Below the pieces are notes generated by a model. That model had not been told where the DNA came from. It worked only from the letters and a program-made list of their open reading frames with translations, and made no database searches. A DNA stretch of 64,000 nucleotides. It comes from Parabacteroides sp. PF5-9. GTDB taxonomy: Bacteria; Bacteroidota; Bacteroidia; Bacteroidales; Tannerellaceae. Positions 1 through 64,000 of this stretch are shown here, one piece after another. The translations under genes and the position numbers were made by a program. The first letter of the stretch is position 1. Every line of letters begins with the position of its first letter. The stretch spans positions 62,001-126,000 of the forward strand of contig NZ_JARXWG010000002.1 of assembly GCF_029893105.1 (NCBI RefSeq), in the 5' to 3' direction.

Positions 1-1488
1 ACTGCCCCAATAAAAGGGTAAATGGCTAAAAGTCGTTACAGCTTCTACCTCGGCCAAACGCCCCACTTCATCAACAGCCTTCTGCCGAAGAGCCGGATCA
101 ACACCAGACAGATCACAATAAGCCAGATTTTCATAGGTATAACCCGGATTATTGTTAATCATATAATTATATTGCCGTCCGATAAATAATAATAATGTAA
201 CGAAAAATCCGGCAGCGATAAACTGTAAAAAAAGAAGTCCCAGTTTCCATAAGCGTTTGCTCTCGGTAAAATGACGAAATGCCACCGCTACCGGTATACG
301 TGCAAACAGATACGCCGGAATTAATCCGGATACTAAAAAAACAAGTAGACAGACCCCCAGTAATAACATGCTACTTTGCCAGGTAAATAAGGCCGTGATC
401 GACGTATCTATCAAATCTTGAATCACCCCCCTGAAAGCAAAAATCAAGAGAAAGGCCAAGAATAGAGAAACGACCAGATCAACAAATGTTTCCATCAACA
501 TTCGATTTCGGATATTATTCTCCGACGCTCCGTAACACTTATAGACAGCCATCTCTTTCGAGCGGTTCACTAATGAGGAAATTACAATCATGACATAATT
601 CATAATTGCAGTAAACAACAAAGCAAAAGCCAGTAAAGAGAGAAGCAGCATTATGCGTTTCACTTCCGGATCGCCGCTATGTACTTCCGATAAAGAAAGA
701 AAACTATAATCAATGGAAACTCCAACTTCTTTCAAGCGTTCCAACGGCAAATATTTTTCTTTCATAACCTGTATCCGATCCGTAAATGATACAGGATCAA
801 CTCCCGGTACCACTTTTATATACGCCGAATAACGTTCGTTCCCAGTCCAGCCCAATGATCCGTCCCACATGAAGTTGGAGATCGAATTCATCGAAATAAT
901 CAGATCGTATGCCATGTGTGTATTTTCCGGAAGATCCTCAAAGACACCACCGACAGTCAGAACCTTGCCCGGGAAATTATCAAATTGAAATGTTTGCCCC
1001 ACCGCTTGGCTGACTCCCCCCATATGTTCCGCGATCTTACGGGATACCAAGGCATATAAAGGGCGTCTTAAGGTTTCTTTCACCTCTCCGGCCAATACCG
1101 GACGGGGAAAGAGATCAAACAAACAAGTATCTGCTAATATAGGTTGGCTTTTTATCTTTTTCCGGTCTTTTGTAAAGAAGACTCCATCACCGTTTAATGC
1201 AGTAAAACGAGTGGCAGCTTCTACTTCAGGAATCATCTCCTTCATGCCAACAGCAACACCACCGCTGATACGTTTTAATGGATCTTTTTCGCCTTCCAAT
1301 GTCACATAATTCACTTGTATTTGATAGATAGACTCTTTCTCCGGATAAAAATCGTCATATGATTGTTCGAAATATACTTTGGCAATCAAAACTAATCCCA
1401 TGGACAAGCCTATTCCCAGAGTGAATATTTTCATCAAATTACTCTTGCCTTTTTTGAATAACGACCGTATTAATACTGCATTTATCAT
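1..1488 (-). CDS. ABC transporter permease, FtsX/MacB type (partial)
   Basis: Partial membrane permease; the 3' part lies beyond the window edge. I translated 496 residues from the ATG at 1486-1488 to base 1 without a stop. A first membrane segment lies around residues 20-40, followed by a long extracytoplasmic (MacB_PCD-like) region, then hydrophobic segments at about 279-310 and 335-390 typical of an FtsX domain, and the start of a second periplasmic part. No Walker motifs are seen, so the ATPase must be a separate protein, presumably further along the operon outside the window. It is the third gene of the tolC-hlyD-permease operon, starting 14 bp after the adaptor gene stops. Role is inferred as tripartite efflux of an unknown substrate. 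Confidence 0.85.
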   Translation of the reverse strand, partial: MINAVLIRSLFKKGKSNLMKIFTLGIGLSMGLVLIAKVYFEQSYDDFYPEKESIYQIQVNYVTLEGEKDPLKRISGGVAVGMKEMIPEVEAATRFTALNGDGVFFTKDRKKIKSQPILADTCLFDLFPRPVLAGEVKETLRRPLYALVSRKIAEHMGGVSQAVGQTFQFDNFPGKVLTVGGVFEDLPENTHMAYDLIISMNSISNFMWDGSLGWTGNERYSAYIKVVPGVDPVSFTDRIQVMKEKYLPLERLKEVGVSIDYSFLSLSEVHSGDPEVKRIMLLLSLLAFALLFTAIMNYVMIVISSLVNRSKEMAVYKCYGASENNIRNRMLMETFVDLVVSLFLAFLLIFAFRGVIQDLIDTSITALFTWQSSMLLLGVCLLVFLVSGLIPAYLFARIPVAVAFRHFTESKRLWKLGLLFLQFIAAGFFVTLLLFIGRQYNYMINNNPGYTYENLAYCDLSGVDPALRQKAVDEVGRLAEVEAVTTFSHLPFYWGS

Positions 1489-1502
1489 GAGTGTTTTTTC
1501 TT

Positions 1503-2753
1503 TTATTCCAAAACTAAGACTTCGTTGTTTTTGTAGCTTTCATAACTGGACACAATGACCTGTTCGCCTGCCTCCAAGCCTTCCAATACTTCGTAGTATT
1601 GCGGATTCTGGCGACCGATACGGATCTGACGACGATGCGCTTTTTTACCGTCTTTATCCAGTACGAAAATCCAGCTTCCTCCCGTACTTTGGAAGAATGT
1701 GCCTTTGGGTATGATGATACTCTCGGTCGGTTGCCCTAATTCCAGATTGATATAATAGGTTTGTCCCGAACGGATATTATCCGGACGTTCGCCGGTAAAA
1801 ATAAACTCGGTGCGAAACTTCCCTTCACGCACTTCGGGGAATACCCGGCGGATAGTCAGGGCAAAACTGGCACTTTGTCGTTCGAATGTCGCATTCAATC
1901 CAGCTCTTACCCGGTCGATATAATGCTCATCAATCATCGCTTCCACTTTATAATCAGAAAGGTCGTTGACCTGACCGATTTTCTGTCCGGAAGAGATATT
2001 CTGTCCTAACACCACATCCAAAAGACCTAATTCACCATCGATCTGGGAGCGGATATTGAGGTTTTCCCTACGCTGACGTACCAACCGAAGGTTTGTTTGC
2101 ATACTCTCCAGCTGTTCTTCCATCTGTCCCAGTTGTAATGCCCGGGAGATCGAATCCTGGTAAATACGCTCTATCACTAATCCATATTGTTTAACGGCCA
2201 GGTCATAATCTTCCTGAGCCTGAAGATAATTTTCGCGGGAGATTAACTCTTCTCCATACAGTTTCTTGTTCTGATCAGCTGTACGGCGTTTGCGGTTGAC
2301 TTCAAGATCCAATTGTAATTTCATCTTCTCATTATCCAGTTTGGCTTGTTGCATCTGAATCTGTGTATTGCGGAAGATACTCATCTGTTCCGTTAAACTG
2401 GCTTCTGATCCGAGTATAGAAAGATCTAATTGTGAATTGGACAGACGCACAATCACCTCCCCTTTTCTGACCTGACTACCTTCTTCTACTACTTTTTCCT
2501 GCACAATACCTCCTTCTTCAGGACTGAGTTGTACAACCGTAATCGGTTGAACCTGTCCATCTACGCGGACAAAATCATTAAATTGCGATCGACTCACTTC
2601 TCCGATACTAATCCCTCTTGCATCCACCCGTAAGGTTGATGAATGATCACCGAAAATGATCCATCCCAATAAAAAAAGAAATAATACACCACCTATTATA
2701 TAGGGTATATGTTTTTTCCGAATTCCTTTCTTTTTTTCTAATTTAATATCCAT
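1503..2753 (-). CDS. HlyD/RND-type periplasmic adaptor (membrane fusion protein)
   Basis: Predicted membrane fusion protein of 416 aa linking an inner-membrane transporter to a TolC-type outer-membrane channel. A short basic cytoplasmic start is followed by one membrane anchor at about residues 16-36. Next comes a lipoyl/barrel-sandwich half around 60-110 (GGIVQEKVVEEGSQVRKGE), a long alpha-helical hairpin at about 120-235 rich in E, Q, R and L, the second lipoyl half (SQIDGELGLLDVVLGQNI), and a C-terminal beta-barrel and membrane-proximal region. It sits between the tolC-like gene and the FtsX-type permease, so the three probably form a MacAB-TolC-like pump. Substrate unknown. Family call is strong; membership of the complex is inferred from gene order. 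Confidence 0.9.
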   Translation of the reverse strand: MDIKLEKKKGIRKKHIPYIIGGVLFLFLLGWIIFGDHSSTLRVDARGISIGEVSRSQFNDFVRVDGQVQPITVVQLSPEEGGIVQEKVVEEGSQVRKGEVIVRLSNSQLDLSILGSEASLTEQMSIFRNTQIQMQQAKLDNEKMKLQLDLEVNRKRRTADQNKKLYGEELISRENYLQAQEDYDLAVKQYGLVIERIYQDSISRALQLGQMEEQLESMQTNLRLVRQRRENLNIRSQIDGELGLLDVVLGQNISSGQKIGQVNDLSDYKVEAMIDEHYIDRVRAGLNATFERQSASFALTIRRVFPEVREGKFRTEFIFTGERPDNIRSGQTYYINLELGQPTESIIIPKGTFFQSTGGSWIFVLDKDGKKAHRRQIRIGRQNPQYYEVLEGLEAGEQVIVSSYESYKNNEVLVLE

Positions 2754-2808
2754 GACTCTATTTTTTTATTTGTTTTTTAGTTGTAAGTATTCTATGTTGT
2801 ATGTTGAT

Positions 2809-4137
2809 CTATTTAACAAGAGGTTCGCCTTTGTAATAATCCACTTCTTTGCACTTAATCAGGAACATCAATTTCCGCTGAAGCAGATTCGCACGAGATT
2901 GAAGCAGAATATTCGAACTGTTCTGCAGATCGAGCGGACTCATCAGTCCTTCTTCAAATTTCCGTAATGTCACATGATAAGAATACTGATCAGAAGTTGT
3001 TTTTTTCTCCATTTGTATCATCTCTTTGGCATACCCTTCGCGGTCGAGTACTGCTTTCTCAATAGCTGTTTGCAGTTGCCGGATCGTCTCTGTCTGTTGT
3101 TCACGTACTATTCTGACATTATTTCGGGCGCGTTTGACAGACGTAATTTTTCTTAATCCGTCAAACAGCGGGAAACTCAAACGAAAAGTAATGTATTCCC
3201 TGCGTTTATTCGACAGCTGATCGGAAAAAGGGACTTGTGTATCCTTTGATTTCAAGTCTTTATAATAATCGGTGTATATACCCGCACTCACAGAGATTGT
3301 CGGTAATAATTTACCCTTTTCGATTAAATGTTGCATTTGAGATGCTTTCAGTTTATGTTTTAGTTGTAGGGCGGTGGGGTTATTTTCCAATGCAAAATCA
3401 AGGATATCATCGATTTGATCATTTGCCGGAAGAGAGACATCATTTATTAAAGTGGTATCCACCTGAAATTTTTCATCAAACGGGAAATTCATATAATCCT
3501 TCAACGTTAAAAGGGAGGTATTATAGAGGTTCTGTTGATTGGTCAGAAAATAATCATCTTCCGCGACCTGGGCTTCCAATTGAACAACATCCGCTTTTCC
3601 TTTCAAGCCTAACTCCTGTTCACGGGTGACTTTATAAAAATTGCGGGTGCTCTCTTCCAGTTTTTCCGCAGCATACCGTGAGGTTCCCTCGTAATACAAA
3701 ACATCAACATAAGCAGCCATCACTTTTATCGCCAGATCATCTTTGGCTTTTTGAATATCATTTTTTCCTAACTTCTCATTCACCCGTGCCAAGCGCCATC
3801 CGTTGATCAATTGACCACCGCTGAAAAGCGTCAGATTGGTATAGGCTTCGTAACCGTTCGAAAAGTTCGTTGTATTGGTGTAGTTATAGTTGTCGTCGAC
3901 ACTTCGTCCAAACCCATAACCAGCACTGACCTGTGTTGAGATAGCGGGTAAAAAAGAGGCGATGGATTGGGCATGTTCAGCCTTATAGGTATTATGTGTA
4001 TGTTCTTCTATATGTACTTTCGGACTATGATCAACAGCATATTGCATACACTCCTCCAATGTCCAGACTTTCTCTTGTGCCTGTCCTTTCAACATTAGTC
4101 CAAAGACCATACAGGTGATGTAAGTTATTTTCTTCAT
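2809..4137 (-). CDS. TolC-family outer-membrane efflux protein
   Basis: Outer-membrane efflux channel of 442 aa. A Sec signal peptide occupies about residues 1-20 (hydrophobic core ITCMVFGLML, then KGQAQE). The mature protein shows the two long coiled-coil repeats of the OEP family, with alternating amphipathic helices and strand stretches such as AGYGFGRSVDDNYN and GIYTDYYKD. It is the first gene of the operon with the adaptor and permease. A sigma-54 type promoter reading into it lies at 4167-4182, with paired 17-bp sites further upstream at 4237-4274. The divergent neighbour encodes an NtrC-type activator, so this pump operon is the likely target of that two-component system (inference). 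Confidence 0.9.
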   Translation of the reverse strand: MKKITYITCMVFGLMLKGQAQEKVWTLEECMQYAVDHSPKVHIEEHTHNTYKAEHAQSIASFLPAISTQVSAGYGFGRSVDDNYNYTNTTNFSNGYEAYTNLTLFSGGQLINGWRLARVNEKLGKNDIQKAKDDLAIKVMAAYVDVLYYEGTSRYAAEKLEESTRNFYKVTREQELGLKGKADVVQLEAQVAEDDYFLTNQQNLYNTSLLTLKDYMNFPFDEKFQVDTTLINDVSLPANDQIDDILDFALENNPTALQLKHKLKASQMQHLIEKGKLLPTISVSAGIYTDYYKDLKSKDTQVPFSDQLSNKRREYITFRLSFPLFDGLRKITSVKRARNNVRIVREQQTETIRQLQTAIEKAVLDREGYAKEMIQMEKKTTSDQYSYHVTLRKFEEGLMSPLDLQNSSNILLQSRANLLQRKLMFLIKCKEVDYYKGEPLVK

Positions 4138-4166
4138 TGCATTTTTATTTTATATGTATAGTAAGG

Positions 4167-4182
4167 TGCAAACCATATGCCA
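4167..4182 (-). promoter_or_regulatory. Sigma-54 (-24/-12) promoter of the tolC-hlyD operon
   Basis: The minus strand reads TGGCATATGGTTTGCA. This matches the sigma-54 consensus TGGCAC-N5-TTGCW with GG at -24, GC at -12 and exact spacing. The predicted start would be near 4155, about 18 nt before the tolC-like ATG. The next gene on the other strand encodes an NtrC-class activator, and paired operator-like sites lie roughly 90 and 110 bp upstream of the predicted start, as expected for an enhancer. Confidence 0.7.
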
Positions 4183-4236
4183 AAAACATATTTGTATGTG
4201 ATTCAGTCAATTACGCTAAATAGCCACATAAAAGAG

Positions 4237-4274
4237 TGTCAAAAAAATGGACAGGTATGTAAAAGATTTTGACA
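4237..4274. promoter_or_regulatory. Paired 17-bp operator-like sites (putative enhancer)
   Basis: Two tandem interrupted palindromes: TGTCAAAAAAATGGACA (4237-4253) and TGTAAAAGATTTTGACA (4258-4274). Their centres are 21 bp apart, two helical turns, so bound dimers would sit on the same DNA face. They fit a shared consensus TGTCMAAWWATTKGACA with the sites at 4550-4566 and 4601-4617. Likely bound by the NtrC-type regulator encoded next door (inference). Confidence 0.6.
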
Positions 4275-4330
4275 GCTTTTCGATCGATTTATTGTACGAT
4301 CTCATCGATTTATTTACAACTCTTATAACA

Positions 4331-4450
4331 CTTTTTTGTTAGAGGTACCTCTAAATTATTTTAGACGTACCTCTAAACGGATTTACACCTACCTCTAAAT
4401 TCATTTAGACGTACCTCTAACAGAAAACGGAGGTAGGTCTAACAAAAAAG
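4331..4450. repeat. 22-bp phased palindrome array, family A copy 1
   Basis: A 120-bp element bounded by inverted ends (CTTTTTTGTTAGA and its complement). It contains five 16-bp units starting at 4339, 4361, 4383, 4405 and 4427, exactly 22 bp apart with 6-bp spacers. The first unit is a perfect palindrome, TTAGAGGTACCTCTAA. Units 2 and 4 are TTAGACGTACCTCTAA, unit 3 is TTACACCTACCTCTAA, and the fifth is degenerate. A copy about 96% identical, in reverse orientation, lies at 50412-50531. It is in the divergent intergenic region between the efflux operon and the regulator gene, between two pairs of operator-like sites. Confidence 0.9.
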
Positions 4451-4549
4451 TGAACAGTATGCTTCTATTATATCCATAGGATGGTATAGAAAATAGATTG
4501 TAACTGTACAAATATTAAAGCGTACAAAATGCCCTGAATGAGATTTATG

Positions 4550-4617
4550 TGTCAAAAAATTGGACAGGAGTTCTTCTTCGAAAATTAATGCAGTTATTGA
4601 TGTCCAATAATTTGACA
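4550..4617. promoter_or_regulatory. Two further 17-bp operator-like sites upstream of the regulator gene
   Basis: TGTCAAAAAATTGGACA at 4550-4566 and, in reverse orientation, TGTCCAATAATTTGACA at 4601-4617. Both match the sites beside the sigma-54 promoter. The nearer one lies about 40-60 bp upstream of the predicted start for the regulator gene, so autoregulation is plausible. No sigma-54 promoter is visible between them and the regulator gene. Confidence 0.55.
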
Positions 4618-4645
4618 ATCCATAGGATGTGTAAATCAGACCGAT

Positions 4646-4653
4646 TATATTTG
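4646..4653 (+). promoter_or_regulatory. -7 element TATATTTG of the regulator-kinase operon
   Basis: Exact match to the Bacteroidetes -7 consensus TAnnTTTG, 29 bp before the regulator ATG. No well-spaced -33 TTTG was found; the nearest TTTG, at 4611-4614, is 31 bp away. Confidence 0.5.
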
Positions 4654-4682
4654 TACGATGATTTAATTGATTTGAAAAACAG

Positions 4683-6029
4683 ATGGCTAAACAAGGTACA
4701 ATTCTCGTTGTTGATGATAATAAAGGCATTCTGACTGCAGTACAGATGTTGTTGACGACTTCTTTTGAAAAGGTCATTACCCTGTCTACTCCTAACCGGA
4801 TAAAAACGATTTTACATAACGAGCAGGTAGATGTTGTATTATTGGATATGAATTTCAGTGCCGGAATCAATAACGGAAATGAAGGGTTATTCTGGTTGAA
4901 TGAAATCAAAAAAGAGTACCCTACTCTTCCGGTGGTTTTATTTACGGCCTATGCAGATATCGACCTGGCTGTACGCGGTATCAAGGAAGGTGCTGCCGAT
5001 TTTGTTGTAAAACCCTGGAATAATGCCAAATTGATCGAGACCATACAATTGGCATATACTTTACGTTCGGGGAAAAGCGGCGGGAAAGATGAAAAACAAG
5101 TGATATCAAAAGAGAGCGGTATGTTCTGGGGAAAAAGCAACGTGATGCAAAATCTACGTATGCTTGTCGATAAAGTGGCTCGGACTGATGCGAATATACT
5201 TATCACCGGAGAGAATGGTACCGGGAAAGAGATGTTAGCCCGTGAAATACATCTACAATCTACCCGCAAGAAGGAAGCGCTTATCACCGTTGATATGGGC
5301 GCAATCACCGAAACCTTGTTTGAGAGTGAATTATTCGGCCATATAAAAGGTGCTTTTACCGATGCCAGAGCCGATCGGGCCGGGAAATTTGAAGCAGCGG
5401 ATAATGGGACACTTTTTTTGGATGAAATCGGGAATTTACCTTATCATCTACAGGCAAAACTGTTAACAGCACTTCAAAACCGGAGTATCGTTCGTGTGGG
5501 AAGTAACACACCGGTTCCGGTAAATATCCGCTTAATAAGTGCGACTAATCGTGATCTGCAGGAGATGGTACATAAAGAATTATTCCGTGAAGACCTGTTG
5601 TACCGGATAAATACCATTCATGTCAAAATACCTCCTCTTCGCGAAAGGCCGGAAGATATTCTTCCACTTACAGAAATTTTCCTGAAAAAATATGTGAATA
5701 TATATGGAAAAGCGCCGGTGAAATTAACGCCGGAAGTTCAAGAAAAACTGAAAGATCAACCTTGGTACGGCAATATACGCGAACTGGAACATACGGTAGA
5801 AAAAGCGGTGATAATCAGTGATTCTTCGGTGTTGGATGTTAACGATTTCGATTTCTCCTCCAAACATCATACTGTTCATCAAAAAGAAGCGACTACTTTG
5901 GAGGAAATGGAATACCAAATGATTAAAAGTGCGATGGAGAAATATGGTGGTAATCTGTCTCAGGTAGCCAGTCAGTTGGGTATCTCCAGGCAAACCCTTT
6001 ACAACAAAATCAAACGTTACGAACTGTAA
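4683..6029 (+). CDS. NtrC-family sigma-54-dependent response regulator
   Basis: Transcription activator of 448 aa with three domains. The receiver domain (about 1-120) has acidic residues D11 and D12, phosphoacceptor D55 and the conserved lysine in FVVKPW. The central AAA+ domain has Walker A GENGTGKE near residue 175, the sigma-54 contact loop GAFTDA near 223 (Asp in place of the second Gly of GAFTGA), Walker B TLFLDEIG and an arginine-finger region. The C terminus carries a Fis-type helix-turn-helix (LGISRQTLYNKIKRY). The kinase gene follows after 6 bp. It diverges from the tolC-hlyD-permease operon, which has a sigma-54 promoter. It therefore probably activates that operon when phosphorylated. 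Confidence 0.95.
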   Translation: MAKQGTILVVDDNKGILTAVQMLLTTSFEKVITLSTPNRIKTILHNEQVDVVLLDMNFSAGINNGNEGLFWLNEIKKEYPTLPVVLFTAYADIDLAVRGIKEGAADFVVKPWNNAKLIETIQLAYTLRSGKSGGKDEKQVISKESGMFWGKSNVMQNLRMLVDKVARTDANILITGENGTGKEMLAREIHLQSTRKKEALITVDMGAITETLFESELFGHIKGAFTDARADRAGKFEAADNGTLFLDEIGNLPYHLQAKLLTALQNRSIVRVGSNTPVPVNIRLISATNRDLQEMVHKELFREDLLYRINTIHVKIPPLRERPEDILPLTEIFLKKYVNIYGKAPVKLTPEVQEKLKDQPWYGNIRELEHTVEKAVIISDSSVLDVNDFDFSSKHHTVHQKEATTLEEMEYQMIKSAMEKYGGNLSQVASQLGISRQTLYNKIKRYEL

Positions 6030-6035
6030 CCGGAT

Positions 6036-7352
6036 ATGTTCAATCGATTTAGCAACAGTCTGACACTTCGCATAATACTGCTGGTGGTTTGTACGGCAGG
6101 AATGACCTGTTGCGCCCTTATGAAAATGTGGGGCTGGTTTATTTTTCTGACGGTTATATGGTTGATTTCAATATGGATGATGCGAAGATTCTACAAACGG
6201 AATGCCCAAAAGGTTGCTTTTATGTTTGATGCGATCGATAATAGTGATTACGCTTTCCAGTATGCCACCAGTGGACGTTCGTCGAATGATAAACTGGTCA
6301 GTGAGTCACTGAACCGCGTGACTCAAATCTTGTTTCAGGCCAAAGCCGACACCATCCAACAGGAGAAATATTATGAATTAATCATGAATTCGGTCAATAC
6401 CGGGATTATTGTGATCGATGATAAAGGGACAATTTATCAAACAAATAATGAGGCATTGCGTCTGCTTGGAATGACCGTATTTACCCATGCCAAACAGTTG
6501 GGGCGAATCGACCCGGAATTGGAACAGGTTATTTCGACTATCCGTCCCGGAGATAAACATCAGGTATCGTTTGTCAATGAACGGGGCACTGTTCATCTAT
6601 CCATTCGTGTCTCAGAAATGACCCTGCAGGATAAACATGTACGGATTATAGCCATCAACGATATTAACAGTGAATTAGATGATAAAGAAATAGATTCATG
6701 GATACGTCTCACCCGTGTTTTAACCCATGAGATGATGAATTCGATTACACCTATCACTTCATTAAGTGATACTTTATTGTCTATGCATAAGGATGTTAAC
6801 AAAGAAATAAAAAACGGACTTGAGGTGATTAGTACAACGGGGAAAAGCCTGATTTCATTTGTGGAATCTTACCGGCGTTTCACCCATATTCCGACGCCCA
6901 ATCCTTCACTATTTTATGTCGGTCAATTTATCGATCGGATGGTACAATTAACACAACACCACAATAAATTCCCCCATATCCATATAAAAACCGACATCGA
7001 GCCAAGTGATCTGATTGTATATGCCGACGAAAATCTGATCACTCAGGTGATGCTTAATCTTTTGAAGAATGCGATGCAGGCGATTGGGAATGAATCGACA
7101 GACGGGTTAATCTCCATCCATGCGTTTTGCAATGATGAAGAGGCAGTATTTATTGAAGTGACGAATAACGGACCCACGATTCCACCGGAAGAAATCGAAC
7201 ACATATTTGTTCCTTTTTTTACTACAAAAGAGAGTGGCAGTGGCATTGGTTTGTCTGTTTCCCGTCAGATTATGCGGCTTTCGGGGGGTAGCCTTTCATT
7301 AAAAAGTCGCCCGGAAAACGGACAAACGACTTTTATCTTGATGTTTCCCTAA
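6036..7352 (+). CDS. PAS-containing membrane sensor histidine kinase
   Basis: Sensor kinase of 438 aa, the likely partner of the preceding regulator. Two membrane segments lie at about residues 10-30 and 32-50, separated by almost no periplasmic loop, so sensing is probably cytoplasmic or within the membrane. A PAS domain follows at about 110-215 (NTGIIVIDDKGTIYQTNN). The phosphoacceptor motif is THEMMNSITP with His231. The ATPase part has N box LLKNAMQAI, G boxes NNGPTIPPEE and GSGIGLSV, and F-box region FVPFFTTK. The gene follows the regulator by 6 bp. The signal is unknown; envelope or drug stress would suit control of an efflux pump. Confidence 0.92.
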   Translation: MFNRFSNSLTLRIILLVVCTAGMTCCALMKMWGWFIFLTVIWLISIWMMRRFYKRNAQKVAFMFDAIDNSDYAFQYATSGRSSNDKLVSESLNRVTQILFQAKADTIQQEKYYELIMNSVNTGIIVIDDKGTIYQTNNEALRLLGMTVFTHAKQLGRIDPELEQVISTIRPGDKHQVSFVNERGTVHLSIRVSEMTLQDKHVRIIAINDINSELDDKEIDSWIRLTRVLTHEMMNSITPITSLSDTLLSMHKDVNKEIKNGLEVISTTGKSLISFVESYRRFTHIPTPNPSLFYVGQFIDRMVQLTQHHNKFPHIHIKTDIEPSDLIVYADENLITQVMLNLLKNAMQAIGNESTDGLISIHAFCNDEEAVFIEVTNNGPTIPPEEIEHIFVPFFTTKESGSGIGLSVSRQIMRLSGGSLSLKSRPENGQTTFILMFP

Positions 7353-7418
7353 GAAATGAATTGAATGTATCTTTGTATGTATATGGGTGTATGTTGTTTT
7401 AATCTGCAAGAAATAAAC

Positions 7419-7426
7419 TACCTTTG
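7419..7426 (+). promoter_or_regulatory. -7 element TACCTTTG of glnS
   Basis: TAnnTTTG match with a TTG at 7394-7396, 22 bp upstream, acceptable for a -33 element. It overlaps an in-frame TTG at 7424, which rules that codon out as the glnS start. Confidence 0.65.
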
Positions 7427-7456
7427 TACTCTTTAAAAAGACAATATTATAATATT

Positions 7457-9160
7457 ATGAGCGATATCAAAGTGAACGAAGAAGAGAACAAGAAAAGTCT
7501 GAACTTCATTGAAACAATTGTAGAAAAAGATCTTGCAGAAGGGAAAAACAGTGGAAGAATACAAACCCGTTTCCCGCCCGAACCAAACGGTTATCTGCAT
7601 ATTGGGCACGCAAAAGCGATTTGCCTGGATTTTGGTATTGCTCAGAAATATGGCGGAATCTGTAAACTTCGTTTTGATGATACCAATCCGGTAAAAGAAG
7701 ATGTGGAATATGTCGATTCGATCATGGAAGATATTCAATGGCTCGGATTTCAATGGGACGAAGTGGTGTATGCTTCTGATTATTTCCAACAGTTGTATGA
7801 TTTTGCCGTAACGTTGATCAAACAGGGAAAAGCGTATGTCGATGAGCAAAGTGCAGAGGTGATTGCTCAGCAAAAAGGAACCCCTACTCAGCCCGGAACA
7901 GAAAGTCCTTTTCGGAATCGCCCGGTAGAAGAGAGCCTGGATCTGTTTGAACGGATGAACAAAGGCGAATTTCCCGAAGGAAGCATGATTTTACGTGCAA
8001 AGATCGATATGGTCTCTTCGAATATGCATTTCAGAGATCCGATCATGTATCGTATTATCACACAACATCCGCACCACCGTACTGGTACGACATGGAAAGT
8101 CTATCCGATGTATGATTTTGCCCACGGGCAAAGCGATTATTTCGAAGGAGTTACTCATTCGTTGTGTACATTGGAATTTGAAGTACACCGTCCATTGTAT
8201 GATTATTTTATAGATCTTTTACAAACAAAAGATAATTACCGCCCCCGACAGATTGAGTTCAATCGCCTGAATCTGACCTATACGGTGATGAGTAAACGAA
8301 AATTGCTTCAGTTAGTCAAAGAGGGACGTGTCAAGGGATGGGATGATCCGCGTATGCCGACACTTTGTGGTTATCGCCGCAGAGGTTTTACGCCACAAGC
8401 TATCCGCAATTTCATCGATAAAATCGGATATACAAAATATGATGGTATTATCGACGTGGCTTTATTGGAATATGCTGTACGTGAAGATCTGAATGCGACT
8501 GCTCCGCGTGTTTCGGCAGTTATCGATCCGGTCAAACTGATTATCACCAACTACCCGGAAGGAGAGGTCGAAATGATGGAAGCTGTCAATAATCCCGAAG
8601 ATCCGTCGGCCGGCAGCCATGAGATAGCTTTTACAAGAGAACTCTATATTGAGCGTGACGACTTTATGGAAGATGCACCGAAGAAATTCTTCCGCATGAC
8701 ACCCGGCAAGGAGGTCAGATTGAAAAGTGCATATATTGTGATGTGTACGGGGGTTAAAAAGAATGCCGCAGGTGAAATAGAAGAAATTTATGCCGAATAT
8801 GACCCGAATACGAAGAGCGGTATGTCAAATAGCGATCGTAAAGTGAAAGGCACACTGCATTGGGTGTCGGTAGAACATAGTCTTCCGGCAGAGGTACGTT
8901 TGTACGACCGACTGTTTGGCGTTGAAAACCCCTCGGAAGAGAAGGAGAAAGATTTTCTGGAATTGTTGAACCCGGACTCACTGACCGTTTTAACCAACTG
9001 CAGGGTTGAAAAAGAATTGGCCAAAGCAAAACCGTATGATCATTTTCAATTCCAGCGTATCGGTTACTTTAATCTGGATCCGGATAGTCAGAACGGAAAA
9101 CTAATCTTTAATCGTACCGTACCGTTAAAAGACACTTGGAATAAAGTAAAAGATAAGTGA
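7457..9160 (+). CDS. glnS: Glutaminyl-tRNA synthetase
   Basis: Charges tRNA-Gln with glutamine in the cytoplasm; 567 aa from the ATG at 7457. This start is chosen because the upstream in-frame TTG at 7424 lies inside the promoter. The class I signatures are present: PEPNGYLHIGHAK (HIGH) near residue 40 and VMSKRKLLQLV (KMSKS variant) near residue 280. The GlnRS-type acceptor-binding region (LCTLEFEVHRPLYDYF) lies between them, and a C-terminal anticodon-binding beta-barrel region ends in LNPDSLTVLTNCRVE. Length and motifs are normal for a bacterial GlnRS. It appears monocistronic; the next gene begins 24 bp later and may be read through from it. Confidence 0.97.
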   Translation: MSDIKVNEEENKKSLNFIETIVEKDLAEGKNSGRIQTRFPPEPNGYLHIGHAKAICLDFGIAQKYGGICKLRFDDTNPVKEDVEYVDSIMEDIQWLGFQWDEVVYASDYFQQLYDFAVTLIKQGKAYVDEQSAEVIAQQKGTPTQPGTESPFRNRPVEESLDLFERMNKGEFPEGSMILRAKIDMVSSNMHFRDPIMYRIITQHPHHRTGTTWKVYPMYDFAHGQSDYFEGVTHSLCTLEFEVHRPLYDYFIDLLQTKDNYRPRQIEFNRLNLTYTVMSKRKLLQLVKEGRVKGWDDPRMPTLCGYRRRGFTPQAIRNFIDKIGYTKYDGIIDVALLEYAVREDLNATAPRVSAVIDPVKLIITNYPEGEVEMMEAVNNPEDPSAGSHEIAFTRELYIERDDFMEDAPKKFFRMTPGKEVRLKSAYIVMCTGVKKNAAGEIEEIYAEYDPNTKSGMSNSDRKVKGTLHWVSVEHSLPAEVRLYDRLFGVENPSEEKEKDFLELLNPDSLTVLTNCRVEKELAKAKPYDHFQFQRIGYFNLDPDSQNGKLIFNRTVPLKDTWNKVKDK

Positions 9161-9184
9161 TATATACTGTAAGAACACTTAAAT

Positions 9185-10630
9185 ATGAAAAAAGAGGACG
9201 TTAATAAACTATTACAACGTTTCTTGTCGGCTCGTGAAGAGAATAAGGAGCCTTATTTTGATGCGGATGAATGTGTGGAGTTGTTGAATCGTTTTGAAGA
9301 CGAAGATGAATATGTTTATTATGAGGATGTTCTGGCATTAGGTTTACGACTTCATCCGGGAAATATTGATCTGCAAATTAAAAAATGCAGGCAATATATG
9401 TATCATGATGAGATCGAAAAAGCATTGGAATCTCTTGAATTTATTGCCGAAAATAAGAATGAAGATCTTGATTTGATCCGGTTGGAATGTTATTGTATGG
9501 CCAAAGAATATGGTAAAGTCGTTGAATACACCGAATGGTTAATCTCCAATCAATGTGAGTATCTGGAAACTGTATTCGAATACATCGCTCCTATTCTGAA
9601 TGATCTTGAGATGTATAAAGATGCCCGCGATTATATCGACAGAGGGTTATTGTTATTCCCGGATAATCTGATACTCAAAGATGAACTTTGTTATATCATG
9701 GAGTCGGAAGGCGACCTGTCGAATGCGATAGAGTTGTGTAATCAATTGATTGACAAGAACCCTTACTCCTATGAATACTGGTTTACATTAGGTCGTCTCT
9801 ACTCCATGGAAGGCGATTTCGACAAAGCGATCGAAGCATTCGATTTTGCGCTTACCTGTGATGATTCGGATTCAGAACTGAAAATTCTGAAAGCATATTG
9901 TCTCTACATGAATGAGAGTTACCAAAGAGCAATTGAGATCTACAATGAAATTAGTTCGGATGAAAAAGATAATAACCGTATTCAGCCGTTAATCGCCGAA
10001 TGTTATATCAAACTGGACGATTTTGAACAGGCTTATCAGCTGCTTAAAGAGCTGGTCAGTGGCAAAGAGGTGATTGATGATCCTACGATCTATATCAACT
10101 TTATCCATTGTTGTGTAGAGACCGACCGGGAACAAGAAGCTTCTGAAATTTTGCAACATGCTGCAGGATTATTTCCCGATAATGTGCGTATTTTATCCTT
10201 ACTGGCACTCACTTACTTGGAAAGCGGCAAAGAAGATTTGGCGATGAATACGACGAATCAATTGTTTCATATTCTTGAAAATATGGATGAGAATGAAGAG
10301 GATAGTGAAAGTCTTTTTCGTGCCGCGCAATATCTTTATTTAAAGGGTGAAGTGGATAAGGCCTTGAAATATTACCAGAAGGTTTTTGAACTTGATCCTA
10401 CACGTCCGTTTATGCATATCCATATGGCTATGGCTTATTTGTCGAAGGGAGATATTAAAAATTTCAGTAACCATTATCGCCAGGCTTCTCCCAAAGAGAT
10501 GATCGAATATTTGAAGAAATCGGGTGTTGATCTGAATAAAATTGATTTGAAGACCCCAATATTAGCCAAACCGATGCCTTTGGATGAATTAATAAAGGAA
10601 TATCTGAATAATAAAGACAATAGTAATTAA
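9185..10630 (+). CDS. Tetratricopeptide-repeat protein
   Basis: Predicted cytoplasmic protein of 481 aa with no signal peptide or membrane segment. It is built largely of TPR-like helix pairs: clear repeats are YEYWFTLGRLYSMEGDFDKA and, near the C terminus, ESLFRAAQYLYLKGEVDKAL followed by FMHIHMAMAYLSKGD. The composition is very acidic (many DE pairs). TPR proteins are protein-interaction scaffolds and no partner can be named from sequence. It lies 24 bp after glnS and 4 bp before the DUF368 gene, so it is probably cotranscribed with the latter. Confidence 0.85.
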   Translation: MKKEDVNKLLQRFLSAREENKEPYFDADECVELLNRFEDEDEYVYYEDVLALGLRLHPGNIDLQIKKCRQYMYHDEIEKALESLEFIAENKNEDLDLIRLECYCMAKEYGKVVEYTEWLISNQCEYLETVFEYIAPILNDLEMYKDARDYIDRGLLLFPDNLILKDELCYIMESEGDLSNAIELCNQLIDKNPYSYEYWFTLGRLYSMEGDFDKAIEAFDFALTCDDSDSELKILKAYCLYMNESYQRAIEIYNEISSDEKDNNRIQPLIAECYIKLDDFEQAYQLLKELVSGKEVIDDPTIYINFIHCCVETDREQEASEILQHAAGLFPDNVRILSLLALTYLESGKEDLAMNTTNQLFHILENMDENEEDSESLFRAAQYLYLKGEVDKALKYYQKVFELDPTRPFMHIHMAMAYLSKGDIKNFSNHYRQASPKEMIEYLKKSGVDLNKIDLKTPILAKPMPLDELIKEYLNNKDNSN

Positions 10631-10634
10631 AATC

Positions 10635-11492
10635 ATGAACAGATCCCTCAAAGCGTATGCGCTTTTAGCTGTAAAAGGTATTGCCATGGGTGCGGCAGAT
10701 GTTGTACCCGGAGTCTCAGGCGGAACAATCGCTTTTATAGTCGGTATATATCAGGAATTGTTAGATGCTATAAAAAGTATTAATGGTTCAAGCCTAAAAA
10801 TGCTTTTTACCGGTAAAATCGGTTCTTTCTGGAAAGCGATTAACGGTAATTTTTTGCTAGCATTGGTTTGTGGCATTGCGATCAGCATCTTTTCACTGGC
10901 CAAACTGATTACCTATTTATTAGATACTCATCCGATTTTGGTCTGGTCGTTCTTTTTCGGATTGGTATTAGCTTCTACCTGGATTGTTTCTAAAGATATC
11001 ACGCAATGGAGTTGGAAAACCGTACTGGGTTTTATCATCGGTGTTGTAGTGGCTTATTTTGTAACGGTTGCTACTCCGGCAGAGACACCCGACGGGCTTT
11101 GGTTTATTTTTATTAGCGGTGCGATTGCAATCTGTGCGATGATTCTTCCAGGCATATCCGGTAGTTTTATTTTAGTACTGTTAGGGAAATATTATTATGT
11201 TATGGAAGCTGTTAAAACGCTCAATATCCCTGTAATAATCGTATTTATCTGCGGTGCGGCCATCGGTATTACCAGTTTTTCCAGGATATTATCCTATACG
11301 TTGCGTAAATTTCGAAACATGACTTATGCCGTATTAGCCGGATTTATGCTGGGCTCGCTCAACAAAGTATGGCCTTGGAAATTGGAAGACACGAATATCC
11401 TGCCAAATGAACTGATCTGGCAAGCTTTCGGACTCATGTTTATTGGCTTTTTACTGGTTTATTTCTTAGAAAAACTCTCAGCAAAGAAATAA
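10635..11492 (+). CDS. DUF368 membrane protein (undecaprenyl-phosphate translocase, PopT-like)
   Basis: Polytopic membrane protein of 285 aa. Two diagnostic DUF368 motifs are visible: DVVPGVSGGTIAFIVGIY near residue 25 and MILPGISGSFILVLLGKYY near residue 175. They are the inverted halves of the fold, and about eight hydrophobic segments run through the protein. Family members (PopT) were shown to return undecaprenyl phosphate across the inner membrane for cell-wall and surface-polysaccharide synthesis, so that role is likely but unproven here. The gene starts 4 bp after the TPR gene, suggesting one transcript. Confidence 0.88.
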   Translation: MNRSLKAYALLAVKGIAMGAADVVPGVSGGTIAFIVGIYQELLDAIKSINGSSLKMLFTGKIGSFWKAINGNFLLALVCGIAISIFSLAKLITYLLDTHPILVWSFFFGLVLASTWIVSKDITQWSWKTVLGFIIGVVVAYFVTVATPAETPDGLWFIFISGAIAICAMILPGISGSFILVLLGKYYYVMEAVKTLNIPVIIVFICGAAIGITSFSRILSYTLRKFRNMTYAVLAGFMLGSLNKVWPWKLEDTNILPNELIWQAFGLMFIGFLLVYFLEKLSAKK

Positions 11493-11542
11493 GATAACAG
11501 TTCTTATTTTTTTTGCATTTTATAATCCTTATTTGTAATACT

Positions 11543-14521
11543 ATGAGAACTCGACTTTTAATCGTTGTTATTTTTTTCTTTATCCCTTTGTCTATCCTGC
11601 AAGGGATAAATCACAATTCAGTGTATACACACAAACCCAATGATCCGAAAGCGCTTTATTTTACACCGGAGCACTATGCTATTAAAGCCGATGGTTCTGT
11701 CGATGTTTCGGAGGCACTGCAACAAGCTTTAGTGGATGTCAAAAAAACCGAAATGGGTTATGGGATACTTTTTCTTCCGGAGGGAACCTATCGCATTAGT
11801 CAAACGATCTATATCCCAGCAGGAGTGCGATTGATCGGATATGGGACTAAACGTCCGCAAATTGTACTGACAAAAAATGCTCCGGGGTTCCAGGAAGTTA
11901 CTCCGGAAACGGAAAAAGGAAAATATATGTTCTGGTTTATTGGTGGCACTCCTACAGCCGGACGTCCGGTCGGAGATGCTAATGCCGGAACATTTTATAG
12001 TTCGATCCTGAATATCAACCTGAAAATAGAGGATGGTAATCCCAATGCGTCTGCCATACGTGCACATTTTGCCCAGCATTGTTCTATTTCAAACGTAAAT
12101 ATTTACATAGGTAAAGGGCGTTCCGGTATTGTCGATCCTGGGAACCACATGGAAAATATAGCTCTTTTTGGAGGTGATTATGGCATTAATACCGTCAAAT
12201 CTTCTCCGGGATGGCCGATTATGTTGCTCAATTCTTACTTTGAAGGACAACGCAAAGCGGCGATACAAACAAATGAAGGAGGATTGACCATTGTGCGGAT
12301 GCATGCGAAGAATACCCCTGTCGCTGTTGAAATTAAAGATGGGGCTCCGGACAGGTTGTTTATGGAGGATTGTATTTTTGAGAATATCAAGAACTATGGA
12401 TTAATCCTGACCAATGCCGGGAATTCGGCAACTCAAATCAACTTGATGAATATCCAATGTCATAATATTCCTCATTTCTCCTTAGAGCGTGTGACCAACA
12501 AAGAGGTGACAGGAAATAGTAAAGGATATAAGGTTAACCGTTTTTGTTATGGTTTTAATATGGACGATCTATCCAAGGAACCTGAGGTTATTCGTTTGGC
12601 AGAAATTGAACCGCAAAAAACAATCCAGGCATTAGACGCAAGTGATACTCCTGCCCTGCCTCCGGTGGATTCCTGGATAAATATCCGAGAGTTGGGAGCG
12701 AAAGGAGACGGTTTTACCGATGATACTCAGATCTTCATGAATGCGATCGAACAATATACCAATATCTATATTCCTCAAGGATGGTATGTTGTAAAAGAGC
12801 CGATGATATTAAAACCCATGACCAATATCATCGGTTTACATCCGGCTACTACTGTTATCCTGACATTAGGAGGTAATCCGACATTCAGCGGTTTTGGGCC
12901 TCCTCAGGCACAGTTAACTACTCCCCAGGGAGGGCAGAATATTGTGACAGGGATTTACCTGAATGCGGATGCTTATAACTACCGGGCTGTCAACTGTAAA
13001 TGGATGGCAGGAGAAGGTTCTTATATGTATGATGTGAAGTTCAGCGGGCACGATAAAGACCGCTTCCATTATAACGGTCAAAGTGCCGCCAATCCGTTGG
13101 AGAAACCGCTTGAGAATATCCGGGATATGCATAACCTAACGGTAAGAGCATGGGATAATCAACATTGGAGCCTTTGGATTACAGCAGGTGGTGGAGGGAC
13201 ATTTCGGGATCTCTGGACTGCCAATGAATACAGTTCTACCGGATTATACATCAGTAATACATCTACACCGGGACGTATTTACGGGATGTCTTTAGAACAT
13301 CATTTGCGAAATGAAGCGACATTCCGGAATGTTTCCAACTGGAAAATATATGACTTCCAGTTTGAGGTTGAAGCTGAAGGGATTGATTCCCAACCGTTGG
13401 ATCTGATCAATTGCGAGAATCTGATGTTCGCCAACTTCTATTCCTATCGGGTTTCCCGTATGTTGAAATCATATCCCTCCGCTATCCGGACATGGGATTG
13501 TCGTAATATCGAGTTGCTAAACGTACATAATTTTGCACATGCGCGTGTTAAATTTACCTCCAATGCCACGTTGTATGATGTGAATACCCGTCGTGAAGCG
13601 CGTCAATGGGAACTAGCCCGTCTATTCATCTCAGGCAATGAAAGCCGCAAATACCTGTTAACCGGAGAGGCAAACAAATTGGAACAGGTCGTCACCGGTT
13701 TTGAGTTTATCGATGGCTTGACCCACGACAGTCAAGGGAATATCTATTTTTGTGAGCACCGGATGCGCAGGATATATAAGATGGATGCTAAAACTAAACA
13801 GATTACCTCTATTGCTGATTTTCCTTGGGATGCTGTTGCTTTGGCCTGTGATACAGATGATAATCTGATTGTTGTTACAAAATATATCGCTCAACCCGGT
13901 TATAGAAATGATGATACCCGTGACGGCAACAAACCTCTCTTCGGCTGGAAAGGATCCGGCGGATTATGGGGATTTACCTATGTTCCCAAATTGTATTCCA
14001 TAAATCCGGACAATGCCGATGCATCCTTTAAGGTTTTAGATGTAATACCTATGACAGAGGTAAAAGATCCTCAGAAAGTCTATTATCTGGGAAATCGGAG
14101 TATATCCTATAATGAATATTATGGAGGAACTAAACCGCAAAACTGTTTTATTGCCCCCGATGGCGTTACTATTATCCCCTATTATGAAGATTTATTCCGT
14201 TGCTCATCATTGGTTGCAGCCGGAAAAGGAGAATCGATTTATACATTGGATGAATATCATCAACGTGTTGTTCGTTCCGAAATAGATGATAAAGGATATC
14301 TGCAAAACAATACAGTCCTGATTGAACGTGGTGATCGTGGAATAACTACCGATGCTGCAGGTAATATCTATGTCTCCAATGGTGATATCTATGTTTATGA
14401 TCCGGAGGGAAAACGAATCAAAACGATTGAAGTTCCGGAACGGGCGGCCTCTATAATGATATCAGATGATATATTATATATCACAGCAATAACATCCCTG
14501 TATAGTATGCGGCTTAAGTAA
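11543..14521 (+). CDS. Secreted beta-helix (pectate lyase/GH55-like) protein with C-terminal propeller
   Basis: Exported protein of 992 aa from the ATG at 11543, which gives a clear signal peptide at about residues 1-25; the in-frame TTG at 11513 gives none. It carries two Pectate_lyase_3/GH55-type beta-helix modules. Each opens with the family signature: YAIKADGSVDVSEALQQAL near residue 45, and ELGAKGDGFTDDTQIFMNAI near 385. The last 280 residues read as an NHL/SMP-30-like beta-propeller (GLTHDSQGNIYFCEH, DNLIVVTKY, GITTDAAGNIYVSNGDIYV). The double beta-helix resembles exo-beta-1,3-glucanases and rhamnogalacturonases. Substrate is unknown, and no SusC/D genes are nearby. The fusion to a propeller is unusual. 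Confidence 0.8.
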   Translation: MRTRLLIVVIFFFIPLSILQGINHNSVYTHKPNDPKALYFTPEHYAIKADGSVDVSEALQQALVDVKKTEMGYGILFLPEGTYRISQTIYIPAGVRLIGYGTKRPQIVLTKNAPGFQEVTPETEKGKYMFWFIGGTPTAGRPVGDANAGTFYSSILNINLKIEDGNPNASAIRAHFAQHCSISNVNIYIGKGRSGIVDPGNHMENIALFGGDYGINTVKSSPGWPIMLLNSYFEGQRKAAIQTNEGGLTIVRMHAKNTPVAVEIKDGAPDRLFMEDCIFENIKNYGLILTNAGNSATQINLMNIQCHNIPHFSLERVTNKEVTGNSKGYKVNRFCYGFNMDDLSKEPEVIRLAEIEPQKTIQALDASDTPALPPVDSWINIRELGAKGDGFTDDTQIFMNAIEQYTNIYIPQGWYVVKEPMILKPMTNIIGLHPATTVILTLGGNPTFSGFGPPQAQLTTPQGGQNIVTGIYLNADAYNYRAVNCKWMAGEGSYMYDVKFSGHDKDRFHYNGQSAANPLEKPLENIRDMHNLTVRAWDNQHWSLWITAGGGGTFRDLWTANEYSSTGLYISNTSTPGRIYGMSLEHHLRNEATFRNVSNWKIYDFQFEVEAEGIDSQPLDLINCENLMFANFYSYRVSRMLKSYPSAIRTWDCRNIELLNVHNFAHARVKFTSNATLYDVNTRREARQWELARLFISGNESRKYLLTGEANKLEQVVTGFEFIDGLTHDSQGNIYFCEHRMRRIYKMDAKTKQITSIADFPWDAVALACDTDDNLIVVTKYIAQPGYRNDDTRDGNKPLFGWKGSGGLWGFTYVPKLYSINPDNADASFKVLDVIPMTEVKDPQKVYYLGNRSISYNEYYGGTKPQNCFIAPDGVTIIPYYEDLFRCSSLVAAGKGESIYTLDEYHQRVVRSEIDDKGYLQNNTVLIERGDRGITTDAAGNIYVSNGDIYVYDPEGKRIKTIEVPERAASIMISDDILYITAITSLYSMRLK

Positions 14522-14606
14522 TTCTATTTTACCCTATAAATGTATTCATTATTAATTGTTATATACTTTTTTTTAGGTTAGATATCCGTATGTATTATTA
14601 ATGCAG

Positions 14607-14614
14607 TATCTTTG
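14607..14614 (+). promoter_or_regulatory. -7 element TATCTTTG of the queuosine-transporter gene
   Basis: TAnnTTTG match; the predicted start near 14620 would begin the transcript right at the riboswitch-like structure at 14619-14650. Confidence 0.6.
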
Positions 14615-14618
14615 CAGT

Positions 14619-14650
14619 CCGAGTGCTTGATTAACCTCGTTAAAAACAAG
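14619..14650 (+). promoter_or_regulatory. Putative preQ1-I riboswitch
   Basis: A compact H-type pseudoknot can be drawn by hand. P1 is CGAG (14620-14623) with CTCG (14636-14639). P2 is loop CTTG (14626-14629) with tail CAAG (14647-14650). The loop keeps TAAC directly before the 3' strand of P1, placing a C (14635) where class I preQ1 riboswitches contact the ligand. The tail is A-rich (TTAAAAACAAG), as in the Thermoanaerobacter-type aptamer. The tail ends 5 nt before the ATG at 14656, so ligand binding could mask translation initiation. The downstream gene is a queuosine-precursor transporter, which fits the ligand. Confidence 0.75.
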
Positions 14651-14655
14651 AAAAC

Positions 14656-15336
14656 ATGCAAAAAACAGTTACAGTACCTTTCATGCTGCTGGGTATTCTA
14701 TTTAACATCTGCCTGGTAGCTGCCAATCTTTTAGAAAGTAAAGTTGTTGAAATTTGTGGTATCACAGTGACCGCCGGATTAATTGTGTTCCCTATTTCCT
14801 ATATCATCAACGATTGTATCGCTGAAGTATGGGGATTCAAAAAAGCCCGTCTGATTATCTGGAGTGGATTTATTTCCAATTTTCTGGTGATCGGATTGGC
14901 ACAGATAGCCGTATTATTACCTGCTGCCCCTTATTGGGAAGGAGAAGAAGGATTTAATTTTGTATTCGGGATGGCTCCACGAATTGCAGTTGCCAGCCTG
15001 ATTGCTTTTTTGGTTGGATCGTTTCTGAATGCCTACATTATGAGTAAAATGAAAATAGCCTCCAAAGGAAAACATTTCTCTCTCCGAGCCATTGTCTCTA
15101 CCTTAATTGGAGAAACGGCCGATTCGTTGATCTTCTTCCCTATCGCTTTTCTGGGGTTATTGCCGATAGAAGCACTCTTTGCACTGATCATTACTCAGGC
15201 CATTCTTAAATCACTGTATGAAATTATAATTCTACCTATAACAATTCAGGTCGTGAAGTATATCAAAAAAGTAGACGGAAACGATGTTTACGACGTAAAT
15301 ACTTCTTATAACATCCTTAAAGTAAAAGATATTTAG
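14656..15336 (+). CDS. yhhQ: Queuosine precursor transporter (VUT/DUF165 family)
   Basis: Inner-membrane transporter of 226 aa with about six hydrophobic segments. It carries family landmarks: FPISYIINDCIAEVWGFKKAR near residue 45, and a C-terminal half with LIGETADSLIFFPIAFLG, where the conserved GE-x2-DS signature is seen. Characterised YhhQ/VUT proteins import queuosine precursors such as preQ0 and preQ1. A preQ1-I riboswitch-like structure in the leader supports preQ1 as substrate and feedback signal, and the tgt gene at 24127 would use the imported base. A terminator at 15372-15399 follows, so the gene is probably monocistronic. Confidence 0.9.
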   Translation: MQKTVTVPFMLLGILFNICLVAANLLESKVVEICGITVTAGLIVFPISYIINDCIAEVWGFKKARLIIWSGFISNFLVIGLAQIAVLLPAAPYWEGEEGFNFVFGMAPRIAVASLIAFLVGSFLNAYIMSKMKIASKGKHFSLRAIVSTLIGETADSLIFFPIAFLGLLPIEALFALIITQAILKSLYEIIILPITIQVVKYIKKVDGNDVYDVNTSYNILKVKDI

Positions 15337-15371
15337 AAGCTGTTTTATTTTTTCTTCCCTCTGACAATTTT

Positions 15372-15399
15372 GCCATTAACAATATTTAATGGCTTTTTT
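15372..15399 (+). terminator. Rho-independent terminator after yhhQ
   Basis: GCCATTAA (15372-15379) pairs with TTAATGGC (15386-15393) across a 6-nt loop, followed by a run of six T. Confidence 0.75.
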
Positions 15400-15529
15400 A
15401 TTTTACAATTACGATTATTTAGTAGTTTTACGTCGTGTTAGTAATTTATTATGCAAATTATTACGATTGCACAGTAGTTATTGCATACTATTTTAAATAC
15501 ACAATATGTACCATCTAAAGCAAAAAAAC

Positions 15530-16024
15530 ATGTCAAAAGAAACTCCCAAAAACCTATTCATAGGTTTAAAATCTGTCGCATGCATCTGTTTTGTCAGTCT
15601 GTTCGTATTCTCTGCTTGCTCGAATAAAGAAAATTCGGCTGCAACATCCGAGAGCTCTCTTCCTCCCGCAGAGGATAAAACCCTTATTGTCACTGCAGCA
15701 AAAGACGATACCGTGTTCACTGTTTGCGAAGTGATGCCTCAATTTCCCGGAGGGGATCAAGAATTGCTGAAATTTATTTCCCGAAACATCAAATATCCGA
15801 AAAGTGCTCAGGAGAATGGCATTCAGGGACGTGTGGTTGCCTCCATGATTATCGAAAAGGACGGGACAGTAAGCAATATCGAAATCGTTCGTGGCGTCGA
15901 GGCTTCATTGGATCAGGAAGCGAAGCGAGTTATCGAAATCATGCCCAAATGGACACCGGGAACACAGCGCGGAAATATTGTCCGTGTAAAATATACGGTA
16001 CCGATCATGTTCAGGTTGCAATAA
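15530..16024 (+). CDS. Lipoprotein with TonB C-terminal domain
   Basis: Predicted lipoprotein of 164 aa from the ATG at 15530; an upstream in-frame ATG at 15506 would add eight residues. The signal peptide ends in a lipobox, FSAC. A short Ser/Glu-rich linker is followed by a complete TonB_C domain over about the last 100 residues (MPQFPGGDQELLKFISRNIKYP, then GIQGRVVASMIIEKDGTVSN and MPKWTPGTQRG). Unlike classical TonB there is no N-terminal membrane helix or proline-rich spacer. The domain is therefore tethered by lipid, and an energy-coupling role with ExbBD is doubtful. Bacteroidetes encode many such stand-alone domains. Function is unknown beyond the fold. Confidence 0.82.
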   Translation: MSKETPKNLFIGLKSVACICFVSLFVFSACSNKENSAATSESSLPPAEDKTLIVTAAKDDTVFTVCEVMPQFPGGDQELLKFISRNIKYPKSAQENGIQGRVVASMIIEKDGTVSNIEIVRGVEASLDQEAKRVIEIMPKWTPGTQRGNIVRVKYTVPIMFRLQ

Positions 16025-16039
16025 GTTCTTCTGTAGAAA

Positions 16040-16073
16040 AGAGGGTAATCAATCGAATTATCCTCTTTTTTTT
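16040..16073. terminator. Bidirectional terminator between the TonB-domain gene and pcrA
   Basis: AGAGGGTAAT (16040-16049) pairs with ATTATCCTCT (16057-16066), with one G-T pair. It has a T run on the plus side and a short T run on the minus side, serving two convergent genes. The pcrA stop codon begins inside the distal T run. Confidence 0.75.
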
Positions 16074-18408
16074 AAGACAACACCGTTAGTTTGGCATATT
16101 TCAATAATAACTGTTTCCGACCTAAATGAGTGAACTCAACAGTCGCTTTCTTATTACTTCCTTCACCGTCGATAGCAACGACTTCACCGTCACCAAAACG
16201 ATCATGGTGCACTTTGGAACCAACCTGTAAATCCGGCATATCTCCTATTGAAGATTTGGAAACAACTGATTCTCCGGAAACTTCCGGTTCCAACCGTTTC
16301 AACCGTGATTTCTGCCCAGAAGAGGAGGTTGGATAGGTTTCAGTCGTAGCCATACGAGGTTGTTGAAAGGGAGAGTTAAATGGTGAATTTGAATACTCTT
16401 TTCGAGCCGATGCAAACGGATCTGCAACCGACAGATCAGCCGGCATATTTAAAAATCGTGTATCAATATCTCGTAGAAAACGACTGGGACTGCACACATT
16501 ACTTTGTCCGTTTCGAAAACGACTTTTGGCATAACTGAGTATACAATTTTGTTCAGCCCGTGTAATCGCGACATAAAAGAGACGTCTCTCCTCTTCTATT
16601 GCTCGTTCGCTATCCTTCGACATGAGCGAGGGGAACAAATCTTCCTCCAGTCCGACGACAAACACATTTTTGAATTCCAATCCTTTTGCCGCATGAACAG
16701 TCATAAGCGTCACCTTATTCGCCTGTTCATCCTTATCGTTATCCTGATCAGTCAGAAGAGCGACTTCGGAAAGGAAATCAGCTAATGTCACCTGTTCTTC
16801 CCCCTCTTCCATACGAATATCACAATATTCGGCTATTCCTTTAAGCAACTCTTGCACATTTTCCTGTTTGCTCATCCCTTCGACAGAGTTATCCTGGAAT
16901 AAAGCGGCAAGAATACCAGACTGTTTTATTACACTTGTCGCCATTTCATCTGCCGAACACGTTTTCTCCTGTTGAATAAACGAGTCGATCAACTCCCTGA
17001 ATTGACTCAGTTTTTTGGCCGTACCACTATTGATCGGCAACGCATACGAAAGCGGATCATTCAGTACATTCCACAAGCTGATACCATTGGCAGAAGCAGC
17101 AGCGATCACTTTACCTACAGTCGTATCACCAATCCCACGTGCCGGATAATTAATGACCCGTTTCAAAGCCTCTTCATCATGCGGATTCACGATCAATCTG
17201 AAATAAGCGATTACATCCTTAATCTCTTTGCGTTGATAAAAAGATAAACCCCCATAAATTTTATAAGGAACACCCGATTTGCGTAACGCTTCTTCCAGAA
17301 TACGCGACTGCGCATTCGTTCGGTATAAAATAGCAAAATCACTATAGTCGAAATCGGCAGCACGTCGCATCTCTCCTATTTTTGAAGTCACCGCATACGC
17401 CTCTTCATAATCGGAATAAGAAGCGAGAACCAAAATCTTCTCCCCTTCCTCTTCTTCCGAATAAACCGTTTTTTTGATCTGCTCTTTATTCTTATGAATC
17501 AGACTGTTTGCTGCATTCACAATATTCTGTGTCGAACGATAATTGCGTTCCAATTTAAAGACCCGGCAATTCGGATATTTCCCTTTAAATTGCAAGATAT
17601 TATCAATATTGGCACCACGAAAAGAATAGATACTTTGTGCATCGTCACCGACCACACAGATCCGGTTATGTTTCTCCGACAAACGTTGTACGATAAGATG
17701 TTGAGCAAAATTGGTATCCTGATACTCGTCGACCAGTATATACTGGAAGAATTCGCGGTACTTCTCCAACACGGCAGGATGGTCGCGGAACAAAATATTT
17801 GTCTGCAACAACAGATCATCAAAATCCATTGCTCCGGCTTGTTGACTTCGTAACTGATACCGTTTATAGATTTCCCGTAATAAAGGAACTTTTGATTTCA
17901 CATCATATTCCACCAACTCCTTGTTTTGTTCATACGCCTTCCAGGTCACCAGCGAATTTTTGGCATTGGATATCCGGTTCTGAATCATCCCCACCCGATA
18001 CACCTTGTCATCCAGTTGCATCTCTTTGATAATCGCTTTCAATAGACTCTTGGAATCGGCCGAATCATAGATTGTAAAAGTTGGCGGATAGCCAATATAT
18101 TCGGCCTCTTTTCGAAGAATACGTGAGAAAATCGAGTGGAAAGTACCCATCCATAGACGGCGAGCAGTCTGCTGATCCGTTATAGCAGCAATACGTTCTT
18201 TCATTTCCCGTGCCGCTTTATTGGTGAATGTCAATGCCAGAATCGTATAAGGAGGTATTCCCTGCTGTAACAGATAGGCTATTTTATAGGTCAATACACG
18301 GGTTTTCCCCGATCCGGCCCCGGCAATAACCAATGAGGGTCCATCAGTATATACCACCGCATCTTTCTGGCTGTCATTTAATTGGTCAAGATAGTTTTCC
18401 ACGCACAT
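16072..18408 (-). CDS. pcrA: UvrD/PcrA-type 3'-5' DNA helicase
   Basis: ATP-dependent superfamily 1A helicase of 778 aa acting in DNA repair and removal of recombination intermediates. Motifs in order: Q motif LNDSQKDAV; Walker A AGAGSGKT at residues 30-37; Ia ALTFTNKAAREMKERI; II ILVDEYQDTN; III VVGDDAQSIYSFRGA; IV NYRSTQNIV; V VTLMTVHAAKGLEFKNVFV; VI EERRLFYVAITRA. A C-terminal Tudor-like RNA-polymerase-binding domain is visible (KVHHDRFGDGEVVAIDGEG). A minus-strand promoter CAAAGATA (plus reading) lies just upstream at 18423-18430. Length and motifs are ordinary. Confidence 0.96.
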   Translation of the reverse strand: MCVENYLDQLNDSQKDAVVYTDGPSLVIAGAGSGKTRVLTYKIAYLLQQGIPPYTILALTFTNKAAREMKERIAAITDQQTARRLWMGTFHSIFSRILRKEAEYIGYPPTFTIYDSADSKSLLKAIIKEMQLDDKVYRVGMIQNRISNAKNSLVTWKAYEQNKELVEYDVKSKVPLLREIYKRYQLRSQQAGAMDFDDLLLQTNILFRDHPAVLEKYREFFQYILVDEYQDTNFAQHLIVQRLSEKHNRICVVGDDAQSIYSFRGANIDNILQFKGKYPNCRVFKLERNYRSTQNIVNAANSLIHKNKEQIKKTVYSEEEEGEKILVLASYSDYEEAYAVTSKIGEMRRAADFDYSDFAILYRTNAQSRILEEALRKSGVPYKIYGGLSFYQRKEIKDVIAYFRLIVNPHDEEALKRVINYPARGIGDTTVGKVIAAASANGISLWNVLNDPLSYALPINSGTAKKLSQFRELIDSFIQQEKTCSADEMATSVIKQSGILAALFQDNSVEGMSKQENVQELLKGIAEYCDIRMEEGEEQVTLADFLSEVALLTDQDNDKDEQANKVTLMTVHAAKGLEFKNVFVVGLEEDLFPSLMSKDSERAIEEERRLFYVAITRAEQNCILSYAKSRFRNGQSNVCSPSRFLRDIDTRFLNMPADLSVADPFASARKEYSNSPFNSPFQQPRMATTETYPTSSSGQKSRLKRLEPEVSGESVVSKSSIGDMPDLQVGSKVHHDRFGDGEVVAIDGEGSNKKATVEFTHLGRKQLLLKYAKLTVLS

Positions 18409-18422
18409 TTGTTTCGAAACAA

Positions 18423-18430
18423 CAAAGATA
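18423..18430 (-). promoter_or_regulatory. -7 element TATCTTTG of pcrA
   Basis: Minus-strand TAnnTTTG match 15 bp upstream of the pcrA ATG, with a TTG 22 bp further upstream (18453-18455). Confidence 0.65.
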
Positions 18431-18440
18431 CGATATATTC

Positions 18441-18475
18441 ATTGACTATTGACAATAGAAAGTTGACAATTCGTT
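18441..18475. repeat. TTGACAAT-type low-complexity repeat
   Basis: Reads ATTGACTATTGACAATAG then AAAGTTGACAATTCG. It belongs to a loose family of TTGACAATT/AATTGTCAA repeats also seen at 24066-24095, 31861-31892 and 31998-32029. It lies between pcrA and mdh and overlaps the possible pcrA -33 region. Confidence 0.5.
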
Positions 18476-18521
18476 TTTCCGCCAAACAGTTCGGAAAATG
18501 AAAAAACGGATCTATCGTTAC

Positions 18522-19520
18522 TTATAAATTCGGATTGAGGCGATTCCACTCCTTAATCGGCGGCATAACCCCGGACCGGATAAGTTCGTCTCTCAACTGA
18601 CAGAGATGTTCATAACTTTGCATTAAAGCGTTATGTTCCTCTGGCGTACCTTTTACCTCTTGATAATGTACTCCGTCTTTATCCAGTTTCGTTTCCATCG
18701 CCATCATAATGTTTGAGAACTGGTTATCTGACACATATACACCTACCGGCCAGTCAAATTGCGAACCACCCATCACTGCCTGTATCATCTCTAACGACAA
18801 AAAGGCCGGACTCTGAAACGAAGAGCGTCCCCTTAATGTGAGGATCTGTTTTCCACCCTGCACAACTCGTTCTTTGAGCGCTTTCCAAGCTGTATCGGTA
18901 AGCATAGAAGAACCGATCAAGCTATTCAACGGTTTCCCATCGACACTTGCCGTAGACGAGAATACAGCCATTTGTTCGCCATGTCCTCCATAGGTTCTGC
19001 AATGAGCGATCTGATCGGGCGGTATATTCAAATGTTTGGCCAGTTCATTTCTCAAGCGTGTACTGTCTAAAGCGGCAAGTGTTGAAACTTGTGTCGGTTT
19101 TAATCCCGAATAGAGTAACACAAGCAAGCCTGTGATATCTGCCGGATTGAAGATGACAACAACATGTTTGACGTCCGGACAATACTGTTTAATATCCTTC
19201 CCACATTGAATGGCAATTTCTGCATTCCCTTTCAACAAATCTTCCCGTGTCATCCCCTCTTTGCGTGCGGCTCCTCCCGAAGTCACGATGTACTTACTCG
19301 CTTTAAGCGCCTCTTCTATACGGTCGGTATAGGTGATACGAACGCCTTTGAATCCACACTGCAACAACTCTTCTGCAACACCTTCCAACCCTTTCGTATA
19401 CGGATCATACAAACAAATATTGGAAGATAATCCCATCAAGATAGCCGATTGTGCCATATTCGATCCAATCATTCCAGCAGCTCCGATAATCGTCAATTTT
19501 TCCGATGTAAGAAATTTCAT
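18522..19520 (-). CDS. mdh: Malate dehydrogenase (LDH/MDH superfamily)
   Basis: NAD-dependent interconversion of malate and oxaloacetate in the cytoplasm; 332 aa. The Rossmann motif IIGAAGMIGSN lies at about residues 11-21. The substrate-binding mobile loop GGAARKEGMTREDLLKGN near 82 carries the two arginines typical of malate-specific enzymes. NPADITG provides the catalytic aspartate region, DSTRLRNEL another substrate arginine, and TYGGHGEQM the catalytic histidine at H180. It is slightly longer than the usual 310-320 aa. It is flanked by pcrA downstream and long noncoding DNA upstream, so it is probably monocistronic. A lactate dehydrogenase is less likely given the loop arginines. Confidence 0.9.
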   Translation of the reverse strand: MKFLTSEKLTIIGAAGMIGSNMAQSAILMGLSSNICLYDPYTKGLEGVAEELLQCGFKGVRITYTDRIEEALKASKYIVTSGGAARKEGMTREDLLKGNAEIAIQCGKDIKQYCPDVKHVVVIFNPADITGLLVLLYSGLKPTQVSTLAALDSTRLRNELAKHLNIPPDQIAHCRTYGGHGEQMAVFSSTASVDGKPLNSLIGSSMLTDTAWKALKERVVQGGKQILTLRGRSSFQSPAFLSLEMIQAVMGGSQFDWPVGVYVSDNQFSNIMMAMETKLDKDGVHYQEVKGTPEEHNALMQSYEHLCQLRDELIRSGVMPPIKEWNRLNPNL

Positions 19521-20310
19521 ATTCTATTTATTTAATGGTTTATAATATATCGTTCGCTTTCTAAATAAACACACTGGAGAAACATTTGTTTTTATCGGAT
19601 GAATAGAAACCGGATAAAATCGAAAAAAAACGTTTCAAAGAGAGGTTTTGTCAAAATGTCAAAATGTCAAATGAAGATTGAAATAGATCCTTTTTTTGCT
19701 GTTGGTAATAGGGTGGAATCCTTCTATGGCAATCTCCCGGACTTAACGGATGACAAAACGAAAGCTGTGTCCGTGGAATTTGAATATACTGTATGACGAT
19801 TTGAAACTCATTGAGAAGCATTTTTAATGCATGGTACAGAATTCGCCTTTTCTGTAGCCGATAGTCAATGGATTTCAGGACTGTTTTCCGCACGTTTTAG
19901 CGTAAAAAAATGATTCCAACACCTTCTTTTGTCGGTTTCCAATGCTTGAAAAAAAAAATCAACACGTTCATTCCTGAAAATCATTTGGAACGTTGTAGGA
20001 AAGTATTTAGAACATTTTTAAAATCTTCAGGGAAAATCCACCATGTGTTCTGCATGATTTTTTACAAGCCTTGTTTTCGTTCTTAACAACAACCGAAAAA
20101 ACGTCAAAAATCGCTCTATATCGGTCTCTTTTTTTGTTTTACGTGTTAGTAAATAGCCGTATATCCGGTCAAAATCATTCGAAAATGGCTAATATGGCAA
20201 CTATTTGTTGTGTGAAATAAATAAAAATAACCCCATTCAATGACCCAATCGGCAATTATTACATTTGCAATTATTATATTTGCAATAATTTAAAAAGCAA
20301 TAATCACATT
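19521..20310. other. 790-bp noncoding region between mdh and the ATPase gene
   Basis: No convincing gene. A 65-codon frame at 19599-19796 on the plus strand has no recognised similarity and no promoter. Features seen: a triple direct repeat AATGTCAA around 19655-19672; A-runs at 19950 and 20095; and, at the right end, two TTTGCAATTATTA-like repeats that include TACATTTG (20260-20267) and TATATTTG (20275-20282). The region is AT-rich and could hold gene remnants or an unrecognised RNA. I see no clear hairpin with a T-run. Confidence 0.6.
20275..20282 (+). promoter_or_regulatory. -7 element TATATTTG of the ATPase gene
   Basis: TAnnTTTG match 28 bp before the ATG. A second match, TACATTTG, lies 15 bp upstream at 20260-20267, so two alternative starts are possible. 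Both are embedded in a directly repeated TTTGCAATTATTA sequence. Confidence 0.5.
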
Positions 20311-21465
20311 ATGACAAACAAGGTTAGAAATCCTTTTATAATAAGTGGATATCTCTCTGCTGAATATTTCTGCGATCGGAAAACCGAAAGCATAGAACTG
20401 ACGGGGGCATTACAGAATAGGCGAAACACCGTGCTTGTGTCGCCACGCCGTATGGGAAAAACCGGATTGATCGAACATTGTTTTCATCAAAAAGAGATTA
20501 CTAAAGCGTATCATACGTTCTTCATCGACATCTATGCAACCGGCAGTTTGAAAGAGTTTGTTTTTATCTTGGGCAAACATATTTTTAACAAACTAAAACC
20601 CAAAGGGATAAAATTTGTGGAGCAGTTTTTTGCCACAATAAGTTCATTACGTCCCGCGTTCAAACTTGATCCGGTAAACGGGCAACCGGTTTTCGATATC
20701 GGTATCGGTGATATTCGTCAACCGTTACTCTCTATTGAAGAGATTTTCACCTATCTTGAATCGGCAGACAAACCATGTATCGTAGCGATAAACGAGTTTC
20801 AACAAATCACCAGATATCCGGAGAAGAATATAGAGGCGATTCTACGCACCCACATTCAAAAGTGCCGGAACACCTCATTTGTCTTTTCCGGTAGTCAGCG
20901 ACACATGATGCAAAATATATTTTTCTCTGCATCAAGACCGTTTTATCAAAGTGCCTCTTTTATGAACCTCGAACCGATCGCGATCGAACCCTATCGTAAG
21001 TTCATACATAAACAGTTCAATAAAGCAGACAAAAAAATATCCGATGAATGTATCACGCGTATATATACTCTGTTGGAAGGACATACATGGTATATGCAAG
21101 TTCTATTAAACCACCTCTATGAACAGGCCGATAAGAGTAAAGAGATCACAGTAGCCGAAGCAAACACGGTCCTGCAAGCAACCGTAGAATCATACCGAAC
21201 AATCTACCAAAGTATGGTAGCCATGTTGCCCGAGCGCCAGAAAGAGGTTCTTTTTGCCATAGCCAAAGAAGGAAAGGCGACAGAAATCACCTCTACGGAA
21301 TTCATTAAGAGACATGGATTAAACTCGGCCAGTTCCGTGCAATCAGCCGTAAAGCAACTGCTCGACAAAGAATTCGTCACCAAAGAGGGAACGGACTACC
21401 AGGTATACGACCGTTTTTTCGGATTATGGCTATCCAAAACTTATGGAATAGGCTATATGCTTTAA
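20311..21465 (+). CDS. AAA_14-like/archaeal-type ATPase (Walker B Asp replaced by Asn)
   Basis: Cytoplasmic P-loop ATPase of 384 aa from a family expanded in Bacteroidetes. Walker A is SPRRMGKT at residues 44-51. The Walker B strand is CIVAINEFQQI: the usual aspartate is Asn161, while the catalytic Glu162 is kept. A sensor-like stretch SFVFSGSQRHMM follows. The C terminus looks like a winged helix (SASSVQSAVKQLLDKEFVTKE, then a DRFFGLWL motif common in this family). Cellular role is unknown; relatives are annotated only as ATP-binding proteins. It stands alone between long noncoding DNA and the DUF362 operon, which suits a recently acquired or mobile gene (inference). Confidence 0.85.
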   Translation: MTNKVRNPFIISGYLSAEYFCDRKTESIELTGALQNRRNTVLVSPRRMGKTGLIEHCFHQKEITKAYHTFFIDIYATGSLKEFVFILGKHIFNKLKPKGIKFVEQFFATISSLRPAFKLDPVNGQPVFDIGIGDIRQPLLSIEEIFTYLESADKPCIVAINEFQQITRYPEKNIEAILRTHIQKCRNTSFVFSGSQRHMMQNIFFSASRPFYQSASFMNLEPIAIEPYRKFIHKQFNKADKKISDECITRIYTLLEGHTWYMQVLLNHLYEQADKSKEITVAEANTVLQATVESYRTIYQSMVAMLPERQKEVLFAIAKEGKATEITSTEFIKRHGLNSASSVQSAVKQLLDKEFVTKEGTDYQVYDRFFGLWLSKTYGIGYML

Positions 21466-21485
21466 ATATATTCGGCTAAATGTTT

Positions 21486-21493
21486 TATCTTTG
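21486..21493 (+). promoter_or_regulatory. -7 element TATCTTTG of the DUF362-polyferredoxin operon
   Basis: TAnnTTTG match 58 bp before the DUF362 ATG; no convincing -33 TTTG seen. Confidence 0.5.
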
Positions 21494-21551
21494 TTTTGCA
21501 ATAGCCGTATAATCCAATAAAATAGAAGTAAGTTAAGTAAATAAAAACAAC

Positions 21552-22484
21552 ATGAAACGTCGTGATTTTTTAAGAACAAGTGTGGCAGCAGGTGCTGCGA
21601 TATCATTAAGTTTTGAAGGTTTGGAAGCCGCTTTGACCTCCAATAAAATGGTGGTCGAATCTGCTCCTGATATGGTAGCGGTTATGGGTGGCGAACCTGT
21701 GACGATGCTTGAAAAAGCGTTAGCTGAACTGGGCGGTATTAGCCGTTTTGTCCAAAAAGGGCAGAAGATCGTAATTAAGCCAAATATCGGATGGGACCGT
21801 ACTCCTGAACTGGCAGGAAATACCAATCCGGAGTTAGTGGGTGCGTTAGTCAAAAAATGTCTGGAAGCAGGCGCTTCTAAAGTCACGGTCTTTGACAACA
21901 CCTGTGACAACTGGCAAAAATGTTATGACAACAGTGGTATTGCCGAAGCGGTACGTAAAGCTGGAGGTATCATCATGCCGGCTCACGAAGAGAAATACTT
22001 TAAAGAAGTTTCTCTTCCTAAAGGAGTTAATCTGAAGAGTGCGAAAATTCATGAATCATTGATTGAAGCGGATGCCTGGATCAATGTACCGATTTTAAAA
22101 AATCACGGTGGAGCAAAACTGAGTTGCGCCATGAAGAATCTGATGGGTATTGTATGGGATCGCCGTTATTTCCACTCCAACGACCTACAGCAGTGTATTG
22201 CCGATATCAATACATGGAATAAAAAGCCGGTATTAAATATTGTGGATGCTTATCGGATGATGCACCAAAATGGGCCTCAGGGCAAAAGTGCAGCGGATGT
22301 TGCCACGATTAAATCATTAATTGCTTCTACTGATATTGTGGCAATCGATACTGCTGCTTTGGGTATGTTCAATCAGGTGAAAAAGCTGGATATGGATGCT
22401 GTTGGTCATATCGGAAAAGGGCAATCGCTCAATTTGGGTACCACCGACTTAAGCAAACTTAATATCAAACGGGTTAGGATATAA
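21552..22484 (+). CDS. DUF362 protein with Tat signal
   Basis: Exported protein of 310 aa. The N terminus is a twin-arginine signal (MKRRDFLRTSVAAGAAISLS), implying export in folded form, usually with a cofactor. The body matches DUF362: KIVIKPNIGWDRTPELAGNT near residue 75, ADAWINVPILKNHGGAKLSCAMKN in two parts near 175-200, and a late AIDTAALG motif. Biochemical role is unknown. In Bacteroidetes DUF362 proteins often pair with iron-sulfur proteins, and here a fused polyferredoxin gene follows after 5 bp. A periplasmic electron-transfer partnership is likely but not shown. Confidence 0.88.
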   Translation: MKRRDFLRTSVAAGAAISLSFEGLEAALTSNKMVVESAPDMVAVMGGEPVTMLEKALAELGGISRFVQKGQKIVIKPNIGWDRTPELAGNTNPELVGALVKKCLEAGASKVTVFDNTCDNWQKCYDNSGIAEAVRKAGGIIMPAHEEKYFKEVSLPKGVNLKSAKIHESLIEADAWINVPILKNHGGAKLSCAMKNLMGIVWDRRYFHSNDLQQCIADINTWNKKPVLNIVDAYRMMHQNGPQGKSAADVATIKSLIASTDIVAIDTAALGMFNQVKKLDMDAVGHIGKGQSLNLGTTDLSKLNIKRVRI

Positions 22485-22489
22485 TCAAT

Positions 22490-24058
22490 ATGAAATCAAC
22501 CTATTTAAAAGGATTGCGGGTTATTCTCGCAATCCTGTTTTTTACCCCTATATTGCTCTTTTTCCTCGATTTCAGAAATCAGCTGCCGGAAGCAGTCTCC
22601 AAACTACTGCATACACAGCTATTCCCGGCAATACTGGCAGGTTTTATAAGCGTATTAATCGTTCAATTTGTATTGGCTTTATGCTTTGGTCGAATTTATT
22701 GTTCTGTCATCTGTCCGGCCGGTGTTTTGCAGGATATAATTAATCGTGTTTTTTGCATTGGAAAGAAGAAAAAGAAGGGTTCACGCCGTTTTACTTACCG
22801 TCGTCCGATGAATATACTGCGGTATGTTCTGATGGGACTGACTTTGGGGTTGGCTTTATTGGGCTTTCTTGAACTGGGACTTTTACTTGATCCCTATAGC
22901 AACTTCGGGCGAATAGCCGCCAATCTTTTCCGGCCGGCAGCAATCTGGATCAATAACATTTTTGCCGACGTATTAGCTCGTTTTGATAATTATACCTTAT
23001 ATCATGTCACTATCGGAACGGTCACTACAGCCGGATTGATCGCCGGATTCGTAGCTTTAGCTGTTTTTATCGGAATGGTTGTGCTCCGGGGACGTTTGTT
23101 CTGTAATACATTGTGTCCGGTAGGCGCTTTACTTAGTCTTGTTTCCCGATATTCATTCTTCAAAATCACCATCGACAAAAAGAGATGCATCAGTTGCGGC
23201 ATCTGTGAACAGGCGTGCAAAGCAGAAGCTATTGACGTTAAAAATATGAAAGTGGATAACTCTCGCTGTGTCGATTGCTTTAATTGCGTTTCATCCTGTA
23301 AGAAAGAGAGTATCCACTATCGTTTTCAACCTTTTTTCAAAAAAGAAGAATCTGTAATCGTTCCTGAGGCTACAGCTTCTATGGAGGTAACTCCTTCCGC
23401 CGGACGCCGCTCTTTTCTGTCTACAGGAGCAACAGTTGTCGCTTCGTTACCCGTCGTTTCTGCTGTTGCGCAAGTGGCCAATGGACAGAAGGAAAAGGTT
23501 CAGCCGGTAACTCCTCCGGGATCAATCAGTCTGGAGCAGTTCAAAGACAAATGTACAGGTTGTCATATCTGTGTTGTCCAATGTCCCAGCCAGGTATTAT
23601 ATCCTGCCGGATTGGAATATGGATTCGGTTATATGTTGAAACCGCATATGGCTTATATCGACAGTTATTGTAATTATGAATGTACGGTATGTATGGATGT
23701 CTGTCCAAATCATGCATTGCGTCCATTGACGGTTGATCAAAAAGTCACGACACAGGTCGGTATTGCCGAATTTTTCCTTGACCGCTGTATTGTAGAGACT
23801 GAAAACACCGATTGCGGCGCCTGCTCGGAACATTGTCCGACACAAGCCGTACATATGGAACTTTACAAAGAGGGTTCTACACTGACTGTCCCTGTTGTCG
23901 AACCGGAGTTATGTATCGGGTGCGGCGGATGCGAATCGATCTGTCCGGTACGTCCGAATCGTGCTATCATTATAAAAGCCAACGAGATACATCAAACGGT
24001 AGAGAAGCCGGCTGAAGAGGAAGTGTTGGAAATCGAAATCGATGGTTTTGGCTTCTAA
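22490..24058 (+). CDS. NapH-like membrane polyferredoxin fused to a Tat-type ferredoxin
   Basis: Iron-sulfur protein of 522 aa. Residues 1-220 hold about five membrane segments with two CxxxCP motifs (CSVICPAG and CNTLCPVG), as in NapH/MauN/RdxA. Two cytoplasmic-type ferredoxin motifs follow (CISCGICEQAC and CVDCFNCVSSC). At residues about 304-330 there is an internal twin-arginine-like signal, AGRRSFLSTGATVVASLP. Beyond it lie four more cysteine clusters (CTGCHICVVQCP, CNYECTVCMDVCP, CGACSEHCP, CIGCGGCESICP), resembling NapG. So NapH-like and NapG-like halves appear fused. It shares an operon with the DUF362 gene. The electron donor and acceptor are unknown. Confidence 0.88.
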   Translation: MKSTYLKGLRVILAILFFTPILLFFLDFRNQLPEAVSKLLHTQLFPAILAGFISVLIVQFVLALCFGRIYCSVICPAGVLQDIINRVFCIGKKKKKGSRRFTYRRPMNILRYVLMGLTLGLALLGFLELGLLLDPYSNFGRIAANLFRPAAIWINNIFADVLARFDNYTLYHVTIGTVTTAGLIAGFVALAVFIGMVVLRGRLFCNTLCPVGALLSLVSRYSFFKITIDKKRCISCGICEQACKAEAIDVKNMKVDNSRCVDCFNCVSSCKKESIHYRFQPFFKKEESVIVPEATASMEVTPSAGRRSFLSTGATVVASLPVVSAVAQVANGQKEKVQPVTPPGSISLEQFKDKCTGCHICVVQCPSQVLYPAGLEYGFGYMLKPHMAYIDSYCNYECTVCMDVCPNHALRPLTVDQKVTTQVGIAEFFLDRCIVETENTDCGACSEHCPTQAVHMELYKEGSTLTVPVVEPELCIGCGGCESICPVRPNRAIIIKANEIHQTVEKPAEEEVLEIEIDGFGF

Positions 24059-24065
24059 GATTTAT

Positions 24066-24095
24066 TATCAATTGTCAATTATCAATTGTCAATTG
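24066..24095. repeat. Tandem TATCAATTGTCAAT repeat before tgt
   Basis: TATCAATTGTCAAT occurs twice with a 14-bp period, ending directly before the tgt -7 element. Similar AATTGTCAATT strings recur at the pafA-secA gap and elsewhere in the window. Confidence 0.7.
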
Positions 24096-24102
24096 AATAA
24101 AC

Positions 24103-24110
24103 TACCTTTG
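24103..24110 (+). promoter_or_regulatory. -7 element TACCTTTG of tgt
   Basis: TAnnTTTG match 16 bp before the tgt ATG, giving a very short leader of about 10 nt. Confidence 0.6.
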
Positions 24111-24126
24111 TGGCAAATTTTGCGGC

Positions 24127-25257
24127 ATGACGTTCGAATTACAATATAACGACATACAATCAAATGCAAGGGCGGGCTTAATTACTACCGAACACGGAGT
24201 TATTGAGACGCCCATTTTTATGCCTGTGGGTACACAAGGGTCTGTGAAAGCTGTTCATATGACTGAATTGCAGGAAGATATCCATGCTGAAATTATCCTG
24301 GGAAATACCTACCATCTATATCTACGTCCCGGCATTCAGATATTGGAACAAGTCGGGGGATTACATAAATTCAACAGTTGGAATAAACCGATCCTGACTG
24401 ACAGTGGTGGTTTTCAGGTCTTTTCGCTTTCCGAGAACAGAAAATTACGGGAAGAGGGAGCTGAGTTCCGTTCACATATTGACGGTTCCAAACATCTGTT
24501 TACTCCAGAAAATGTGATGGATATCCAACGCTCTATCGGTGCTGATATTGTCATGGCTTTTGATGAGTGTTGCCCGGGAGACGCCGATTATGATTATGCC
24601 AAAAAATCATTGGGGCTAACAGAAAGATGGTTGGACAGATGTTTTAAACAGTTTAACAGTACGGAACCCAAATATGGCTATAAACAAAGCCTTTTCCCTA
24701 TCGTACAAGGTTGTGTTTATCCCGATCTACGGAAAAAAGCAGCTGAGTTTGTTGCCGAAAAAAATGCAGATGGCAATGCCATTGGTGGACTGGCCGTTGG
24801 TGAACCGACAGAGAAAATGTATGAAATGATCGAGGTCGTCAATGCTATTCTCCCTAAAGACAAACCTCGTTACCTGATGGGAGTCGGTACTCCAATCAAT
24901 CTATTGGAAGCGATAGAAAGGGGTGTGGATATGTTCGACTGTATCATGCCTACACGCAACGGGAGAAACGGTCAACTGTTTACACGTTTCGGAACAATCA
25001 ATATCAGAAATAAGAAATGGGAAAATGATTTTTCGCCCATCGACTCGGATGCTCATTCATTTGTAGATACATTATATAGTAAAGCATATTTGCATCATCT
25101 GATCAAAGTGGAAGAGATACTGGGACTTCAGATTGCATCTATTCATAATCTGGCCTTTTATTTATGGCTGGTAAAAGAAGCACGTCGGCAAATTATTGGT
25201 AGTAACTTTACCTCCTGGAAAAAGAGTATGGTAGATCAACTGTCAAACCGTTTATAA
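24127..25257 (+). CDS. tgt: tRNA-guanine transglycosylase
   Basis: Exchanges guanine-34 for preQ1 in tRNAs with GUN anticodons, the first tRNA-based step of queuosine formation; 376 aa. Visible hallmarks are the substrate-pocket aspartate region LTDSGGFQVFSL near residue 90, GGLAVGEPTEKMYEM near 218, and MGVGTPINLLEAIERGVDMFDC, which includes the nucleophile aspartate. PTRNGRNGQLFT follows. The canonical CxCxxCx(n)H zinc ligands near the C terminus are not seen: that region reads VDTLYSKAYLHHLIKVEE, with aspartate and tyrosine where cysteines are usual. This is seen in other Bacteroidetes to my recollection. Two bp separate it from the LptF/G gene. Confidence 0.93.
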   Translation: MTFELQYNDIQSNARAGLITTEHGVIETPIFMPVGTQGSVKAVHMTELQEDIHAEIILGNTYHLYLRPGIQILEQVGGLHKFNSWNKPILTDSGGFQVFSLSENRKLREEGAEFRSHIDGSKHLFTPENVMDIQRSIGADIVMAFDECCPGDADYDYAKKSLGLTERWLDRCFKQFNSTEPKYGYKQSLFPIVQGCVYPDLRKKAAEFVAEKNADGNAIGGLAVGEPTEKMYEMIEVVNAILPKDKPRYLMGVGTPINLLEAIERGVDMFDCIMPTRNGRNGQLFTRFGTINIRNKKWENDFSPIDSDAHSFVDTLYSKAYLHHLIKVEEILGLQIASIHNLAFYLWLVKEARRQIIGSNFTSWKKSMVDQLSNRL

Positions 25258-25259
25258 GT

Positions 25260-26345
25260 ATGAAGTTTAAACTGCGACGAATAGATACCTATATTATCAA
25301 ACAGTTCCTGGGAACTTATATTTTCGCCATTGCGTTGATTATTTCCATCTCGGTAGTCTTCGACATCAATGAGAAAATAGATAAATTCCTTAGTCCGGAT
25401 GTGCCTTTAAAAGCGATCATTTTTGATTACTATTTGAATTTCATCCCCTATTTTGCCAATCTGTTCAGTCCGCTGTTTACGTTTATAGCCGTGATCTTCT
25501 TTACATCCAAACTGGCTGATAATTCGGAAATTATTGCGATGCTGGCCAGCGGCATGAGTTTTAAACGATTAATGGTTCCTTATTTTATTTCTGCTACCAT
25601 TATCGCTTTGGCGACTTTTGTCCTGAATGCATACATTATACCTCCGGCCAATACAACACGTATTGAATTTCAGAATCAATACATCAGAAACAAAAAGGTA
25701 GACTATGCCCGGAATATTCAATTGGAAGTAGAGCCTGGTGTGATTGCTTATTTCGACCGTTATGATGCTCGACCGAATATGGGATATCGTTTTTCGCTGG
25801 AAAAATTTGAGGGTAAAAAACTGGTTTCCCGTTTAACAGCCAATTCAATCAAATATGATTCATTATACCAGTGGACTGTGATCGATTATTTGATTCGTGA
25901 CTTTGATGGGATGCACGAACATATCTCACAAGGTTCACGGAAAGATACGACACTGACCATTGTCCCTTCAGACTTCCTGATCTCCCCTACTGATGCAGAG
26001 ACAATGACAACTCCTGAACTCTCAACCTATATTAGCCGGCAAAAACAACGCGGAATCGGTAATATTCAAAATTTTGAAATTGAATACCATAAACGATACG
26101 CATCCATCATGGCTGCTTTTATCCTTACTACCATAGGAGCAGCACTCTCTTCGCGAAAAATTAAGGGAGGAATGGGATTGAATATCGGTATTGGTTTAGG
26201 ATTGAGTTTCTCTTACATTCTTTTCTTGACGGTGACCTCTACTTTTGCTATCAGCGGATACGTTTCGCCTATGGTTGCCGCATGGATTCCGAATATCATT
26301 TATACATTTATCGCTATATTTCTATACACCAAGGCACCGAATTAA
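25260..26345 (+). CDS. LptF/LptG-family permease (YjgP/YjgQ)
   Basis: Inner-membrane subunit of the lipopolysaccharide export ABC transporter; 361 aa. Three membrane segments lie in the first 120 residues (FLGTYIFAIALIISISVVF, then a pair around 60-120). A periplasmic beta-rich domain at about 125-265 follows, and three segments near the C terminus (IMAAFILTTIGAALSS, then GLGLSFSYILFLTVTSTFA). This is the normal LptF/G layout. Whether it is LptF or LptG cannot be told from sequence alone. It starts 2 bp after tgt, so the two are almost certainly cotranscribed. Confidence 0.9.
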   Translation: MKFKLRRIDTYIIKQFLGTYIFAIALIISISVVFDINEKIDKFLSPDVPLKAIIFDYYLNFIPYFANLFSPLFTFIAVIFFTSKLADNSEIIAMLASGMSFKRLMVPYFISATIIALATFVLNAYIIPPANTTRIEFQNQYIRNKKVDYARNIQLEVEPGVIAYFDRYDARPNMGYRFSLEKFEGKKLVSRLTANSIKYDSLYQWTVIDYLIRDFDGMHEHISQGSRKDTTLTIVPSDFLISPTDAETMTTPELSTYISRQKQRGIGNIQNFEIEYHKRYASIMAAFILTTIGAALSSRKIKGGMGLNIGIGLGLSFSYILFLTVTSTFAISGYVSPMVAAWIPNIIYTFIAIFLYTKAPN

Positions 26346-26400
26346 TTGTCAACATTTTCTCTTTTGCGTTGTTTAATTCTTAGGGTATTAAGAAATATAC

Positions 26401-26408
26401 TACATTTG
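26401..26408 (+). promoter_or_regulatory. -7 element TACATTTG of the patatin gene
   Basis: TAnnTTTG match 27 bp before the ATG at 26435. It overlaps the in-frame GTG at 26408, which argues against that codon as start. Confidence 0.6.
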
Positions 26409-26434
26409 TGGTTAAGGCAACTGGATTCATTTGT

Positions 26435-28732
26435 ATGAAGAGATTAATTAGTTACATTCTTCTATTTATAACTTCTGTCCACGGGTTATCTGCTCAAAAA
26501 GTCGGTTTGGTTATGAGTGGTGGCGGAGCCAAAGGCGCTGCGCATATCGGTGTCATCAAGGCTCTGGAAGAGAATGGTATACCGATAGATTATGTCACGG
26601 GTACCTCCATGGGAGCGATCATCGGTAGCCTATACGCAACAGGTTACACACCAGATGAAATGCTAACCCTGATCTTATCCGAAGAGTTCGGCTATTGGCA
26701 AACAGGTACAGTTGAAGAAGAGTATAGTTACTACTTCAGTGAATCCAATCCCACGCCCGAGTTTGCACGTTTTTCGATAGACATGACTGACTCGATGCAA
26801 TTAAGAGCCAGTTTTCTTCCGCAAAGTCTGGTCAACCCGATTCAGATGAACCAGGCCTTTATGGGACTGTATGCTCAGGCTACAGCGAAAGCCGGATGGA
26901 ATTTTGATAACCTTTTTGTACCGTTCAGAAGTGTTTCTTCCGATATCTATTCTAAAAAAGCGATTATTGCCAAAAACGGAGATTTGGGAGATGCTGTTCG
27001 TGCTTCAATGAGTTTCCCTTTTGTCTTTCAACCGATATGGAAAGATAGCGTCCCTTTATTTGATGGAGGGATATACGATAATTTTCCGGTCGGCCCGATG
27101 AAAGATGCTTTTAGTCCCGATTTTATTTTCGGTTCATCAGTGTCGGGAGGAAATGCGGCCAAACCTTCGGAAAATCTGTATAGTCAGTTAGAAACAATGA
27201 TTATGCAGAAAACTGAATACGAAGTGGCAGAGGAAGATGGTATGATGATTCAGTTTCGGTTTCCGACAGTATCGTTACTCGATTTTCAAAAAGCAGAAGA
27301 ACTTATGGAAATCGGTTACAACCGGACAATGGCTATGATGGACTCGATCAAAGGACGTGTTACCCGGAGAGTCTCTTTAGAAGAGGTCAACCAACGCCGT
27401 AAAACATACAAAGAGGGCTTACCTCCGCTTATCTTTAAAAATATCTATGTCACAGGAGTCTCAGAAGGACAGCGAAAATATATCGAGACACAATTGCACC
27501 GAGATATCAATCAGGAATTTACGATATACGATTTCAAACGTGCCTATTTTAAAATGTTGACCTTTTCGAAGATTAAAGAAATTATACCACACGCTTTGTA
27601 CAATCGCAGAGAGGGTAAATTCGACCTTTACCTGGATGTGAAAATGAAAGATGAATTGACCATCTCATTTGGTGGAAATATCTCCTCGCATCAGGCCAAT
27701 CAACTGTTCTTAGGATTGGGTTATCAACATCTCGGCCGACTGGCTTCCGAATATAACACGAATTTTCAGGTCGGGAACTCTTTCAGCGGCATAATGTTAA
27801 ATAGCCGTATCTATCTGCAAACAAGGGTACCCATGTACGTGAATGTACAAGGTGTTTATTCGAATAAACGTTACTCGGAAAGCCAATCGCTCTTTTACGA
27901 AGATGTTGTTCCGGCCATGATACGCCAAAAAGAATTATTCTTAAAACTGAAATTTGGTTTTCCTTTTCTTTATCAGGCCAAATCAGAGATCGCACTGGGG
28001 TATGGACGATTAAAAGATTCCTATCTACAAACGAATAATATTCTTTTCCCCAATGCCCGGTTTGATGAAAGCTGGTATAAATTGTTCAGTGGTTCTCTAA
28101 GTCTTGACCGGAATACACTCGACGCCAAACAATATCCGATTGCCGGTAGTCAATATTTTTTAATCGCTCAATATGTCACAGGTACGGAAAACTACAAACC
28201 TGGTGCAACTTCTCAGCTGGAAGCTTTTAAAGGAAATACACACAGTTGGTTACAGATGAAAGGGAGATGGCATAAATACCATACGTTCAATAATCGGTTC
28301 AATATGGGTTATCTGACTGAAGTAGTGATTTCCAGTAAAAATTTAATGAACAATTATACGGCATCTGTCATACAAGCCCCGGCTTTCACCCCTACTCCAC
28401 ATAGTCAGATTATATTTAATGAAGCTTTTCGAGCCAATCAATATGTAGCCGGAGGTATCTCTCCTATACTAAAACTTAGCCGTTTGCTTCATCTTCGCAT
28501 GGATGCATACGCTTTTGTTCCACTCTATGAAATCCGAAAAGATGAACATTTTGTACCCTATTATGGGAAATTTATCCGATCATTCGAATATATGGGTGAA
28601 ACAGCTTTGGTCTTGCAATTGCCTTTTGCTTCAATCAGTGTATATGCCAACGGATACAGCTATCCCAGAAAGAATTTTAATATTGGTTTAAACATCGGTT
28701 ATCTGATATTCAACCCTAAAATGCTTGATTGA
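26435..28732 (+). CDS. Patatin-like phospholipase with C-terminal BamA-like barrel
   Basis: Secreted or outer-membrane lipase-like protein of 765 aa from the ATG at 26435, which gives a clean signal peptide ending near SAQ. The patatin domain occupies about residues 22-330: oxyanion loop GGGAKG, nucleophile motif GTSMG with Ser58, and catalytic Asp210 in DGGIYDNFP. A POTRA-like segment follows (residues 335-400, INQEFTIYDFKRAYF), then about 360 residues of alternating aromatic strands ending in a C-terminal phenylalanine-rich strand, as in BamA/Omp85. This layout matches type Vd-like (PlpD) and Bacteroidetes patatin-barrel proteins. Substrate is unknown; membrane phospholipid is the usual inference. 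Confidence 0.88.
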   Translation: MKRLISYILLFITSVHGLSAQKVGLVMSGGGAKGAAHIGVIKALEENGIPIDYVTGTSMGAIIGSLYATGYTPDEMLTLILSEEFGYWQTGTVEEEYSYYFSESNPTPEFARFSIDMTDSMQLRASFLPQSLVNPIQMNQAFMGLYAQATAKAGWNFDNLFVPFRSVSSDIYSKKAIIAKNGDLGDAVRASMSFPFVFQPIWKDSVPLFDGGIYDNFPVGPMKDAFSPDFIFGSSVSGGNAAKPSENLYSQLETMIMQKTEYEVAEEDGMMIQFRFPTVSLLDFQKAEELMEIGYNRTMAMMDSIKGRVTRRVSLEEVNQRRKTYKEGLPPLIFKNIYVTGVSEGQRKYIETQLHRDINQEFTIYDFKRAYFKMLTFSKIKEIIPHALYNRREGKFDLYLDVKMKDELTISFGGNISSHQANQLFLGLGYQHLGRLASEYNTNFQVGNSFSGIMLNSRIYLQTRVPMYVNVQGVYSNKRYSESQSLFYEDVVPAMIRQKELFLKLKFGFPFLYQAKSEIALGYGRLKDSYLQTNNILFPNARFDESWYKLFSGSLSLDRNTLDAKQYPIAGSQYFLIAQYVTGTENYKPGATSQLEAFKGNTHSWLQMKGRWHKYHTFNNRFNMGYLTEVVISSKNLMNNYTASVIQAPAFTPTPHSQIIFNEAFRANQYVAGGISPILKLSRLLHLRMDAYAFVPLYEIRKDEHFVPYYGKFIRSFEYMGETALVLQLPFASISVYANGYSYPRKNFNIGLNIGYLIFNPKMLD

Positions 28733-28776
28733 AAGAAAAAGCAATCTATTTTATTTGTTCTTTTAAAAGAAAAATT

Positions 28777-28784
28777 TACCTTTG
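28777..28784 (+). promoter_or_regulatory. Promoter of the tRNA-Arg pair (TTTG-N19-TACCTTTG)
   Basis: TTTG at 28754-28757 and TACCTTTG at 28777-28784 with 19 bp between them: the best full match to the Bacteroidetes primary promoter in this window. The first tRNA starts 20 bp downstream. Confidence 0.75.
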
Positions 28785-28804
28785 CACTCGCAAACGAAAA
28801 GAAT

Positions 28805-28878
28805 GGCCGCGTAGCTCAACTGAATAGAGTAGCTGACTACGGATCAGCCGGTTACAGGTTTGAATCCTGTCGCGGTCA
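28805..28878 (+). tRNA. tRNA-Arg(ACG)
   Basis: Cloverleaf drawn by hand: acceptor GGCCGCG pairs with CGCGGTC, D stem GCTC/GAGT, anticodon stem GCTGA/TCAGC with loop CTACGGA (anticodon ACG), and T stem ACAGG/CCTGT with loop TTTGAAT. Discriminator A; CCA is not encoded. Decodes CGN arginine codons, normally after A34-to-inosine editing. Confidence 0.95.
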
Positions 28879-28913
28879 CACTTCTCGGAAAGCATAAACA
28901 TTTATTTGACAAT

Positions 28914-28987
28914 GGCCGCGTAGCTCAACTGAATAGAGTAGCTGACTACGGATCAGCCGGTTACAGGTTTGAATCCTGTCGCGGTCA
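28914..28987 (+). tRNA. tRNA-Arg(ACG), second identical copy
   Basis: Identical over all 74 nt to the gene at 28805-28878, 35 bp downstream of it. The spacer differs from the flanks, so only the tRNA itself is duplicated. Shares the upstream promoter and the terminator at 28991-29019. Confidence 0.95.
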
Positions 28988-28990
28988 CTA

Positions 28991-29019
28991 AAGCGTCGGA
29001 AGTTTTTTCGGCGCTTTTT
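28991..29019 (+). terminator. Terminator of the tRNA-Arg transcript
   Basis: AAGCGTCGGA pairs with TTCGGCGCTT (two G-T pairs) and is followed by T5. Confidence 0.75.
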
Positions 29020-29075
29020 GTATTTATTTAAGAAGTCGATTGCTTTATTCATTTTACAGGTTGAATAAAAGACGT

Positions 29076-29083
29076 TACTTTTG
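29076..29083 (+). promoter_or_regulatory. -7 element TACTTTTG of the DUF4105-pafA operon
   Basis: TAnnTTTG match 23 bp before the DUF4105 ATG. Confidence 0.55.
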
Positions 29084-29106
29084 TTGATTACAAGAAAAAG
29101 ATAGTG

Positions 29107-30294
29107 ATGAGAAAAGGTTTTATTCTGTTTATATTATCCTTATTTGTTTACCCTTTTTATGCGCAGAAGCCACTGAGTGAAGAGGCTCAAATCAGTATAC
29201 TAACCAGTGCTCCTCATGATGAAGAAGTATTTACCCTCTACGGACATGCCGCATTGAGGGTATACGATCCGCAACAAGATTTTGATGGCGTGTTTAATTA
29301 TGGCATATTTGATTTTTCAAAGCCCAATTTTATCTATCGCTTTGTAAAAGGGGAAACTGATTATATGCTGGGAATCAACAGTTTTCAGGATTATCTGTTG
29401 GAATATCAGATGCGCGGCAGTAATGTAACCGAACAGGTTTTAAACCTGACGCAAGAAGAGAAAGAACGGATATGGACAGCCTTGCTGATCAATGCCCAGC
29501 CCGAAAACAGGGTATATCGATATAATTTCTTCTTCGATAATTGTGCAACTCGTTTACCTTTACTCATTGAAAAGGGTGTTTCGGGAGAGGTCGCATACTT
29601 CGCTCCGCCCCCGCCTAAAACGTTTCGAGAGATGATCAACGATTGTACAAGGAATCATCCTTGGTTGACTTTCGGATGTGATATCGTTGTCGGAAACCCG
29701 GCAGACCGTACTGCAACAACGCATGAAATGATGTTTTTACCCGATTATTTAAGGGATGAAATGGACAAAGCAGTTATCGTAGCAGCAGATGGTCGCAGAC
29801 GTACACTGGTGTCCAAGATACAGCTTCATCGTTCAAAAGCGATGGATCCGGAGAAAAGTATATGGGATACATTGACTCCTTTAATCTGTGGATGGATACT
29901 ATTTAGTTTAATTGCTTTAATCACTTTGTTCGAATGGCGTTCAGGAAAATATTACCATATATTGGATGGGGTTTTATTCTTTATTGCCGGAATAGCCGGT
30001 ATGATCATTTTTTTCTTGAGTTTTATTTCTGAGCATCCCTGTATGTGGCCAAACTGGAATATACTATGGCTTCACCCCTTCCATTTAATCGGTGTTGCAT
30101 TGTTTTGTGTAAAAAAATTCAAGAAGGCAGCATATTACTATCATTTTATTAACTTTGCGGCGCTTACACTAATGCTCGTTTGTTGGACAATGATCCCCCA
30201 ACACCTGAATGTGGCATTTATTCCGTTGATTGCCTCATTGTGGCTACGTTCCGGTTATAGTAGTGTATTCAAAGGTTTATGGAAAGTAGGATGA
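29107..30294 (+). CDS. DUF4105 (Lnb N-terminal periplasmic domain) membrane protein
   Basis: Envelope protein of 395 aa from the ATG at 29107; a GTG three bases earlier is less likely. A signal peptide occupies about residues 1-20 (FILFILSLFVYPFYAQ). The DUF4105 region follows at about 25-240, with YGHAALRVYDP near 45 and the FFFDNCATRLPLLIE motif near 140, whose Cys and upstream His suggest a papain-like fold. The C terminus has about five membrane segments. Family members are called Lnb periplasmic-domain proteins; their enzymatic activity is not established to my knowledge. The stop overlaps the pafA start (ATGA), indicating translational coupling. Confidence 0.82.
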   Translation: MRKGFILFILSLFVYPFYAQKPLSEEAQISILTSAPHDEEVFTLYGHAALRVYDPQQDFDGVFNYGIFDFSKPNFIYRFVKGETDYMLGINSFQDYLLEYQMRGSNVTEQVLNLTQEEKERIWTALLINAQPENRVYRYNFFFDNCATRLPLLIEKGVSGEVAYFAPPPPKTFREMINDCTRNHPWLTFGCDIVVGNPADRTATTHEMMFLPDYLRDEMDKAVIVAADGRRRTLVSKIQLHRSKAMDPEKSIWDTLTPLICGWILFSLIALITLFEWRSGKYYHILDGVLFFIAGIAGMIIFFLSFISEHPCMWPNWNILWLHPFHLIGVALFCVKKFKKAAYYYHFINFAALTLMLVCWTMIPQHLNVAFIPLIASLWLRSGYSSVFKGLWKVG

Positions 30295-31880
30295 GAAAAA
30301 TTTTATCTTCGCTTATAGTCCTTTTGGCTGTAACCAATCTGGAAGCTCAACAGCAGGTTCCAAAAGTGGTTGTATATATCACTGTCGATCAACTGAGAGG
30401 GGATTATATTGAATATTTCTACCATACATTCGGTGAAAGAGGATTTAAAAGATTGATAAACAATGGGGTTGTTTATCAGAATATCCGTTATGATTTCCCG
30501 GACCTGGATCAGTCCAATACATTTGCCACTCTGTTTACGGGAACAAATCCGAATTTTCATGGTATCAGTGGAGATAAACAGTACGACTTTGATCGTGAAC
30601 GTGAAATATCCATATTAAATGACCCGGAGTATCTGGGGAACTATACTCGGGAAAATTACTCACCTAAGCGTCTGATCAGTTCGACCATTGGAGATGAACT
30701 AAAAATAGCCTCTCAAGGAAGAAGTGATGTCTATTCGATTGCTCCGAATGCTGAAAATGCCATATTATCGGCAGGACACGCAGCAAATGGCGCTTTTTGG
30801 ATGGATGACTATAACGGAAAATGGGCAACAACAACATATTACAAAGGGATACCCTGGTATGTTGACCGCTATAATAATGGTGCAGAATCATTAGCTTCCC
30901 GGCTTGATAAAATGGTATGGATACCTTCTTTGCCTATCAGTCGGTATAATGCATTTCCTTATGTATTGGATGAAATCCCTTTTCGTTATACCTATAGCGA
31001 AAAAACAGCCAATGTATATCTTAATCTGAAAACTTCTCCATTAATAAACAAAGAGGTTAACCGGTTGGCCAAACAGTTTTTTGAATATGCTGCTTTTGGC
31101 TCAAGGAGTTGTCCGGATATGTTAGCCATTACTTATTATGCCGGTAATTATCGTCATCTCATGCATAAAGAGTATACCCGTGAGATACAAGACACTTATT
31201 ATCAACTGGATCAGGATATTGAAGAGTTATTAAATGTCATCGATCGAAAAGTTGGATTAAACAACACCTTAATTGTTTTTACCGGTTCGGGATATTACCG
31301 TAGTGAAGAAGAATATTCCGAAGGATTATTGTTGGGAGGAGGAGAATTCTTCCCTAAAAGATGCATCGCTTTACTCAATATGTATCTGATGAATATCTAT
31401 GGTCAACAGAACAATTGGGTAGAGGGTTATTATAATAATCAGATTTTTTTAAATCGTAAAGCGATAGAGAACGCCAACTTGGATCTGGCAGAAATTCAAA
31501 AAAAATCAGCAGAATTTGTACAAGAGTTCAGTGGAGTACAACATGTTACTACTGATCGTGCACTTCTGGCTGGTGAATGGAACGAAGGCACCGCCAAATT
31601 CCGACACGGAACACACCATATAGGACGTGGAGATCTGATCATTGAATTGCAGCCGGGATGGAAAGTAAATTTTGAAAATTCAAAGGGAAAAACAAAAGTT
31701 GTTCGCAATAATGCAGTACTTACTCCTCTGATATTCATGGGGAATGGTTTAAATCCCAAACATATTTACCGCGAAGTAAAAGCAACAGAAATTGCTCCTA
31801 CCGTCACTCATATATTAAGGATTAGACCACCGAACGCAGCAAACAGCTTGCCGCTGTTTGAATTGACAATGGACAATTGA
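30291..31880 (+). CDS. pafA: PafA-type alkaline phosphatase
   Basis: Periplasmic phosphate-irrepressible alkaline phosphatase of 529 aa. The start is the ATG at 30291, overlapping the upstream stop as ATGA; an in-frame ATG at 30279 adds four residues. The signal peptide ends near LEAQQ. The metal-binding motif YITVDQLRGDY lies near residue 30, and the nucleophile threonine is in SNTFATLFTGTNPNFHG. Later metal ligands fit FTGSGYYRSEEE and the H-rich RHGTHHIGRGDL stretch; canonical PafA-like enzymes have GDHG at the former, so that region is divergent. The final codons lie inside a 32-bp inverted repeat arm, so the tail LTMDN derives from repeat sequence. Confidence 0.85.
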   Translation: MRKILSSLIVLLAVTNLEAQQQVPKVVVYITVDQLRGDYIEYFYHTFGERGFKRLINNGVVYQNIRYDFPDLDQSNTFATLFTGTNPNFHGISGDKQYDFDREREISILNDPEYLGNYTRENYSPKRLISSTIGDELKIASQGRSDVYSIAPNAENAILSAGHAANGAFWMDDYNGKWATTTYYKGIPWYVDRYNNGAESLASRLDKMVWIPSLPISRYNAFPYVLDEIPFRYTYSEKTANVYLNLKTSPLINKEVNRLAKQFFEYAAFGSRSCPDMLAITYYAGNYRHLMHKEYTREIQDTYYQLDQDIEELLNVIDRKVGLNNTLIVFTGSGYYRSEEEYSEGLLLGGGEFFPKRCIALLNMYLMNIYGQQNNWVEGYYNNQIFLNRKAIENANLDLAEIQKKSAEFVQEFSGVQHVTTDRALLAGEWNEGTAKFRHGTHHIGRGDLIIELQPGWKVNFENSKGKTKVVRNNAVLTPLIFMGNGLNPKHIYREVKATEIAPTVTHILRIRPPNAANSLPLFELTMDN

Positions 31881-32029
31881 AAATTGACAATTTAAGACAA
31901 AAAAAGGGAATCACTTACCTACGGCATAGTTTTTGTTCACATTAAAAATAAAGAATATAAATTACCGGCAAATGAGCAGTTTGATATCTGACAATTTAAT
32001 TGTCAATTTTCAATTGTCCATTGTCAATT
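31861..32029. repeat. Perfect 32-bp inverted repeat around the pafA-secA gap
   Basis: The arm at 31861-31892 (begins AATTGACAATGGACAATTGA) and the arm at 31998-32029 are exact reverse complements over 32 bp, separated by 105 bp. The left arm contains the pafA stop codon. The right arm ends 12 bp before the secA ATG and creates a spurious in-frame TTG start. The loop holds no gene. The arm is built from the same TTGACAATT motif scattered through the window. Confidence 0.9.
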
Positions 32030-32041
32030 AAAATAGAAGTC

Positions 32042-35000
32042 ATGGGATTTAATGAGTTTATGACAAAGCTGTTTGGCAATAAGTCACAGCGCGACTTGAA
32101 AGAAATCACACCTTATGTCAAAAAGATTCAAGCTGTTTATCCGTCGATACAGGTACTTAGTAACGACGAACTACGTGCTAAAACAGATGAAATCAAACAA
32201 CGTATTCAAGATTATGTCGCCGATGAACGGGCACAGGTTACACAACTTCGTGAAGGGATCGATGACAAAGAGTTGGAAGAGCGTGAAGCTGTATGGGCTG
32301 AAGTCGATAAGATAGAAAAAGCAATCACCGAAAAATTAGAGGTTATTCTGGAGGAAGTGCTTCCGGAAGTCTTTGCTATCGTCAAAGATACTGCACGTCG
32401 TTTTACTGAAAATGAAGAAACAGTTGTTACGGCCAATCAATTTGATAGGGATCTAGCTGCTAAACATGATTTTGTGCGTATTGAAGAGGATAAAGCGATC
32501 TATCAAAACCATTGGGTAGCCGGAGGTAGCGAAATCATCTGGAACATGGTGCATTATGATGTACAGCTGTTCGGTGGTGTTGTATTACATAAAGGAAAAA
32601 TTGCGGAGATGGCAACCGGTGAAGGAAAAACATTGGTGGCCACATTACCGGTCTTTCTGAATGCATTAACACGAAATGGAGTACATGTAGTCACAGTCAA
32701 TGACTACCTCTCTAAACGTGACTCGGAATGGATGGGTCCATTGTATATGTTCCATGGTCTTTCGGTGGATTGTATCGACAAGCACCAGCCCAACTCGGAT
32801 GCCCGTCGTGCAGCATATAATGCCGATATTACATTTGGAACAAACAATGAATTTGGTTTTGACTACCTGCGTGATAATATGGCAGTTAGTCCCAATGACC
32901 TGGTACAACGTAAGCACAATTACTCTATTGTCGACGAGGTCGACTCCGTATTGATTGATGATGCTCGTACACCTTTGATCATTTCCGGTCCGATTCCACG
33001 TGGAGAAGAGCAGTTATTCGAACAATTCCGTCCAAACGTAGAAGTTGTTGTTAATGCCCAAAAGAACTTAACCTCTAAATTACTGCTCGAAGCCAAACAG
33101 AAAATGGGCAGCGATGACCAAAAGGTTCAGGAAGAAGGTTCACTCCTACTCTATCGTTCATTCAAAGGTTATCCCAGAAATAAAGCGTTGATTAAATACC
33201 TGAGTGAGCCGGGCGTAAAAACGCAGATGCTGAAAACCGAAGCCTTATATATGGCAGAGAATATGCGTAATATGCATCTTGTAACCGATGAATTATATTT
33301 CGTTATTGATGAAAAAAATAACAGTATCGAATTAACAGATAAAGGGATTGATTTGCTCACAGGTAAAACTGATGATCCTCATTTCTTTGTGCTTCCTGAT
33401 ATTGCGTCAGAACTTTCTCAATTGGATAATATGCAAGCGAACGAGGAAGAAAAACAAGCCAAGAAAGATGAAATATTAGCCAATTACTCCGTTAAAAGCG
33501 AACGCGTTCATACAATCAATCAGTTATTAAAAGCATATACTTTATTTGAAAAAGATGATGAGTATGTGGTCATCGACAATAAAGTGATGATTGTAGACGA
33601 ACAAACCGGACGTATCATGGACGGTCGTCGCTATTCAGACGGTTTACACCAGGCGATTGAAGCCAAAGAAGGAGTAAAGGTTGAAGCTGCCACACAAACT
33701 TTCGCTACAATTACCTTGCAGAACTACTTCCGTATGTACCATAAACTGGCAGGTATGACCGGTACGGCAGAAACAGAAGCTGGTGAACTTTGGGATATCT
33801 ATAAATTGGACGTGGTGGTTATCCCGACCAATCGTCCGATTGCACGTAATGATATGAACGACCGTATTTACAAAACAAAACGTGAAAAATATAATGCGGT
33901 AATTGAAGAGATCAGTCAACTGATTGAAGCCGGTCGTCCTGTATTGGTTGGTACAACTTCTGTTGAAATATCCGAATTATTGAGCCGTATGTTGACACTT
34001 CGGAAAATTCAGCACAATGTATTGAATGCTAAATTACATCAACGTGAGGCGGATATTGTTGCCCAAGCCGGACAACAAGGTACGGTAACAATCGCAACCA
34101 ATATGGCCGGTCGTGGTACCGACATCAAACTATCCCCGGAAGTAAAAGCAGCAGGTGGGTTAGCGATTATTGGTACCGAACGTCATGAAAGCCGTCGTGT
34201 CGACCGCCAGTTACGTGGTCGTGCCGGTCGTCAGGGAGACCCCGGTTCTTCCGTTTTCTTCGTTTCACTGGAAGATGATCTGATGCGTCTGTTTGCGTCT
34301 GAAAAGATTGCAGGGTTGATGGATAGAATGGGATTCAAAGAGGGTGAAGTGCTTGAGCATAGTATGTTGAGTAAATCTGTTGAACGCGCCCAAAAGAAAG
34401 TAGAAGAAAATCACTTTGGTGTCCGTAAACGTTTGCTGGAATATGATGATGTAATGAACTCCCAACGTAATGTCATCTACACACGTCGTCGTCATGCCTT
34501 GATGGGTGAGCGTATCGGATTGGATGTGTTGAATACGATTTATGATACGGCTACCGCTATTGTAGAACAACATGCAGACGTGATGGACTATGAAGGATTC
34601 AAGATTGAATTATTCCGCACATTCGCCGTTGAATCACCATTTACAGAAGAAGAGTTCAAATCAACAAAATCGGATCAGCTGATCTCTAAATTGTTTGAAG
34701 AAATACTGAAAACCTTCAAACGTCGGATGGAGCGAATGACGCAGATTGCCAACCCAGTAATCAAACAAGTTTATGAGAATCAGGGAGCAATGTATGAAAA
34801 CATTCTTATTCCGATCACCGACGGGAAACGGATGTACAATGTCGCCTGTAATCTGAAAGAAGCGTATGATTCTGAAAGTAAAGCGATATCAAAGGCATTC
34901 CAGAAATCCATCGTTCTTCATACGATTGATGAATCATGGAAAGAACATCTTCGTGAAATGGATGAACTTCGACAGTCTGTTCAGAATGCCAGTTATGAAA

Positions 35001-35401
35001 ACAAAGATCCATTGTTGATCTATAAGCTGGAATCATATACTTTATTCAAAAATATGGTGGATGTCATGAATCGTAAGACTGCTGCCGTATTGATGCGTGG
35101 ACAGATACCGGTACGAGAAGAACAACCTTCTGCCGATCAACAGGCTGCCGCAGCGGCCGGTCGCCGTATTGCCGTACAGCAAGCTGCCCCTGAAAAAAGA
35201 CAGGATATGAGTAAATACCGTACCGAACGCTCTGAAATCGGAGGAAGTACAGGCGGACGTCAGGTCAATCCAAATGGGCCACAAGATCAACCCCAGCAAA
35301 AACTGGAACCTATCCGTACAGAAAAGAAAGTTGGACGGAACGATCCTTGCCCTTGTGGTAGCGGTAAAAAGTATAAAAGTTGTCACGGACAAGGGTTGTA
35401 A
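32042..35401 (+). CDS. secA: Preprotein translocase ATPase SecA
   Basis: Motor of the Sec protein-export pathway; 1119 aa from the ATG at 32042. An in-frame TTG at 32000 is rejected because it lies in the right arm of an inverted repeat and adds a non-SecA tail. Motifs: Walker A-containing [17 protein letters not shown] near residue 190, [12 protein letters not shown], Walker [19 protein letters not shown], and a second motor domain with [12 protein letters not shown] and [10 protein letters not shown]. The C terminus has the zinc-binding linker [14 protein letters not shown]. It is longer than E. coli SecA (901 aa) because of Bacteroidetes-type insertions, including one near 345-440 and one near 470-500. 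Confidence 0.97.
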
Positions 35402-35428
35402 TCCCTTTTACTGATCATCTAATAAAAA

Positions 35429-35468
35429 AGGGTTGTTTCGAGTATTCGGGACAACCCTCTCTTTTTTT
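35429..35468 (+). terminator. Terminator after secA
   Basis: AGGGTTGT (35429-35436) pairs with ACAACCCT (35451-35458), followed by CTC and seven T. Confidence 0.8.
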
Positions 35469-35530
35469 GAGAATATCAGTCTTGGAAAAGAAAATTCACA
35501 CCAAAGGCACCTCCTGTCAATAAGAATTGT

Positions 35531-35538
35531 TACTTTTG
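35531..35538 (+). promoter_or_regulatory. -7 element TACTTTTG of maeB
   Basis: TAnnTTTG match 41 bp before the maeB ATG. Confidence 0.55.
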
Positions 35539-35579
35539 TCGCCGATTAGGTTAATAAATAAAACTTTAAATAACAATTT

Positions 35580-37877
35580 ATGGCAAAAACAATAAGAGAA
35601 GAGGCTCTTCGGTATCATGCTGAAGGAAAGCCAGGAAAAATTGAGGTTATCCCCACCAAACCATACAGTACCCAAAGTGATCTATCATTGGCTTATTCGC
35701 CCGGAGTAGCAGAACCTTGCCTTGAAATCGAGAAGAATCCGTTGGATGCTTATACATATACGGCTAAAGGAAATCTGGTAGCTGTCATTTCAAATGGAAC
35801 GGCCGTTTTAGGATTAGGCGATATTGGTGCAATGGCCGGAAAACCAGTGATGGAAGGGAAAGGATTATTATTTAAAATATTTGCCGGCATCGACGTTTTT
35901 GATATTGAGGTCGATGAAAAAGATCCGGAAAAATTTATACAAACAGTTAAAGCGATCTCCCCCACTTTCGGCGGTATTAATCTGGAAGATATAAAAGCGC
36001 CCGAATGTTTCGAAATTGAAACACGGTTAAAAAAGGAATTGGATATTCCCGTCATGCATGACGACCAGCACGGTACGGCGATCATATCGGCTGCTGCTTT
36101 ACTGAATGCGCTCGAACTGGCCGAAAAAAAGATAGAAGAGGTAAAAATTGTCGTCAACGGTGCCGGTGCCGCTTCTATATCCTGTACTAAATTGTACGTT
36201 CTACTCGGTGCCCGTAAAGAAAATATCATTATGTGTGATAGTAAAGGGGTTATCTCCACCTATCGGACAGATCTGAATGTTTCGAAAAAAGAATTTGCCA
36301 CCACACAAGCGATCAAAACACTCGAGGAAGCACTTGTGGGAGCGGATGTTTTTCTTGGATTATCTGTTGCCGATGTCGTCACTGGAGAAATGGTTCAAAG
36401 TATGAATCAGAATCCGATTGTTTTCGCATTGGCCAACCCCAATCCCGAAATATCCTATAAAGAAGCTACAAGTAGCAGGAAAGACCTTATTTTTGCTACC
36501 GGACGTTCCGACTATCCGAATCAGGTCAATAATGTATTGGGATTTCCTTATATTTTCAGAGGAGCATTAGACACACATGCCACAGCGATCAATGAAGAGA
36601 TGAAAGTAGCTGCGGTCTATGCGATTGCCGAACTGGCAAAAGAACCGGTTCCCGACGTAGTCAATGCGGCCTATAAATTAAAACGCACGACTTTTGGTCG
36701 CGATTATATTCTACCTAAACCGCTCGATCCCCGGTTACTCACCCGCGTTTCTGTCGCTGTAGCAAAAGCAGCTATTGCATCGGGCGTATCACGCAAAACA
36801 ATTACCGATTGGGAGGCCTATGCCAACCGGTTAAGAGAGATGATGGGGTATGATAACAAAATGCTTCGTTCATTTACAGAGATGGCCAAAGCCCATCCGA
36901 AACGTGTTGTTTTTGCCGAAGCCAATCACGTCAATATGCTGAAAGCTGCCGTAGAAGCAAAATCAGAAGGGATCTGTTATCCGATCCTTTTAGGAAACGA
37001 AGAACGGCTCGGAAAGATCGCCAAAGAAGAAAACATTAATCTGGAAGGGATTGAAATCGTCAATTTGCGTCACGATCGCGAAAATGAACGGCGTTACCGT
37101 TATGCACGTATTTTTTCTGAAAAGAAAGCACGCGAAGGGGTCACCTATGCTGAAGCCTGCGAATTGATGGTCGACCGGAATGCTTTTGGTATGATGATGG
37201 TTGCTACGGGTGAAGCCGACGCATTCATTACCGGAGTATACAGCCGTTATTCGGCAATCACCAAACTGGCCGAGCAAATCATTGGTATCCGTCCATCCTA
37301 CAAGCATTTTGGAGCCATGAACATCATAACCAGCAAACGTGGAACATTCTTTGTGGCCGATACATTGATCAACCGTCATCCTTCAGCTGAAGTGTTAATT
37401 GATATGGCTCGTTTGACACATGATTCGGTCAAATTCTTTGCCCATGATCCGGTTATGGCGATGCTCTCCTACTCCAACTTCGGATCAGATAAACAGGGTA
37501 GTCCCAAAAAAGTGCACGAGGCTATTGATTATCTGCATACAAATTATCCGGAGATTATGGTCGACGGTGAAATGCAGGTCAATTTTGCATTGGATAAAAA
37601 ACTGAGAGATGAAACTTACCCATTCAATAAACTCAAAGGAAAAGATGTAAATACACTCATTTTCCCTAACCTGAGTTCGGCAAACAGTGCCTATAAATTA
37701 TTGCTTGAAATGGGTGTAGGAGAAACAATCGGCCCGATCCAAATGGGATTAAACAAACCGATTCACTTCACCGATGTAGAAAGTACCACGCGAGATATCC
37801 TGAATCTAACCACCGTGGCTGTGGTCGATGCGATCGTTCAGGAACAGATAGAAAAAGGAGAAGTACAACAGAAATGA
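35580..37877 (+). CDS. maeB: NADP-dependent malic enzyme, MaeB type (with phosphotransacetylase-like domain)
   Basis: Converts malate to pyruvate and CO2 with reduction of NAD(P); 765 aa. The malic domain (about 1-160) has AYSPGVAEPCLEI and the metal-binding NLEDIKAPECFEIE with VMHDDQHGTAI. The NAD(P)-binding domain (about 165-400) has IVVNGAGAASISC and VFALANPNPEI. The C-terminal 330 residues form a phosphotransacetylase-like domain (KRVVFAEANHVNMLKA near 440, TGVYSRYSAITKLAEQIIG near 548), usually regulatory rather than catalytic. This is the normal MaeB layout and length. The stop overlaps the start of the next gene, indicating cotranscription with the esterase. Confidence 0.95.
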   Translation: MAKTIREEALRYHAEGKPGKIEVIPTKPYSTQSDLSLAYSPGVAEPCLEIEKNPLDAYTYTAKGNLVAVISNGTAVLGLGDIGAMAGKPVMEGKGLLFKIFAGIDVFDIEVDEKDPEKFIQTVKAISPTFGGINLEDIKAPECFEIETRLKKELDIPVMHDDQHGTAIISAAALLNALELAEKKIEEVKIVVNGAGAASISCTKLYVLLGARKENIIMCDSKGVISTYRTDLNVSKKEFATTQAIKTLEEALVGADVFLGLSVADVVTGEMVQSMNQNPIVFALANPNPEISYKEATSSRKDLIFATGRSDYPNQVNNVLGFPYIFRGALDTHATAINEEMKVAAVYAIAELAKEPVPDVVNAAYKLKRTTFGRDYILPKPLDPRLLTRVSVAVAKAAIASGVSRKTITDWEAYANRLREMMGYDNKMLRSFTEMAKAHPKRVVFAEANHVNMLKAAVEAKSEGICYPILLGNEERLGKIAKEENINLEGIEIVNLRHDRENERRYRYARIFSEKKAREGVTYAEACELMVDRNAFGMMMVATGEADAFITGVYSRYSAITKLAEQIIGIRPSYKHFGAMNIITSKRGTFFVADTLINRHPSAEVLIDMARLTHDSVKFFAHDPVMAMLSYSNFGSDKQGSPKKVHEAIDYLHTNYPEIMVDGEMQVNFALDKKLRDETYPFNKLKGKDVNTLIFPNLSSANSAYKLLLEMGVGETIGPIQMGLNKPIHFTDVESTTRDILNLTTVAVVDAIVQEQIEKGEVQQK

Positions 37878-39265
37878 TTTTTCACAAAAACAGGTGCAAA
37901 CTTCTCTCTCTTATTTTTCTATTGAATGTATTCTCGTTCATACATGCTCAGGAAGATACCCATCAGCGTTTCACGCTGATGGGATTAGGTGATTCCATTA
38001 CGGAGGGTGGAGATACTTTTTCCTCCTATCTTTTTCCGTTATGGGAAAAACTGTTTACAGGTGGTTATCTGGTTGATTTTATCGGCCCACAAAAACAGGC
38101 TTGCCGGATAGGTGAACTGCATCATGCCGGATATAGCGGAAAAACAGTTGAATATCTCGAATCAGTCATCGACAGTCTCTACCGGGAATATCCGGCGGAT
38201 ATCGTATTGCTTCATGCCGGACACAATCACTTTGTAGAAGAAAACCCTATTCCGGAAATGATAAAAGCGTACCGTTCTATTATCGGAAAGATAAAAACGA
38301 TACGTCCCGATGCGATTATTCTGTTGGCACAAGTCATCGAAAGCGGGAAATTACCCAAATACAGTTACATTCCCGACTTGAATAAAGAGATAGCCAAACT
38401 GGTTGCATCCTATGATAATCCTCAGATCAAACTCGTCAATCAGGCCGCAGGTTTCGACTGGAAAGAAGATACAGTTGCAGACAAAGTACATCCGAATACA
38501 CAAGGTGCATCAAAAATGGCTCAAAGTTGGTATCATGCGCTTGAAAAGATATTGCCTGTTCCATCACAAAAATTCTATCCCGAAATAGTCCCCTATAAAA
38601 TTGTGGACGGAGATACGTTGTCCATGCACATCTTCAAGCCGCAGCCTTCAAGAAACAACTCCCTCAGTCCGGTTATTGTTTATTTTTTCGGAGGAGGCTG
38701 GAAGCTGGGTACACCATTGCAGTTTTACCGCGAATGTGCTTATTATGCCTCATTAGGCATGACGGCTGTAACTGTAGACTATCGGATCGAATTCCTACAT
38801 CATACCACACCCGACGAATCGCTGGATGATGCCAGAGATGCCATCTGTTTTCTACGCGAACAAGCTGATGCGTGGCATATCGACCCTGACCGAATCGCTG
38901 CCAGTGGTGCTTCTGCCGGAGGTTATCTGGCCGCAGCTGCAGGTTTAGAAGAATGCAACGATAAGGCTTGCAGCAGTCCTAATCTGCTTGTCTTAAACTA
39001 CGCGGTTCTGGAACGAATCAAAACATTAAAAAATCACCCCCCTCCTATCCTTTTTCTGGTCGGTTCGGCAGATCATTTAGTTCCGCTTGATGCGGTATCT
39101 AATTTCCAGCAAAAAGTACAACAACAAAACGGTCTGTTTGAACTCCATCTATTTGAAGGAGCCCAACATCCCATCTTCTTATACCGGAAAGATCCGGACG
39201 CGAACTTTTATAAGGTCAGAAATCTGACAGATATTTTTCTAAAACAGTATGGATATCTGCATTGA
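37874..39265 (+). CDS. Two-domain secreted esterase: SGNH hydrolase plus alpha/beta hydrolase
   Basis: Exported esterase-like protein of 463 aa. The signal peptide ends near residue 25 (FIHAQ). The N-terminal SGNH/GDSL domain (about 30-230) has block I MGLGDSITEG with Ser41, block III LLHAGHNHF, and block V DKVHPN with the Asp-His pair. The C-terminal alpha/beta hydrolase (about 245-463) has the oxyanion-type FFGGGW, nucleophile GASAGG with Ser347, a late Asp in VGSADHLVP and His in EGAQHPIF. Both catalytic sets look intact. Carbohydrate deacetylation is a plausible role for such fusions, but the substrate is unknown. The start overlaps the maeB stop by 4 bp. Confidence 0.85.
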   Translation: MIFHKNRCKLLSLIFLLNVFSFIHAQEDTHQRFTLMGLGDSITEGGDTFSSYLFPLWEKLFTGGYLVDFIGPQKQACRIGELHHAGYSGKTVEYLESVIDSLYREYPADIVLLHAGHNHFVEENPIPEMIKAYRSIIGKIKTIRPDAIILLAQVIESGKLPKYSYIPDLNKEIAKLVASYDNPQIKLVNQAAGFDWKEDTVADKVHPNTQGASKMAQSWYHALEKILPVPSQKFYPEIVPYKIVDGDTLSMHIFKPQPSRNNSLSPVIVYFFGGGWKLGTPLQFYRECAYYASLGMTAVTVDYRIEFLHHTTPDESLDDARDAICFLREQADAWHIDPDRIAASGASAGGYLAAAAGLEECNDKACSSPNLLVLNYAVLERIKTLKNHPPPILFLVGSADHLVPLDAVSNFQQKVQQQNGLFELHLFEGAQHPIFLYRKDPDANFYKVRNLTDIFLKQYGYLH

Positions 39266-39271
39266 GAACTG

Positions 39272-40747
39272 TTAATCAAACAAATGCACATTCGGATTCA
39301 CCGGTATCACACAAGGATTGACCTTCACGACAAGACTATTTGATGCAGCTTCTTTACCATTTGCTAAATAAGAACAAACGGTGATCGTGTACATGCCCGG
39401 TTTAGTATAGGTATAACTATGCGTCTGGCTACCTGAACCGACATTCGTATCTTTCACAAATGCACTTCCATCCCCAAAATCCCATTCGGTATAGGCGATC
39501 TCATCCTGACCGGACTGACTCAATACCACCGTGAAATCTTGCTGCGTATTCACACAGAATATTTGATCAGCCTCGATAGATACCGCAAACCAGTTGGCTG
39601 CAAAAGAAGGAAGTCCGACTCGACCCACGCCTGATAAAAAGCCATCTGGAGTTTGATAAATCTTTAAATGATCCAAGTCTTCCGGATTATCCAAAACATA
39701 CATATAATTCTTCATATATCCGGTGGAATAAATACGTCCATCCGGAGCTAATTGAAGAGAATAAAACGCTGTAGGAAAAGAACCGAAAGTTTTCATAGCA
39801 ACATTGTTCGGAGTCGAAGAGCCTATTAATTCTTCAAAATCAAACGCATATAAGCAAGAACTAGTTGCACCTCCCACATATAAATATTTTCCCGAAGGTG
39901 AGAACTCTATACCATAATTTGAGTTACCTGTCCTCGTTTTTATATTTGAGAATTGTCCTGTGAGGGCATCAAATTCTCCGAAAAAAATAGTCGTCGAACA
40001 ATGCGTGGCCCAGGCAAATTTTTTACCATCCGGTGTAAATTTGATATATCCATTTGCACTAGTACATGTTACATCCACAGGAAGTTGAGTAACAACAGGA
40101 GTTGTAGAGACACCAGATTTCGTAACCAACCAAGCATTCAGATAAGAAGGACTTCCTTTACCCGGAGCGACTACCCAAATATCTTTACCATTGGCATGGC
40201 GAATAGAGGTGACCGATTCTCCCGTTTTACCGCTATGATTCACAAAATAAATATTTTTCTGCCCTGAGACGACATCTCCGTATCCATCCTCTAAAGTCAT
40301 ATCAATTATTGAATAGGCCAACTGGTCAGTCTGATTGATGTTTAATGTCACAGCGATATATTTATCCTGAGTCTCCGGATAGGGCATAATAATTCCTGAC
40401 TGAGCAGACGAATCATGTCCTGTCAATCCGGCACCATTCGGCATTATTACATTCTTACGATTCCAAATGTTTATACCATTTGAATAGAATAAAAGTTGTC
40501 CTTTACTATCTGAAAAGGTGAAACATCCTTCCTGAATGACCATAGGAGAACCAGATAAAAAGGTGGGTAGCCCTTTCAACTCTTCGTCTTGTGTACCAAA
40601 TAGACCGGTAAGCGTAAGATCCTGGGTAGTATTCCAAGTTAATCCTGCTTTATCTCCAAAAAACCAGTTGTTCGCTTCTTTCTGTCCTTGCGCATAAAAA
40701 ACGGTCATAGCCATCAGGCTGAATAGTAAAATTTTAGTACGTTTCAT
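39272..40747 (-). CDS. Secreted beta-propeller/PKD-domain protein
   Basis: Exported protein of 491 aa. A signal peptide occupies about residues 1-21 (LMAMTVFYAQG). The mature start ANNWFFGDKAGLTWN matches a large Bacteroidetes family of surface proteins with NNWYFG openings. Residues about 40-395 alternate short strands with WVVAPGKG and FSPSGKYLYVGGA-type motifs, suggesting a propeller. A PKD domain lies at about 400-478 (EWDFGDGSAF, then HSYTYTKPGMYTITV). No C-terminal sorting domain is seen; the protein ends shortly after the PKD domain. Ligand and role are unknown. Its 3' end lies 6 bp from the convergent esterase gene. Confidence 0.8.
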   Translation of the reverse strand: MKRTKILLFSLMAMTVFYAQGQKEANNWFFGDKAGLTWNTTQDLTLTGLFGTQDEELKGLPTFLSGSPMVIQEGCFTFSDSKGQLLFYSNGINIWNRKNVIMPNGAGLTGHDSSAQSGIIMPYPETQDKYIAVTLNINQTDQLAYSIIDMTLEDGYGDVVSGQKNIYFVNHSGKTGESVTSIRHANGKDIWVVAPGKGSPSYLNAWLVTKSGVSTTPVVTQLPVDVTCTSANGYIKFTPDGKKFAWATHCSTTIFFGEFDALTGQFSNIKTRTGNSNYGIEFSPSGKYLYVGGATSSCLYAFDFEELIGSSTPNNVAMKTFGSFPTAFYSLQLAPDGRIYSTGYMKNYMYVLDNPEDLDHLKIYQTPDGFLSGVGRVGLPSFAANWFAVSIEADQIFCVNTQQDFTVVLSQSGQDEIAYTEWDFGDGSAFVKDTNVGSGSQTHSYTYTKPGMYTITVCSYLANGKEAASNSLVVKVNPCVIPVNPNVHLFD

Positions 40748-40801
40748 ATTTTAATTCTGAAATTGTAGATTATTCGGTAAATGTTTTGTCAAAAATTAAA
40801 A

Positions 40802-40809
40802 CAAAATTA
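40802..40809 (-). promoter_or_regulatory. -7 element TAATTTTG of the PKD-protein gene
   Basis: Minus-strand TAnnTTTG match 55 bp upstream of the ATG; it separates this gene from array B at 40924-41031. Confidence 0.5.
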
Positions 40810-40923
40810 AGAAAAATACGGATAACAGATGTTCTTTTTGCTTGTTTTTACTGTTGGTTTGCCTTTTTATACCCTACAGCACTAATTTCCCTTTTCTTAC
40901 GGTTGAGTCTTTGTCTAAGTGTA

Positions 40924-41031
40924 AAACAAGAATTCATTTGACAGTTGTAGAACGATCGTTCTATAATTATCAAATGATCAAACGACAATTGTGAAACGAT
41001 CATTTGACAATTGTCAAATGAATTCTTGTTT
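40924..41031. repeat. 22-bp phased palindrome array, family B
   Basis: A 108-bp element with perfect 20-bp terminal inverted repeats (40924-40943 and 41012-41031; AAACAAGAATTCATTTGACA). Four 20-bp units start at 40935, 40957, 40979 and 41001, exactly 22 bp apart, each separated by AT. The last is a perfect palindrome, CATTTGACAATTGTCAAATG. The right half of unit 1 (TTGTAGAACG) complements the left half of unit 2 (CGTTCTATAA) with one transition, so the half-sites are shuffled versions of each other. It starts 8 bp beyond the stop of the outer-membrane protein gene. Confidence 0.9.
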
Positions 41032-41038
41032 CAGATAT

Positions 41039-42277
41039 TTAAAACTGTTTGATCAGAAAAGAGGGGTTTACACGTACATAGACCCCAAAAGAGAAGCTGG
41101 TCGAACCATTTATCGGTTTCCATCCGGTTTCAGGTTCATGCATTTTCCCTGATAAGGTCTGGTACACATCTAAATCGACTCCCAGTGAGAATCCTTTACC
41201 CAAAGAACGGGAATATTCCATGCCTAAATAGACCATCTGAGGGCGCTGATAGGTCGCTCCATTTTCACGGGTAGATACGGCACCATAAAAAGGCACACCA
41301 AACATGGAAATAAATTCATCACATTGCCAATAAGCTGTTTTTACCCTGAAATCAGAAATATCGGCCATTGCTTTCGCATACAGGCCATACCCGCTGTCAA
41401 AAGGCCAGATCTCACCGGCTTGCTGATAATAACCGGCTATATCCAATTCGACATTCAGTTTTTTGAAAACCCGATGTCCGGTATTCCAAACACCTCCTAC
41501 TCCCAATGCTCCATTCATTAATGTCTGCACAGAACTAACGGTTAGTGTATCAATCTCCCCACCTCTATGTTGCGCCACTCCTTGTATAGGGATATAAAAA
41601 TGGTATGGAGATGTGGGTGCATTCAGTTTCAGGCGACTTGATAACCCTACTGTAAAAGCTTCCTGATGCGTATCTTCCCGATAAATAAAACTTTCCCAAT
41701 TCAACCAGGCATCCAAATCAAAGGATTGAGAATGATACAGGAGTTGGACTCCGGCTTCAGGATCTGCTGTCAGATTCAATTCCGGGCTATAGAGTGGTTC
41801 AATCAAACGGTGGTTAGATGCACCATAGATATTTCCAACGATCAGATCGATACGATCACTCAATCGCATCTGTACCCGGAAAAACGGAAGAAAATGGGCT
41901 CCCTTTTGATACTGATTCCCTTTCCAAACAGGTATATCTTTGTAAGCCATACTTGGGTACTTATGCGCTCCGTGATAAAATAACATATGAAGACCGGCTT
42001 CAAGTTTGATGTTGGATAAAGGGTAATAGACTGCCTTGGGTTGTACCCAAAGCCCCGGTAATGAATAGCCTTTCATGACTGTTCCGGCATATTCATTGTT
42101 TTTGAAAAAGCTGAGATTATCTAATTCGACAAAAAGCTGCTTCTCTTTTGTGGGATCGATCTGGTAAGCTGTTTGGTATACTCGCTCTTCAAGCTGTGCC
42201 AACAAGGGTGTATATAGGAGCCATACTCCTAAAATAAGACAACAGCGAACGAAACAGGTCCTTTTCATCATCATCAT
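41039..42277 (-). CDS. Predicted outer-membrane beta-barrel protein, unknown function
   Basis: Exported protein of about 412 aa. Four ATG codons stand in a row at 42266-42277, so the exact start is uncertain; all give the same signal peptide (RTCFVRCCLILGVWLLYTPLLAQ region). The mature part is rich in Tyr, Trp and Gly in alternating strand patterns (NIKLEAGLHMLFYHG, FDLDAWLNWESFIY, GLYAKAMADISDFRVKTAYWQ) and ends in SFSFGVYVRVNPSFLIKQF, an outer-membrane barrel-like tail. No family is recognised with confidence. It stands alone downstream of the RNA-binding protein gene, separated from it by a terminator. Confidence 0.75.
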   Translation of the reverse strand: MMMMKRTCFVRCCLILGVWLLYTPLLAQLEERVYQTAYQIDPTKEKQLFVELDNLSFFKNNEYAGTVMKGYSLPGLWVQPKAVYYPLSNIKLEAGLHMLFYHGAHKYPSMAYKDIPVWKGNQYQKGAHFLPFFRVQMRLSDRIDLIVGNIYGASNHRLIEPLYSPELNLTADPEAGVQLLYHSQSFDLDAWLNWESFIYREDTHQEAFTVGLSSRLKLNAPTSPYHFYIPIQGVAQHRGGEIDTLTVSSVQTLMNGALGVGGVWNTGHRVFKKLNVELDIAGYYQQAGEIWPFDSGYGLYAKAMADISDFRVKTAYWQCDEFISMFGVPFYGAVSTRENGATYQRPQMVYLGMEYSRSLGKGFSLGVDLDVYQTLSGKMHEPETGWKPINGSTSFSFGVYVRVNPSFLIKQF

Positions 42278-42286
42278 TTTTTTTTG

Positions 42287-42294
42287 CAAACGTA
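42287..42294 (-). promoter_or_regulatory. -7 element TACGTTTG of the outer-membrane protein gene
   Basis: Minus-strand TAnnTTTG match only 9 bp from the first of four tandem ATG codons, implying an almost leaderless mRNA if it is used. Confidence 0.55.
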
Positions 42295-42312
42295 GAAAAA
42301 TAGGATTGAATA

Positions 42313-42348
42313 AAAAAACGGAAAGCAGAATTCTGCTCCCCGTTTTTT
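42313..42348 (-). terminator. Terminator after the RRM protein gene
   Basis: AAAACGG at the left pairs with CCGTTTT at the right, around an inner palindrome AGCAGAATTCTGCT (42324-42337). It has a T-run on both strands. Confidence 0.75.
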
Positions 42349-42374
42349 ATGTTATTAAAAACTACCGTACTTGA

Positions 42375-42620
42375 TTAGCGTCTCGGCGTAGCTTCTTTTA
42401 CAACCATTTGGCGGCCTTCGAATTCTGCGCCATTTAATTCATTAATGATGTTTCTGGCTTCTGCATCATCTGGTACTTCTGCAAAAGCAAACCCTTTTGA
42501 GCGGTTAGTGTCACGATCAATGATCAACTTCACTGATTCAATTGTTCCATACTCTTCCAGAACTTGTTGTAAGTCTGACTCTCTAACCCGATAATTCAGG
42601 TTTCCAATGTAAATGTTCAT
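42375..42620 (-). CDS. RRM-type RNA-binding protein
   Basis: Small cytoplasmic protein of 81 aa made of a single RNA recognition motif. RNP2 is IYIGNLNY at residues 3-10 and RNP1 is KGFAFAEV near 42-49, with the expected beta-alpha-beta-beta-alpha-beta order. It ends in a basic tail, TPRR. Bacteroidetes lack Hfq, and such RRM proteins (RbpA/RbpB type in Bacteroides) are thought to act as global RNA binders. The 5' region is long and AT-rich and has no exact TAnnTTTG near the start. A terminator follows, so the gene is probably monocistronic. Confidence 0.95.
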   Translation of the reverse strand: MNIYIGNLNYRVRESDLQQVLEEYGTIESVKLIIDRDTNRSKGFAFAEVPDDAEARNIINELNGAEFEGRQMVVKEATPRR

Positions 42621-42954
42621 AAAAAATAATAAGTAAATGATTAATTAAATAAAACACGGATGTTTTCAAATCAGTCTATTTCTACAAGCGTATAATATGA
42701 TCGGTGAGATATAGTATAAACCGGGAGAGAAAGAACATAAAAACAATCAGTTGTTTCGCAGCAAAGGAAAGCAAATAATTCGGTTTCGCAATCATAAAAA
42801 ACGGTTTATTTTCTGCAAAAGATAATTTTTCGGCGAAAAAATGTCAAAAAGAAGATATTTAATAGCATTTTGACCAAATATAAATTAGAATGGAACCGTG
42901 TGAAATCACTTATTTCTTATAATTTTGCGCCATTGTTGAATGAACTTTAAAAAT
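42621..42954. other. Noncoding region between the RRM gene and MIPS gene
   Basis: 334 bp upstream of both divergent genes. The MIPS promoter TAATTTTG lies at 42920-42927. On the minus side, toward the RRM gene, only a one-mismatch -7 (TTCCTTTG, around 42763-42770) is seen. If used, it would give a leader of roughly 140 nt. No array of the 22-bp type and no gene seen. Confidence 0.6.
42920..42927 (+). promoter_or_regulatory. -7 element TAATTTTG of the inositol-lipid operon
   Basis: TAnnTTTG match 28 bp before the ATG at 42955. The alternative in-frame ATG at 42940 would leave a leader of only a few bases. Confidence 0.55.
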
Positions 42955-44256
42955 ATGGAAAAAATCGAAGTTAAAGAAGCCAAGGGTAAACTTGGTATTC
43001 TTGTTGTAGGAGTCGGAGGTGCTGTTTCCTCTACATTTATTACTGGTACGTTAGCTGTTCGCAAAGGTATGGGTACTCCTATCGGTTCACTGACCCAGTT
43101 AGCAACTATCCGTTTAGGAAAACGAAATGAGAATCGCTTCCCCAAAATCAAAGATGTTGTGCCATTGGCAGAGTTAGATGATCTGGTTTTCGGCGGATGG
43201 GATATCTTTTCGGAAAATATATATGAAGCATCTCTTCATGCCGAAGTATTGAAAAAAGAAGATATCGAATGTGTCAAAGAAGAGTTAGAAGCGATTAAGC
43301 CGATGAAAGCTGTTTTTGACCAGGATTTCGTTAAAAGACTGCATGGAACACATGTGAAAAACGGAAAGACCCGTTGGGAACTGATGGAACAAGTCCGTGA
43401 AGATATCCGGAACTTCAAAAAAGAGAACAACTGCGAACGTGTTGTGATCATGTGGGCCGCCAGTACGGAAGTCTATATCCCGATAAGCGAAGAACACAAA
43501 AGCCTTGCTACTTTCGAGAAGGCAATGAAAGAAAACAATACGGAAATTATTTCACCCAGTATGTGTTATGCATATGCTGCCATAGCTGAAGGTTGTCCTT
43601 ATATTAACGGTGCACCAAACTTATGTATTGATACGCCGGCGATGTGGGAATTTGCCGAACAACAGAAAGTGGCTATCTGCGGTAAAGATTATAAAACCGG
43701 ACAGACTATGCTCAAAACAGTATTGGCACCAATGTTGAAAACACGTATGTTGGGATTGGAAGGTTGGTTCTCTACCAATATATTAGGCAACCGCGACGGA
43801 GAAGTGTTAGACGATCCGGGTTCATTCAAAACAAAAGAGGTAAGTAAATTATCGGTCATTGATACGATTCTGCAACCGGATGTTTATCCGGAATTATACG
43901 GTAATGTTTATCATAAGGTTCGTATCAATTATTATCCTCCCCGCAAAGACAACAAAGAAGGTTGGGATAATATCGACTTGATCGGATGGATGGGTTACCC
44001 GATGCAGTTGAAGGTCGACTTTTTGTGTCGTGATTCCATTTTAGCTGCACCGCTCTGTCTTGACCTGGTCTTGTTTGCCGATTTGGCACAACGTTGTGGC
44101 TTCTCCGGTATACAAACTTGGCTGTCATTCTATTTCAAGAGTCCGATGCATGATGAGCAGCATGTTCCCGAGCATGATCTGTTCATTCAACATACAAAAC
44201 TGAAGAATACACTCCGCAAAATTATCGGAGAACAAACGATTGATTACTTAGATTAA
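42955..44256 (+). CDS. ino1: myo-Inositol-1-phosphate synthase
   Basis: Converts glucose-6-phosphate to myo-inositol phosphate with a bound NAD as redox catalyst; 433 aa from the ATG at 42955 (42940 is possible but lies at the predicted transcription start). The N-terminal dinucleotide-binding motif GILVVGVGGAVSSTF lies at about residues 14-28. The catalytic half has NGAPNLCIDTPAMWEF, ICGKDYKTGQT and STNILGNRDGEVL. It heads a cluster with a nucleotidyltransferase, an ATP-grasp protein, a CDP-alcohol phosphotransferase and a HAD phosphatase. That matches the inositol-lipid clusters described in gut Bacteroides, so its product most likely feeds phosphatidylinositol synthesis. Confidence 0.95.
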   Translation: MEKIEVKEAKGKLGILVVGVGGAVSSTFITGTLAVRKGMGTPIGSLTQLATIRLGKRNENRFPKIKDVVPLAELDDLVFGGWDIFSENIYEASLHAEVLKKEDIECVKEELEAIKPMKAVFDQDFVKRLHGTHVKNGKTRWELMEQVREDIRNFKKENNCERVVIMWAASTEVYIPISEEHKSLATFEKAMKENNTEIISPSMCYAYAAIAEGCPYINGAPNLCIDTPAMWEFAEQQKVAICGKDYKTGQTMLKTVLAPMLKTRMLGLEGWFSTNILGNRDGEVLDDPGSFKTKEVSKLSVIDTILQPDVYPELYGNVYHKVRINYYPPRKDNKEGWDNIDLIGWMGYPMQLKVDFLCRDSILAAPLCLDLVLFADLAQRCGFSGIQTWLSFYFKSPMHDEQHVPEHDLFIQHTKLKNTLRKIIGEQTIDYLD

Positions 44257-44278
44257 AGATCGAATAATGATGGTTGGC

Positions 44279-44306
44279 AGTTGATAATGTGTACGCATTG
44301 TCAACT
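44279..44306 (+). promoter_or_regulatory. Hairpin between the MIPS and nucleotidyltransferase genes
   Basis: AGTTGATAATG (44279-44289) pairs with CATTGTCAACT (44296-44306) with one mismatch. An outer GTTGG/CCAAC pairing (44273-44277 with 44320-44324) is also possible. There is no T-run, so it is not a standard terminator. It may be an mRNA-processing or stability element within the operon, or a degenerate member of the TTGACAATT repeat family. Confidence 0.45.
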
Positions 44307-44336
44307 GTTAATTATCCTACCAACGCATAACGATAG

Positions 44337-45038
44337 ATGGATTTTGCAATAATTGCAGCTGGAGAGGGTTCTCGTTTAATACAGGAAGGTGTCAAATGGC
44401 CAAAACCGCTTGTTCGTTTAGACGGGATCACATTAATAGACCGGTTAATACATGTGTTTTTACAACACAATCCGACATCTATAAATATTATCATCAACGA
44501 AGAGATGAGAGAAGTGCGGGAGCATCTTGAAAAAGCAGATATCCCGGTGCCTTTTCATCTGGTGGTTAAATCCACCCCCAGTTCCATGCATAGTTTTTAT
44601 GAACTCAGTAAAGTCATAAAAAGTAACAAGTTCTGTTTAACAACGGTTGACACCATCTTTAAAGAAAAAGAGTTTGAGGATTACATCCGAACCTTTGAAA
44701 AAACAAACGAATTGGACGGATTAATGGCTGTTACCGATTATATTGATGATGAAAAGCCACTCTATGTTCAGACAGATCGTGATTTTTTCATTCATCAGTT
44801 TTCTGATAGTCCGGAAAAAGCGTGTATGTATATTTCCGGAGGTATTTATTGTCTTCAAAGGTCTGCTTTTAAGGTATTAGAAAAAGCGATGAGTGAGGGC
44901 GTTTCGCGGATGCGTAATTTCCAACGTATGTTGATATCGGAAGGACTGCAGTTGAAAGCTTATCCGTTCAGTAAAATTATCGACGTAGATCATGCAGAGG
45001 ATATCCTCAAAGCAGAAGCATTTTTGAAAATACATTAA
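44337..45038 (+). CDS. Nucleotidyltransferase (NTP-transferase family) of the inositol-lipid cluster
   Basis: Sugar- or polyol-phosphate nucleotidyltransferase of 233 aa. The N terminus carries the family signature AIIAAGEGSRLIQEGVKWPKPL at residues 4-25, here interrupted by a short insertion before the PKPL lysine. TTVDTIF near 102 supplies the metal-binding aspartate region, and VDHAEDILKAE is the usual C-terminal motif. In the context of MIPS and a CDP-alcohol phosphotransferase it may activate inositol phosphate as a CDP derivative, as in the IPCT step of dialkyl-inositol-phosphate pathways. That substrate is inference from neighbours. It follows MIPS by 80 bp containing a hairpin. Confidence 0.85.
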   Translation: MDFAIIAAGEGSRLIQEGVKWPKPLVRLDGITLIDRLIHVFLQHNPTSINIIINEEMREVREHLEKADIPVPFHLVVKSTPSSMHSFYELSKVIKSNKFCLTTVDTIFKEKEFEDYIRTFEKTNELDGLMAVTDYIDDEKPLYVQTDRDFFIHQFSDSPEKACMYISGGIYCLQRSAFKVLEKAMSEGVSRMRNFQRMLISEGLQLKAYPFSKIIDVDHAEDILKAEAFLKIH

Positions 45039-45053
45039 CGTTTAGGTCATACA

Positions 45054-45908
45054 ATGAGTCAAATAAATATAGCAGGTATCAGAAGAGGAAATCAATTTTC
45101 TCCCAACCACATCGGGAATGATGCTGCTATTTTTTCATTAACAGTCAAACATCTTCGTGATAAAGGCTGTACGATCAATGAATATATCGAATCAGATCTT
45201 CAGATCAAAGAGATCAACGAACCTGTTATTTTTAACATGGTCCGTGACTGGAACTCCATTCGTAAGTTACAGCAGTTAGAGGATCAAGGCGCTACAGTAA
45301 TCAATTCGGCTTATGGCATTGAAAACTGCACCCGTGAAAAGATGACACGGTTGTTGATGGATAACCATATTGCACACCCCGAAAGTCTTATTGTACGTAC
45401 AGACGAAGATCCGGCTGAAGCACTTGAAAAGGCTGGAATGTTTAATTGTTGGATTAAAAGAGGGGATTTTCATGCCATCCACCGTGAGGATGTCACTTAT
45501 GTCAGAAACCCGGAAGAGGCTTATTCTATCCTAAAAGAATATGCGATTCGCGGCATCTCTTCAGCTGTAATCAATGAACATTTGACAGGTGATTTGATCA
45601 AATTCTATGGAGTAACCGGTACCGATTTCTTTTACTGGTTTTATCCCTCTGACATACATCACAGCAAGTTCGGATGGGAACAGATCAACGGAACAGCTAA
45701 AGGAATACCTTTTGAGACAATCGAACTTCATAACATATGCAATCAGGCTGCAGCAGTTTTAAACGTGCATATTTATGGAGGAGATTGTATTGTATCTGAA
45801 GACGGATCCATCCGATTGATTGATTTCAATGATTGGCCCAGTTTCGCTCCTTGTCGGCAAGAGGCTTCTTCTTTTATTGCCCAACGGATATGGGATTTAA
45901 TTAACTAA
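45054..45908 (+). CDS. ATP-grasp family protein of the inositol-lipid cluster
   Basis: Cytoplasmic protein of 284 aa with ATP-grasp features: a Rossmann-like start, ATP-binding lysine region FNCWIKRGDFHAIHREDV near residue 140, a hinge in SAVINEHLTGDLIKFYGV near 180, and metal-binding residues in YGGDCIVSEDGSIRLIDFNDWP near 240-260. RimK-like ligases have this order. ATP-grasp enzymes join a carboxylate to an amine or thiol through an acylphosphate; neither substrate can be named here. The gene sits 15 bp after the nucleotidyltransferase and 8 bp before the CDP-alcohol phosphotransferase, so it is clearly within the operon. It may modify the inositol lipid head group (speculative). Confidence 0.78.
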   Translation: MSQINIAGIRRGNQFSPNHIGNDAAIFSLTVKHLRDKGCTINEYIESDLQIKEINEPVIFNMVRDWNSIRKLQQLEDQGATVINSAYGIENCTREKMTRLLMDNHIAHPESLIVRTDEDPAEALEKAGMFNCWIKRGDFHAIHREDVTYVRNPEEAYSILKEYAIRGISSAVINEHLTGDLIKFYGVTGTDFFYWFYPSDIHHSKFGWEQINGTAKGIPFETIELHNICNQAAAVLNVHIYGGDCIVSEDGSIRLIDFNDWPSFAPCRQEASSFIAQRIWDLIN

Positions 45909-45916
45909 AAACGGAT

Positions 45917-46834
45917 ATGAAAAAGGAACAACAAATACCCTCTCTGGAATCAACCTATAAATCTCTGGATACGGAAGAATTTATTGATATTCACTTCTAT
46001 CGCCCTCTCGGTTACAAGTGGGCCTTGTTTTTTCATCGGTTAGGAGTTACACCCAATCAGATTACAGTGGCCAGTATTATACTTGGTATTGCTGCCGGTA
46101 TTTGCTTCTATTTTCAAAGCCTTCCGATAAATATTCTGGGGATGTTCTTTTTAATATGGGCCAACTCGTATGACAGCGCCGACGGCCAGCTGGCCCGGAT
46201 GACCGGACAAAAAAGCCAATTAGGCCGTATATTGGATGGGGCGTGTGGAGATATTTGGTTTATTACCATTTATGCTGCAATCTGTCTGCGTCTGACTGGT
46301 CAATGGGGCATCTGGATCTGGATATTCGCCGCTATTACCGGTTTTTTCCATAGCAAACAAGCATCCATGGCTGATTATTACCGCAATATTCACCTCTTAT
46401 TTTTAAAAGGCAAATCGGGTAGCGAACTATCCTACTCTGTTACACTTAAAGAAGAATATGAAAAAACACCTTGGAAAGGTCATTTCATCTATAAGCTTTT
46501 TGATTGGTTTTATTTGAACTATACCATTGGTCAGGAACAATTATCTCCTAAATTTCAACAGATGATGCATCTCATCCGAACAAAGTATAATGGAAATGCA
46601 CCCGATTGGTTTCAAAAAGCGTTCAGAACAAAGAGTCTGCCTTTGATGAAATATACAAACATGCTTTCTTTTAATACACGTATTATAGCCTTATTTATCA
46701 GTCTTTTCATTGACATGCCATGGCTTTATTTTGTGTTTGAAATGAGTGTATTGAATATTATGCTGGCCTATATGGTAGGACGACATGAGAAGTTTTGTGT
46801 TGAATTCAGTAAAGAACTTGAAACAAATGACTGA
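45917..46834 (+). CDS. CDP-alcohol phosphatidyltransferase (probable phosphatidylinositol-phosphate synthase)
   Basis: Inner-membrane enzyme of 305 aa. The complete CDP-alcohol phosphotransferase signature DG-x2-AR-x8-G-x3-D-x3-D is visible in DSADGQLARMTGQKSQLG and the following RILDGACGD, near residue 82-108. Hydrophobic segments lie before it (ITVASIILGIAAGICFYF), after it (WGIWIWIFAAITGFF), and at the C terminus. Beside MIPS and a HAD phosphatase it most likely transfers a phosphatidyl group from CDP-diacylglycerol to inositol phosphate, giving phosphatidylinositol phosphate. Phosphosphingolipid head-group transfer would need further modification. The stop overlaps the next start by 8 bp. 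Confidence 0.88.
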   Translation: MKKEQQIPSLESTYKSLDTEEFIDIHFYRPLGYKWALFFHRLGVTPNQITVASIILGIAAGICFYFQSLPINILGMFFLIWANSYDSADGQLARMTGQKSQLGRILDGACGDIWFITIYAAICLRLTGQWGIWIWIFAAITGFFHSKQASMADYYRNIHLLFLKGKSGSELSYSVTLKEEYEKTPWKGHFIYKLFDWFYLNYTIGQEQLSPKFQQMMHLIRTKYNGNAPDWFQKAFRTKSLPLMKYTNMLSFNTRIIALFISLFIDMPWLYFVFEMSVLNIMLAYMVGRHEKFCVEFSKELETND

Positions 46835-47555
46835 AAATCTGTTCCGCTTAGAAAAGGTAAAAGGGATTCTCTTTGATTACGGAGGTACTATCGATAGCAA
46901 CGGCATGCATTGGGCAGAAGTCATCTGGATGGCTTATCAATACTGTCAGATACCTGTAACCAAAGACGTTTTTCGTCAGGCCTATGTCCATGGAGAAAGA
47001 ACACTGGGACGTAATCCGATTATTCAGCCCTATCACAATTTCCGGGATATGCTTAAACTCAAAAGTCAGATTCAGTTTGAGTGGTTGATAGAACATAAAT
47101 ACATACCGTCCACCTCCACCGAAGAACCCGGACAAATTGCGGAGTGGTGTTATCGATATGCACAAAATGCCATTAATAATGCCCGTCCGGTACTGGAGGC
47201 ATTAGCAATACGTTATCCCTTGGTACTGGTCTCCAATTTCTATGGTAATATCGAAGCTGTATTAAAAGATTTTCAGTTGGATCACCTCTTCAATTCGATT
47301 GTCGAATCGGCTGTAGTGGGTATCCGCAAACCTGATCCGGAGATCTTCCGGTTAGGCGTCGAACAACTGGCTGTTCCTGCAGAGAACAGTGTTGTTATAG
47401 GCGACTCCTATGATAAAGATATCATTCCGGCACAAGAGATCAAAAGTCAAACGATTTGGCTGAAAAATACAGGCTGGGAAGATTATAAAGGAACTGAAAC
47501 TGCTGATGTCGTTATTTCTGACTTTGTCGAATTAAAAAACCTGTTTTTCGGTTAA
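46827..47555 (+). CDS. HAD-family phosphatase, probable phosphatidylinositol-phosphate phosphatase
   Basis: HAD hydrolase of 242 aa from the ATG at 46827, overlapping the previous gene by 8 bp; an in-frame ATG at 46785 lies inside that gene. Motif I is FDYGGTID: the nucleophile Asp is present, but the second acidic residue of DxDxT is Gly, a variant known in the DYGGT subgroup. Motif II fits LVLVSNFYG, motif III the lysine in VVGIRKPDPEIF, and motif IV VVIGDSYDKDIIPA. As the last gene of the cluster it probably removes the phosphate from phosphatidylinositol phosphate. Its own nucleophile chemistry needs checking because of the Gly. Confidence 0.85.
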   Translation: MTENLFRLEKVKGILFDYGGTIDSNGMHWAEVIWMAYQYCQIPVTKDVFRQAYVHGERTLGRNPIIQPYHNFRDMLKLKSQIQFEWLIEHKYIPSTSTEEPGQIAEWCYRYAQNAINNARPVLEALAIRYPLVLVSNFYGNIEAVLKDFQLDHLFNSIVESAVVGIRKPDPEIFRLGVEQLAVPAENSVVIGDSYDKDIIPAQEIKSQTIWLKNTGWEDYKGTETADVVISDFVELKNLFFG

Positions 47556-47662
47556 ATAGATCATCATTTGTTTTTATCCGAACCATATTCTCCCTTAAAA
47601 TGTCCATTCACGAAGGACAATACGCAATTACCTTTACAACCTGAAACAGAAAAAATAGTTTT

Positions 47663-48478
47663 ATGTATAAGAAATCACTTTTATTTCTTTTCCTCCTCTC
47701 ACTCATTTCTTGTGATATCTTTGATTATCACCCTTACGATGGACGGTTGAGTTCGGACACAAGTAAAGGGATAAACACAACGAATCTGCAGAAAATCACA
47801 TGGGATAATGCAGACAAGGACACGATCCGTTTTATCTGGTTTGGCGATAGCGGACGCAGCCTGGATGAGTTAAAGGCTTTTGTGAATCATGCCAATCAAA
47901 ACGACTCGATCGACTTTGCGATACATTCGGGTGATATCACCGAATTCGGGTTGAAAAAAGAGTTTGAGTGGGCAGACGAGATTCTAAAGAAACTCAAAAT
48001 ACCTTATGTCGCTTTAATAGGCAACCACGATATTATTGCCAATGGAGATAAAGTATTTCAAAAAGTGTATGGAGATGAGAATTTTTATTTTCAGGTAAAC
48101 GACCTGTTATTTTTATGCCTGAATACCAATGCCATTGAATATGACTATTCCATGGCTGTACCTGATTTCAACTTCATTAAACAGGTGAGGCTTAACAATG
48201 CAAAAACGGAAAAACCGGCTAAACGAACGATTGTAACCATGCATGCCCCTCCCTTCAATGAACAGTTCAATAATAATGTAGCAGAAATATTCCAGGAGAA
48301 AATAAAAGAATATCCGGATTTACTTTTTTGTTTGCATGGACATACTCACAACTTTGCCACCAATGATTTTTTTGATGATGGCATTATTTATTACGCTTGC
48401 GATAATATGGGAAAGCGTAGTTATCTGATTTTTACAATAACTCCTGACAACTATTCGTATGAACTCGTTAAATTTTAA
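47663..48478 (+). CDS. Lipoprotein calcineurin-type metallophosphoesterase
   Basis: Predicted lipoprotein of 271 aa. The signal peptide ends in a lipobox, LISC, at about residue 17. The phosphoesterase motifs are in order: GDSG near 55 (first metal ligand), HSGDITEFG near 90, GNHD near 120, an MHAPP motif with histidine near 190, and HGHTH near 220. All expected metal ligands are present. Substrate is unknown. The next gene starts within its last codons, so it is probably coupled to the outer-membrane protein downstream. It follows the inositol-lipid cluster by 107 bp with only a one-mismatch promoter (TACCTTTA), so it may belong to a separate transcript. Confidence 0.9.
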   Translation: MYKKSLLFLFLLSLISCDIFDYHPYDGRLSSDTSKGINTTNLQKITWDNADKDTIRFIWFGDSGRSLDELKAFVNHANQNDSIDFAIHSGDITEFGLKKEFEWADEILKKLKIPYVALIGNHDIIANGDKVFQKVYGDENFYFQVNDLLFLCLNTNAIEYDYSMAVPDFNFIKQVRLNNAKTEKPAKRTIVTMHAPPFNEQFNNNVAEIFQEKIKEYPDLLFCLHGHTHNFATNDFFDDGIIYYACDNMGKRSYLIFTITPDNYSYELVKF

Positions 48479-49151
48479 AATAATCCTCTGTTTATCTCTC
48501 CTGCTTTTATCGTTACAAGTGGGTGCTCAGGAGCATTTCATAAAAGAAGAAACTCCCCAACATGCACGATTTTACGGTAAACGCATCGAACGATATTACT
48601 CGGTCTGGAATGCATTAATTCCAAAATATACCAAAATGCAGTTCGCCGGTTCTATGGGTATGTTATCTTTTGGTGTCGGATGGAATTATGGAAAAGATCG
48701 TTGGGAAACAGATATGATGTTCGGTTTTGTGCCCAAATCGACCCATAACTTAAAGACAAATAGTGCAAAAGAGTTGAAAACAATGGGTACTTTCACATTA
48801 AAACAAAACTATATTCCCTGGCGTATCCCGATACATAAGGATATTATCTTTGAACCATTATCCTGCGGACTCTATTTCAATACCTTGTTGAATGGTGATT
48901 TCTGGACCAAACAACCATCCAAATACCCTGAAGGATACTATTTTTTCTCGACAAAAGTACGTACACTTCTATTTGTCGGTGAGCGAATCACATTTAAACT
49001 CAATCACAAATACAGATGGAATAAATCAATCACCCTGTTCTACGAATTCAGCACCTCTGATCTTTACCTCCTTTGTGCTGTAAAAGACAAAGAACTCAAA
49101 CCTCGTGATTATCTTGGATTATCATTGGGGATTAAATTACAGATCTTATAG
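48459..49151 (+). CDS. Predicted outer-membrane protein, unknown function
   Basis: Exported protein of 230 aa. A signal peptide occupies about residues 1-22 (IILCLSLLLLSLQVGAQ). The mature part has alternating aromatic strands (AGSMGMLSFGVGWNYG, TDMMFGFVP, GLYFNTLLNGDFW) and ends in a short strand GLSLGIKLQIL, so an eight-strand-like barrel is plausible. No family recognised. It overlaps the phosphoesterase lipoprotein gene by 20 bp, so the two are translationally coupled and may work at the outer membrane together. Confidence 0.72.
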   Translation: MNSLNFKIILCLSLLLLSLQVGAQEHFIKEETPQHARFYGKRIERYYSVWNALIPKYTKMQFAGSMGMLSFGVGWNYGKDRWETDMMFGFVPKSTHNLKTNSAKELKTMGTFTLKQNYIPWRIPIHKDIIFEPLSCGLYFNTLLNGDFWTKQPSKYPEGYYFFSTKVRTLLFVGERITFKLNHKYRWNKSITLFYEFSTSDLYLLCAVKDKELKPRDYLGLSLGIKLQIL

Positions 49152-49154
49152 AAA

Positions 49155-49182
49155 AAGCCATCTTCTTTTGGGAAGATGGCTT
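49155..49182. terminator. Bidirectional terminator between convergent genes
   Basis: AAGCCATCTTC (49155-49165) pairs exactly with GAAGATGGCTT (49172-49182). On the minus strand the stem is followed by five T, so it best serves the OmpA-type gene. Confidence 0.8.
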
Positions 49183-49213
49183 CATTAGATAGATTAATTG
49201 TATCATTCACTTT

Positions 49214-49888
49214 TTACTGAAGTGTTCCGGCCTGTGCCTCCTGAATCATCTTTTCATTGGCCATGATCAAGATTTCTACCCGACGATTCAACGCACGTCC
49301 TTCTACCGTTTTATTATCAGCTACCGGCTCGTGAATACCTTTGCCTTCATAAGTCATACGATCCTGACGCACGCCCTGAGACAATAAATAGTCATTCACA
49401 CTTTTTGCCCGTTTTTCGGATAAAGTCTGATTGTAATCCACATTCCCTGTACTATCTGTATGTCCTATCACCTTGATATAGGTATCCGGGTTGGCTTTCA
49501 ACGTGTTTGAAAAATTATACAACGCACTTTTTGAAGCGTCACTGACTGTACTAGAATTGGTTGCAAACAAAATACCCGAATCAAAGGTGATTTTTAAAGC
49601 TTCACCATTATTCACCGTCTCTACTGTGGCATCAGGAACGGTTTGTTCAATCTGTTGTTTTTGTTTATCCATCTTCTTTCCGATCAATGCGCCGGCTGTT
49701 CCTCCAACTGCGGCACCAATAACCGCACCTAATGCCGTATTTCCGGCAATAGCACCAACACCTGCACCTACTGCAGCTCCACCACCAACACCTATCGCAG
49801 TACCTTTAGCTGTATTATTCCATGTACCACAACTTGTCAAAACAACTGCCATACTCAGCAGTACTGATAATAATTTAATCTTTTTCAT
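49214..49888 (-). CDS. OmpA-family lipoprotein with glycine-zipper region
   Basis: Outer-membrane-associated lipoprotein of 224 aa. The signal peptide ends in the lipobox LTSC near residue 20. Residues about 28-70 form a glycine-zipper stretch with repeated GxxxG spacing (AIGVGGGAAVGAGVGAIAG), likely membrane-inserting. The C-terminal OmpA domain (about 95-210) has FATNSSTVSD, IKVIGHTDSTGNVDYNQ and LSEKRAKSVNDYL, with the peptidoglycan-binding Asp and Arg in NRRVEI. It probably ties the outer membrane to peptidoglycan. It is convergent with the barrel protein gene, with a shared terminator between them. Separate from its upstream neighbour. Confidence 0.92.
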   Translation of the reverse strand: MKKIKLLSVLLSMAVVLTSCGTWNNTAKGTAIGVGGGAAVGAGVGAIAGNTALGAVIGAAVGGTAGALIGKKMDKQKQQIEQTVPDATVETVNNGEALKITFDSGILFATNSSTVSDASKSALYNFSNTLKANPDTYIKVIGHTDSTGNVDYNQTLSEKRAKSVNDYLLSQGVRQDRMTYEGKGIHEPVADNKTVEGRALNRRVEILIMANEKMIQEAQAGTLQ

Positions 49889-49941
49889 TTTTCTAGTTGT
49901 TTATAAACTCTGTTTTACTTGCGTCCAATTAGAACAACTTA

Positions 49942-50268
49942 TCAGTCGAACATGTTTATCGAATCACAATAAGCCAACTCTCCTTGTACAATAAAAGTCA
50001 CTTCTTCCGGTTCAAACTTACCAACGCCGTCTTTCTGTGCGTTTTTTACCACATATGCTATCAGTTCGTCTTCATCGATTTCTATATCTCCTTCGTCATC
50101 TTCATCATCAGATAAATACCCTCTGCTTTCATAAAAATCGTAGATCAGATCAACGATGTAATTGATATCATCGTCACTGCATTTGCCTTTCATCTCCTGA
50201 GGCAGATAATTCTGGATAAATTTCACCGAATCATCCTCGTCATACCTAAAGTCGTCTTTATCACTCAT
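49942..50268 (-). CDS. Small acidic protein, unknown function
   Basis: Cytoplasmic protein of 108 aa from the ATG at 50266-50268. A longer reading frame reaching 50403 is rejected because a -7 element (50299-50306) lies inside it. It is strongly acidic, with a DDEDDEGDIEIDEDEL run near residue 58, and predicted helical. No signal peptide, no recognised family. The promoter is well placed, so the gene is likely real. It is divergent from the lipoprotein operon and shares with it the intergenic region holding array A copy 2. Confidence 0.75.
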   Translation of the reverse strand: MSDKDDFRYDEDDSVKFIQNYLPQEMKGKCSDDDINYIVDLIYDFYESRGYLSDDEDDEGDIEIDEDELIAYVVKNAQKDGVGKFEPEEVTFIVQGELAYCDSINMFD

Positions 50269-50298
50269 TACATTTACATTTAAATTGTTAGGTATCGA

Positions 50299-50306
50299 CA
50301 AAGATA
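50299..50306 (-). promoter_or_regulatory. -7 element TATCTTTG of the acidic-protein gene
   Basis: Minus-strand TAnnTTTG match, with a TTTG-like element 21 bp upstream (plus-strand CAA at 50328-50330), giving a full two-part promoter. Confidence 0.65.
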
Positions 50307-50411
50307 CGATTAAAATCGTTTTATTCTCAAAAAGTCTACATACTCTTTTTTTACACCATCCTGTGGAAATAAAAACATTATTCCGACTGTTTTTCGGCAG
50401 CATACGGTCTG

Positions 50412-50531
50412 TTTTTTTGTTACACCTACTTCTGTTTTCTGTTAGAGGTACGTCTAAATGAATTTAGAGGTAGGTGTAAATCCGTTTAGAGGTACGTCTA
50501 AAACAATTTAGAGGTACCTCTAACAAAAAAG
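50412..50531. repeat. 22-bp phased palindrome array, family A copy 2
   Basis: Reverse-complement copy of the element at 4331-4450: 120 bp with five differences by my count (about 96% identity). Units start at 50420 (degenerate), 50442, 50464, 50486 and 50508, exactly 22 bp apart. The last is the perfect palindrome TTAGAGGTACCTCTAA. The flanking DNA is not shared between the copies. It lies between the divergent acidic-protein and lipoprotein genes. Confidence 0.9.
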
Positions 50532-50695
50532 TATGTGTAATGCTTCCAATAAACCGAGAGCAACATCCCGGTTTTTGTTTGGCTTGCTTCACACAACAGA
50601 CTACCCAAGAGAGGGAAACTCTGTTGTCTACTTCATTTTTTCATGGATAAAGCAGGTTCAAATTCTTTTATGCTCCAAAAGAGGTAAAAAAAGCA

Positions 50696-50703
50696 TATAT
50701 TTG
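50696..50703 (+). promoter_or_regulatory. -7 element TATATTTG of the VTC/DUF4956 operon
   Basis: TAnnTTTG match 23 bp before the lipoprotein ATG at 50727; downstream of array A copy 2 by about 165 bp. Confidence 0.6.
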
Positions 50704-50726
50704 TCACCATTTTATAAGACACAACA

Positions 50727-51437
50727 ATGAAGAAGTATTCTTATTTCATATTACTACTTGCAATTTCAGTTATCACAGCTTCATGTAACAAAGACGAAGG
50801 TCTGGGAGGTTCTTCTACATTAGAAGGGTATGTCTATAATGTCATACATAAAGATGATAATTTCTCGTTCTCGATAGATACGATTCCCGCAGTAAAAGAA
50901 GATGTATTTCTTCGTTTTGGTCATGAGGGTTATTTCGGTGATGATGTTGAAACAGATCATACAGGTATGTATCGTTTCAATTATCTGCGGAAAGGGAATT
51001 ATTCGGTGTATGCCTTATCCCAATATGCGGACGACCGACAAGAGGCTGTTATCAAAGAGGTTCATGTGGGATCTGGGGTAAATAAAGTCGAAGACATCTA
51101 TATACATACCGGAAAGGCCTATGGCACAGCGATGGTTAAAGGTTCGGTCAAAGCGCTCTATTATGATAAAGGTCGGAAAGTGGATGAAGGTCCGGCGATC
51201 GAAAAACGTGTTTTTATTAATCATTATGGCGAAGAAACCCATTTTGATGATGTGCGCGTTGGTGATCAAGGTGTTTTTATTTTTCAGAAACTATTACCTG
51301 GGAAATATGAGATATGGGTGACTACAGAAGATCCGGAGACAGAAAAACTAACCTCCGTCAAACAGCTCATAGAAATCGATGAATGGGGTAAAATATACGA
51401 ACTGCCGAAAATATTTACGGTAATTATAACAGTCTGA
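50727..51437 (+). CDS. Lipoprotein with carboxypeptidase-regulatory-like repeats
   Basis: Predicted lipoprotein of 236 aa; lipobox TASC at about residue 20. Two Ig-like CarboxypepD_reg/SdrD-type modules are visible. The first runs from LEGYVYNVIHKDD to GNYSVYALSQYADD, the second from VKGSVKALYYDKG to GKYEIWVTTEDPETE. Each has an embedded acidic strand (FGDDVETDHTGMYRF, FDDVRVGDQGVFIF). The repeats suggest a surface or periplasmic adhesion-like role with no enzymatic motif. It is the first gene of a tight operon leading into the VTC-domain, DUF4956 and DUF2490 proteins. Confidence 0.78.
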   Translation: MKKYSYFILLLAISVITASCNKDEGLGGSSTLEGYVYNVIHKDDNFSFSIDTIPAVKEDVFLRFGHEGYFGDDVETDHTGMYRFNYLRKGNYSVYALSQYADDRQEAVIKEVHVGSGVNKVEDIYIHTGKAYGTAMVKGSVKALYYDKGRKVDEGPAIEKRVFINHYGEETHFDDVRVGDQGVFIFQKLLPGKYEIWVTTEDPETEKLTSVKQLIEIDEWGKIYELPKIFTVIITV

Positions 51438-51438
51438 T

Positions 51439-51912
51439 ATGTCTATGAAAAAGAGAATTAAATGTATCGCTATCCTATTCATTCTGTTTATGGGCAGTAG
51501 CTTTCTGACGACCTTAGTAGCCCAAGTTCAGGAGCCTGTCAAAAAAGAAATTCCCCAAGCGACTCTGGAAAAAAGAGAACGCAGAAAGAATCAGGTTGTC
51601 AAAGAGATGAATACCGATGCCAAAGGCAAAAGACAATGGATGGATCATCTAACCGTATGGGATGAAGACGGCCTTAAGCTTGAAGAGATCGAATATGCCG
51701 TTTACGGCCAAAGAGAACGGGTGACTTTCGAATATGATGAATACGGAAAATGTATTCGTGAAAATGTCTATAACGATAAAAACAAACTGTACCGAATCAG
51801 AAAATTTGAGTATTTCGAAGACGGCAGAAAAAAGATTCAGTACAACTACAATCCGGACGGTAAACTCTATTCAACAAAGATTTTCGAATACTCGTATAAG
51901 GATGCGGAATAA
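51439..51912 (+). CDS. Exported protein with Rhs/YD-like repeats
   Basis: Exported protein of 157 aa starting 1 bp after the previous stop; a second ATG at 51445 is equally possible. A signal peptide occupies about residues 1-28 (IAILFILFMGSSFLTTLVAQ). The body is short beta-hairpin repeats of the type EYDEYGKCIRENVYNDKNKL and FEYFEDGRKKIQYNYNPDGK, with the DxxG spacing of Rhs/YD or MORN-variant proteins. No enzymatic motif. The role is unknown. The VTC-domain gene starts inside its last codons. Confidence 0.72.
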   Translation: MSMKKRIKCIAILFILFMGSSFLTTLVAQVQEPVKKEIPQATLEKRERRKNQVVKEMNTDAKGKRQWMDHLTVWDEDGLKLEEIEYAVYGQRERVTFEYDEYGKCIRENVYNDKNKLYRIRKFEYFEDGRKKIQYNYNPDGKLYSTKIFEYSYKDAE

Positions 51913-52663
51913 CTACGATCATATTTTGGAACGTATGACTCCTATTACGCTGGAAGAGATGCGTACAATCCACTTGATGGATCGTATCGATTCAAAATTT
52001 GTCATTCCAATCACTACGCTTCCTTTGCTGCTTGAAGCCCTTCAATCTTGTTATAAGGTGCAGTTTCATAATAATAGACGGATAGCTGCATATACCACCC
52101 AATATCTGGATACCCCCGATCTGAATATGTTTCTCATGCATCACAACGGCAAACTGAACAGACAAAAAATACGTATCCGAACCTATAAAGACTCACAACT
52201 CTCCTTTTTGGAAGTCAAAAACAAAAACAATAAAGGAAGAACGAAAAAAATCCGAATACCGGTCGATCAGTCATCTATCAGCTGTCAGGAAGAGCTAAAA
52301 GAGTATGAGACGTTTTTAAAACAACATACTCTATTCGATTGTCAGACGTTAAAGCCGGTATTGTCCAATGAGTTCGAACGGATTACGCTAATCAACAAAC
52401 AACTGACAGAACGGGTCACCATCGATTCGTACCTCTCTTTTTCGGGTTTCGACAGTATGCAAAAAGAGATGATGAATCATGTAGCCATTCTCGAACTGAA
52501 ACAAGACCGGAGTAAACACTCCGACTTTAAACAGATACTCTCGCGTTTTCGCATCAAACAATGTGCATTCAGTAAATATTGTACAGGTATTGTATTGACA
52601 AACAACGATGTCAAACGGAATCGTTTCAAACAACGTATAAATTCTTTAAATAAATTGATATGA
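51902..52663 (+). CDS. VTC-domain protein (polyphosphate polymerase-like)
   Basis: Cytoplasmic-type protein of 253 aa from the ATG at 51902, which overlaps the previous gene by 11 bp. A longer in-frame ORF from 51734 runs inside that gene and is rejected. It fits the VTC tunnel-fold family: MDRIDSKFVIP near residue 22, TQYLDTPDLNMF, RQKIRIRTYKD with several arginines, FLEVKNKNNKGRTKKIRIP with Glu-Lys pairs, and a late AILELKQDR. These basic residues line the tunnel and bind polyphosphate or NTP in yeast Vtc4. Catalysis is inferred from family only. The next gene (DUF4956) overlaps by ATGA, a common pairing in bacteria. Confidence 0.85.
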   Translation: MRNNYDHILERMTPITLEEMRTIHLMDRIDSKFVIPITTLPLLLEALQSCYKVQFHNNRRIAAYTTQYLDTPDLNMFLMHHNGKLNRQKIRIRTYKDSQLSFLEVKNKNNKGRTKKIRIPVDQSSISCQEELKEYETFLKQHTLFDCQTLKPVLSNEFERITLINKQLTERVTIDSYLSFSGFDSMQKEMMNHVAILELKQDRSKHSDFKQILSRFRIKQCAFSKYCTGIVLTNNDVKRNRFKQRINSLNKLI

Positions 52664-53367
52664 TCCAATCAGATTACGACCCTCAAATTGCCGCCGAATA
52701 TGCACAGGAATTAGCCGAAAAAGGTCTCACCTTTATGGGCGTAGAGGTATTCGATCCGACCAGTTTTTGGATGCTTCTGCTCCGGTTTGCGTTCAACTTA
52801 TTGGTCTGCTGGATAATCATCCAATTCTTTTACTATCGGAAAAGTAGACGAAAAGATTATTATTTTACATTTATGCTCTTCAGTGTAACGATTTTTCTAT
52901 TGTTATTCCTGTTAGAAAGTATTCCTATGCAAATTGGGTTTGCATTGGGACTGTTTGCTATTTTTGGCATGATCCGGTATCGGACGGAAACGGTACAGAT
53001 CCGGGAAATGACCTATCTGTTTGTGATTATTGGTATTTCTGTTGTCAACGGTTTGTCGACAGCCGTACCTTATGCGTCGGTAATTGTGGCCAATCTGCTC
53101 TTTATCCTGGTCACCTGGGTGCTCGAAAGCAATAAATTCCTCAAACACACTTCAAATAAGATCATTTTATATGAAAAAATAGAGTTGATTAAACCGGAAA
53201 AACACCAGGAACTATTAGCCGATCTGAAAGAAAGAACCGGATTAGATATACTGAAAGTGGAGATCGGGCATATCGATTTTCTACGAGACACAGCTTATCT
53301 GAAAGTCTATTATAAAGCAAAATCCGACGAAATCAACACCATAGATAACATCACCCGATTCCCTTAA
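52660..53367 (+). CDS. DUF4956 membrane protein
   Basis: Inner-membrane protein of 235 aa with about four membrane segments: MLLLRFAFNLLVCWIIIQFF, YFTFMLFSVTIFLLLFLL, IGFALGLFAIFGMIRY and an ASVIVANLLFILVTW helix. The C-terminal cytoplasmic part has alternating strands (ILYEKIELIKPEK, ILKVEIGHIDFLRDTAYLKVYY). The central GLFAIFGMIRYRTETVQIREMTYLFV motif region is the DUF4956 hallmark. The family often accompanies VTC-domain genes, as here, suggesting a membrane partner for polyphosphate synthesis or transport. This is an inference from gene neighbourhood. Confidence 0.88.
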   Translation: MIQSDYDPQIAAEYAQELAEKGLTFMGVEVFDPTSFWMLLLRFAFNLLVCWIIIQFFYYRKSRRKDYYFTFMLFSVTIFLLLFLLESIPMQIGFALGLFAIFGMIRYRTETVQIREMTYLFVIIGISVVNGLSTAVPYASVIVANLLFILVTWVLESNKFLKHTSNKIILYEKIELIKPEKHQELLADLKERTGLDILKVEIGHIDFLRDTAYLKVYYKAKSDEINTIDNITRFP

Positions 53368-54047
53368 TGATGATGAAATATGTATTGACGATATATTTTC
53401 TGTTCATTGCTTTTTTTGCTTTTTCACAGGTGGAAAGAGATACCGACGTCGGCCTCTCATTCACGATGGAAGTTCAAAAAGAGTTTATTAAAAATTTAAG
53501 CTGGTCGCTGGAAGAAGAAGTGCGTTTACAAAACAATGAGAAAGGGTTCGACCGAAGTGTCTCCTCATTGGGTATGGATTATTCATTTTGGGATAAACGG
53601 ATTAAAATAGGAGGATATTATGCGTTTCTCTATCTCTATAATGAGGATCGTCTGTTTGAAGCCAGACATCGTTATTACCTCAATCTGATCGTGAAAGAAT
53701 CGATCAACCGGTTTACTTTATCATGGCGTGGCAGAATACAAGGAACTCACCGGAACGAAAACCGCGGTGAATATAAAACCAATCCAAAGTATGTCATGAA
53801 AAATAAATTCGAAATAGAATATTCGGTATGGGGAAAACCATGGAAACCTTTTATTTCCTGCGATCTATCCTCCGATCTGAATAATCCGTCCGGTAATGAA
53901 CTGACCCGTATCCGCTCGCAGATCGGAACAAATTGGCGTTTGAACAGAACAGACTATATCGATTTCTTCCTTCGTTACGACCACTACCTGTCGATTAAAG
54001 AAACAGGTGTTCTTCTGTTAGGAGTCGCTTATAAGATTAAATTGTAG
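53367..54047 (+). CDS. DUF2490 outer-membrane-like protein
   Basis: Exported protein of 226 aa. The start overlaps the previous stop (TAATG); a second ATG follows at once. The signal peptide ends near AFSQ. The mature part reads as a DUF2490-type barrel: SLEEEVRLQNNEKGFDRS, LGMDYSFWDKRIKIGGYY, and a C-terminal GVLLLGVAYKIKL. Ligand unknown. It is the last gene of the lipoprotein-VTC-DUF4956 operon, so the operon spans cytoplasm, inner membrane and outer membrane. An inverted repeat at 54067-54121 follows. Confidence 0.85.
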   Translation: MMMKYVLTIYFLFIAFFAFSQVERDTDVGLSFTMEVQKEFIKNLSWSLEEEVRLQNNEKGFDRSVSSLGMDYSFWDKRIKIGGYYAFLYLYNEDRLFEARHRYYLNLIVKESINRFTLSWRGRIQGTHRNENRGEYKTNPKYVMKNKFEIEYSVWGKPWKPFISCDLSSDLNNPSGNELTRIRSQIGTNWRLNRTDYIDFFLRYDHYLSIKETGVLLLGVAYKIKL

Positions 54048-54066
54048 CAACTTCTACCCATAAAAT

Positions 54067-54121
54067 GAAACTGTCCAAAAAGTAAAGACATACACGTCTT
54101 ATACACTCTTCAGACAGTTTC
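54067..54121. terminator. Inverted repeat between DUF2490 and clpB genes
   Basis: GAAACTGTC (54067-54075) pairs with GACAGTTTC (54113-54121) around a second hairpin AAGAC/GTCTT. It lies between convergent genes and has only a weak T-run. Probable terminator. Confidence 0.55.
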
Positions 54122-54146
54122 TCTAATATGCAAATAAACTTCTTTA

Positions 54147-56735
54147 TCAGTTCTTAAAAACCAACCCCTCTCCTTCCCGATCGATCGTGATCGGTCTACT
54201 GCGGTCGATCTTCATCCCCAGGATCTCTTTGGAGAGTTCGTTCAACACATATTTCTGGATCACACGTTTGACCGGCCGTGCGCCAAATTGCGGATCAAAT
54301 CCTTCATCAGAAATGAAGCGGATTGCTGTATCCGTAAACTCTAATGCGATACCATTTTGAGCCAGCATCTTTTTTACACCGTCTAACTGAAGTGTGACAA
54401 TCTGCCGTATCTCCTCTTCATTGAGCGGGGTAAACATGATGATCTCGTCAATACGATTCAGGAATTCAGGACGAATATTCTTTTTAAGCAGCTCCAGTAC
54501 CTGAAGTTTCGTTTCATCTACGACCTGTTCATGATTTTCCGGAGTCATCTTTTCAAAGTTCTCACGGATAAGTATTGATCCCATGTTACTGGTCATAATG
54601 ATAATCGTATTCTTGAAATTCACAACACGCCCTTTATTATCCGTCAGACGGCCATCATCCAGGATCTGTAACAGGATATTAAAGACATCCGGATGCGCCT
54701 TTTCGATCTCATCAAAAAGTACGACCGAGTAGGGTTTACGACGAATCGCTTCCGTCAGTTGTCCCCCTTCATCATAACCCACATATCCCGGAGGCGCTCC
54801 GATCAGACGAGTCGCACTGAACTTTTCCTGATACTCACTCATATCGATACGCGTCATCATATTTTCATCGTCAAACAGATATTCCGCCAGCGCTTTGGCC
54901 AATTCGGTCTTACCCACACCTGTTGTACCCAAAAAGATAAAAGAACCGATCGGACGTTTCGGATCCTGGAGTCCCGCACGACTACGACGTACTGCGTCGG
55001 ATATTGCACGAATCGCATCCTCCTGCCCAATGACACGTGTGTGCAGTTCAGCCTCTAAACTTAAGAGTTTATCTTTTTCACTTTGCATCATTTTATTCAC
55101 AGGTATACCGGTCCAACGAGACACCACATCGGCAATATCTTCACTATCGACCTCCTCCTTTATCATAGCAGAAGATCCTTGCATTTCATGCAATTTCGAC
55201 TGTATCTCCTCTATCTCTTCTTCTTTTGCCTTGATTTTACCATAACGAAGTTCGGCCACCTTTCCGTAGTCCCCTTCCCGTTCAGCTTTGTCGGCTTCAA
55301 ACTTCATATGTTCAATATCGATCTTGTTTTGCTGGATCTTATTGATCTGGTCTTTCTCATTCTGCCATTGTGCTTTCTGCTTCTTCTCCTCTTCTTTCAG
55401 ATTGGCGATCTCTTTATTCAACGATTCCAGCTTCGGTGTATCATTTTCCCGTCTGATCGCTTCCCGCTCGATCTCCAATTGTTTGATACGGCGGGAGACT
55501 TCATCCAACGACTCCGGTACGGAATCTACCTGGATACGCAAGCGTGCTGCTGCTTCATCCATCAGGTCGATGGCTTTATCCGGCAAAAAACGATCGGTGA
55601 TATAGCGCGACGATAATTGAACAGCCGCTATGATCGCATCATCTTTGATGCGTACCTTATGATGATTTTCATATTTTTCTTTCAAGCCCCGCAAAATAGA
55701 TACGGTATCCACTTCGTCCGGTTCTTCTACCAATACCGTCTGGAAACGGCGTTCCAACGCTTTATCCTTTTCAAAATATTTCTGATACTCATCCAATGTC
55801 GTCGCACCGATAGAACGCAATTCACCACGTGCCAAAGCCGGTTTCAGTATATTGGCGGCATCCATTGCCCCCTCGCTTTTACCTGCTCCTACCAAGGTAT
55901 GGATCTCATCAATAAACAGAATAATCTCTCCATCAGATTTAACCACCTCATTGACGACCGATTTCAACCGTTCTTCAAACTCCCCTTTATATTTTGCACC
56001 GGCTATTAACGCACCCATATCCAAGGAGAATATTTGCTTAGATTTCAGATTCTCCGGAACATCTCCACGGATAATCCGATGTGCTAATCCTTCTGCTATC
56101 GCCGTTTTACCCACTCCGGGTTCGCCGATTAAGATCGGATTATTCTTCGTGCGACGGCTCAGGATCTGCAATACCCGGCGAATTTCATCATCACGTCCGA
56201 TGACCGGATCCAGCTTGCCACTGCGTGCCCGTTCATTCAGATTAATCGCATATTTCCCTAAGGCATCATAGGTCTCTTCTGCCGACTGGCTGGTCACTTT
56301 ATTCCCTTTGCGCAACTCCTCTATGGCCTGCCGCAACTCTTTTTCAGTAACTCCAGCGTCTTTTAATATCTGCGAAGCAGTACTTTTCTCCGTCAATAAT
56401 GCCAAGATGATCGGTTCCAACGAAACATACTGATCACCCATCTTCGAAGAATAATCAATCGCTTTTTGTAAAACCGCATTTGTTTCACCCGAAAGGTAAG
56501 GTTCACCACCCGACACTTTCGGGTAGGATTCGATCTGACGATCCAACACCATATTCAGATTCTGGATATTTACCCCCAGCTTCTGAAACAGAAAATTGAC
56601 TACGCTCTCACCAGTCATAATGACAGCTTTCAACAAATGAACCGGTTCGATAAGTTGTTGGTTATTTGTCGAAACCAACTGAACGGATTGTTGAACAGCT
56701 TCTTGAGATTTAATTGTAAAGTTATTAAAATTCAT
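54147..56735 (-). CDS. clpB: ATP-dependent disaggregase ClpB
   Basis: Hexameric AAA+ chaperone that rescues aggregated proteins with DnaK; 862 aa. The N domain spans about 1-145. NBD1 has Walker A GEPGVGKT near residue 205 and [12 protein letters not shown]. The coiled-coil middle domain lies at about 405-525 (long Glu/Lys/Gln heptads, [15 protein letters not shown]). NBD2 has Walker A GTTGVGKT near 605, [14 protein letters not shown], and sensor [11 protein letters not shown]. All features are of normal length. The upstream region has no exact TAnnTTTG; heat-shock control by another sigma factor is possible but not shown by the sequence. Monocistronic. Confidence 0.98.
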
Positions 56736-56933
56736 TGTTATATATCTTTCTAATCGTTTATACTTATGTTACCTTATACACCTATAATAGTGCAAAAGGA
56801 GTGCCAGATAAGAATCGTGTCATTTTGACATATTTTCAAAACGTATGGATTTAAACAAAAACAAACTCTCCCCATAAAATGTTTTTCCGCACTTCTTTTG
56901 TATTTTCGCAATCGCATACCAAATAGAATCAAT

Positions 56934-57401
56934 ATGAAAATCATCGATACACAGCTTCTGGATGATACGACCCTAAAGGCAAAATCATCCCCACGTCACC
57001 GTATAAACCACAACTTTCATGGCGATTTGAATGATCCGGTGAACCGTTTCCTGAATGCGATGGAACCGGAAACATACGTTCGTCCGCATCGCCATTCAAA
57101 CCCGGCCAAACAGGAAATCCTCCTTCTGTTGCGTGGAAAGATCGCCCTTTTCATTTTTGATGATAAAGGAGAGGTGACTGATCTGTTGGTGTTGAATCCG
57201 GAAGAAGGGATATACGGGGCAGAGTTACCCGCCGGTACATGGCACTCGATAGTTGTATTGGAAACAGGTTCGGTTATTTATGAAATCAAACATGGTCCTT
57301 TCGTTCCGCTGTCTCCCGACGATATGGCTCCATGGAGTCCGCCGGCTGAAGAGATAGAAAACGTAAAGGCATATATGGATAAACTCAAAGGATATGTATA
57401 A
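56934..57401 (+). CDS. WbuC-family cupin
   Basis: Small cupin-fold protein of 155 aa from the ATG at 56934; a longer frame from 56898 lacks the family start. The opening MKIIDTQLLDDTTLKAKSS and RHRINHNFHGDLNDPVNRFL match the WbuC/DUF4935-like cupin family, followed by metal-binding-type motif YVRPHRHSNPAKQEILLLL, and WHSIVVLETGSVIYEIKHGPF with a second cluster. WbuC proteins occur near surface-polysaccharide genes, but here the neighbours are clpB and a GH9 gene, so role is unclear. A weak promoter (TATTTTCG) lies about 30 bp upstream. Confidence 0.85.
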   Translation: MKIIDTQLLDDTTLKAKSSPRHRINHNFHGDLNDPVNRFLNAMEPETYVRPHRHSNPAKQEILLLLRGKIALFIFDDKGEVTDLLVLNPEEGIYGAELPAGTWHSIVVLETGSVIYEIKHGPFVPLSPDDMAPWSPPAEEIENVKAYMDKLKGYV

Positions 57402-57404
57402 ATC

Positions 57405-57442
57405 CAGTTTGTTGCACAACCATAAAGCGGTGCAACAAACTG
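57405..57442. terminator. Perfect 13-bp hairpin between convergent genes
   Basis: CAGTTTGTTGCAC (57405-57417) pairs exactly with GTGCAACAAACTG (57430-57442). It lies 3 bp after the cupin stop and 10 bp from the GH9 stop, so it probably ends both transcripts, though the T-runs are short. Confidence 0.7.
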
Positions 57443-57452
57443 AATAATATCT

Positions 57453-59852
57453 TTAATCTTTAAACAATTCAGCCACAGTCCAGATCATTCGCGCAGTCGT
57501 ATGCGTCCAGATCTCCTTATAGGTACAGTTGTTCTGCATGGGGAAATAAGGCTTATCATCATTCTCGAACGTCTCGACACCAACAGGTACCGCCCCTACT
57601 ACATCGCCGGCATACGCACCGTACAACGGATGATAGTCGTACCCGTCACCATAAACCGTACTGATCGCAAAAGGATTATAGCCAATCAGGTATTCCAGTT
57701 GGCGGGTCGCTATATGTTTCAGGTTTTCGTCGTTAAAGTACCGTGCAAGGATAAAAGCTATTTTTGCTTTTCCCATATGGATGGCATGAAATCCCCGGAA
57801 CTGATAAGCTACCGGGAAACGACGCAGGTAATGCGTTTTCGATAAAGCGATACCATTCTTCACCTGAGCGTTATACTCTTCCAACGAAGGTAGTCCGACC
57901 CGCTCCCCTTCATGATAAAGACTGGAATAATCGGTGTTGTTCACTTCATAGACATAGCTGGGCAACAGATCATACGTCCCAGCATGCTTCGACAGGTCAT
58001 ACAGGTAATCGGAATAAGCTTGTAATGATTCTTTCCACAACGAAGCCTCCCGGTGGTTGGGCGCTTCCGTCACCAGCATCACCAAACCTTGTATCATCAG
58101 ATGTTCCATGCAACGGTGCGAATACGCCAGGATACGTTTCTTTTCCTGTGATTCATAGAAAAAGCCACGTAATGGAGTCGACCAATCCTTGCGTCTTTCC
58201 AATTGTTGACAATTCATAACGATCCGGGCATAATGAGCGCCCCAGTCCAGATACTCCTGATTCTTTGTCAACTGATACATATCCATCGCCGTCACCATGG
58301 CACGAGCCGCTGTTTCCGCTTCATTATTTTTATTCTTATTCATGCCCATCAGCTCCATGGCAAACTGAAAATCCTCTATCGCACTATTCCGGCACCAACG
58401 GGCAAACACCGGGTCGAACTCCTCAAAATGAGGAACCGCCATTGCACAATACGAAGCAGCCACCAAATTCCCCGAAGGCGAATTGCTGGCTGTGGCTTGC
58501 ATATCATCTTTATCTCCGCGAATATTCTTGGTCCAGATACTGACAATCAATCCTCCGTGACGATAGCCATCTCCAAAACGGGTACGCAACACCCAGTTCA
58601 ACCCCCAGCGGGCTTCTTCCAATAGCCGTTCGTACAATACCTGGTCTTTCCCTTTAACAGCATTCGCCAGTTCCAGCATGGCGATACCTGCTTCTGCCGT
58701 ATTACCGACCCCTTGCGTTAAGTCTGCCGCATCATGCCAACCGCCGGCCACACTCAGGCTTCGCCCGTCGGGATGAATACACCAAACATCTTGGTGACAT
58801 TCCTGATGGATACCCGGCTGATCGTATCCGCAACGTTCGGCATAAAAGAAATTCAACGTGCGCCAGGCTGTTGCCAGATAAGCTTCATCGCCTATGGCAA
58901 AAGGTTTGGAGACGATATCATCTACAGCGATCGTATATCGTCCGGCCTTATTCAAATCACTAAAATCCAATAAAACAAACCCATCTTTCATGGATTTCCC
59001 TTGTCCTTCATAAGCGACATTGCCGCTTTTTTCATCATATATTTTAAAGGATGTATTTTTTACATGTTGCACCAACGCCTGTTTACGGGCACCCGATTTA
59101 TATCCGCTATGACTGTATGCTATCGCATTCTTCCGTAGGTCGAAACCACGACTGTTTTCTGCTTCCACTTTCTCTATACGCATATCGTCGACATACATAC
59201 TCATACGCTCGCTGGCTCCTGCCGGAGCACCCGACAGCATGATATTTACCGAGAAACCGGTCACGCAATCCCGATACAAATCGGGGATCTCCCAGACAAT
59301 CCTCTGCCATTTGCCCGGATAAACCGTTTCAAAATGTTGTCCTTCAAAACGGCCGGGAGTAGGCATGATCTGCTCGCCTTCATTATAAAGGGTAAAACCG
59401 GCAAATACGGTATACAATCCCGGAGCATCGACATAGACCCATACCGAAAAACGGTTGTATTCACGAAGATCTTCCCGGTTTAACGGGCGGATCACTTCGG
59501 CCAACGCATAATTGCGGTTTGTCGGATTCTTTACGCCAAGGGATATCGGGGTATCCAAGCGGACGCTCCCTTCACCGGAAACAGTGACCTCCCGATCGAC
59601 ATGTAATGTTCCGGGGCCACTGATTCTTAACGATTCAAAATCCGAAGCCAACGGCAATGAACGGGTTTTTAATACCTCTTTCTGGTACCACCGGGTAAGA
59701 CCGGCATCCTCCAGATCCGGCTTCATGGTGACTTTGAGATAACGACTCTCTTCTAACTGTTTAAGAAGTTTGGTGTCGGATGTATACACATTCTGTCCGA
59801 CCATTGCTATAGAAAATAGCAAACACACGATGGAATAATAATACTTACACAT
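57453..59852 (-). CDS. Glycoside hydrolase family 9 (endoglucanase-type) with N-terminal domains
   Basis: Secreted glycanase of 799 aa; signal peptide about 1-20 (IVCLLFSIAMVGQ). Residues about 25-230 form a carbohydrate-binding-like beta-sandwich with Ca/Gly-rich turns. Next is the Ig-like CelD_N domain (about 235-330, NAIAYSHSGYKSGARKQALV) and the (alpha/alpha)6 catalytic domain. The catalytic Asp pair is in GGWHDAADLTQG. The C-terminal motifs are IGYNPFAISTVYGDG and KEIWTHTTARM with the acid Glu. These are complete GH9 motifs. Substrate is a beta-1,4-glucan or related glycan; a Bacteroidales GH9 may also act on xyloglucan. No SusCD pair is adjacent. Confidence 0.92.
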   Translation of the reverse strand: MCKYYYSIVCLLFSIAMVGQNVYTSDTKLLKQLEESRYLKVTMKPDLEDAGLTRWYQKEVLKTRSLPLASDFESLRISGPGTLHVDREVTVSGEGSVRLDTPISLGVKNPTNRNYALAEVIRPLNREDLREYNRFSVWVYVDAPGLYTVFAGFTLYNEGEQIMPTPGRFEGQHFETVYPGKWQRIVWEIPDLYRDCVTGFSVNIMLSGAPAGASERMSMYVDDMRIEKVEAENSRGFDLRKNAIAYSHSGYKSGARKQALVQHVKNTSFKIYDEKSGNVAYEGQGKSMKDGFVLLDFSDLNKAGRYTIAVDDIVSKPFAIGDEAYLATAWRTLNFFYAERCGYDQPGIHQECHQDVWCIHPDGRSLSVAGGWHDAADLTQGVGNTAEAGIAMLELANAVKGKDQVLYERLLEEARWGLNWVLRTRFGDGYRHGGLIVSIWTKNIRGDKDDMQATASNSPSGNLVAASYCAMAVPHFEEFDPVFARWCRNSAIEDFQFAMELMGMNKNKNNEAETAARAMVTAMDMYQLTKNQEYLDWGAHYARIVMNCQQLERRKDWSTPLRGFFYESQEKKRILAYSHRCMEHLMIQGLVMLVTEAPNHREASLWKESLQAYSDYLYDLSKHAGTYDLLPSYVYEVNNTDYSSLYHEGERVGLPSLEEYNAQVKNGIALSKTHYLRRFPVAYQFRGFHAIHMGKAKIAFILARYFNDENLKHIATRQLEYLIGYNPFAISTVYGDGYDYHPLYGAYAGDVVGAVPVGVETFENDDKPYFPMQNNCTYKEIWTHTTARMIWTVAELFKD

Positions 59853-60062
59853 AAGGTTAATGAATAATGAGTTTTTTTCAATGCCGCAAGATATTATATT
59901 TATTCTGAAGCCCCCGATAAACAGACTTTTCTTTGTGATTTTTTAAGATGCATTGAATATAAAGGAATACTAAATTTTTTATCCATTTGAATTGGCGGTA
60001 TAAGACGAAGGGGAAAAATGAAGAATATGTGAAGATAGTGAAGGCGAACGCCACAGGCGTTA

Positions 60063-60257
60063 AATGTGCATAACCCCGGGTGAAGAGGAGCGTAGCGGAT
60101 CGACTCGGGGGGGGCGGTGAATAGATACTACTCTCCAATCAACGCCGATAGGTGTTGAACCGCAGATGATTGAACACCTTCGGCGTTCGTTTGTTACACT
60201 CATTATATACCCCGGGTCGATCCGCTACGCTCCTCTTCACCCGGGGTTATGCACATT
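60063..60257. repeat. 48-bp inverted repeat with nested inner hairpin
   Basis: The left arm 60063-60110 and right arm 60210-60257 are complementary over 48 bp with one mismatch, GC-rich against AT-rich flanks (core CATAACCCCGGGTGAAGAGG). The 99-bp loop holds a second inverted repeat, AACGCCGATAGGTGTT (60141-60156) against AACACCTTCGGCGTT (60173-60187), with a one-base bulge. Small hairpins sit on each side of the arms. No gene within it. It resembles a composite dispersed repeat (BIME-like) rather than a terminator. The flavodoxin terminator shares a GCNTAACCCCGGG string with its arm. Confidence 0.85.
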
Positions 60258-60396
60258 AAATCCCTGCGGGATTTGGCCTTCGGAAAATCTTCAAACATTA
60301 CACTATTTGAAATAAGCACTGCCCCTCTATTAAAAGAATTCTTCAGATCCTCTATCCCATTCCTCTCAATCTACAATCATTTTTATCCTCATACTT

Positions 60397-60490
60397 TAAT
60401 CGTCTACCAGTTGGAGCACTATCGTCCACCAATTGGATCACTTCCGTCTACCAACTGTGTCACTATCGTCTACCAATTGGTAGACGATTA
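60397..60490. repeat. 22-bp phased palindrome array, family C
   Basis: A 94-bp element with 14-bp terminal inverted repeats (TTAATCGTCTACCA at 60397-60410 and its complement at 60477-60490). Four 20-bp units start at 60401, 60423, 60445 and 60467, exactly 22 bp apart with 2-bp spacers. The first three are near-direct repeats of CGTCTACCAATTGGATCACT, and the last is the perfect palindrome CGTCTACCAATTGGTAGACG. Located about 150 bp downstream of the acyltransferase gene. Confidence 0.9.
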
Positions 60491-60637
60491 ATTCCCCCAT
60501 AAAAAACCTTAGAATACCCAGATAAAAGGTATAAGCTATCCCAATAAAAGAGAGAAGCCTCTTCTATTTGTTCGGTCTTTCAATTGACCGCTTCTAAAAT
60601 CAAGCAGAGAGATGCGTAATCGATCGGATCAGGCAGA

Positions 60638-61369
60638 TTACAGGATGCCTTCCACAACGCTCTTTTCTGTCCGTTCGTAAATATCAGGGAAAGAGACTCC
60701 TTTTACCGGGAAAGGTTCATGAATGGTCAGAATCACTTTATTTCCTAACCCCAGCGGAAATGATCCCCAGCGGGTTATTTTCCAGGAGTTATTGATTGTT
60801 ACGGGCACCATATAAGCGGATGGGGCGTATTTACACAACACTTTCAAGCCGTTTTCGGCAAACCGTTTGGGTTTACCGGTTCGGCTCCTTGTGCCTTCCG
60901 GAAATATCACCGCTGAACGTTTATTCACCTCGATATATTCCGCCAGGTTTCTGATGGCAGAAAGGGCTTGTTTCGAATCTTTCCGGTCGATAACCGCCGA
61001 TCCACCATGATTCAGATTGTACGAAATACTCGGGATACCTTTGGCCAGTTCAATCTTACTGATAAACTTGGGATGTATCTTGCGCATAAACCAGATCATG
61101 GTCGTTATATCAAACATGCTCTGATGGTTGGAAGCGATAATTAATGGAACCCCTTCGGGCAAACGATCGAGATGTTCGATCCGATAAGTTGTCCCTAACA
61201 GATAGGTATTAGCCACCAGGAAAAAATTCAGTATATCCACACTTCTCTTATGGGCATGATACCCGAACAGGTTCAGGCAAACCCATTGAATCGGATGAAA
61301 AATAAGCAGAGTCAGGAAGAATAACAAATAAAAAACCAGGGATAAAGGGATCGATATTATTTTCTGCAT
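60638..61369 (-). CDS. plsC: 1-acyl-sn-glycerol-3-phosphate acyltransferase (PlsC type)
   Basis: Membrane-associated acyltransferase of 243 aa that makes phosphatidic acid from lysophosphatidic acid. An N-terminal membrane segment lies at about residues 5-35. The catalytic HX4D motif is NHQSMFD near residue 85, and the glycerol-phosphate-binding motif is FPEGTRSRTGKPKRFAENG near 155. Later motif MVPVTINNSW near 190. All four PlsC blocks fit. It is flanked downstream by array C and the large inverted repeat, and diverges from a PAP2 phosphatase, so phospholipid remodelling genes are clustered here. Confidence 0.92.
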   Translation of the reverse strand: MQKIISIPLSLVFYLLFFLTLLIFHPIQWVCLNLFGYHAHKRSVDILNFFLVANTYLLGTTYRIEHLDRLPEGVPLIIASNHQSMFDITTMIWFMRKIHPKFISKIELAKGIPSISYNLNHGGSAVIDRKDSKQALSAIRNLAEYIEVNKRSAVIFPEGTRSRTGKPKRFAENGLKVLCKYAPSAYMVPVTINNSWKITRWGSFPLGLGNKVILTIHEPFPVKGVSFPDIYERTEKSVVEGIL

Positions 61370-61386
61370 AAGTTGTTTTTTGGGTA

Positions 61387-61394
61387 CAAAAATA
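61387..61394 (-). promoter_or_regulatory. -7 element TATTTTTG of plsC
   Basis: Minus-strand TAnnTTTG match 17 bp before the plsC ATG. Confidence 0.5.
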
Positions 61395-61447
61395 GAAAAA
61401 TACTGATTTTTCTCCCTATAATAACACTGTTGATAGACCTATTTTTT

Positions 61448-61455
61448 TAGCTTTG
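61448..61455 (+). promoter_or_regulatory. -7 element TAGCTTTG of the PAP2 gene
   Basis: TAnnTTTG match 29 bp before the PAP2 ATG. Confidence 0.5.
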
Positions 61456-61484
61456 AACTTTTAACAAAGAATATATAAAACAAC

Positions 61485-62162
61485 ATGCTCGAAAAATTAC
61501 TACCTTACGAACTTGACCTTTTCTATCTTATCAACAGTTCACATACTCCCCTTATGGATCAGATTATGCGGGTTTATTCGGGGATATATATCTGGTTTCC
61601 GGTCATGATCGGTTTTCTTTTTGTTTTGACCTATCAAAAAAAACGATACGAATGGATACCCGTTTTTATAGCGTTTACAGGAGTCGTTGTTGCAGGATTA
61701 ATCCTCTCGTCCCTTATCACCAAACCGTATTTTGCCCGGTTCCGTCCGATCTACCACCCTTCGGTGATGGATCAGGTCAGAAGTTTGTATGAAAGTATGC
61801 CGGATCTTTACGGATTTATTTCGGGACATTCCACGACAGCGTTTGGGATAGCGACCTTTACTGCTTGCCTGTTCGGTAAGCGCTTTTATACCTGGACTAT
61901 TTTTATCTGGGCATTTATGATGGCCTATTCACGGATTTATCTGGGGGTGCATTTTATATCAGATATTGTTGCGGGAGCATTCGCCGGACTCCTTATCGGT
62001 TTTATCGGTTACCGATTATATCTTTCTTTTGCGAATAAGCGGGAAGTGAAAGCGGAATATTCGACGAAGATAATCACTGTTTTTTCCCTCTCCCTGATCG
62101 GATATATCTTGTTTTGCGCATTAATCAGTAATGAACTGGTTCGCTGGTTTGGGTATTTCTAA
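61485..62162 (+). CDS. PAP2-family membrane phosphatase
   Basis: Integral membrane phosphatase of 225 aa with about six membrane segments. The three PAP2 signature blocks are present: KPYFARFRP (KxxxxxxRP), FISGHST with the catalytic His of the PSGH block (here ISGH), and SRIYLGVHFISDIVAG (SRxxxxxHxxxD). Family members dephosphorylate phosphatidic acid, undecaprenyl pyrophosphate or lipid A; the substrate cannot be fixed from sequence. It diverges from the plsC gene and precedes a cation transporter gene with its own promoter. Confidence 0.9.
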   Translation: MLEKLLPYELDLFYLINSSHTPLMDQIMRVYSGIYIWFPVMIGFLFVLTYQKKRYEWIPVFIAFTGVVVAGLILSSLITKPYFARFRPIYHPSVMDQVRSLYESMPDLYGFISGHSTTAFGIATFTACLFGKRFYTWTIFIWAFMMAYSRIYLGVHFISDIVAGAFAGLLIGFIGYRLYLSFANKREVKAEYSTKIITVFSLSLIGYILFCALISNELVRWFGYF

Positions 62163-62210
62163 GATAGATGAGTCTATGTCGGAAAAAGAATAGAATATTT
62201 TGAATAGTAT

Positions 62211-62218
62211 TATCTTTG
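62211..62218 (+). promoter_or_regulatory. -7 element TATCTTTG of the cation-transporter gene
   Basis: TAnnTTTG match 20 bp before the ATG at 62239. An in-frame TTG at 62200 lies upstream of it and is rejected as a start. Confidence 0.6.
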
Positions 62219-62238
62219 TTCCTTTAAACGGGACAGAT

Positions 62239-63183
62239 ATGAATAAAAAAACGCTTCCTAAAGAGCAGATATTAATCAAAACTTCCTGGATCAGCACCAT
62301 CGGTAACGCTGTATTGTCGGTCGCTAAGATCGTTATTGGAGTGATCTCCGGCAGTATGGCTGTTTTAGGTGACGGGATTGATTCGGCCACAGATGTCATT
62401 ATCTCAATCGTCATGATCTTTACTGCCCGTATCATGAACCGCCCTCCAAGTCAAAAGTATGTTTTCGGCTATGAAAAGGCAGAAAGTATCGCCACAAAAG
62501 TGCTTTCGCTTGTTATCTTTTATGCCGGGATTCAGATGTTAATCTCTTCCGTTCAACGTATATTCTCTTCGGAAGCCAGAGAATTACCCGGCAAACTGGC
62601 AATATATGTCACCTTGTTCTCCATCGTTGGCAAATGGGGATTAGCCTATTACCAAATGCGACAAGGGAAAAAGATCAACAGTTCGATGCTGGTAGCCAAT
62701 GCCAAAAATATGCAAAACGATGTGATTATATCGATCGGCGTATTGGCAGGGTTGTTCTTTACCTTTATTCTACACATGCCTATACTGGATACAATTACAG
62801 GATTAATTATCAGCTTTTTCATCCTGAAAACATCTATTGGAATCTTCATGGATTCCAATGTAGAATTAATGGATGGAGTAAAAGATGAAACAGTCTATAA
62901 TAAAATATTCGAAGCAGTCGATCGTGTTCCCGGAGCACATAATCCGCATCGTGTCCGTTCACGTCAGATTGGGAATATGTATATGATCGACCTCGACATT
63001 GAAGCTAACGGAGAGATCTCACTCCATGAAGCCCACGCCATTGCCGATGAAGTAGAAAACAGTATCAAAAGGTCTATTGAAAATGTGTATGATATTGTCG
63101 TGCACGTCGAGCCGGAAGGGAAATGTCACGCTGAAGAAAAATTCGGTATTGATAAAGAGACCCTGAACAAAGCCTGTCGTTAA
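62239..63183 (+). CDS. CDF-family divalent cation transporter
   Basis: Inner-membrane cation diffusion facilitator of 314 aa from the ATG at 62239. Six membrane segments are visible. The metal site in helix 2 is GDGIDSATDV (DxxxD) and the one in helix 5 is HMPILDTITG (HxxxD). The cytoplasmic C-terminal domain (about 215-300) ends with histidines in HEAHAIADEVENSI and VHVEPEGKCH. The metal may be Zn, Fe or Mn; the helix-2/helix-5 D-D/H-D quartet is typical of Zn exporters. The CDF call is secure, the metal is not. Confidence 0.93.
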   Translation: MNKKTLPKEQILIKTSWISTIGNAVLSVAKIVIGVISGSMAVLGDGIDSATDVIISIVMIFTARIMNRPPSQKYVFGYEKAESIATKVLSLVIFYAGIQMLISSVQRIFSSEARELPGKLAIYVTLFSIVGKWGLAYYQMRQGKKINSSMLVANAKNMQNDVIISIGVLAGLFFTFILHMPILDTITGLIISFFILKTSIGIFMDSNVELMDGVKDETVYNKIFEAVDRVPGAHNPHRVRSRQIGNMYMIDLDIEANGEISLHEAHAIADEVENSIKRSIENVYDIVVHVEPEGKCHAEEKFGIDKETLNKACR

Positions 63184-63348
63184 AGATGTTTATATCTCAT
63201 CCTTTCTTACAGCCTATAAATTGATCGTAAGCGATAACCGAGCATACCTACTTATTGTTTTTCAAGCTGTTTTTTACTTAAAATTAGGTATTGCATCAAA
63301 AGTCTATTTCATGGAACTTTGCTCTTGTAATTAAATAAACAGATCATT

Positions 63349-63858
63349 ATGAGAAAAACAGCTATTTTTTATGGTTCTTCTTCAGGGACAACAGAAGAGA
63401 TTGCCGGCCGTATTGCCGGTAAATTAGGTGTAGATTCGTCCAATGTATATAATGTCGGTGAAGCAAGTGTAGATGATGTGGCGTCTTACGATGTTTTGAT
63501 CCTCGGATCATCGACCTGGGGTGTTGGTGATTTACAAGATGACTGGGAGGGCTTCTTGCCTAAACTGAGAAAAGCGGATCTTTCAGGTAAAGCCGTGGCT
63601 ATTTTTGGAACAGGAGACGGATCCTCATTCGGTGACTCCTTTTGTGATGCCATAGGTACAATCTATAAAGAATTACAAGGAAGCGGTGGCCGTTTTTGCG
63701 GAGCGGTTTCAAAGGATGGGTACTCTTTCGACGACTCAACAGCTTTGGTAAACGGAACATTTGTCGGTCTGCCACTCGACGAGGTCAACGAAGAGAGAGA
63801 AACCGACGGACGTATCGACCGTTGGATCGAACAACTGAAAAAAGAGTGTCTGGATTAA
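63349..63858 (+). CDS. fldA: Flavodoxin
   Basis: Soluble FMN electron carrier of 169 aa. The phosphate-binding loop is YGSSSGTTEEIA near residues 9-20, and the FMN-ring loops are STWGVGDLQDDWEGFL near 62 and GTGDGSSFGDSFCDA near 92, with the long-chain insertion region after. It can serve pyruvate:ferredoxin oxidoreductase-type partners or replace ferredoxin under iron limitation. The upstream 165 bp has no exact TAnnTTTG, only GAACTTTG with one mismatch. A terminator follows at 63871-63904. Confidence 0.95.
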   Translation: MRKTAIFYGSSSGTTEEIAGRIAGKLGVDSSNVYNVGEASVDDVASYDVLILGSSTWGVGDLQDDWEGFLPKLRKADLSGKAVAIFGTGDGSSFGDSFCDAIGTIYKELQGSGGRFCGAVSKDGYSFDDSTALVNGTFVGLPLDEVNEERETDGRIDRWIEQLKKECLD

Positions 63859-63870
63859 ATCGTTGAATCT

Positions 63871-63908
63871 ACCCGGGGATACCGAAAGATGCGTAACCCC
63901 GGGTTTTA
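63871..63908 (+). terminator. Terminator after the flavodoxin gene
   Basis: ACCCGGGG (63871-63878) pairs with CCCCGGGT (63897-63904), then TTT. The 3' part, GCGTAACCCCGGG, resembles the arm of the inverted repeat at 60063-60257, so it may derive from that repeat family. Confidence 0.7.
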
Positions 63909-64000
63909 TCATTCTCTCTTTCTCTGAAAATAAACTAATCTCAGAATAATAGCTATCCTTTACTGAGCCCTCAATTGACTTAAAGCGAATCGTGTCTATC

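Follow-up and report, generated by a model that had tools for sequence, protein, structure and literature searches.

Four intergenic elements within the 64,000-nucleotide stretch of the Parabacteroides sp. PF5-9 genome analysed here (the window) are composed of short palindromic units set at a fixed 22-bp interval, and they raise the question of what such a geometry would do for a bacterial chromosome and which protein would read it. An initial annotation had assigned the four to three unrelated sequence families that share only their geometry, and had named a multimerizing DNA-binding array, non-autonomous mobile elements, and RNA hairpin chains as possible roles.

Anatomy and abundance of the arrays

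Direct reading of the sequence confirmed the positions of the four elements and the exact 22-bp distance between their dyads. Array A1 (4331-4450, plus strand) carries the perfect unit TTAGAGGTACCTCTAA at 4339-4354, further units at 4361-4376, 4383-4398, and 4405-4420, and an inverted outer unit at 4427-4442, and is flanked by ACTTTTTTGT and ACAAAAAAGT. Array A2 (50412-50531, minus strand) lies in the opposite orientation and is 97% identical to A1 across 119 bp, with its perfect unit at 50508-50523, other units at 50486-50501, 50464-50479, and 50442-50457, and the outer unit at 50420-50435. Array B (40924-41031, plus strand) has a perfect palindrome, CATTTGACAATTGTCAAATG, at 41001-41020, with dyads every 22 bp leftward of it, with 8 bp between the array and the stop codon of an LpxZ-family gene encoded on the minus strand (41039-42289). 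In array C (60397-60490, plus strand), the perfect palindrome ATCGTCTACCAATTGGTAGACGAT occupies 60465-60488 and the other dyads fall at 60454/55, 60432/33, and 60410/11; its left flank (60335-60396, plus strand) corresponds to a part of the family C consensus in which T-tracts continue the phase of about 22 bp. The window also holds, at 28805-28988, a tandem pair of tRNA-Arg(acg) genes with equal Rfam scores.

Dyads occur every 11 bp, alternating between core and spacer, and the spacers between units measure 2-6 bp and recur from copy to copy rather than being unique, on which ground a CRISPR array was rejected. The units had been described as progressively imperfect; what is found instead, in most family A arrays, is a half-site polarity around one perfect unit, the canonical half-site of the other units lying on the side away from it, and in 22 of 41 PF5-9 arrays this polarity reads exactly <<<P. 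Polarity explains why the palindromy of family A units falls below the column-composition prediction (z between -3 and -6 for six of the seven dyads). It also accounts for the reported terminal inverted repeats: the ends are indeed inverted, as a consequence of unit polarity, and no target-site duplication was visible by eye in aligned copies, nor did an alignment of C copies show direct repeats beyond their ends, which vary independently (e.g., CTAA...TTAG). The array ends read TTAATCG, ATTCRTTYGA, and ACTTTTTTGT. The division into three families stands insofar as A1 and A2 form one family, giving three in all, but families B and C are akin in design, with a shared CAATTG core and profiles that cross-match in register. 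In family C, T-tracts to the left of the core and A-tracts to its right carry the phase of about 22 bp some 60 bp further, with strongest periodicity at 22-24 bp. In a covariation analysis, family B had a single clear pair, which is local (34/39), and lacked global pairing; family A showed anti-covariation, for which its polarity accounts.

The four elements are far from the only instances in the genome. Family A gave 480 unit-pair matches, versus none with a reversed-pattern control, and at least 86 arrays were mapped; family B has about 40 copies (at least 40) and family C 36 (at least 36), and all three families are dispersed. Every classified copy lies in an intergenic gap, the open reading frames that cross arrays being only 71-91 aa long. 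The frequency of 22-bp spacing by chance was assessed by scanning 800 kb of the PF5-9 genome together with the window (864 kb) for four consecutive palindromes at fixed periods of 12-45 bp, which returned 32 loci for the 22-bp period, 19 for 33 bp, two for 44 bp, one for 17 bp, and none for any other period; dinucleotide shuffles gave none in the same scan. The 33-bp loci are a harmonic, since a symmetric 22-bp unit brings with it another dyad at a distance of 11 bp; 22 bp is the sole period with an excess of palindrome arrays in these 864 kb. Background aside, all loci in the scan belong to family A or B, family C scoring lower on this test. Many contigs of the assembly stop roughly 100 bp inside an array of family A or B (e.g., C6:1, C7:111, C10:112, C15:101, C17:103, C24:105, and C26:91), which indicates that the arrays break short-read assembly.

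HU-HIG genes and the arrays upstream of them

HU is regarded as a largely sequence-neutral nucleoid protein, and HU-like families are expanded in the Bacteroidota. PF18291, the HU-HIG family, with an HU fold and a C-terminal part, reportedly treated by Burroughs et al. in 2017, was picked for testing ahead of any genome counts. It has strong multi-copy matches in nearly all genomes of the same bacterial family; outside the family, strong multi-copy sets occur, among 24 genomes, only in G059 (17) and G047 (12). G059 is also the source of the sole 22-bp match outside the family (L203:869), which is barely above threshold.

The PF5-9 genome has just two HU-HIG genes of about 200 aa, and each adjoins an array: a B copy (C30:42466-42561) lies directly upstream of one, and a C copy (locus L077, C39:11281-11376) directly upstream of the other (C39:10517-11126). 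The resulting prediction, that one copy of a family should lie upstream of a HU-HIG gene, held in two relatives for an unrelated family, with arrays at C3:220428-220531 in G020 (HU-HIG gene at C3:220581-220958) and at C1:1929939-1930038 in G011 (HU-HIG gene at C1:1929506-1929883). The arrangement proposed for a HU-HIG-operator class is thus found for B, C, and one family of G020 and G011. No HU-HIG gene was found next to a family A array in the PF5-9 genome; the small genes beside A arrays are XRE-cupin, ECF sigma, and RimP genes.

Among named records (P. distasonis, B. finegoldii, P. massiliensis, and two faecal scaffolds, and thus Parabacteroides, Bacteroides, and Phocaeicola), all 18 long HU-HIG genes (about 200 aa; 17 tested and one found in passing) have an array within about 200 bp upstream, one of them weak, compared with 2 of 98 control genes in the same upstream test. 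The period is 22 bp in 15 of these arrays and 21 bp in three (z 3.5 to 16), the 21-bp cases being L296, L302, and L308. Similar HU-HIG proteins have similar arrays (n = 16, Mantel P = 0.007). The upstream copy occupies a promoter or 5' leader position, and in most of the named cases a TAnnTTTG box closely precedes it; of 8 putative HU-HIG operators tested, 6 have such a box no more than 60 bp upstream, versus 7 of 204 sides at which a promoter box reads into a dispersed copy. One dispersed array of B. finegoldii (L316:367) is by eye of the same family as the putative HU-HIG operator in L311, which extends array dispersal beyond the Tannerellaceae. The short, 148-aa HU-HIG gene of P. distasonis (L314:12399-12845) has no array upstream, and the two short HU-HIG genes of PF5-9 (open frames of 146 and 164 aa), likewise array-free, resemble it; arrays are perhaps confined to the form of about 200 aa with the C-terminal part.

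Spacing of the arrays and their occurrence in other genomes

The arrays keep apart from one another. The 162 known arrays of the PF5-9 genome, spaced on average about 20 kb apart, show no gap below 5 kb (29.1 +/- 4.4 expected) and only two below 7 kb (38.9 +/- 4.6 expected); the lengths of contigs C8, C13, C29, and C30 were approximated in this test, and a version restricted to known lengths agrees. Exclusion is equally strong within and between families, and the density of array pairs is highest at about 8-16 kb. In fully scanned stretches (826 kb, 36 arrays), no two arrays are closer than 7.8 kb, and the gaps have a coefficient of variation of 0.58, versus 0.90 for random placement in intergenic gaps of at least 200 bp (P about 0.001). 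Exclusion is clear in this one genome; a like trend is present in relatives, where it is weak or marginal (P = 0.036). Exceptions occur in other species, in which two arrays of different families are separated by less than 180 bp at L181:11415/11591 (G008) and at L146:13568/13747 (G011).

The claim that geometry rather than sequence is conserved was borne out in Tannerellaceae-type relatives, where many unrelated unit sequences likewise recur at 22 bp. At least six are present in G008 alone (GCCGGC, ACCGGT, GAGGTACCTC, CCAAAGTGCAATG, AAGCGCAATGTTTT, and AACTCTTAGATGTT). Comparison loci from the same bacterial family, picked solely for their LpxZ or acyltransferase genes (187.5 kb), hold 10 arrays with a 22-bp period and no array with a period of 19, 20, 23, 25, 26, 28, or 29 bp, whereas in other families of the order (282 kb) the same detector found no 22-bp array and a single 23-bp one; 50 kb of E. 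coli yielded no arrays.

Positions are not conserved in the same way. Between genera, array positions are shared no more than expected from chance occupancy, and family A itself occurs patchily across genera. The gap 3' of LpxZ holds arrays of unrelated sequence in PF5-9, G018, and G063, which agrees with each gap having a probability of about 6% of being occupied by chance. The exception beyond chance occupancy is one family A site in a convergent gap, common to PF5-9 and Parabacteroides sp. PH5-46 (L104, about 10720-11071, and L137, 3970-4150), at which the flanking proteins are merely 73% and 62% identical. A search for empty sites returned one orthologous array-free gap (L038 of PF5-9 versus G020), too diverged for dating.

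A proposed role in chromosome organization and its alternatives

The geometry, copy number, sequence diversity, operator position, protein-array co-variation, and mutual exclusion of the arrays are probably explained by HU-HIG proteins occupying each of them as several dimers, with an operator in one copy of each family and chromosomal anchors in the rest; HU-HIG binding, autoregulation, and the organizing role are here inferred from sequence. Palindromic units set two helical turns (22 bp) apart would bring several DNA-bending dimers onto one face of the helix to form a single nucleoprotein patch. That dimers would be so aligned had been surmised in the initial annotation, and the surmise is now strongly supported, HU-HIG being the likely reader, with an array in its own promoter or leader. 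Each array family would be matched by one HU-HIG paralogue, and the copy just downstream of the promoter of that gene would serve as an autoregulatory operator. The remaining tens of copies, mostly promoterless intergenic sites that almost never approach within about 7 kb of one another whatever their family, would probably be interchangeable anchors that bend, bridge, or bound chromosomal domains, their spacing counting rather than their identity. Family A speaks against this scheme, since it is the most abundant family and no HU-HIG neighbour was found for it, both HU-HIG genes of about 200 aa in PF5-9 being taken by B and C; the turnover of positions between genera counts against a strictly positional role. 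The array-free short HU-HIG gene of P. distasonis and the marginal exclusion in relatives also weigh against the scheme.

An expanded HU family thus appears to own sequence-specific multi-site arrays with autoregulatory copies and a minimum spacing that is independent of family, which suggests an undescribed system of bacterial chromosome organization. More tentatively, Bacteroidales chromosomes in general might be marked every 10-30 kb or so by arrays that are read by paralogous sequence-specific HU proteins; the families would be interchangeable, the code would consist of the 22-bp geometry and the spacing, and the sequence alphabets would diverge fast between species, like centromere DNA. 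If true, this would be a bacterial system of domain marking in which numerous pairs of reader and site co-evolve. The HU-HIG arrays proposed here would provide a reader and address system for nucleoid organization in abundant gut bacteria as well as a natural case of fast co-evolution of protein-DNA specificity at a fixed geometry. The question of what determines bacterial domain boundaries would become directly testable in a single genome with two HU-HIG genes and about 160 mapped arrays.

Several known systems share features with the arrays. The MatP/matS and Noc/NBS systems pair a sequence-specific protein with tens of dispersed nucleoid-organizing sites. Those sites are single and short, restricted to macrodomains, and served by one protein per genome, whereas the present arrays comprise four units, appear to involve several paralogous protein-site pairs, and follow a genome-wide spacing rule. 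The REP/BIME and ERIC sequences of enterobacteria are dispersed intergenic palindromic repeats, some BIMEs binding IHF or gyrase, and the spread of REP has been linked to Y1 (RAYT) transposases. They have neither a fixed 22-bp array nor an operator copy at the gene of a binding protein, and a REP/REPIN system with RAYT was rejected, as Y1 transposases (PF01797) number zero in PF5-9, G011, and G020 despite the presence of arrays. Within the Bacteroidales, the BrickBuilt MITE of Porphyromonas gingivalis is likewise a dispersed intergenic tandem repeat with inverted ends, and its sites match assembly gaps (PMC4596501). It is built from a non-palindromic 23-nt head-to-tail repeat, AGAYCATARTATCCTCTCRTRTG, has IS5-type terminal inverted repeats and some target-site duplications, and exists as 19 copies of one sequence family, with no HU partner described (PMC4596501). 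Identity with BrickBuilt was rejected, given the 22-bp palindromic units of the arrays and the absence from them of an IS5-like GAGACC terminal repeat. On the protein side, HU PG0121 of P. gingivalis prefers a 77-bp inverted repeat of the capsule locus in the neighbourhood of its own gene (PMC3969353), although it is an ordinary HU of about 10 kDa and its target is a single inverted repeat, no phased array or dispersed copies being described (PMC3969353). For HU-HIG (PF18291), no description of cognate palindrome arrays turned up in the literature examined, in which the single paper that names HU-HIG is unrelated.

Three other explanations were weighed against HU-HIG anchoring. If HU-HIG proteins were ordinary regulators and the dispersed arrays their regulon, the promoter position of the HU-HIG copies and the frequent placement of arrays between divergent genes would be natural, but promoter boxes rarely read into dispersed arrays, convergent, tandem, and divergent placements occur much as in other gaps of at least 200 bp, and a minimum spacing irrespective of family would be unexpected; this reading is decidedly improbable. 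The same orientation mix led to rejection of a terminator or attenuator role. That the arrays act as RNA, as hairpin chains or one long hairpin in transcripts, is hardly credible. The window arrays do fold into long hairpins (-35 to -53 kcal/mol each) and the putative HU-HIG operators sit where a 5' leader is expected, but such folding is common to any palindrome array, local pairing in family A falls below the column-composition expectation, transcript direction is unlinked to the dispersed copies, and no Rfam family matches at the arrays. For the dispersed copies, the suggestion of RNA hairpin chains is disfavoured also by the promoter-box counts given above.

The arrays are also unlikely to be simply selfish or MITE/REP-like repeats, spread as elements of about 100-300 bp by a transposase or recombinase, with the HU-HIG gene and its array as master copy or host silencer. 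Their many intergenic copies, inverted ends, patchy family A distribution, rapid family turnover, and unconserved positions between genera would all suit such elements. On the other side stand the failure to see target-site duplications by eye, the lack of Y1 transposases in PF5-9, G011, and G020, the lack of any gene between two same-family arrays in about 2 Mb examined, and the exclusion among unrelated families, which ordinary target immunity leaves unexplained. Of the mobile-element idea, what survives is a way in which copies may have spread, by transposition-like dispersal of arrays that the host later put to use. A phage or plasmid origin was rejected, as collections of plasmids and phages yielded nothing that matches family A and IMG/VR nothing that matches the patterns of A and B, while four matches to the C pattern are not arrays; viral contigs contained no HU-HIG relatives. 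Three PLSDB entries listed as plasmids (NZ_OY725757.1, NZ_OY725936.1, and NZ_OY725904.1, from TSDC17.2-1.1 strains) carry rpoB, dnaN, and gyrB and resemble chromosomal contigs.
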